Source: a virus. From it: a DNA stretch of 20,918 bases. The stretch is taken from the IMG/VR virus record IMGVR_UViG_3300045836_000152, positions 1-20,918 of that record. One strand, given 5' to 3'. A model generated the notes under the pieces. That model made no database searches. It was not told the origin of the DNA and worked only from the letters and a program-made list of their open reading frames with translations. Positions 1 through 20,918 of the stretch are shown here, piece after piece (position 1 is the stretch's first letter; each line of letters opens with the position of its first letter). The position numbers and the translations under genes are program-made.

Positions 1-8
1 GGACAGCC

Positions 9-275
9 TCAGTCGCGCGTCAGGGGCACGTCGACCGTCGCGGTTACCGGGCCGCCACAGGCGCGGCGCTGGCAGCATATCGCCATTTCCAGGTCATCCG
101 CCGTCAGGTTGCCGAATCGTCCCTCATAGGCCAGGGCACCGGCGCTGTGGGTGAATTCGGAGCTGCAATCGATGCAGCGAAACGTGATGGTGCTCAACGC
201 CGGCAGGTTATAGAGCGGAACAATCTCCGGCGGCATCCAATTCTTGAAGGCCGAGGAAGCGTGCGGTGCGGACAT
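9..275 (-). CDS. Small Cys-rich protein, possible zinc ribbon
   Basis: An 88-residue protein of unknown function. I place the start at 275 rather than the longer option at 308 because AGAAGGA lies 7 bases before this ATG. It contains a CxxC pair (C34, C37) and a second cluster, CC at 67-68 plus C73. This spacing suggests a structural zinc site, although the second half is not a classic CxxC knuckle. The rest has no signal peptide or membrane segment. It reads leftward, away from the membrane-protein gene at 410, and its downstream context is cut off by the window edge. Small Cys-cluster proteins are common among phage early genes, but I do not recognise this family. The coding call is fairly secure; the zinc role is inferred. 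Confidence 0.6.
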   Translation of the reverse strand: MSAPHASSAFKNWMPPEIVPLYNLPALSTITFRCIDCSSEFTHSAGALAYEGRFGNLTADDLEMAICCQRRACGGPVTATVDVPLTRD

Positions 276-409
276 GGCCGTATCCTTCTGACTGACTATG
301 TTCCGCATTTGTTCTCATTTTACCGATAGAGTCAACGGGGCATTAACGAAATGACTCGTCAGAGTTGATAGCCGCGTGTAACGCTGTTCCGACGCAACGG
401 GAGGGTGAT

Positions 410-823
410 ATGTGGTTATGGGTTCTCGTCGTCCTGTCGGTGCCGATCGCCGGCCTAGCCTACTTGGCGTCTATACCGAAGTCGTCACACCATATGCGCA
501 GCTTCGCGACTGCTGCCGCCCGGCTGGCCGTTAAGTCGGGCATGGTCGAAGCGCCGGAAGGTATGCGCGAAGACTTCGTGCCCATGGTCGCAAGTGAGTT
601 TGTGGGGGTGCTGCGCCTGGCGGAAAAATCGTTCAAGCGCGCCAAGATCGCCGACAACCTGGGGGCCTGCGCCACGGCCCTGGACGTGTCGGCCGACGAA
701 TTCGACAAACGGCCGGAACGCTTTTACAGCTCGACGCCGCCGATTACACATAGCACGGTTGCGAATATGCTCAGGGGCAGGGCGACCATGCTGCGGGAGA
801 TCGAGAAAAAAGCCCGATCCTAG
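410..823 (+). CDS. Hypothetical membrane-anchored protein
   Basis: A 137-residue protein of unknown function. The start at 410 is chosen because GGGAGG lies 5 bases upstream; an in-frame ATG at 365 lacks such a site. Residues 1-20 form a strongly hydrophobic segment (rich in W, L, V, I, A) with no obvious signal-peptidase site, so it is probably an N-terminal anchor with the rest in the cytoplasm. The remainder is mostly helical and charged and ends in a Lys/Arg-rich tail. It is the only rightward gene in the left arm and converges on the leftward operon that ends at 837. Its stop codon lies inside the loop of the shared hairpin at 806-833. A host-surface or exclusion role is conceivable for an accessory phage membrane protein, but nothing in the sequence proves it. 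Confidence 0.6.
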   Translation: MWLWVLVVLSVPIAGLAYLASIPKSSHHMRSFATAAARLAVKSGMVEAPEGMREDFVPMVASEFVGVLRLAEKSFKRAKIADNLGACATALDVSADEFDKRPERFYSSTPPITHSTVANMLRGRATMLREIEKKARS

Positions 824-833
824 GACCGGGCTT
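806..833 (-). terminator. Rho-independent terminator of the leftward operon
   Basis: AAGCCCG (810-816) pairs with CGGGCTT (827-833), and an inner TCC/GGA closes a short TA loop. On the minus strand the stem runs straight into a T tract (806-811), the classic intrinsic terminator layout. It lies 4 bases past the stop of the leftward gene ending at 837. The hairpin contains the stop codon of the converging gene at 410-823, so one structure separates both transcripts. The plus-strand side has only a weak tail. Confidence 0.7.
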
Positions 834-836
834 AAA

Positions 837-1118
837 CTACTGGTTTGCTGCGCGGATCTCGTCTTCGGCGCGCCTTAGCAATTCGGTGTGGTGGTGATTG
901 GCCTGGCGGGCGAGTTGCACCGTCTGCATGACAACGCTGAACGGCGCCGGCGGCCCGGCCGGATTTAACCAACGCTGGGCCGATCGCAGTTCCACACCCA
1001 TACCCTCGGCCAGCTGGGTAGCGAGGCTCTTGGCCGGGTCTTTCATCCAAGCCAGCATGGCCAGGGCGGCAAAGTCGGCCTGGGACAAAAGGCGAGGGCG
1101 TGGGGGAGCGCCGGCCAT
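837..1118 (-). CDS. Small protein with a possible HTH segment
   Basis: A 93-residue protein, last gene of the 1658-837 leftward unit. Its ATG shares one base with the TAA of the preceding 58-aa gene (TAATG), a translational-coupling arrangement, so the start at 1118 is preferred over the extended frame. Residues about 30-55 (QLAEGMGVELRSAQRWLNP) read like a helix-turn-helix with a recognition helix SAQRWL, and the C-terminus is a charged helix with HHH. DNA binding is therefore plausible but not established. No membrane segment is present. A terminator follows within a few bases. Family not recognised. Confidence 0.6.
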   Translation of the reverse strand: MAGAPPRPRLLSQADFAALAMLAWMKDPAKSLATQLAEGMGVELRSAQRWLNPAGPPAPFSVVMQTVQLARQANHHHTELLRRAEDEIRAANQ

Positions 1119-1294
1119 TAGCGGGCGCGCCTTTCGTCCGCGTCACGGCGATCAAGCGCTTCGTGGTGGGCGCACAGCAACATCACCTGATCGAGCAGGG
1201 ATTGCAGTTCTGACGTAGCGTCCGGATGGGCGCGCTCGATCGCTTCGCCCAGGGCGTCGCAGGCATCGTCAAGACATTGGCTGAGTGTGCGCAT
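1118..1294 (-). CDS. 58-aa hypothetical protein
   Basis: A 58-residue ORF (begins MRTLSQCLDDACDALGEAIE, ends DERRAR). The ATG at 1294 has GGAG 6 bases upstream, partly overlapping the stop of the gene before it. Its TAA overlaps the ATG of the next gene by one base. This tight fit on both sides is the main evidence that it is real. The protein is helical and acidic in the first half, with three cysteines (C7, C12, C41) and a His pair near position 43. Function unknown. A helical regulator or small inhibitor would fit its size and place, but that is a guess. Confidence 0.55.
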   Translation of the reverse strand: MRTLSQCLDDACDALGEAIERAHPDATSELQSLLDQVMLLCAHHEALDRRDADERRAR

Positions 1295-1303
1295 GGTTTT
1301 CTC

Positions 1304-1468
1304 CTATAGCCGGGATTTGATTTCTTCGTCAGTCAGTTTTTGAAGCGTCACGATGCAGGTACCTTTCGCGCCGCGGTCGACCAGGATGTAGGGCTCGCCT
1401 TGCCATGTGCCGCGAAAGTCGGGGTGAGTGGTGTTCCAGATGTGGGCCAGTTGCTGTTCGCGCGTCAT
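1304..1468 (-). CDS. 54-aa hypothetical protein
   Basis: A 54-residue ORF beginning MTREQQLAHIWNTTHPDFRG. The start at 1468 follows the upstream stop codon by one base, so it is probably translated by coupling; its own ribosome site is weak (GGCGGG). Much longer in-frame extensions toward 1702 run through the 62-aa gene in another frame and look like shadow. The composition resembles a small globular alpha/beta protein with a Trp-rich first half and a DEEIKSRL helix at the end. I do not recognise the family. It sits in a run of four packed small genes sharing a promoter near 1730. Confidence 0.5.
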   Translation of the reverse strand: MTREQQLAHIWNTTHPDFRGTWQGEPYILVDRGAKGTCIVTLQKLTDEEIKSRL

Positions 1469-1469
1469 G

Positions 1470-1658
1470 TCAGTAGCCCGCCCAGTCGCGCAGGGAGCGC
1501 ATGTCGCCGAAGGTGCAGCGCTCGTGCGCCACAAACACCTTATTGCCGATGGGGTGGGCATAGGTTCCACACACGACGACGCGGTTTTGGTTGTTGATGA
1601 AGGCGTGGCGGCCCCAGTCATGGGTGCGCGCGAACGCAAGGACGTTCTCGATCGACAT
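1470..1658 (-). CDS. 62-aa hypothetical protein
   Basis: A 62-residue protein beginning MSIENVLAFARTHDWGRHAF. It is the first gene of the lower leftward unit. The start at 1658 is chosen over 1676 because AGGAG lies 7 bases upstream. The sequence alternates short strands and turns (RVVVCGTYAHPIGNKVFVAH), suggesting a compact beta-rich fold, with two cysteines and several histidines. It is preceded by a promoter-like region with a palindrome and the shared 15-bp motif, so this unit is likely regulated. Function unknown. Confidence 0.55.
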   Translation of the reverse strand: MSIENVLAFARTHDWGRHAFINNQNRVVVCGTYAHPIGNKVFVAHERCTFGDMRSLRDWAGY

Positions 1659-1704
1659 TGGCGCTCTCCTGAGCAAACCGCGGCCTCATGCCTGCGGTGC
1701 AATT

Positions 1705-1733
1705 AATGTCGTATATGCGACACCAATTGTCAA
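1705..1733 (-). promoter_or_regulatory. Candidate leftward promoter with palindromic operator
   Basis: On the minus strand a perfect TTGACA (-35) lies at 1728-1733. Seventeen bases further is a weak -10, GACATT (1705-1710). Between and over them lies the imperfect palindrome TGTCGTATATGCGACA (1707-1722, five paired bases each side), placed where a repressor would block polymerase. It is about 45-75 bp upstream of the start at 1658. The -35 is convincing; the -10 is not, so the exact start of transcription is uncertain. Confidence 0.45.
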
Positions 1734-1749
1734 CCATCCCAATGAAAAA

Positions 1750-1764
1750 TCGGGTATCCGTAAT
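1750..1764 (-). promoter_or_regulatory. Shared 15-bp motif, site A
   Basis: TCGGGTATCCGTAAT on the plus strand. It matches the reverse complement of 3368-3382 at 14 of 15 positions. The core CGGGTATCCG is nearly palindromic and centred about 25 bp upstream of the leftward -35 at 1728-1733, a typical place for an activator or accessory operator. It lies just downstream of the small HTH gene that ends at 1783. Confidence 0.5.
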
Positions 1765-1782
1765 TGATGGTTGAAGGCGCGT

Positions 1783-1974
1783 CTACGCTGCCCGCTCGAT
1801 GGGCGCGGTCTTGATTCGGAAAAGCTCCCACAGCCCAGGATGCATGGCGCGGTCGCCTGCCTCCCATTGCTGCCAGGACCGGAGCGCAGAATGCACGAGC
1901 GCCGCCGCCTGAGTTTGGGTCAGCCCGGCGGCTTCGCGAGCAGTTCGGATATCGGCGGGAGTGGGCGATGTCAT
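1783..1974 (-). CDS. Small XRE/YdaS-like HTH DNA-binding protein
   Basis: A 63-residue protein starting MTSPTPADIRTAREAAGLTQ. Residues about 8-45 form a helix-turn-helix of the XRE type: an IRTAREAAGLTQTQAAALV helix pair, then a recognition helix around SALRSWQQWEAG. The wording SWQQWEAGDRAMHPGLWELF resembles small prophage regulators that keep only this domain. The ATG overlaps the preceding stop (ATGA), and GAGG lies just upstream. A longer frame to 2028 runs through the previous gene and is unlikely. It ends the upper leftward unit and may act on the operators nearby (1707-1722, 1750-1764). That link is inference from position. Confidence 0.7.
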   Translation of the reverse strand: MTSPTPADIRTAREAAGLTQTQAAALVHSALRSWQQWEAGDRAMHPGLWELFRIKTAPIERAA

Positions 1975-2363
1975 TGCGACCTCGGTCGGCAAAGGATCAT
2001 GAGAGCCCAGCGCTCGGTATCCGACCAAGTCGCAGCGCGTTTGGCCAGGGCGTCAGCCTTCAGCATTTGATCTTCTTGAGCGCCATCGGCCCATTCTATA
2101 ATGCCGATCCTAATTCTATCGGCGGAGACGATTTGTTCTCCGACACCTCGGTCCAGCAGCATCGCATTCCCTTCGGTCGGCATGACGTGCTCAATCAATT
2201 GGCGCTCCCAATCAGTCAGTTGGGGCGCGAGCGCAGGAATGATTTCGCGCAGACGCTTAAGGTCTGCTGTAAGCAGCATGGGGAGGCCGATGCCCATGGC
2301 TTCGGCCTCTAAGTCCCACTGCGCAATGATAGAGTTGTAGCGTAGTTGGATGCGGTCAGACAT
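1971..2363 (-). CDS. Hypothetical protein between two HTH genes
   Basis: A 130-residue protein starting MSDRIQLRYNSIIAQWDLEA. The start at 2363 overlaps the end of the multi-HTH gene by 8 bases, and its stop overlaps the small HTH gene (ATGA), so the three are translated as a set. It is largely helical with acidic patches and several Trp residues, has no membrane segment, and ends in a basic RPRSQ. I find no catalytic motif. A regulatory partner of the flanking DNA-binding proteins is possible from synteny only. Confidence 0.6.
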   Translation of the reverse strand: MSDRIQLRYNSIIAQWDLEAEAMGIGLPMLLTADLKRLREIIPALAPQLTDWERQLIEHVMPTEGNAMLLDRGVGEQIVSADRIRIGIIEWADGAQEDQMLKADALAKRAATWSDTERWALMILCRPRSQ

Positions 2364-3027
2364 CGCTACTCTCTTTCGCGGCCAGTTCGATGGCAATTTT
2401 CCCGATAAGGGCGCCGGATGCCCCCGTATCGAGTATGATTTTAGCGATGGGGGCACCGCGTTCCAGCATCTCAATAATTCTATCTCTTTTGGTCACGTTG
2501 CGTGGCCGCTTAATACCCTCCTTGCGGACCATAGCCCAAAGACTACTTGGACCCATTCCAGTCTCATGAGCTATTTCCTCTACAGTTTTCGATGTATTAG
2601 ACAGCATTTCTAAAGCAATGGACCTGTTAGGATGAAAAACAAGCTTTCCCCTTTTTCCTGATGCCGGTATACCAGCCGCTTTAAGTACCCGGTATATCAC
2701 CACGCGATTGGCGCTAACCTCTTTTTGTATTGCAGAGACACTCACTGTACCGTCTTCGCCCTTAAGGGCTTTTGCGGTAGCCAAAATCTTTGCGTCTCTA
2801 TCTAAATCAGTAGGGCGTCCGGATAACTTATTCCCCACCATGCGATTGGGTGCGAATGCCTCCGCAGCAACCACAGCAACACCAGGCGTTCTACGCGCGC
2901 CGCTTTCCCATTGTTTATATGTATTGAGCGGGGTCAGCAGTCGCGCGGCCATTTGAGCAGGGCCATCACCAATGCGCGTGCGAGCGGCAATGAGCCGCTC
3001 GCGATAGTCATTTCCTGAGGAAGCCAT
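2356..3027 (-). CDS. DNA-binding protein with several HTH segments
   Basis: A 223-residue protein with up to four helix-turn-helix-like segments. The N-terminal one (about 7-55, MAARLLTPLNTYKQWESGAR) resembles the XRE-like domain of the small regulator at 1783-1974. Further segments are near 84-120 (VSVSAIQKEVSANRVVIYRV), 138-172 (TVEEIAHETGMGPSSLWAMV) and 181-215 (IIEMLERGAPIAKIILDTGA). The start at 3027 lies one base after the previous stop (TAAAATG); a start at 3045 inside that gene is also possible. The stretch around 2380-2900 is visibly more A/T-rich than the rest of the window, suggesting separate acquisition. It is a good candidate for the main transcription regulator of this arm, or a resolvase-like accessory DNA binder without a catalytic domain. 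No catalytic Ser or Tyr context is visible. Confidence 0.7.
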   Translation of the reverse strand: MASSGNDYRERLIAARTRIGDGPAQMAARLLTPLNTYKQWESGARRTPGVAVVAAEAFAPNRMVGNKLSGRPTDLDRDAKILATAKALKGEDGTVSVSAIQKEVSANRVVIYRVLKAAGIPASGKRGKLVFHPNRSIALEMLSNTSKTVEEIAHETGMGPSSLWAMVRKEGIKRPRNVTKRDRIIEMLERGAPIAKIILDTGASGALIGKIAIELAAKESSDV

Positions 3028-3028
3028 T

Positions 3029-3256
3029 TTAGAAGGCGCGGCCATTAATCGTCCAAGAGACAGTGACGCCATCGCAATCGGCGCCAAGGTAAGCGTCGCG
3101 GAGGATCTTGTCGGCTTCTTCGACGGTGGCCGCTTCTTCCGCCCAGGTCACGATATAGCCGCCATCGGTGAACCAGTCGCGGCAGTCATAGCCGCCGTCG
3201 CGGTCGCCGGGTTGTTCGTTCGGAATGATCAGGTTGAGTTCGACGCGGTTGGTCAT
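3029..3256 (-). CDS. 74-aa hypothetical protein, first gene of the leftward unit
   Basis: A 74-residue acidic protein beginning MTNRVELNLIIPNEQPGDRD. The start at 3256 is preferred because GGAG lies 6 bases upstream; upstream in-frame Met codons at 3262 and 3268 would cover that site. The sequence (GGYIVTWAEEAATVEEADKI, then GVTVSWTING) suggests a small alpha/beta domain. It is the first gene after the leftward promoter region at 3317-3349 and stops one base before the multi-HTH gene. Function unknown. Confidence 0.6.
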   Translation of the reverse strand: MTNRVELNLIIPNEQPGDRDGGYDCRDWFTDGGYIVTWAEEAATVEEADKILRDAYLGADCDGVTVSWTINGRAF

Positions 3257-3296
3257 TTTCATCTCCATTTGGCCCCTCGCGGGCCGCTCTGGTGGA

Positions 3297-3315
3297 CATC
3301 GGCGACTTGCCGATG
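3297..3315. other. Stem-loop in the leftward leader
   Basis: CATCGGC and GCCGATG pair perfectly around the loop GACTT (7-bp stem, 5-nt loop). It lies directly downstream of the leftward -10 region and about 40 bp before the start at 3256, so it would form near the 5' end of that transcript. It could stabilise the mRNA or be a protein-binding site. Confidence 0.5.
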
Positions 3316-3316
3316 A

Positions 3317-3349
3317 ATTATAATTACGCTCAATGAGCGTAGCCGTCAA
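3317..3349 (-). promoter_or_regulatory. Leftward promoter with palindromic operator
   Basis: On the minus strand TTGACG (3344-3349) acts as a -35. Seventeen bases later comes TAATTA, and four bases further a perfect TATAAT (3317-3322), so the exact -10 is ambiguous. The spacer is filled by the perfect palindrome TACGCTCAATGAGCGTA (3325-3341: 7-bp arms, 3-bp centre), ideal for a dimeric repressor that would shut the promoter. The first gene starts at 3256. Autoregulation by one of the operon's own HTH proteins is the simplest reading, but is inferred. Confidence 0.6.
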
Positions 3350-3367
3350 GCGCTAAATCAATCACGT

Positions 3368-3382
3368 ATTACGGATATCCGA
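3368..3382 (+). promoter_or_regulatory. Shared 15-bp motif, site B
   Basis: ATTACGGATATCCGA on the plus strand, with the perfect 10-bp palindrome CGGATATCCG (3372-3381) at its core. Its reverse complement matches 1750-1764 at 14 of 15 positions. The centre is about 30 bp upstream of the leftward -35 at 3344-3349, close to the 25 bp seen at the other promoter. An A-run follows directly. Confidence 0.5.
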
Positions 3383-3403
3383 AAAATCTTATTGGCGCAG
3401 CGA

Positions 3404-3425
3404 AAGCCTTGCGCCAGCAAGGCTT
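3404..3425. other. Perfect 9-bp stem-loop
   Basis: AAGCCTTGC and GCAAGGCTT pair perfectly around GCCA. No T tract follows on either strand, so it is not a standard terminator. It may be an operator, an RNA structure or part of a larger protein-DNA assembly. Confidence 0.45.
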
Positions 3426-3462
3426 GAGTGGTGCGCGCCGATCCCGCATTTCCTTCGTAAGT

Positions 3463-3501
3463 GAGGCCGCAGGCGCGCCACGCGCGCCGGTGCGCGGCCT
3501 C
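3463..3501. other. Nested GC-rich stem-loop
   Basis: The outer arms GAGGCCGC (3463-3470) and GCGGCCTC (3494-3501) pair perfectly. Inside them GGCGCGC and GCGCGCC (3472-3488) form a second perfect stem with a CAC loop. A nested design of this strength is unlikely by chance even in GC-rich DNA. No T tract follows. It could be a structured RNA element, or a DNA structure such as a packaging or replication signal. Confidence 0.45.
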
Positions 3502-3555
3502 TCCGATCAATCCCCGGCCCCCGTGCGCGACAGGTTGCCGTCGCCATTCACCCGG

Positions 3556-3576
3556 ACCCTCTGGCTAAGAGAGGGT
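3556..3576. other. Perfect 7-bp stem-loop
   Basis: ACCCTCT and AGAGGGT pair around GGCTAAG. It directly precedes the CACTACA array and is one of five stem-loops within about 315 bp. Confidence 0.4.
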
Positions 3577-3580
3577 TGCT

Positions 3581-3820
3581 CACTACAAACCCACTACAGG
3601 CCCCCTGTAGTAGCCAAAAGGAAGAAAACACGGGGCTTGCGCGGTCACTACAGTCACTGCGCTCACTACGCGGAAAATCTGGCGTGCAGGCGCGCGCGGG
3701 CGCATGCGTATAGAGATGTATCTGTAGTAGGTGTAGTAGATGTAGTATGGTGAAAAGGCGCTGAAAATTCAGAAAAAATGCCGCTACATGGGCAAATCGT
3801 GATATGTATTGGCTGTAGTG
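3581..3820. repeat. CACTACA/TGTAGTR iteron-like array
   Basis: Copies of CACTACA or close variants occur at 3581, 3592, 3646, 3655 (variant CACTGCG) and 3664. The inverse form TGTAGTR occurs at 3606, 3723, 3732, 3741 and 3814. Two groups keep an exact 9-bp register: 3645/3654/3663 (TCACTNNNC/G) and 3723/3732/3741 (TGTAGTAGG, TGTAGTAGA, TGTAGTATG). The copies at 3593-3611 form a perfect inverted repeat, ACTACAGG/CCTGTAGT, with a 3-nt centre. Arrays like this usually bind an oligomeric protein, such as a replication initiator, partition protein or small terminase. The small-terminase candidate starts 25 bp after the last copy, so packaging initiation (cos/pac) or an origin are the leading readings. 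Confidence 0.6.
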
Positions 3821-3844
3821 ATTAAAAAATAGGCGATTTAATCC

Positions 3845-4432
3845 GTGAATACACTGCCTGACCTGTTCGGGGGTATCGAGCCCCCCTCCGGCATCGCGCC
3901 AGAAAAACGCGGGCGGGGCCGGCCGCGCGGGTCGCGGAACAAGGCGTCGGGCGACCTGTTGAAGTGGATCAGTCACGAGACCAAGGGGTTGACGCCTGGT
4001 CAGCAGCTCGGCCACGTGGCGGGCGTGACGCCTGCAGATATCAGGCGGGCAAAAGCCTGGGCGACGGAAAAGGGTTATGACTGGCGGCCGATCCATCCGG
4101 TGTTTCTGGCGCTGAACCATCGGGCGCATGCCCTGGCCGCCATGAACGGCTGGTCGACGCAGGACGCCTGGTCGGTCATCATGTCGGCGCATAAGGAGCT
4201 GCTGGCCTACACCGCGCACAAGCTGCCGGCTGTGGAGCCGGTCAAGCCGGATCTCCGGCCTACGCTGTACGTCGATGGGGCGCAGCTGGGTGACGCGGTC
4301 AATCCTAGTCAAGACGTTGAAGAACAAGACTTTTTTGAGTTGCTGCCTATTGGCGTCGCACAAGACGCGTCGCACATGGATGCGGAAAGCCTTGAGGCGC
4401 AAGGGTTTGAGCCCGATAGGTCAGAGGATTAA
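3845..4432 (+). CDS. Putative terminase small subunit / DNA-binding protein
   Basis: A 195-residue protein with a GTG start at 3845. Near the N-terminus is a basic AT-hook-like patch (21-33, KRGRGRPRGSRNK), followed by a helical region about 35-130 (GLTPGQQLGHVAGVTPADIR reads like a helix-turn-helix) and an acidic C-terminal tail. It is the first rightward gene and lies upstream of the large terminase, the usual place for the small subunit that recognises packaging DNA. Sequence alone does not place it in a named family, so the call rests on position plus DNA-binding features. The ribosome site is weak (TAGGCGAT). Unusually, about 260 bp separate it from the large subunit, and a perfect 13-bp hairpin spans its stop codon. 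Confidence 0.55.
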   Translation: MNTLPDLFGGIEPPSGIAPEKRGRGRPRGSRNKASGDLLKWISHETKGLTPGQQLGHVAGVTPADIRRAKAWATEKGYDWRPIHPVFLALNHRAHALAAMNGWSTQDAWSVIMSAHKELLAYTAHKLPAVEPVKPDLRPTLYVDGAQLGDAVNPSQDVEEQDFFELLPIGVAQDASHMDAESLEAQGFEPDRSED

Positions 4433-4446
4433 TAATCCTCTGACCT
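4418..4446. other. 13-bp perfect hairpin across the stop codon
   Basis: AGGTCAGAGGATT (4418-4430) pairs with AATCCTCTGACCT (4434-4446) around AAT. The TAA stop of the preceding gene occupies the last stem base and part of the loop. There is no T tract, so it is not a simple intrinsic terminator. It could be a protein-binding dyad, an mRNA 3'-end stabiliser or an RNase III-type processing site between small and large terminase. Confidence 0.6.
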
Positions 4447-4468
4447 GACGTCCTGGGCCGCGCCTGAC

Positions 4469-4502
4469 GCGCGGGGAGGGTGACCATGAGACCCTCCCGC
4501 GC
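4469..4502. other. GC-rich hairpin with one bulge
   Basis: GCGC plus GGGAGGGT on the left pair with ACCCTCCC plus GCGC on the right, giving 12 bp with a single bulged G and a 9-nt loop. It follows the perfect hairpin by 22 bases. No T tract is seen. It may reduce read-through or stabilise the upstream mRNA end. Confidence 0.45.
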
Positions 4503-4570
4503 GACCCACCCCGGCCGAAGGCACCCCCCACCCCCCGAAAACCGGCCGGCCATCGCCGAGAAGCGGGCCC

Positions 4571-4601
4571 CGGCCAGACCGGCATAGGCCGAAAAATTTT
4601 T
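4571..4601 (+). terminator. Weak terminator candidate ending in A5T5
   Basis: CGGCC (4571-4575) pairs with GGCCG (4587-4591), followed at once by AAAAATTTTT (4592-4601). The stem is short, so termination would be partial. The A5T5 tract stands out in very GC-rich DNA and could instead be a bent or melted DNA element. Confidence 0.3.
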
Positions 4602-4695
4602 AAATCCGCGCCCTCTTCCTTAGGGCCCCGGACCGACCGGCGACCGGCCTTGGCCCAGACTGCCCGAACCTCTACAGACAACACGGGGTCGGGGT

Positions 4696-6258
4696 TTGGG
4701 TGTTCCTGCATTTTCGAAAGACTTGACCGGATACGCGGGGCCGGTGGCGCGCGCCTACGAGCTGAGCAACGAGGCAACGAGCGTCATCATCGGCCCGACG
4801 GGCGGCGGCAAGACAGAGTCATCTGTTCGGAGAATTCTGAGGATCGCGCGCAGTCAGCACCCTAGCCCAAAAGACGGGATTCGCAAGTGCCGAATTGTGT
4901 GCGTGGGGCCGACCTACAGGGACCTGTGGGACAAGGCCATACCGTCGTACTGGAAGGTATTTCCGAAGAGTATGGGGCAGTGGACGGGCGGAAAAGGCGA
5001 CCCCGCGACGCATATAATGGATTTGAACCTTGTCGAGATGGTCAACGGCAAGCGTGTCGAGACGTCGTTGCATATCGAAGTGTGGTTCCGCGCCAAGGGC
5101 AGTGAACAGAACCTCGAAGACTTCGTTCGGGGCCTGGAGTGCACCGCCTGGTGGCTCCAGGAAATGGACCAGCTCGACGCGTCGATCCTGTCCCTGGTAA
5201 GCAACCGCGTAGGCCGCTATCCGGAGCCCGAAGACCGATGGGACCCGGAAGACCCGATCCATGCCGCCCATATCAAGGCCATGGGCTGGAAACCTGCGTT
5301 CAAGGGCGTGTGGGGCGACAGCAACATGCCCGTCATCGACAGCTGGCTGGACAAGCTGGCTTTCAAGTTGAAAGGCCTTGGCCGAGGTCTGTTCCTCCAG
5401 CCGCCCGGGCTGCTCGATGACGGCACGGTCAATCCGAAGGCCGAGAACCTGCATAACCTTCGCCGGATCGACCCGCGAACCTACGCAGCGCTGGCGGAAG
5501 GCATGCTCAAGGCGCCCGATGGCAATGGCCAGTACGACGTCGACCGCCTGCTGAAGTGCAAGCGGATGCACGATCGACGGGGAAGGCCGGTCTACGACAT
5601 CTTCGTGGAGACCGACGTCAAGGTCACCGGCCTGACCGCCGATCCAAACCAGCTGCTGATCATCGGCGCGGATACCGGGGGCACTCTGAAGAACGCGGCC
5701 GTGTTCATGCAGCCCAGGCGCAACGGTGGCGTCAATTGCCTTGCCGAGATCAGCCCGCGCGAACGGCAGCTGACGCTGACCGAGTTTTCGCACGAGATCC
5801 TGTCGATCCTGTCGATGCGCTTCTACACCTGCCGGCATGTCCTGCTGGTGATCGATCCGGCCGCCAAGGCGAAGATGGTCGACGGCATCTTCCACCAGGA
5901 TATCAGCTACTGGCAATTCCTGATGGCCCAGACGGGCCTGGACACCGTTCCGGCATCGACGAACGATCCCGGCCTGCGGCGCACGGCCGGCAAGCGGCCG
6001 ATGAAGGAAAAGAACCACCTGTTCATCGACGCGGACTTCTGTCCGGACCTCATGGCGGCCCTGGGCGGGGGCTATCACTTTCGCAAGGTTGGCGACGCCG
6101 TGTCGCCTGAGCCTGCCAAGAACGACTACAGCCACGTGGCCGAGGCCTATGAGTACGGCTGCCTGCAGATCGACGGCGCGTCGATCTACTACGGCGAAGC
6201 TGGCCCCAAAACAACGCTGCCCAATGGCGAAGCCTACGATCAGGGCGCTATCTTCTGA
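4696..6258 (+). CDS. Terminase large subunit (TerL)
   Basis: A 520-residue DNA-packaging motor. The N-terminal ATPase has a Walker A motif, GPTGGGKT (33-40), and a Walker B-like AWWLQEMD with the acidic pair near E156/D158. The C-terminal RNase H-like nuclease shows LLIIGADTGG (D326), LLVIDPAAK (D387) and a late acidic residue, NDYSHVAEAYEYG (D477), the usual three-acid set. Length is typical of TerL. The start is uncertain: the frame is open from about 4624 and the first likely codon is TTG at 4696, just before the conserved-looking GYAGPVARAY. A rare start would keep its level low, as a motor needed in few copies allows. It works at the portal encoded downstream to cut and pump genome DNA into the prohead. 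Confidence 0.92.
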   Translation: MGVPAFSKDLTGYAGPVARAYELSNEATSVIIGPTGGGKTESSVRRILRIARSQHPSPKDGIRKCRIVCVGPTYRDLWDKAIPSYWKVFPKSMGQWTGGKGDPATHIMDLNLVEMVNGKRVETSLHIEVWFRAKGSEQNLEDFVRGLECTAWWLQEMDQLDASILSLVSNRVGRYPEPEDRWDPEDPIHAAHIKAMGWKPAFKGVWGDSNMPVIDSWLDKLAFKLKGLGRGLFLQPPGLLDDGTVNPKAENLHNLRRIDPRTYAALAEGMLKAPDGNGQYDVDRLLKCKRMHDRRGRPVYDIFVETDVKVTGLTADPNQLLIIGADTGGTLKNAAVFMQPRRNGGVNCLAEISPRERQLTLTEFSHEILSILSMRFYTCRHVLLVIDPAAKAKMVDGIFHQDISYWQFLMAQTGLDTVPASTNDPGLRRTAGKRPMKEKNHLFIDADFCPDLMAALGGGYHFRKVGDAVSPEPAKNDYSHVAEAYEYGCLQIDGASIYYGEAGPKTTLPNGEAYDQGAIF

Positions 6259-6266
6259 GGGGCCGC

Positions 6267-6461
6267 ATGGGTTTTCTTCGCGCGAAACAGCCGCAGGTCG
6301 ATCCGGTCGCGACGCCGACCACGATCACGTCGCCGGCCGATCAACTTAACAGCCTGGCCAATATCCGCCGCCTGAGCGGGGGGAGAAACAGCTTCGCGCC
6401 GGCTGCGGCGGCTGTGCCCTCGGCCCTGCGGCCGGTGACCGTGACGGGGGTGAACCCCTGA
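6267..6461 (+). CDS. 64-aa hypothetical between terminase and portal
   Basis: A 64-residue protein starting MGFLRAKQPQVDPVATPTTI, rich in Pro, Thr, Ala and Val and probably disordered. GAGGGG lies 4 bases before the ATG, and its TGA overlaps the portal ATG (TGATG), so portal translation is likely coupled to it. A small GGGG-TGAA-CCCC hairpin sits just before that junction. Function unknown; short orphans at this position are common in podovirus modules. Confidence 0.7.
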   Translation: MGFLRAKQPQVDPVATPTTITSPADQLNSLANIRRLSGGRNSFAPAAAAVPSALRPVTVTGVNP

Positions 6462-8158
6462 TGGCCGATATCCAGTACCTCCTGAAGCAACAGGCTGTCA
6501 TGGAAGGCGTGCGCCGGCTGCGCGAAAGCGAGTGGCAGCAGATCGCCGACTACTTCCTGCCGACCAAGAATTTCCTGATCGAGCGGATCAAGGGCCAGTC
6601 CATTCCGCGCCAGGTCATGACGTCCGTGCCGCAAAAGGCCCTGGCCCGCTTTGCGGCCATGTTCATCGGCTTCCTGATCGACCCGGTAAAGCCGTTTATC
6701 GTTCCGAACGTCAAGCAAGGCCTGATCGGCGCCGGGCGTGGCCTGAAGCTGGACGGCGACGCCCAGGATTACCTCGGCAAGCTGTCGTGGCAGGTCCGCG
6801 ACCGCATGATGAACAGCCGCTCGGGCTTTCGCTCGTCCCTGTCGCGCGCGGCGCTGGAACTGGGCGCTTTCGGCAACGCCGTCATCTGGACCGGACGCCG
6901 CCGGGGCTTCGGTCCCGTCTACGTTTCACGGCCGATCCGCCAGTGCTGGTTCGATATCGACGACGAGGACAACGTCAACCGGCTGCACTACCAGTTCAAG
7001 ATGCCGATATGGCAGGTCCTGGAGAAATATCCGGCCGCCAAGGACAGCAAGAAGCTGGATAACATGCGGCGGGGCCAGGACGCCGATATGCAGGAGATCA
7101 AGCTCCTGCACTGCGTCTATCCGCGTGGTGGCTATAGCGAACGGGGCGGGATCGCCACCAACAAGCCGTTCGGCGAATGCATCTTCATGCGCGACTGCGA
7201 TGACGTCGTGTTGTCTGAGGGGGGCTATGATGACTTTCCGTTCGCCGTACCCCGCACGCGCGTAGCCGAGGGCAACCCCTACGGCCAAGGCTTCGCCTGG
7301 ATCGCCCTGCCGGACGCCATGGTGCTCAACCAACTGCAACAGGACGTGGAATACGGCGTCGGCCAACGCGTCGCGCCCGCCATGTTCATGCCGTCGCGCA
7401 TCATGGGCAAGGTCGACCGCCGTCGCGGTGCGATGAACTATTACGATCCGAAACTGCTGGGCTTCCAGACGCTTCAGCAGGCCGTGCAGGCGATGCCGGC
7501 CGGCGGCGACGTCGGCGTGGGCAAAGACTACATGCAGATGCTGGCCCAGTGGATCGAAGACGACTTCATGATCGACTGGATGAAATTGCCCGAACACGGG
7601 GCGATGACGGCCACCGAAGTGAACGATCGCAAGCAATTGCGGGCTGTGGGCCTGACCGGCGCGCTGGGGACGATCGAGCGCGAGCTGATGGGCGTTCTGG
7701 GCGACCGCACCCTTGCCGTCATGACGGAAGAAAACATGGTGGGCGTGCCGCCGGAGGCGCTTCAGGGCGTGGGTGTCGACTGGGACTATGCCGGGCCGCT
7801 GGCTATGGCTCAGCAACAGGCCATGGTCGACTCGGTGCAGCGCCTGTTCGAACTGAACCAGATGGCCCGCGCCGGAGCGCAAGACGACTTCATCGACGTC
7901 GTCGTGTTCGACGAAGGCCTGCGCCTGGCCGCCAATTCGCTGGGCCTGCCGCCCGCCATCATCGAGACCATGGAGGCGGTCGCCCAGGCGAAAGCCCAGC
8001 AGGCACAGCAAAAGCAGGAACAGGCCGAGGCCCAGAATGCCCAGACCGGCGCGGCGGCCTTCCAGTCTGGCGCCCAGGGCCTGGCCGCCTTGCAAGGCGC
8101 GGCCACCGCCGGCGCAGCGAACAATATCCGTTCACCGCAAATGCAGATGGCGGCCTAA
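6461..8158 (+). CDS. Portal / head-to-tail connector protein
   Basis: A 565-residue protein of the podovirus head-tail connector family (T7 gp8-like). It would form the dodecameric ring through which DNA enters and leaves the capsid. Typical family features include the N-terminal REsEWQQIADYFLPTKNFL helix region, the early FIGFLIDP segment, LELGAFGNAVIWTGRR, an IKLLHCVYPRG strand, FPFAVPRTRVAEGNPYGQGF, and the channel-helix region near MTATEVNDRKQLRAVGLTG. The C-terminal 60 residues are Gln/Ala-rich and helical (AKAQQAQQKQEQAEAQNAQ), probably lining the inner core. The length fits the family. It follows the 64-aa gene by TGATG coupling and precedes a Bbp19-like gene. Confidence 0.92.
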   Translation: MADIQYLLKQQAVMEGVRRLRESEWQQIADYFLPTKNFLIERIKGQSIPRQVMTSVPQKALARFAAMFIGFLIDPVKPFIVPNVKQGLIGAGRGLKLDGDAQDYLGKLSWQVRDRMMNSRSGFRSSLSRAALELGAFGNAVIWTGRRRGFGPVYVSRPIRQCWFDIDDEDNVNRLHYQFKMPIWQVLEKYPAAKDSKKLDNMRRGQDADMQEIKLLHCVYPRGGYSERGGIATNKPFGECIFMRDCDDVVLSEGGYDDFPFAVPRTRVAEGNPYGQGFAWIALPDAMVLNQLQQDVEYGVGQRVAPAMFMPSRIMGKVDRRRGAMNYYDPKLLGFQTLQQAVQAMPAGGDVGVGKDYMQMLAQWIEDDFMIDWMKLPEHGAMTATEVNDRKQLRAVGLTGALGTIERELMGVLGDRTLAVMTEENMVGVPPEALQGVGVDWDYAGPLAMAQQQAMVDSVQRLFELNQMARAGAQDDFIDVVVFDEGLRLAANSLGLPPAIIETMEAVAQAKAQQAQQKQEQAEAQNAQTGAAAFQSGAQGLAALQGAATAGAANNIRSPQMQMAA

Positions 8159-8161
8159 GCC

Positions 8162-8587
8162 ATGACGCATTCGATGCCACGGGATATCCCTGCGCCGCAT
8201 GTCGGCCTGGTCGGCTTCGATATCGAGGCGGCCGTGCACATGGCCCGCGACCAGAAGAATATCAAGGAAACCTACCAGAAGGTGTTCGGCACCACAGAAG
8301 GCCGGGCGGTGCTGATCGACATGCTGGTTCGCGGCAACCTCTTATTGCCTCGGCTGGGCAGCATGACGCTGCAAGAGCGGGCGCAGCTCGACGGCCATTC
8401 GGCCATGGTCCTTGAAACCCTCGGCCTGGCAGGGGTCGATGTCTATGAGATCGGCGCGGCCCTGCTGTCCGCCGCCGCCGTCAACCAACGCATGGAGCGC
8501 GCACATGAACGATCAGACGAACACGGGGACGACGACCACGGAACAGACATCCTCGACGACGCCGGAGGCGGGGACGGCCTGGATTAA
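8162..8587 (+). CDS. Bbp19-like phage protein
   Basis: A 141-residue protein starting MTHSMPRDIPAPHVGLVGFD. Residues about 35-100 (KVFGTTEGRAVLIDMLVRGN, then a long helix LDGHSAMVLETLGLAG) follow the pattern of the Bbp19 family of Bordetella phage BPP-1, a small helical protein found between portal and scaffold genes. The assignment rests on this pattern plus position. The C-terminal 25 residues are highly acidic (DEHGDDDHGTDILDDAGGG) and are encoded in DNA that also encodes the scaffold N-terminus, an overlap of 83 bases in another frame. It is probably a minor head or connector component; the exact role is unknown. Confidence 0.65.
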   Translation: MTHSMPRDIPAPHVGLVGFDIEAAVHMARDQKNIKETYQKVFGTTEGRAVLIDMLVRGNLLLPRLGSMTLQERAQLDGHSAMVLETLGLAGVDVYEIGAALLSAAAVNQRMERAHERSDEHGDDDHGTDILDDAGGGDGLD

Positions 8588-9383
8588 CAGCCTGCCGGAA
8601 GCCTATCGTAACGATCCCAACATTGTCCGGTTCTCGACGACCGCAAATCCGATGGAGGCGCTGCTGGCCTCCCAGGTGGGCTATTCGAAGGCCCATGGCG
8701 TGCCGGCCGAACAGCTTTTGCGCATGCCGCGCGAGGATGACGCGGACGGCTGGGGGCAACTGTACGGGCGCCTTGGGCGGCCTGAAGCCGCCGACAAGTA
8801 CGACCTGGCGGCGTTCAACACCAAGAACGAAGGCGACAAGGCGTTCGTCGAAGGCTTCCGTGGAAAGGCTTTCGAACTCGGCTACACACAGCGCCAGATG
8901 GCCGGCATGCTCGACTATCTGAACACATCGTTGGCGACAGTCGACCAGCAGCTGGAAGCCCAGGCGAAGGCCTATCGCGATGCCGGCGAAGCCGAGCTGC
9001 GCAAGGCCTGGGGCCAGAAGTACGATACTTACAAGAACGAAATCCCGGGTGTCGTCGAAAAGCTGACGGCGAAGGCCTGCTTGAGCGCTGAGGAAGCCAA
9101 AGGCGTCTATGAGAAGCTGAACGCGGACGGCCTGACAGATAACCCGATCTTCATGCGCATGCTGGGCGCCATGGCGGACCTCATGGCCGAGCCTGGCGCG
9201 GCGCCGGGCGGTGCTGGCGGATCGCAGTCTACTGGCGCACTCACGCCCGCCGATGCAAAGAGCCAAATGGCGGCCTTCAATTCCAATCCCGCAAAACAAG
9301 CCGCGCTATACAATACCTCGGACCCGGGCCACCGGGCGGCCAAGGAAGAATGGCAGAAACTCATCGAGGCCATGTCGGCCTGA
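8505..9383 (+). CDS. Capsid scaffold / assembly protein
   Basis: A 292-residue protein. The start at 8505 has GGAG 7 bases upstream and lies inside the preceding gene. The N-terminus is Thr-rich and disordered. The middle (about 100-215) is a long charged helical region (AFVEGFRGKAFELGYTQRQM, QQLEAQAKAYRDAGEAELRK) typical of scaffolds. A Gly/Ala linker follows, then a C-terminal helical domain (PGHRAAKEEWQKLIEAMSA) likely to bind the capsid protein. Position between portal and major capsid protein supports the call. In prohead assembly it would template capsid formation and then leave. No protease motif is visible. Confidence 0.8.
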   Translation: MNDQTNTGTTTTEQTSSTTPEAGTAWINSLPEAYRNDPNIVRFSTTANPMEALLASQVGYSKAHGVPAEQLLRMPREDDADGWGQLYGRLGRPEAADKYDLAAFNTKNEGDKAFVEGFRGKAFELGYTQRQMAGMLDYLNTSLATVDQQLEAQAKAYRDAGEAELRKAWGQKYDTYKNEIPGVVEKLTAKACLSAEEAKGVYEKLNADGLTDNPIFMRMLGAMADLMAEPGAAPGGAGGSQSTGALTPADAKSQMAAFNSNPAKQAALYNTSDPGHRAAKEEWQKLIEAMSA

Positions 9384-9404
9384 CCTTGACGAAACAAGCA
9401 AATC

Positions 9405-9423
9405 ATGGGCGTCATTCGCCCAT
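9405..9423 (+). other. Stem-loop before the capsid gene
   Basis: ATGGGCG and CGCCCAT pair perfectly around TCATT. It lies in the 190-bp gap between scaffold and capsid genes, an unusually long spacer here, and has no T tract. It may stabilise the capsid mRNA 5' region or mark processing. No capsid promoter is convincing in this gap. Confidence 0.4.
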
Positions 9424-9573
9424 AGAGGCAAGCGCCGGGCTCCCGCTTTAGCGGCACCTGTGGCCAAGCCCTCAATCGCGCACCGGTCCGGATCTCCGGC
9501 GGCTCCGCAAATCTTCACCTGAAAATTTGTCATCGCCTCCGGCCTCCGGGCCGGCGCGCATTGTGGGGCTACC

Positions 9574-10557
9574 ATGTCCGATTCTTATGCTCAGTACGTG
9601 ACCGCGGTCACGACGCAACTCAACAACGTCCCGCAGCAGATGCAATCCCTGCTGCAAAACACCGTCCAGTACGATGCCAACTGGACCGATCCCGGCACTT
9701 CGTTCTTCCTGGACGATCGCGGCAAGACCGACCCCAAGGAAGTCCAAGGGAAGGGCGGCCGTATCGAGCCGCGCGAACTGAACGGCGAACGCCGCGGCGG
9801 CAACTTCGTCGGCGACGAAGACTGGTTCTACGTCTACGGCCAGGACAAGGCCCGCATGTTGCTCGACCCGACGTCGGCGGACATGCGTTCGCTCATGGCC
9901 GGTAAAGAGCGTAAGAAGGACTACGACATCATCAACAACCTGATGTTCGGCCTTACCCCGATGGCTACCGGCGGCCCCGGCGCCTCGGCGCTGGATACAA
10001 CGGAAGCCCTGCCGAACAGCCAAATCATCGCGCTGGCCGACCGTCACAACATCCACGACACGGAAAAGCCGATCATCGCGACGAACGGTTCCCTCCACCT
10101 GACGGTGGGCAAGCTGATCACGACGCGCAATCTGCTGAAGCGCAGCCATGTCGGTGACGTGATGAAGCCGAAAATGCACATCGCCGTCGACGAAAACGCC
10201 AAGGGCAACCTGCTGGCCAGCGTCGCGACCACATCGAAGTACTTTAACGACATCACCGCCCTGGTCAACGGCGACGTCGATACCTTCATGGGCTTCCAGT
10301 TCCACGAGTTCTCCAGCCTTGACGGCCCGCTGCCCTACTATGTCAGCGGCGGCATCAACTGCGTGAGCTACGCCGCATGGATCGACAGCGCCGTCTACTA
10401 CAAGGAGCGGCCCATCGAGAACGTCAACGTGGCCAAGGATATCGGCATCAAGAGCCACCCGCTCCAGGTCTACTACATGCGCGAACGTGCCTGGGCGCGC
10501 CGCTACAAGAACGGCGTCGTCCGCATCGAGTGCACCCAGGACCGTCAACTGCAATAA
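9574..10557 (+). CDS. Major capsid protein (HK97-fold, BPP-1 type)
   Basis: A 327-residue main shell protein. The sequence shows the Gly-rich extended region near 45-70 (KGGRIEPRELNGERRGGNFV), the long mixed A-domain, and a C-terminal YYMRERAWARRYKNGVVRIE, matching capsid proteins that follow scaffold in BPP-1-type podoviruses. The N-terminus is a helical arm with no long leader, so no cleaved delta domain is expected. It is preceded by a 190-bp gap with a stem-loop and followed by a strong terminator at 10562-10592, an arrangement fitting a highly expressed gene. The ribosome site (GGGGCTACC) is only moderate. The exact family assignment is from pattern recognition. Confidence 0.88.
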   Translation: MSDSYAQYVTAVTTQLNNVPQQMQSLLQNTVQYDANWTDPGTSFFLDDRGKTDPKEVQGKGGRIEPRELNGERRGGNFVGDEDWFYVYGQDKARMLLDPTSADMRSLMAGKERKKDYDIINNLMFGLTPMATGGPGASALDTTEALPNSQIIALADRHNIHDTEKPIIATNGSLHLTVGKLITTRNLLKRSHVGDVMKPKMHIAVDENAKGNLLASVATTSKYFNDITALVNGDVDTFMGFQFHEFSSLDGPLPYYVSGGINCVSYAAWIDSAVYYKERPIENVNVAKDIGIKSHPLQVYYMRERAWARRYKNGVVRIECTQDRQLQ

Positions 10558-10561
10558 CCGG

Positions 10562-10592
10562 CGGCGGCTTCGGCCGCCGTCCTCCCGTTTTT
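10562..10592 (+). terminator. Intrinsic terminator after the capsid gene
   Basis: CGGCGGC and GCCGCCG form a 7-bp GC stem closed by the very stable TTCG tetraloop. TCCTCCC and a five-T run (10588-10592) follow. It starts 5 bases after the capsid stop codon and would reduce transcription into the next gene. Confidence 0.8.
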
Positions 10593-10637
10593 CGCGTCCG
10601 GCTTATCCGCACGCAATCCAAGTCTTAGGAGGTCACT

Positions 10638-11141
10638 ATGACCAAAGTCTACGGCGTCCTGGTGGGCGCAAACCTGCAACTTTCCCCGCCGCGCCTGGCC
10701 CCCGGTGCGCTGCAAGGGGAATTCGAAAAGCGTCTGATGTTCGACCGCGTTGCCCTTAATGGCAACGCGGCGGCCGATATCATTTCGCTGGGCAAGTTCA
10801 GCATTGACGCGATCCTCGATCCGTCCGCGACGCTGTACTACGACGCCCTGGGCGCCAATACCCAGCTGCAAGTCGGCAATGCCGACTATCCGGCCGCCCT
10901 TGCTGCCGCCGCCGCGACGTCGGCGGCGGGTAGCCGGTCGATCATTTCCAGTGTCGGTCTCGCCCTTTATGGTGCGCCGCTCTGGCAACAGCTGGGCTAT
11001 GCCGACCGTCCCACGGCGCTCCTCAGCGCCAATGTCGGTCCGTCCGGGATGACGGAACTGATCTGCACCCTGTCGGCGGCCGCGGGCAACCCGGCTTTCA
11101 CCGGCAACGTGGCCTGGCGCGTCCAGGGCTGCGACGCCTAA
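10638..11141 (+). CDS. Candidate capsid cement (decoration) protein
   Basis: A 167-residue protein with one of the best ribosome sites in the window (AGGAGG 5 bases before ATG), suggesting high expression. It alternates short strands with Ala/Gly-rich loops (FDRVALNGNAAADIISLGKF, ATLYYDALGANTQLQVGNAD), consistent with a beta-sandwich. In BPP-1 the gene next to the capsid protein encodes a cementing protein (Bbp16) that clamps capsomers; the same position and size here suggest the same role, though I see no clear residue-level match. Strong terminators lie on both sides. A minor head protein is the alternative. Confidence 0.55.
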   Translation: MTKVYGVLVGANLQLSPPRLAPGALQGEFEKRLMFDRVALNGNAAADIISLGKFSIDAILDPSATLYYDALGANTQLQVGNADYPAALAAAAATSAAGSRSIISSVGLALYGAPLWQQLGYADRPTALLSANVGPSGMTELICTLSAAAGNPAFTGNVAWRVQGCDA

Positions 11142-11189
11142 CCCTCGCGGGCGCGCCGGTCGCGCGCAACTCGTCCTCGCGCCCGCCCG

Positions 11190-11223
11190 TGGCGCCCTGT
11201 CTCTCCGGGCAGGGCGCCATTTT
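11190..11223 (+). terminator. Intrinsic terminator before the tail genes
   Basis: TGGCGCCCTG (11190-11199) pairs perfectly with CAGGGCGCCA (11210-11219) around a 10-nt loop, followed by TTTT (11220-11223). It lies about 50 bases after the cement-gene stop and 17 before the tail adaptor start. The 10-bp GC stem is strong; the T run is short, so some read-through is likely and needed for the tail genes unless a promoter is missed. Confidence 0.7.
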
Positions 11224-11240
11224 CATATCAGGAACTCGAC

Positions 11241-11840
11241 ATGAGCAGCGATATTCAGATTGCCAATCTGGCCCTCTCGCACCTGGGGCAGGACCCGACC
11301 GATACCCTCGACCCGAACAAGGCCCGGGCAGCCGTGCGCAAGCTTCTACCGGTCCTGCCGGCGGCGCGTGACAAGGTGCTGACCCAGCATGATTACCTTG
11401 AGGCCACGGAGGCGCTACAGCTCCAGCCGCTGTCCGTCATGGGGTATAGTAGCTGGCGGTACGCCTACGCCCTGCCGGTCGATTATATCCGGCCTTACAA
11501 GGGCGCCATGAAGACGGACGGGCGCTGGTCGCTGGGCGTCTACACCAAGCCGGACGGCAACCGGATCAAGGTGTTCTACAGCGAGTGCCTGATCGAAGAG
11601 GCCAGCGTTGTGGTTCGCCTGGATTACGACCTTCTGTCGCCGCAGCTGGCGCTGCTGGTATCCCTGGAGGCGGCGGACATAGCCTGCGTCAATATCACCG
11701 GGAAGGCGGACCTGCAGAAGAATATCCGCGAGCGGATCGGCATCGAATTCGGCACGGCCGTCAACGTCGACGCCTTCTCCGGAAGCCACGACGAGTCGCC
11801 GTTTCAGGCGCTGGAAGACGTTCGGCGCCGGGCGATCTGA
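11241..11840 (+). CDS. Tail adaptor protein (T7 gp11-like)
   Basis: A 199-residue protein of the tail tubular protein A family, which forms the ring joining portal to nozzle. The N-terminal MSSDIQIANLALSHLGQDP and the central SSWRYAYALPVDYIRPYKG are hallmarks of this family, and the helical second half (QLALLVSLEAADIACVNITG) fits its bundle. The length is typical. AGGA lies 8 bases before the ATG, just after the terminator at 11190-11223. The nozzle gene follows after 63 bases, the usual order. Confidence 0.85.
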   Translation: MSSDIQIANLALSHLGQDPTDTLDPNKARAAVRKLLPVLPAARDKVLTQHDYLEATEALQLQPLSVMGYSSWRYAYALPVDYIRPYKGAMKTDGRWSLGVYTKPDGNRIKVFYSECLIEEASVVVRLDYDLLSPQLALLVSLEAADIACVNITGKADLQKNIRERIGIEFGTAVNVDAFSGSHDESPFQALEDVRRRAI

Positions 11841-11881
11841 CGGCGGCCCCGGAATAAAGATCGCATAAGGGCGGGTTAGCG

Positions 11882-11904
11882 TGGAGGTCTCAAGGGAGCC
11901 TCCA
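11882..11904 (+). promoter_or_regulatory. Hairpin covering the nozzle-gene start
   Basis: TGGAGG (11882-11887) pairs with CCTCCA (11899-11904), extended by CTC/GAG with one bulged T and an AAGG loop. The right arm includes part of the Shine-Dalgarno (GGGAG, 11894-11898) and the A of the ATG, so the folded RNA would hide the ribosome site. This could time or dampen nozzle translation. The left arm contains its own GGAGG. Confidence 0.4.
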
Positions 11905-14141
11905 TGCCGACCCAGATCAATTTCTCGTCCGGCGAACTGTCATCGGATTTCTACGCCAGCGCCGACATGGCGCAGTTTCAGTCCGGGTGCGCCATGGCGC
12001 AGAATTTTATCCCGGGTGTCTATCGCGTCCTGAAGCGCCGCAGCGGCTTCCTCGCCAATGGCGCGGCCAAGTTCGGCGACCGCAAGTGCCGACTGATCGC
12101 CTATGTGCGCAGTGACGTCGACGCCAATGTCGTCGAGCTGGGCGACGCCTATACCCGCATCTGGAATATCGACGGAACACCGGTCCTTGCCGCCGGCGTG
12201 CCGTATGAAGTCGGCGGATCTCCCTACGCGGCGGCCGACCTCGACGGCCTGCGCTGGGGCATGCTGGGGAACTGCCTGGTGTTCTTCCATGCCGATGGCC
12301 GCGAGCCGTGGCGACTGCAAAAGGCCAGTGACGGCACCTGGAACTGGGCGCTCTATGCCTTTAACGACGGCCCCTGGCAGGCCGAAAATATCGACCAGAC
12401 GATTACCATCACCGCCACGGATTATCACGCCGGGGCGAACGTCACGATCGCGGCGTCGAAGCCAATCTTCAACCCGGGCATGGTGGGCAATACCCAGATG
12501 CGGATCCGCGCCGACCGCGGCCTGACCGGCCTGCCGACCTGGAAGGCCGACTGGGACCCGATCGACAACCAACTGGTCGTGTCGAACGGGCGGATTTACT
12601 ACACGCCGGACGGCGCGTCGGCCGCCAAGACGGGCAATACGCCTCCGCAACATGACTTCGGCATCGTCAGCGACGGTGGAGTCCGCTGGACCTATCTTCA
12701 CGACAATTCCGGAACGCTGGTCATCACCGGCTATACCGATGCGCAGACGGTGACGGCGACGGTCATTCGCAACCTGCCGACGCGCGGGACATCGGAAGTC
12801 AGCGGCGGCCAGACCATCCAGGTGATGGCCGATCCGGCCGCGGTCATTCCCCTTGATGCGACCTTCTCCTGGGCGTTCTCGGCGTACAGCGACTATTACG
12901 GCTGGCCGACCGCCTGGCCGACCTTGCGGGCAGAGCGCCTGATCGTCGGCGGCGGCCGCACGTCGCCCGACAAGTACGACGGATCGCAGGTCGCCGGCTA
13001 TAAGGCCGCCGGCGCGACCTTTACGCCCGGCCTCGGCACCGGCCTGGTCCTGGACGATGACGGCGTGCAGGGCTTCTGTTCGTCGGAATCGTATCAGGCG
13101 AACTGGTTCAGTTCCGGCTCGATGCTGATCTGCGGAACGCATGGCAGCGAAAACGCCATCGTCGGATCGTCGGGCGAAGCCGAAATCACGCCTATGGCGG
13201 CTTCGCCCAAGGCCGTCAGCCACAACGGCAGCGCGCCGCTGCGGCCGGTCAAGGCGCAGGACACGTTGCTGTATGTGGTCAAGGGCTATGCCAGCCTGCG
13301 CAACCTGACGGTCAGTCCCTACGACTTTCCGGGCACTTCGGAAGACCTGATGCCGTTCGCCGCCCATATCGGTTCGCGGCAGCTGGCCGAAATCGATTAT
13401 TGCAGCGGGCCGGCCTATCAGGCGTGGGCGCGCCTGGGCGACGGCGGCCTTGCCGTATTCGCCTACAATCGCGAACAGAACGTCAAGGGCTGGGCGCGCC
13501 AGCTGCTGGGCGGGGGTTTCACCGTCGAAAGCCTGTGCGTAGTGCCCGATACCCAGGGCGTCGACCGGCTGTGGATCAGCGGCTACCGCGCCAAGGGCAC
13601 AGGCCAGCGCCTGGTCATGATGTTGTCGCATCCGGCCGCCCTGGTCCGCCTCGAGGCTTCGCGCGTTTACCAGGGCGCGGCGACCAACACGGTCAACGGC
13701 GCGGACTGGCTCGAGGGAGAAACCATCCTCGCCATGGTCGGCCAAGGCGACGGCAAGTACCTTCAGTACGAAGCGACTGTGACGGGCGGAAGCTTCACCT
13801 TGCCCAAGGCCGGCACCGTGATCATTTACGGCCTGCCATACACATCCAGGTACGAAAGCCTGCCGCTGATCAGCTATGTCGGCCCGGGCAAGTATGTCCG
13901 CGCTAGCCGGGCGAATCTCCAGGCCATCGGCTGGGAGTTCACGGCTGGGAACGTCAACAGTGGCGAACGCGGGGATACCGACTATAGCCGCGACTTCGAC
14001 GAAACGAACGGCATCGGCATCGTCGATGCGGTGACGAAGTTCACCCTGCCGGGCGACAGCGAATTGAACCCGCAGGTCTATGTCGAATGCGCCAACGGCT
14101 TCGACCTGGTCATCAAGTCGATCAATGTGGAGCTGGCGTGA
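11904..14141 (+). CDS. Tail nozzle protein (T7 gp12-like)
   Basis: A 745-residue protein of the tail tubular protein B / nozzle type, which forms the tip of the short tail. The N-terminus has the family signature INFSSGELSSDFYASADMAQ followed by QSGCAMAQNFIPGVYRVLKR and RRSGFLANG. The long beta-rich body (many WTYLHDNSGTLVITGYTD-like strands) and the late IGWEFTAGNVNSGERGDTDY segment also fit. The length is usual. Its TGA overlaps the next ATG (TGATG). A start-site hairpin may regulate it. Tail fibres or receptor-binding proteins are not visible in this window and would be expected downstream. Confidence 0.88.
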   Translation: MPTQINFSSGELSSDFYASADMAQFQSGCAMAQNFIPGVYRVLKRRSGFLANGAAKFGDRKCRLIAYVRSDVDANVVELGDAYTRIWNIDGTPVLAAGVPYEVGGSPYAAADLDGLRWGMLGNCLVFFHADGREPWRLQKASDGTWNWALYAFNDGPWQAENIDQTITITATDYHAGANVTIAASKPIFNPGMVGNTQMRIRADRGLTGLPTWKADWDPIDNQLVVSNGRIYYTPDGASAAKTGNTPPQHDFGIVSDGGVRWTYLHDNSGTLVITGYTDAQTVTATVIRNLPTRGTSEVSGGQTIQVMADPAAVIPLDATFSWAFSAYSDYYGWPTAWPTLRAERLIVGGGRTSPDKYDGSQVAGYKAAGATFTPGLGTGLVLDDDGVQGFCSSESYQANWFSSGSMLICGTHGSENAIVGSSGEAEITPMAASPKAVSHNGSAPLRPVKAQDTLLYVVKGYASLRNLTVSPYDFPGTSEDLMPFAAHIGSRQLAEIDYCSGPAYQAWARLGDGGLAVFAYNREQNVKGWARQLLGGGFTVESLCVVPDTQGVDRLWISGYRAKGTGQRLVMMLSHPAALVRLEASRVYQGAATNTVNGADWLEGETILAMVGQGDGKYLQYEATVTGGSFTLPKAGTVIIYGLPYTSRYESLPLISYVGPGKYVRASRANLQAIGWEFTAGNVNSGERGDTDYSRDFDETNGIGIVDAVTKFTLPGDSELNPQVYVECANGFDLVIKSINVELA

Positions 14142-14527
14142 TGCGCGGGGGCATGTTCATCCGGCCGTACAGCGAAGGCGACGAAGCGCTGATGTCGCTG
14201 CGCGCCGATATGGCGACCGAATTCGCCCTGGGCGGCCGGACGATCCCGGCCGGCCCGAAATGGACGCTGTGCGACGACGGTTTGATCCTGGCTATCGGCG
14301 GCTTCGAACCGGACGGCTATTTTCACGGCTGGCTGCTGATCGGCACCGGCCTGAAGGTCAAGCACTGGGCGTGTCTGTTCCAGGCCGCCCATGAGCGCAT
14401 GGCGGCCGTCCGCCAGAGCCACAAGAACTGCATCATCACCGCCCGGGTCTCGGATGCGCCGAACGCCGCGGCGTTCCTGAAGCGCCTTGGCTTCGAGCAG
14501 CTGGACGAAAGGAATTTCCATGCCTGA
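14141..14527 (+). CDS. GNAT-like / T7 gp13-like internal virion protein
   Basis: A 128-residue protein with a GNAT-like outline: MFIRPYSEGDEALMSLRADM at the N-terminus and the typical end DAPNAAAFLKRLGFEQLDER. T7-type phages carry a short protein of this class (gp13, internal virion protein A) right after the nozzle, needed for assembly of ejection proteins. The acetyl-CoA loop (Q/RxxGxG/A) is not clear (KHWACLFQAAHERMAA), so enzyme activity is doubtful. The ATG overlaps the nozzle stop, and its own stop overlaps the next gene by 8 bases. The frame is well supported by these couplings. Confidence 0.7.
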   Translation: MRGGMFIRPYSEGDEALMSLRADMATEFALGGRTIPAGPKWTLCDDGLILAIGGFEPDGYFHGWLLIGTGLKVKHWACLFQAAHERMAAVRQSHKNCIITARVSDAPNAAAFLKRLGFEQLDERNFHA

Positions 14528-15020
14528 CATGTCGGGAACCATCGGCTCTATCGGATCGGCCGTTTCGCTGGCCAATCCCATGGTTGGCGGCATGATCCAG
14601 GCGGCCGGCGCCCTGCTGGGCGGCATCAACGCCAACGCGGCCGGCAAGGCGGCGATGCGGCAGGCGCGCATGGCGGCCGACCAGGACAACGCGGAAGCGG
14701 CGCTGAACAGCATGGCGCTGTACCGGGACAGCCAGCAACAGGCGGCCGCCGGCTTCACGCAAGCGGCCGGCGGCGGCGGGTTCACCGGTTCGGCCGTCCA
14801 GGCCCTGAACGACTTCAACGGCGAAAGCCTCTTCAATCAGCGTGCGCAGATCTACAAGGGCCAGACCCAGGCCGCGGCGGCGCTGTACCAGGGAGAAGTC
14901 GCCAAGGCGAACGGCCAGAACGCCATGACATCCTCGCTCTTTAATGCCGGATCGTCGATCCTCGGCAGCTATGGCCGGTTTCGCGCCCAGAAGGCCGCTT
15001 CCAGCCTGGGAGGCTATTGA
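14520..15020 (+). CDS. Internal virion protein B-like (T7 gp14-like)
   Basis: A 166-residue Ala/Gly/Gln-rich protein. The N-terminal half holds Gly-zipper-like hydrophobic stretches (SLANPMVGGMIQAAGALLGG), followed by long helices (MRQARMAADQDNAEAALNSM, RAQIYKGQTQAAAALYQGEV). This is characteristic of the gp14 class, which inserts in the outer membrane during DNA ejection. AAGGA lies 6 bases before the ATG at 14520. It overlaps the previous gene by 8 bases and its TGA overlaps the next ATG (TGATG), so the ejection proteins are made as a set. Confidence 0.8.
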   Translation: MPDMSGTIGSIGSAVSLANPMVGGMIQAAGALLGGINANAAGKAAMRQARMAADQDNAEAALNSMALYRDSQQQAAAGFTQAAGGGGFTGSAVQALNDFNGESLFNQRAQIYKGQTQAAAALYQGEVAKANGQNAMTSSLFNAGSSILGSYGRFRAQKAASSLGGY

Positions 15021-17422
15021 TGGCGACGCCGCTTCCCTCCGCGCAGCAAAACTTCATCTCCGGTCAAACCCAGCCGATCGACGCCGCGCGGCCGACAGAC
15101 GGCGGCCTAGGCGCCCTTGCCGAGGGCGTCGACCAGTACCAGCAGGGTGCGAACCGCATTGCCGAAATGCAGGCGCGCAAGGCCGTGGGCGACCTGCGCG
15201 AAGCCTACGAGAGCGGCTACCAGCAGGATGCGGCCGCGTTGACCGTCGACAAGGCCCCGAACTTCGCCACAACGCAGCGCGACCGCTATGACACGCTGGC
15301 GGCCAAGCAACTGGCGACGCTGCACGATCCGCAGGCCCAGGCCTATTTCGCGCAGATGAGCGGCGAATACCGCGGCCGCCTTTTGAGCATGGCCGGCGAG
15401 CGGCAGGGGCAGGTGCTGGGGGCCTACCAGCAACAGGCCCAGACGGCGGCCCAGCAGGCGCGCGTGGGCCTGGTGGCGACCAATTTCCAGCTGGGCACGC
15501 GGACCATGCTGGAACAAGACGCCCAGGGTAACGCGCCGTTGCAGCCAGGCTATGCCGACAGCGCCCTTGCGCGGTTCGACGATCGGGCGAAATCCACGCT
15601 CGATGCGACGCCGGATATCGACAAGCCTATGCTGCAATTGCGGCTGGCCGAACAGCGCGACAACCTGGCGCTCAATCTCCAGCAACAGTCCATCGGGCTG
15701 ACGGAAGAGCAGACCCGCCGCAGCGTGCAGGACGGCCTTCAGGGCATCGTCAACCACGTTAAGGCCGATCCGACGTATCGGGACCAGGCGCTGTTGGACG
15801 GCGGACAGCTGATCGCCACACTACCCGTACAGGCGCGCGGGGCAGTGGCGCAGAAATGGCCCGACACGGTCCTGCAATCGATCGCCGAGGGCATGGTGGC
15901 GCGGAAGGACTATTCCGGCCTCAGCACATTTCTGGACAGCAAGGACCCCCAGGCGCACATGGATGCGACGGCGTATGGGCGATATCTCGACCTGAGCACG
16001 AGCACGGCCGTCGCGGGACAGATGGCACTGGACCAACAGACGGCCGAAAAGGGCCTGCAGAACGAAGTCGCATCGCTCATGGAGACCGGAAAATCCACCG
16101 GGCTCGATACCTCGTCGTTCGTGAAGGCCTTCGGGCCGATCGAAGGGCCGGTGAAGAAGAACGACGCGGACCAGCAGATTGCTGTCGCCACGCGCTATCA
16201 CGACATCATCAAACAGGCCTCCAGCATGTCCGAGGCCGAGTTTGACGCTCAACTGAAGCTCATGATGCCTGCGCAGGACGATCCGAACTATGCCCGCGAC
16301 TTGGCCCTGCAGAAACAAGCTGAGCAACTGGGCCAGCAAATGTTCCAGCGCCAGCGCACGGACCCGGCCGGCAGTGATATCACCGACCCCGCCAGTGCCG
16401 CTAAATGGCGTGGTGCCATGACAGGCCAGGCTGGTTCAGCCCAGGCATGGGGCGACTACACAACGGCGCGTCAGACCCGTTGGGGCATTCCGCAACAACT
16501 TCAGCGCATCTTACCGAACGATTATGCAAAGGCGACGGTCACTGAAATCAACAAGGCCGCGCCGAACGTCAGGGATACGATGTTAATGCAACTGCGCCAG
16601 ACGGTCGATTCCTATGGCCAATATGGCGGACAGGTCCTGAAGGAATTCCAGGACGCCGGCCTCTCTGGGCCTGATGCGGCCGCCCTGCACCTCGCCGGCA
16701 ATGATCCGGCGTTCATGGGCCGCTACGTCCGTGCCCAGGAGGTGACCAAGGGCGGAACGCCGCCGACGAAGGACCAGAAGGCCAATATCGAGCGCGCGGT
16801 GGATGCCGCGTTTGCGCCGTTCCAGCAAACGCAATCCTATTCGACGCAGGGATCGATCATGGCCGACAATGCGCGGCGCGTCGTGGCGACCATGACGCAA
16901 GCGGGCGTGCACGACGGCGAAAGCCCGGAGGTCGCCGCGCGCGAGGCAACGAAATGGCTGTTCCAGGGCGCCCAGCCCGACCAGAAGGGCACCTATCTCG
17001 TGCCGCAGTCGATCCAGGCGGAACAGGTCAAGCGCGATTTCAACGCCGTGCCGACCCCGAACCTGTTTAATCCACACCCGACCGCCTTTGATGCCGTCCA
17101 CATGGTGGGCACGGTCGACGGCGCTACGGCGCTGCGCAACGGCCTTTACGCCACCGTGCGCGACTATGCGCTGGACCCGTCGAAACTGGCGGCGCCGGGC
17201 CTGGAAGCCTGGATGACACCGGAGCAAAAGCAGCAACGCTATGCCAACAAGGTGGCGGATCAGGCGTTCTGGATCAACGGCGGCGACGCCGGCATGAAAA
17301 CGTTCCAGCTGGTGATGAAGGACGAGAACGGCCAGACCGTCATTCCGGTGAAGGACAACAAGGGCCAGCCGATCGTTCGCACCTGGGATCAAGTCAAGAG
17401 CCGCATCACGGGAGGCAAATAG
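15020..17422 (+). CDS. Internal virion protein C-like (T7 gp15-like)
   Basis: An 800-residue, largely helical, Gln/Ala-rich protein with long charged helices and few strands, the profile of the gp15-type ejection protein that builds the periplasmic tunnel with gp16. GGGAGG lies 6 bases before ATG 15020; a TTG one codon earlier is possible but less likely. No enzyme motif is visible. Position between the gp14-like gene and the transglycosylase protein gives the canonical 14-15-16 order. Its TAG is directly followed by the next ATG. Confidence 0.82.
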   Translation: MATPLPSAQQNFISGQTQPIDAARPTDGGLGALAEGVDQYQQGANRIAEMQARKAVGDLREAYESGYQQDAAALTVDKAPNFATTQRDRYDTLAAKQLATLHDPQAQAYFAQMSGEYRGRLLSMAGERQGQVLGAYQQQAQTAAQQARVGLVATNFQLGTRTMLEQDAQGNAPLQPGYADSALARFDDRAKSTLDATPDIDKPMLQLRLAEQRDNLALNLQQQSIGLTEEQTRRSVQDGLQGIVNHVKADPTYRDQALLDGGQLIATLPVQARGAVAQKWPDTVLQSIAEGMVARKDYSGLSTFLDSKDPQAHMDATAYGRYLDLSTSTAVAGQMALDQQTAEKGLQNEVASLMETGKSTGLDTSSFVKAFGPIEGPVKKNDADQQIAVATRYHDIIKQASSMSEAEFDAQLKLMMPAQDDPNYARDLALQKQAEQLGQQMFQRQRTDPAGSDITDPASAAKWRGAMTGQAGSAQAWGDYTTARQTRWGIPQQLQRILPNDYAKATVTEINKAAPNVRDTMLMQLRQTVDSYGQYGGQVLKEFQDAGLSGPDAAALHLAGNDPAFMGRYVRAQEVTKGGTPPTKDQKANIERAVDAAFAPFQQTQSYSTQGSIMADNARRVVATMTQAGVHDGESPEVAAREATKWLFQGAQPDQKGTYLVPQSIQAEQVKRDFNAVPTPNLFNPHPTAFDAVHMVGTVDGATALRNGLYATVRDYALDPSKLAAPGLEAWMTPEQKQQRYANKVADQAFWINGGDAGMKTFQLVMKDENGQTVIPVKDNKGQPIVRTWDQVKSRITGGK

Positions 17423-20401
17423 ATGCCGGTTCCGGGCTATGTACCACAGCCACAGTCCTCGAATGCCCAGGACGACTATAACGCCACCTACGGCCCGACC
17501 TCGGACAACGAAGCGCGGGACCTGTTCTTTACCGGCGGCATTCATGGCTTGACGGCCTCAACGATCAATTCAGCGCGGGGCGCGGCGCTGAACCTCGTGC
17601 CGTCGCCGACGCTGTCACCGGACGCGGCCAACGCCCAGTTCGGCATCGATGGCCATCTGTCGTTCAGCCATCCGATCACGACGGCCGAGGCACAATGGCG
17701 GCAGGAGACCAAGCGCCAGGAGCTGTACGAGCAGGACATCATGAGCCGCGCCGAGGGCGTCAACGGCGCGGAACGGTTTTCGCGCGGCCTGGTCGGCGGC
17801 ATCTTCGATCCGATCTCCTTTGGGGTGAACTTCATCCCCTTCGCCAACGAAGCGCATTGGGCGGCTGATGCCGGCCTGGCGGCGAACCTAGCGAAGGGCG
17901 CGTGGACCGGCGCGAAGTTCGGTGCGGCCTTCGGCGCTGCCCAAGGTGCTGAAAACGCGTACCAAGGGCTGGACTACAATCCGGAAGAGTTCGGCCAGCA
18001 AATCCTGTCGTCAGCCGTCTTCGGCAGCGTGCTGGAAGGAGGCGCCTACGGCCTGTCACGGCTGCGGTCGAACCGCTATGGCGACCTGATCGCGGCCGCG
18101 GCCGCGCGGCATGGGATCAGCGCGGATTACCTGGCCCAGACCATGGGAATCGAAAATCCGCGCGGCGATCCGAACGCCAAGAACCCCCGGTCGAGCGCGG
18201 GCGGCCTGTTCCAGTTCACCGACAAGACCTGGGAAGGCATGGGCGGCGGCGACAAGACGGACCCGGCGTTGAACATCGACCGGGCGGCACAGCTGGCGGC
18301 CCAGAATGCCGATTACATGGCCGAGCGCCTGGGCCGTGCGCCGACAGACGGCGAACTCTACCTCGCACACCAGCAGGGCGCGAAGGAGGCGACCTATCTC
18401 CTGAAGAACCCGGACGAGAACGCCATATCCGTGCTGAAGCGGGCGGGGCAAAAGAACGCGGAAGCCGCCATCGTGAACAATGGCGGCCATGCCGACATGA
18501 CGGCCGGCGATTTCGCCAATATGTGGGTGTTGCGGTTTTCGGGCGAAGCCGCCCGGCCGGAAGGCGCGGCCGTGCCGGCGGAGCCGGACGTGTCGCCGCC
18601 GCCGCCGACCGTTTCGGCCATGGACGAGATCGACCGGGCGGGCGCGACGGTAAAGGCGGCGGCGGATCTCGCGGACGGAAAGGACGTCGACGTCCGCGAC
18701 ATGGTGCAGCAGGCGGTGGAGAATCCGCGCGCGTCGCCTGGACTGGACGAGTCGAGTGCCGATCCGACCATTCCCGGCCGGTTCTATGACGACGACACGG
18801 CGACGACGGTTCGCGGCACCGATATTCCGGTGCGCTATGCGATCGTCGAAGCCCGCGACCTGACCGTCAGCCACGACGCGGACCTGGTCCGCAATCCGAA
18901 CTATCCGGACGAACTGCAACCGCGCGACCGCGACCGCGCCGGATCGCAGGCGCGGCTTTTGCGCATGGAACAGGAGTTCAACGCCAACCTCTTGATGCGG
19001 GATGCCTCCGCGGCCGGCGGCGCGCCCATCGTATCGCCTGACGGCGTAGTCGAATCGGGAAATGGCCGCGCCATCGTCCTGGCGCGCAATGGCGACCGCG
19101 AAACGCCGATCTCGCAGGCCTATCGCGCGGCGCTGAAGGCCAAGGGCTTCGACCCGGCGGGTTTCGACAACCCCATCCTGGTCCGCATGCGGACCCAGGC
19201 CATGACGGGGCCGGAGCGCGTGCGGCTGTCGCGCGAAATGAACACCGATACGTCCGAGCGCTATTCGCCAACCGAACAGGCCATGGTCGACGCCCAGCAG
19301 CTCAATGACAACGACGTGCAGCTGTACGAGGGCGGACCCCTGACGGCGCGGGCCAACGACCGGTTTGCGCGGGCCTTCTTGACCAAGGCCGCGCCGGGTG
19401 CGGAAAACAGCCTGATCGACCCGTCGACGCGGCGGCTGAACCAGGCCGGCATCGAGCGGATGCAGGCGGCGACGGTCGCCAAGGCCTATGGCTCAAAGCC
19501 GCTGGTCTATGCGATCTTCGAGACCTCGAACCCGCAGCTGAAGACGTTCGGCGCTGCGATTTCGGAGGCCGCGCCGATATGGGCGAAGATGCGCGCCCTG
19601 GCGGCAAATGGCGAGTTGGCGGCCGGCGCCGATACGACGCCATTCCTGGTCGAGGCCATGAACTTCGTGCGCCACATCCGCGACAACCGGCTGAACATGG
19701 CTGACGTCATCGACAAGTGGCGCGACCAGGCGGACATGTTCGCCAAGGATGCCCTGTCGCCGGAGGCCCTGGAATACCTGAAGCTGTTCTTCAAGGACGA
19801 AGGCTTTCGGGTGCAGCGCTCCGGCGAGGCCATCGCGGGGGATTTGAAGGATATCGCGGAAGCGGCTATAAGGTCGACACCGGAGCCTAACCTGTTCGGT
19901 GACGTGACGCCTTTCGACGTCTCCGCCCAGATCAACCGGCTGAACGAACGTGCGGCCAGAGAGGAAGACTATGAACCTCAACACCCTGACGGGCCTGAAG
20001 GCGCGAGCGACCGGCATGCGGGCGATGGCGGCTGGCCTGACCGCGATCGCGAAGCGGCGGGCGGCCCTGGAAGCGGCGGGGACGCCCCCGGACTTGTCGA
20101 GCTCGTCCGCCCGATCGAGCGCGCGGATGCTGAACCAAACGGCGGACCAGATCGATCCGCCGACGCTGGGCCAGTAAAGAACGACGCTCAGGCCAAGCCG
20201 AACCCGGCCGAGGCCTACCGCAAGGCGTTGTTCGCCGAGGCCGCAAAAGACCCTGAAATCGCTGCCCTGTACAGGGAACTTGCGCATCTGGAGGCCACGG
20301 ACCCCGGAACGATGGACCATGCGCCGTCGTCCGATAATCCCGACGTCATCGCCGAAGCCATGCGCGCGGCGGAGTTTTGCCTGAGAGAAGGAGGGGCATG
20401 A
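17423..20401 (+). CDS. Ejection protein with lytic transglycosylase and DdrB-like ParB domains
   Basis: A 992-residue protein in the place of T7 gp16. Residues about 150-212 hold Gly/Ala-rich hydrophobic stretches (KFGAAFGAAQG, SSAVFGSVLEGGAYGL) able to enter a membrane. Residues 218-375 are an SLT lytic transglycosylase, with probable catalytic Glu at MGIENPRG (E244) and the AGGLFQFTDKTW segment, to cut peptidoglycan during ejection. After a Pro/Ala linker, 465-830 match the DdrB-like ParB domain of polyvalent proteins: VEARDLTVSHDADLVRNPNY, LQPRDRDRAGSQ, and the key GVVESGNGRAIVL (GNGR 547-550). Such proteins are thought to enter the cell with the DNA and act there. Residues about 850-918 are low-complexity (G, P, D, R) and are encoded over the nested gene 19971-20177. 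The last 75 residues look like normal coding again. Confidence 0.88.
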   Translation: MPVPGYVPQPQSSNAQDDYNATYGPTSDNEARDLFFTGGIHGLTASTINSARGAALNLVPSPTLSPDAANAQFGIDGHLSFSHPITTAEAQWRQETKRQELYEQDIMSRAEGVNGAERFSRGLVGGIFDPISFGVNFIPFANEAHWAADAGLAANLAKGAWTGAKFGAAFGAAQGAENAYQGLDYNPEEFGQQILSSAVFGSVLEGGAYGLSRLRSNRYGDLIAAAAARHGISADYLAQTMGIENPRGDPNAKNPRSSAGGLFQFTDKTWEGMGGGDKTDPALNIDRAAQLAAQNADYMAERLGRAPTDGELYLAHQQGAKEATYLLKNPDENAISVLKRAGQKNAEAAIVNNGGHADMTAGDFANMWVLRFSGEAARPEGAAVPAEPDVSPPPPTVSAMDEIDRAGATVKAAADLADGKDVDVRDMVQQAVENPRASPGLDESSADPTIPGRFYDDDTATTVRGTDIPVRYAIVEARDLTVSHDADLVRNPNYPDELQPRDRDRAGSQARLLRMEQEFNANLLMRDASAAGGAPIVSPDGVVESGNGRAIVLARNGDRETPISQAYRAALKAKGFDPAGFDNPILVRMRTQAMTGPERVRLSREMNTDTSERYSPTEQAMVDAQQLNDNDVQLYEGGPLTARANDRFARAFLTKAAPGAENSLIDPSTRRLNQAGIERMQAATVAKAYGSKPLVYAIFETSNPQLKTFGAAISEAAPIWAKMRALAANGELAAGADTTPFLVEAMNFVRHIRDNRLNMADVIDKWRDQADMFAKDALSPEALEYLKLFFKDEGFRVQRSGEAIAGDLKDIAEAAIRSTPEPNLFGDVTPFDVSAQINRLNERAAREEDYEPQHPDGPEGASDRHAGDGGWPDRDREAAGGPGSGGDAPGLVELVRPIERADAEPNGGPDRSADAGPVKNDAQAKPNPAEAYRKALFAEAAKDPEIAALYRELAHLEATDPGTMDHAPSSDNPDVIAEAMRAAEFCLREGGA
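19971..20177 (+). CDS. Nested 68-aa gene inside the ejection-protein gene
   Basis: A 68-residue ORF, +1 relative to the long frame, starting MNLNTLTGLKARATGMRAMA and ending QIDPPTLGQ. GAGG lies 6 bases before the ATG, an ideal ribosome site. By hand count 62 of its 68 codons end in G or C, against 42 of 68 for the same stretch read in the long frame, whose product there is low-complexity. The peptide is a basic, Ala-rich helix (AIAKRRAALEAAG) followed by a Ser-rich linker and a short tail. It could interact with membrane, DNA or the virion proteins around it; the function is unknown. The long frame stays open throughout, so both proteins could be made from the same DNA. Confidence 0.65.
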   Translation: MNLNTLTGLKARATGMRAMAAGLTAIAKRRAALEAAGTPPDLSSSSARSSARMLNQTADQIDPPTLGQ

Positions 20402-20616
20402 TGCCTAAAGCTGCCTTGAAAGCCGTCGCGACGCCAGAACCCATCGCCAACAGCTGTTCGACCTGCGTCCACTGGATCAAGGGCGAATGCCGCCGCCTGC
20501 CGCCGCATTTCGCGGCGCTGGGAAACGGCAGCTACTCGACCCAGACGGACCGCAAAGGCGCGTGGCCGATCACGCAGCGCACGGATTGGTGCGGGGAACA
20601 CAAGACCAATGGCTGA
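20401..20616 (+). CDS. Small Cys-rich phage protein (CxxC...WCGE type)
   Basis: A 71-residue protein with a likely zinc site: CSTCVHW (C19, C22), C30 in GECRRLPP, and C64 in DWCGEH. The layout CxxCxxW, CxRxPP, P.T...DWCGE is one I recognise from many small phage proteins of unknown function. The start at 20401 is favoured because GGAGG is 6 bases upstream; an ATG at 20398 is only 3 bases from it and would overlap the long gene's stop as ATGA. Its stop overlaps the next gene by 8 bases. Confidence 0.75.
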   Translation: MPKAALKAVATPEPIANSCSTCVHWIKGECRRLPPHFAALGNGSYSTQTDRKGAWPITQRTDWCGEHKTNG

Positions 20617-20918
20617 TGCCCGCGCCTGTTACGGCCCGATCCGCGCAGCTACCAAGGGCGCGTTCAACGACGATGAGATTGAGGCCACCCTTGATCGTCT
20701 TATTGCCCGCAAGGCCCGGCTGAAAAGCCAAGTTCCGGGCTTAGACGACAAGGAAGCCATTCGGCAGGCGGCGCGCGAGGTCGGCCTCGAGGAAATGAAA
20801 CGCGGACTGATCAGCCAGCGGGCGAAGGCTTATGGCGAGATCGCCAAGAAAAACCGCCTGCAGATGTACAGCGCCATGAGCGGCACGGCGGCGGACAAGC
20901 TGGATGCCATGACGGTTG
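20609..20918 (+). CDS. Start of a further long helical protein (partial)
   Basis: An open frame from ATG 20609 to the window end, 103 complete codons, no stop. It begins MADARACYGPIRAATKGAFN and continues as charged amphipathic helices (DRLIARKARLKSQVPGLDDK, REVGLEEMKRGLISQRAKAY). It overlaps the previous stop by 8 bases (ATGGCTGA). The helical N-terminus and its place after a ParB-containing ejection protein suggest another large internal virion or polyvalent protein, but the conserved domains would lie outside the window. The coding call is good; the function is inferred from position only. Confidence 0.65.
   Translation, partial: MADARACYGPIRAATKGAFNDDEIEATLDRLIARKARLKSQVPGLDDKEAIRQAAREVGLEEMKRGLISQRAKAYGEIAKKNRLQMYSAMSGTAADKLDAMTV

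Follow-up and report, generated by a model that had tools for sequence, protein, structure and literature searches.

A twelve-site iteron array before the terminase genes of a tailed phage, probably a replication origin of the type used by self-loading initiator helicases

Origins with repeated initiator sites are known from several replicons. In iteron plasmids and lambda-type origins the iterons are about 17–22 bp long, and in the plasmids DnaA boxes usually accompany them. In the origin of phage P4 (ori/crr), the alpha protein is a primase-helicase initiator that acts on short iterons. PICI origins, which support autonomous replication, have two iteron sets that flank an AT-rich melting region; the paper that describes them also mentions alpha with its cognate site (PMC6092414). 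The SaPI Rep protein binds, through its C-terminal domain, iterons situated just downstream of its own gene, apparently as two hexamers, and the sites bound by Cch2, short direct repeats (AAGTG), likewise lie downstream of the gene that encodes it (PMC7581432).

Here we describe an array of 7-bp iterons (240 bp) in the window, a name that we use for the complete IMG/VR record, itself a fragment of 20,918 bp. Very probably the array is the replication origin of this phage, of the type used by self-loading initiator helicases (SaPI Rep/SCCmec Cch). It shares with the SaPI/PICI origin two sets of short iterons, with words that change between relatives, around a central region; moreover, in relatives it lies 3′ of a gene for a primase-helicase with a predicted SaPI Rep/Cch-like fold. 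It differs in belonging to complete tailed phages, in its fixed dyad of ∼12 sites and in its alternating CG-rich centre, whereas PICI are satellites with AT-rich centres. The array would thus work like a SaPI/PICI origin, but we do not file it as PICI because its centre is not AT-rich and the initiator gene is off the fragment. With the SCCmec system it has in common that Cch is the top structural match of the modelled primase-helicase of relatives and that Cch2 acts on short direct repeats downstream; for the putative SCCmec origin, however, only three iterons were reported and no twelve-site dyad. The likeness to the P4 origin (a primase-helicase initiator and short iterons) is one of general description, with arrangement and words uncompared. 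Iteron plasmid and lambda-type origins share the repeated initiator sites but differ in their longer iterons and in the DnaA boxes, none of which is near this array: no sequence before position 8716 matched TTWTNCACA, even when one mismatch was allowed.

Twelve iterons around a dyad

The right part of the window is a late operon with genes for a probable terminase small subunit (TerS), the terminase large subunit (TerL) and the portal protein. The left part holds small leftward ORFs; none was recognised as a replication protein, and therefore the replication genes of the phage are not seen on this record. The array lies in the divergent intergenic region between the leftward genes and the rightward operon. 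No Rfam family was found in 3000–4700. The features are as follows.

3581..3820, no strand: whole origin-like array, 12 iterons with dyad symmetry, span near the 249-bp median of 52 relatives
3581..3587, plus strand: iteron 1, CACTACA, outer left pair, exact
3592..3598, plus strand: iteron 2, CACTACA, outer left pair, exact
3606..3612, minus strand: iteron 3, TGTAGTA, reversed outer left site
3646..3652, plus strand: iteron 4, CACTACA, inner left trio, exact
3655..3661, plus strand: iteron 5, CACTGCG, inner left trio, degenerate with two mismatches, read from the sequence at a place that the 9-bp phase and the L229 layout predict
3664..3670, plus strand: iteron 6, CACTACG, inner left trio, one mismatch
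3671..3722, no strand: centre, presumed opening site, a GC-rich alternating purine-pyrimidine tract followed by TATAGAGATGTAT
3723..3729, minus strand: iteron 7, TGTAGTA, inner right trio
3732..3738, minus strand: iteron 8, TGTAGTA, inner right trio
3741..3747, minus strand: iteron 9, TGTAGTA, inner right trio
3748..3840, no strand: AT-rich flank, possible alternative opening region (37% GC over 3742–3840, 63% in the contig)
3782..3788, plus strand: iteron 10, CGCTACA, reversed outer right site, one mismatch, 9 bp nearer the centre than its L229 counterpart
3805..3811, minus strand: iteron 11, TGTATTG, outer right pair, one mismatch, position predicted by L229
3814..3820, minus strand: iteron 12, TGTAGTG, outer right pair, exact
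3845..4432, plus strand: 195-aa protein, probable terminase small subunit; the L229 ORF that follows the array and precedes TerL is 36% identical
4696..6258, plus strand: terminase large subunit TerL (phrog_2), 48% identical to that of L229 and 58% to that of L002
6461..8158, plus strand: portal/head-tail connector (PF12236, 4.6e-64)

The orientations of the sites read ++−+++ to the left and −−−+−− to the right of a 52-bp centre. Since this order is its own reverse complement, six sites lie on each side of a dyad. The sequence-only reading had counted about nine copies of the element in both orientations; the element and the orientations hold, while the number rises to 12, four of them degenerate. 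The two sets that it had placed at a 9-bp period were recovered by TRF at 3644–3669 and 3723–3752, its inverted pair is present (CCACTACAGgccccCTGTAGTAG), and the array does end 25 bp before the GTG-initiated ORF at 3845. This inverted pair (3591–3613) could also form a 10-bp stem that, on the minus strand, runs into a T-rich tail; such a terminator-like match is at the level expected by chance.

The nearest complete example among the relatives is IMGVR_UViG_2843553439_000003 (L229), whose TerL and TerS are 48% and 36% identical to those of the window. L229 has its primase gene at 5.8–7.7 kb, an array at 8687–8937, TerS at 8943 and TerL at 9812. Its array consists of twelve sites with a different word, TCCAAC, at offsets from the inner edges of −82, −73, −58, −17, −9 and 0 on the left and 0, 9, 17, 68, 83 and 92 on the right; the corresponding offsets in the window are −83, −72, −58, −18, (−9) and 0, and 0, 9, 18, 59, 82 and 91. 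Ten of the 11 compared sites agree within 1 bp. The array is therefore kept in a relative with near-identical layout in spite of sequence drift, as the sequence-only reading had asked of related phages. The degenerate sites at 3664, 3782 and 3805 are within one mismatch of CACTACA and the one at 3655 has two mismatches; compared with the site positions of L229, the site at 3782 is up to 9 bp away and the other three up to 1 bp.

Eight of the 15 copies of ACTACA/TGTAGT in the 20.9-kb contig fall within the 240-bp array. In 2000 dinucleotide shuffles of the array region no 6-mer occurred more than five times, against the eight observed. Raw 6-mer counts taken without composition correction were not significant in this GC-rich contig (four of 20 whole-window shuffles reached eight); for this reason we used composition-corrected scores and a layout fixed beforehand. 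By the former, the array is the top repeat window of the contig, with log10 P of −11.9 (runner-up −5.8). By the latter, with the L229 layout, the window fills eight of 12 slots exactly, while 40 shuffled windows gave at most five and the rest of the window gave four.

The array and the primase-helicase gene in related phages

Other TerL relatives have an array in the same place with yet other words: AATCTACG in L003, TGTAACG in L004 and L135, GGTTCT in L009 (MT835534) and CCTAAC in L140. In L009 and L140 a primase-helicase gene directly precedes the array; the contigs of L002, L003 and L004 contained no primase-helicase of the phrog_21086-type family. A scan of genome contigs with TerL gave no relatives. 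A scan for TGTAGT at a 9-bp period returned mostly apparent protein-coding repeats, along with three other phages (L130, L036 and L093) that have two-armed arrays. In L130 a TGTAGTTR array in both orientations (∼7970–8260), with the same word as in the window, lies beside structural genes, 2.4 kb from a CHC2 primase-helicase. In L036 a stand-alone DnaA domain IV protein (1314–1643; Bac_DnaA_C, 1.6e-11) is encoded near the TGTAGT two-armed array (551–900) and a CHC2 primase.

Another possibility is that the sites are operators for a repressor of the phage or a regulator of its late genes, such as the multi-HTH protein encoded at 2356–3087. The position between leftward genes and a rightward late operon would suit an operator, and the protein does have weak HTH matches. 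Yet no sigma-70-like promoter was found in 3350–3900, none of the leftward proteins of the window has a relative in the loci that carry the array, where the array itself is conserved, several relatives (L140 and L009 among them) have the array outside a divergent region, and a twelve-site dyad with a Z-like centre is not expected of operators. We regard an operator as very unlikely.

A primase-helicase gene is absent from the 20.9-kb fragment. Since the window's own primase is off the fragment, we infer the initiator. For the primase-helicase of L229 a structural model was predicted from 20 sequences (pLDDT 82, pTM 0.68). Its best match was SCCmec Cch (5dgk; Z 16.1 over 427 residues), followed by MCM helicases, with the SaPI5 primase-helicase at Z 13.7; Foldseek matches included the SaPI5, PriRep1, D5-type and NrS-1 helicases. 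A PDB sequence search with the primase alignment gave nothing significant. The model suggests that the primase-helicase of the relatives resembles SaPI Rep/Cch in its helicase fold, as expected of such an initiator.

Scanning viral contigs with the primase alignment yielded 448 relatives in one viral collection, of which 80 were fetched. From these loci we took 52 representatives (diverged phages with a phrog_21086-type primase-helicase, primase identity <70%, loci of ∼13 kb). The strongest repeat window of the locus lay between the primase-helicase gene and TerL in 51 of the 52, compared with 9.7 expected from length, a figure that is somewhat favourable because the representatives were drawn from loci with a clear primase-TerL array; of the unfiltered 80 loci, about 75 had their best repeat window 3′ of the primase. 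In the 52 loci the median array span is 249 bp (IQR 238–262), with 30 different top 6-mers. Neighbouring sites on the same strand are spaced mainly 8–9 and 11–12 bp apart, so that the 9-bp period, which had seemed unusual, is not peculiar to this phage. The fraction of sites with a dyad partner was 0.82 versus 0.66 after orientation shuffling, and it was higher than in the shuffled arrays in 47 of the 52.

L142 has six GTATAC palindromes within 90 bp (4740–4830) immediately before a TerS-like ORF; they look operator-like and are apart from its GAACAC array. Very strong 6-mer repeats far from the primase were seen in L207 (∼101–500, 26 copies) and L187 (∼1151–1550, 16 copies).

Gene orders that separate an origin from a packaging site

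In most loci the array is preceded by the primase and followed by TerS and then TerL, and so position alone cannot decide between an origin and a packaging initiation site (pac or cos). At a packaging site, rings of TerS would bind the iterons, with cleavage by TerL beside them. Proximity to the primase speaks for an origin: the median distance from array to primase end is 282 bp (≤500 bp in 29 of 52). Several observations agree with packaging. In 74 of 74 loci an array lies between primase and TerL, with TerS starting a median of 55 bp beyond it, and across the family the array keeps a steadier distance from TerL than from the primase, which makes the linkage to TerS also tight. In the analysis of motif similarity, the coefficient of the TerS N-terminal part was small and positive (0.10, P = 0.02). 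Full-length TerS similarity, however, does not explain the word when primase and TerL are included (P = 0.11; 0.71 in the first run). The coefficients for TerL, which stands for general phylogeny, and for the primase were 0.23 and 0.15. The first run of this covariation analysis favoured the primase, and the run with better TerS models mainly reflected phylogeny; it does not decide between origin and packaging. The 195-aa protein of the window has no family match, and searches for its relatives in phages and viral contigs found none; judged by its sequence and place it is probably TerS, a neighbour that need not bind the array.

Phages with other gene orders are more telling. In phi1422 the array comes immediately after the primase, 7.2 kb from TerS. 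In Acjo_20 it is located just before the primase, and several genes separate it from TerS. Dolphis, ST4 and fHe-Yen8-01 (genomes of ∼92 kb) each have a single dominant array (log10 P of −13.9, −18.4 and −19.1), 6–12 kb from the primase and some 27–38 kb from the best TerL match around the circle. PY223 is the opposite case: its array lies 12 kb away from the primase, close to the terminase. Five TerL relatives with no match to this primase (BcepC6B, Rollin, vB_Pun_Y3, MEP301 and Mx8) had no such array before TerS, that is, TerL relatives without the primase are also without the array. An array of CTACCC in both orientations was seen in BcepC6B (NC_005887; ∼25,220–25,495, or 220–495 of L011) beside the integrase gene gp25; it probably represents integrase arm-type or attachment sites and for this reason was not counted.

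The 19,064-bp circular plasmid pLH84-a-B (NZ_CP100496, L234) has an array directly after the primase; it encodes ParA, an integrase and a TerS-like protein and has no annotated large terminase or capsid gene. This replicon looks like an extrachromosomal phage satellite. Another extrachromosomal element, the 40-kb Phaeobacter phage-plasmid pGal_G40 (NC_023143), carries its CHC2 primase and helicase as split genes, and only a weak array, of CGTTAC, directly follows the helicase gene (30339–32222).

The array is thus not kept beside the terminase whatever the replication genes are, as a pac or cos site would be, and we consider packaging initiation unlikely. Iteron arrays act as centromeres in some plasmids, and the extrachromosomal state of pGal_G40 and pLH84-a-B would agree with a role in partition, as a centromere-like site by which a temperate phage is maintained as a plasmid. 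The array nevertheless goes with the primase-helicase gene and not with ParA or ParB genes, and the window showed no recognisable Par gene, making a partition site most unlikely of all. Of the three options that the sequence-only reading had left side by side, replication origin is the one favoured here; packaging is disfavoured by arrays situated away from the terminase and by their absence where the primase is missing, and nothing in the loci supports partition.

We count several points against an origin: the primase-helicase is off the fragment, linkage to TerS is tight, similarity of the words tracks phylogeny at least as well as it tracks the primase, the centre is not AT-rich and PY223 has its array near the terminase; Microcystis phage Mwe-JY13 had no strong array and four larger phages had none adjoining the primase. 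In several complete genomes the cumulative GC skew, also counted here, runs past the array with no switch; it is uninformative.

The centre and a possible course of initiation

Two sets of six short iterons flank 3671–3722, the arrangement of a PICI origin. The centre of the window has 62% GC, against 63% in the contig, and so it lacks the AT-richness of PICI origins. Its Z-like score is in the top 0.04% of contig positions but is not the highest. An alternating purine-pyrimidine centre is also present in GC-rich relatives such as L229 (CTCGCGCGCGCGCATGTG) and L140 (TATACATGTGTGCGCGCGCGCGCGCGCATGTA). The most Z-DNA-like 40-bp window of the locus falls in the array in 35 of the 52 loci versus 1.26 expected, and base shuffling inside the arrays brings the number to a mean of 0. 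In phi1422, Acjo_20, S-H1 and KLER1-1 the same architecture has an AT-rich centre.

Initiation at the proposed origin may run as follows. A phage-encoded primase-helicase, the product of a gene outside the fragment, would bind the 6–7-bp iterons. Each set of six sites, one on either side of the dyad, would guide a hexamer of its own, giving two rings opposed across the centre. Opening would follow at the centre, where alternating CG/CA steps adjoin a TATA-containing stretch, with a contribution from the AT-rich flanks, and replication would start, probably in both directions. The array and its twelve-site dyad, their conservation under changing words, the association with the primase-helicase gene, the Z-like centre and the initiator-like fold in relatives are what the analysis shows. 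Binding of the iterons by the primase-helicase, the ratio of six sites per hexamer, the opening at the centre and the presence of such a gene in this phage are what we infer here; the thought of a protein ring or filament, raised when only the spacing had been seen, accords with this, as the spacing fits a hexameric helicase.

A wider proposal is that tailed phages of a large class have one origin grammar in common: two helicase hexamers would be nucleated by twelve short sites, half of them on each side, around a Z-DNA-forming centre, a B-to-Z transition and not AT-richness would open the strands in GC-rich genomes, and the words would drift while the geometry stays fixed. We advance it tentatively, and on balance find it somewhat doubtful in this general form.

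In the literature searched we found no paper that describes a fixed dyad of twelve sites, a centre of alternating CG or so broad a distribution among full phages; these features are apparently new. The array provides a predicted replication origin for hundreds of phages with unannotated origins, given the 448 relatives of the primase. A type of origin that had been ascribed to phage satellites alone would extend to full phages, and this bears on the source of satellite replicons. With the fixed six-plus-six geometry, the placement of two hexamers by self-loading helicases becomes directly testable, and the CG-alternating centre suggests that a GC-rich origin may open without reliance on AT-richness.

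Follow-up and report, generated by a model that had tools for sequence, protein, structure and literature searches.

Results

An open reading frame nested in the gene of an ejection-type virion protein

Does a short open reading frame (ORF) that lies out of frame within the ejection-protein gene of a virus encode a protein of its own, and if so, what might that protein do there? The window (the whole stretch of DNA analyzed here) is an entire virus record of 20,918 bases. On its plus strand, a gene for a 992-residue protein (17423–20401) encloses, in frame +1, a putative overprinted gene for 68 amino acids (19971–20177), with an ATG at 19971–19973 and a TAA at 20175–20177. The start codon, the length and the Shine-Dalgarno-like GAGG (19961–19964, plus strand; 6-nt spacer to the ATG) are exactly as given in the original prediction. 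Frame +1 is open only from 19944, immediately after a stop codon. Scans of the window for Rfam families, promoters and terminators returned nothing beyond chance level.

By profile and tblastn matches, the enclosing gene resembles those for epsilon15 gp16-like internal virion or ejection proteins, and it also belongs with the polyvalent and virion proteins that carry a DdrB-like ParB domain (PF18763). This domain covers residues 464–590 (18812–19192, plus strand) at E = 1.3e-25, with 90.3 bits against a curated cut-off of 27.6. Residues ∼223–370 (18089–18532, plus strand) form a lytic-transglycosylase-like region that matches PHROGs for a transglycosylase and for an internal virion protein with an endolysin domain, the Pfam Transglycosylas match being weak (E = 0.036). 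The nearest annotated relatives belong to Acinetobacter phage TPWB-05 and to Alcaligenes phage Piluca. The Piluca gene, CPT_Piluca_047, identified by tblastn, is annotated as epsilon15 gp16-like and lies between gp15-like and gp17-like genes. Order and similarity agree with a gp16-like gene, but the similarity is 30%–33% over about half of the protein, and one extra gene follows downstream, so that the gp16-like assignment is a putative one. By comparison with Piluca, the preceding gene (15017–17422, plus strand; 801 amino acids), for which profile searches gave no match, holds the position of gp15; the extra gene (20401–20616, plus strand, with an ATG at 20398 or 20401) encodes a cysteine-containing protein of 71 amino acids with a weak zinc-finger match; and the start of the next gene (20609–20918, plus strand), cut by the end of the contig, holds the position of a gp17-like pilot protein. 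The enclosing product would be a protein that is injected with the DNA.

The Piluca and TPWB-05 relatives stop ∼60 amino acids past the matched region, whereas the window protein is ∼150 residues longer, and the nested ORF sits in this extra linker. The C-terminal tail that follows (20178–20401, plus strand) is conserved in frame among relatives (alignments A3 and A6), evidence that the long frame is genuinely coding before and after the nested ORF.

Composition and codon usage

Read in the short frame, the nested ORF has a GC content of 0.63/0.62/0.91 at codon positions 1/2/3; read in the long frame, the same bases give 0.91/0.63/0.62, and the long gene upstream gives 0.67/0.48/0.83. The original prediction had counted the codons ending in G or C, 62 of 68 in the short frame and 42 of 68 in the long one, and had taken the difference as a sign of constraint. 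Both counts are exact, but they do not amount to proof: position 3 of the short frame is position 1 of the long frame, so the high short-frame value is in part the consequence of a long-frame composition rich in D, G, P, R, E and A. High GC at third positions is by itself no proof of coding; proof is comparative.

Openness on its own is likewise unremarkable: when the window was synonymously reshuffled, 396 of 500 reshuffles were still open across the 68 codons. Together with the report that long phase-1 overlaps are favored by composition and increase with GC content (PMC2542354), this agrees with the view that the ORF is a by-product of a G/C-rich, D/G/P/R-rich linker that happens to be open and rich in third-position G/C in frame +1, a view to which the comparative evidence below leaves very little probability.

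A more telling test than third-position GC is codon usage, scored with a model trained on the other genes with the tested gene excluded: across the nested ORF, the short frame reaches +33.0, whereas the long frame falls to −8.1. Among 900 stretches of 50 codons taken from 12 window genes, another frame beats the annotated one in six, all of which begin at 19943–20018; the preference for frame +1 is confined to the interval from 19943 to ∼20170, after which the long frame is again preferred. A local switch of this kind is also what two frameshifts that offset each other, whether errors or mutations, would produce, the true long protein then reading frame +1 in this interval. Given that the same arrangement recurs in dozens of independent contigs, in prophages and in one plasmid, and that a stop codon ends the short frame inside the long gene, we regard this explanation as barely conceivable.

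A conserved frame +1 peptide behind the DdrB region

A scan guided by a profile of the DdrB region yielded 80 viral and 61 genome loci. Behind the DdrB region, many of these carry a short ORF in frame +1 whose peptide follows a common two-helix pattern (approximately LLAxTFDRLA, a loop, and then A..L..LA.KL). A profile built from 13 such peptides gave significant six-frame matches exclusively in frame +1 and behind the DdrB region, and the weak matches outside the training set (L024–L026 and L055) fall likewise. An extended profile added L029, L044 and the Acinetobacter plasmid locus L152, in the same frame and place.

The pattern holds in a held-out set of 47 further contigs, checked against the first set for shared sequence in the tested region. 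The profile, built before these contigs were known, was run on 7,242 six-frame segments; all 14 matches with E < 0.01 (best 1.2e-11) share the +1 frame, counted from the DdrB match, and their starts range from −328 to +26 nt around the end of that match, although some of the 14 are close kin (e.g., L188 and L189) and hence represent fewer than 14 independent events. The next-ranked matches have E > 1 and are scattered. Most proteins of the family have 50–70 amino acids, and each of the 18 records searched whole contains exactly one copy, at the nested site. Members that are weak or unclear are L018, L049 and L016.

The alignment of the nested core proved too variable for use as a scan query. 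The 68-residue protein as a tblastn query found nothing in 50,697 phage records, and neither did a pattern scan of viral contigs; the window has no close DNA relatives in the phage collection, and scanning with the enclosing protein's tail gave no match. Nine nested peptides compared with Pfam, PHROGs and NCBIfam gave chance-level matches only.

Reshuffling tests and the closest relative of the window

In a null applied to 19 loci, the long-frame protein was held fixed and its codons were shuffled among synonyms, with leave-group-out profiles from which the tested locus and its close kin were excluded. In 13 of the 19 loci, none of 500 reshuffles matches the real short-frame score. Without its closest relative, L164, the window itself gives a weak result (93/500 reshuffles as good), one that depends on the profile (11/1000 with a trimmed and 459/1000 with a subset profile). 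Before L164 was available, MAFFT did not place the window peptide with certainty.

L164 came from a set of 390 genomes, all from the family to which the Brevundimonas host belongs, and is 52% identical to the window over the long-frame C-terminal region. Its frame +1 peptide, MALNSSQMRAEGLRAMADGFQRIAQRRAKMPDPDLSPMQAKAAEKRLRALAEQLSPATPPPPKNP, is 39% identical to the window protein over 56 amino acids (E = 1e-9 for that single comparison), and finding this closer relative resolves the weak recognition of the window: the two-helix core behind the DdrB region (LLAxTFDRLA ... A..L..LA) is seen in the window by way of L164 and weakly by profile without it. The short frames of the window and L164 align with a score of 99, compared with a null mean of 35.5 (SD 7.6, maximum 62; 0/400), whereas the long frames over the same bases score 47 against a null of 34.1 (25/400), so that conservation in the window is stronger in the short frame.

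These values bear out the original prediction insofar as it named the short frame as the selected one. Its second part, that the long protein tolerates whatever results, needs qualifying, given the conserved tail and the conservation of the overlap in several relatives: over the overlap, the long frame scores above its null in several pairs (e.g., L024–L152 and L011–L012). By these comparisons, both frames are under protein-level selection, the signal of the long frame being weak over the window–L164 overlap.

Substitutions shift away from the third positions of the long frame

Substitutions were counted in groups of relatives, each sequence being compared with the next. Per codon, the differences at positions 1/2/3 of the long frame number 0.161/0.125/0.354 upstream and 0.278/0.191/0.168 inside the nested gene (chi2 = 139, p = 7e-31, with pairs that share some sequences); aligning by the short-frame peptide slightly favors the short frame. 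Changes thus move away from the long third positions inside the ORF, as a dual-coding reading had called for. L152–L178 is the cleanest pair because it is ungapped; its substitutions at long positions 1/2/3 number 16/5/2 inside and 19/17/93 upstream (p = 3e-9), and its short-frame pN/pS of 0.16 contrasts with a long-frame value of 3.9. For the window and L164 alone, the positions of the substitutions are also shifted (p = 0.004), but pN/pS (0.77 versus 0.81) does not separate the frames, the pair being too diverged.

The composition of the linker fails to predict a shared peptide beyond what reshuffles give, held-out matches solely in frame +1 at one place, or a shift of substitutions off the long third positions. 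The shared frame and place, the reshuffles and the substitution shift instead support the proposal of a credible dual-coding gene, which relatives retain in the short frame, and on this comparative evidence we consider it highly probable that 19971–20177 is a real protein-coding gene, a member of a conserved family under protein-level selection.

Distribution among DdrB-like sequences

In a tree of 180 DdrB-like sequences, the nested profile (threshold E < 0.001) is found in 37: in 16 of the 17 rows of the window's clade, in 20 of the 25 rows of a second clade, some of whose members are giant proteins approaching 4,000 amino acids, and in L049. The short frame is lost in no member of the window's own clade, the seventeenth row (L165) having a diverged ORF at this place. 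A neighboring group of 57 rows has the profile in none. The nested ORF is missing from the majority of the DdrB-like genes in the tree, P1 ddrB and those of Piluca and TPWB-05 among them. The presence label requires 8 changes on the tree, compared with 33.8 for shuffled labels, a distribution that would fit one or two old origins plus losses. Carriers of the family comprise Caulobacteraceae and Rhizobiaceae prophages, many IMG/VR contigs and one Acinetobacter plasmid; a prophage of Brevundimonas sp. A19_0 (L139) also has a relative. The placement of the gene in a DNA-ejection cluster, part of the original prediction, is too narrow for the family, which extends to giant polyvalent-type proteins and to the plasmid.

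Start sites and mode of translation

The Shine-Dalgarno-like sequence of the window has counterparts elsewhere. GAGG is found upstream of the homologous ATG in L164, and L189, L194, L199 and L211, a group in which most proteins begin MTN..AK.PKP.SNKASSE, have GAGG followed by 5 nt and ATG; AGGAG precedes the ATG in L029 and GAGAGG that in L024, and L152 has a TTG start with AAGAGG at the homologous place. The distance from the opening of frame +1 to the ATG is 3 nt in L044, 9 nt in L024 and 27 nt in the window. Since the starts have Shine-Dalgarno sequences and frame +1 opens barely before the ATG, internal initiation is favored over frameshifting, and the nested protein is probably made in this way. 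Some members of the window's clade (L011, L013, L015, L016 and L091) have no ATG with a strong Shine-Dalgarno sequence just before the core, and here a start further upstream must serve; in L011–L014, L018, L091, L173, L176 and L214, also of this clade, the best candidate start lies upstream, an ATG that follows GGAG in the codons of an LFG motif.

We have also considered that the +1 peptide could be an alternative C terminus of the parent, reached by ribosomal frameshifting, in which case there would be no free protein. The frame is indeed open well upstream of the core in L011–L013, L017 and L176. Yet start codons with Shine-Dalgarno sequences recur at the head of the conserved peptide, the few nucleotides before the ATG in L044, L024 and the window leave scant room for a slip site, and no common slippery sequence was noticed, without a systematic search, all of which makes frameshifting a poor candidate.

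A predicted helical hairpin opposite a predicted disordered linker

AlphaFold2 modeling of 27 nested sequences, with the plasmid row left out, predicts a helical hairpin with helices at residues 3–35 and 44–61 (mean pLDDT 79.5, pTM 0.55). A comparison of this model with viral structure models gave no match with E < 0.001, as expected of a hairpin. In a model of the C-terminal half of the long protein, residues 411–494 (19970–20221, plus strand), almost exactly the nested gene, have pLDDT < 50, a result that supports but does not prove a disordered linker because the alignment is shallow there; helices resume in the tail. The two products also differ in charge: nested proteins are mostly basic and the long frame opposite them mostly acidic, with net charges of +4 and −9 in the window.

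Discussion

On the comparisons reported above, 19971–20177 is very probably a gene that overprints, in frame +1, the linker downstream of the DdrB module in an ejection-type virion protein. To judge from the start codons, the Shine-Dalgarno sites and the upstream stops, a ribosome would start anew within the long message, and this new start would yield two proteins from one late mRNA. In the models, the small protein would be a helical hairpin, mostly basic, and the long protein would be disordered over the same bases.

What the small protein does can be approached through the company that the gene keeps. Because the gene goes with the DdrB module, whatever the remaining architecture of the enclosing protein, the small protein may be a partner of this module in its parent, bound during assembly, packaging or ejection, a suggestion we put forward tentatively. 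With similar reserve, one could picture an old overprinted family, overlooked in every annotation inspected, that moves together with the DdrB module in injected proteins of phages and plasmids, with a product that binds and controls the module and a linker that exists chiefly for the sake of the partner's DNA.

The main functional rival holds that the small basic protein is an independent effector that is packaged and injected and binds nucleic acid or a host defense protein, its gene being nested merely to share the late message. Most nested members have a net positive charge; the parent type can be packaged and injected, P1 DdrB being present in the phage head (PMC5512222); and one alphaproteobacterial genome has possible stand-alone relatives. 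Set against this, the single copy per record, always at the nested site, suggests a tie to the parent, and a family match of any kind in Pfam, PHROGs or NCBIfam is absent. We regard an effector as somewhat unlikely. More doubtful still is a masking role, in which the small protein antagonizes the DdrB-ParB domain until ejection, like a built-in immunity protein: the nested gene does track the DdrB module across very different parents, from about 1,000 to nearly 4,000 amino acids, but many DdrB-like genes manage without it, and the activity to be masked, that of a putative nuclease or nucleotide-acting domain, is itself a prediction (PMC5512222). A partner of the DdrB module remains our tentative reading.

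The closest known parallel in arrangement is that of the Rz/Rz1 spanins of phage lambda, in which a small gene is embedded in frame +1 of a larger one (PMC6139136). Like the embedded Rz1, the nested gene is a small phage gene wholly inside a larger gene, in frame +1, in the same late process, and of a kind that usually goes unannotated (PMC6139136). The products differ, Rz1 being an outer-membrane lipoprotein encoded within a lysis gene and the nested protein a predicted soluble helical hairpin encoded within a virion/ejection-type gene. An Rz1-type o-spanin is ruled out for the window, as the 68-residue protein has no cysteine and hence no lipobox. P1 iddB, an annotated ORF that, like the nested gene, lies inside ddrB, was dropped as a parallel; it is on the opposite strand and within the DdrB-matching part. 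Two short ORFs in an alphaproteobacterial genome (L250 and L251 in G669) have a similar helix pattern (LFARVFERQA...KLAAKARELA) and match the nested profile with per-genome E values of 3e-7 and 7e-7; they differ from the family in standing alone, with no DdrB-like gene nearby, and are possible stand-alone relatives by this likeness.

The polyvalent-protein paper reports DdrB-ParB and, from late genes of phages, its fusion with a lysozyme domain; the passages retrieved from it contain no mention of a nested gene (PMC5512222). A search of an open paper library, incomplete for the literature as a whole, found nothing describing the family. That the gene is "probably undescribed," as first proposed, agrees with this search, within its incomplete coverage, and with the lack of a fit in Pfam, PHROGs and NCBIfam: the protein family is new and undescribed, although the embedded frame +1 gene is already known as a kind from Rz1.

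Embedded genes are known in phages, but to our knowledge conserved families of them outside lysis genes have rarely been documented. Here, such a family is concealed within virion and polyvalent proteins, a class that is widespread. What looks like a protein "linker" can thus be a second gene's shadow, itself under weak selection, and this alters how such proteins are to be read; the window is predicted to encode a new small phage protein that should be findable in virions and in ribosome profiles.

Two stand-alone short ORFs in the alphaproteobacterial genome G669 are matched by the profile built from the nested-family peptides, one on the minus strand (L250:1474-1902) and one on the plus strand (L251:1339-1647), with per-genome E-values of 3e-7 and 7e-7, respectively. 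Counted from their likely ATGs, they encode 58 and 74 residues. They are possible non-overlapping relatives of the nested family. One of the two and a nuclease-like ORF overlap at the latter's end, and the other lies between recombinase-like and Toprim-like ORFs (all three names come from reading the sequence).

At eight loci of the window's own clade (L011-L014, L018, L173, L176, and L214), the codons of a conserved LFG(E/D/A)TPD motif give rise to a GGAG followed by an ATG in frame +1, possibly a second kind of nested start that is built into a conserved protein motif. On the Acinetobacter plasmid pANC7919.1, the gene for a giant "PLxRFG domain-containing" protein (L152:1265-9059) contains a nested ORF (L152:5097-5249) that is absent from the plasmid's gene table. 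In phage P1, iddB (L008:5462-5860), which is annotated as lying antisense within ddrB, shares bases with the conserved DdrB region.

In the window, the gp16-like gene is separated from the gp17-like gene by a small gene (20398-20616) whose product of ∼71 aa contains cysteines (CSTCVHW...CRR...WCGEHK); Alcaligenes phage Piluca has no gene at this position, and Acinetobacter phage TPWB-05 has a different-looking one.

Finally, an ORF in frame +1 of a DdrB-like gene in an Oscillospiraceae (Bacillota) genome (L136:1868-2086) occupies the same place as the nested family and is matched by the nested profile at an E-value of about 0.04-0.14; if it is homologous, the nested family would extend beyond Pseudomonadota.
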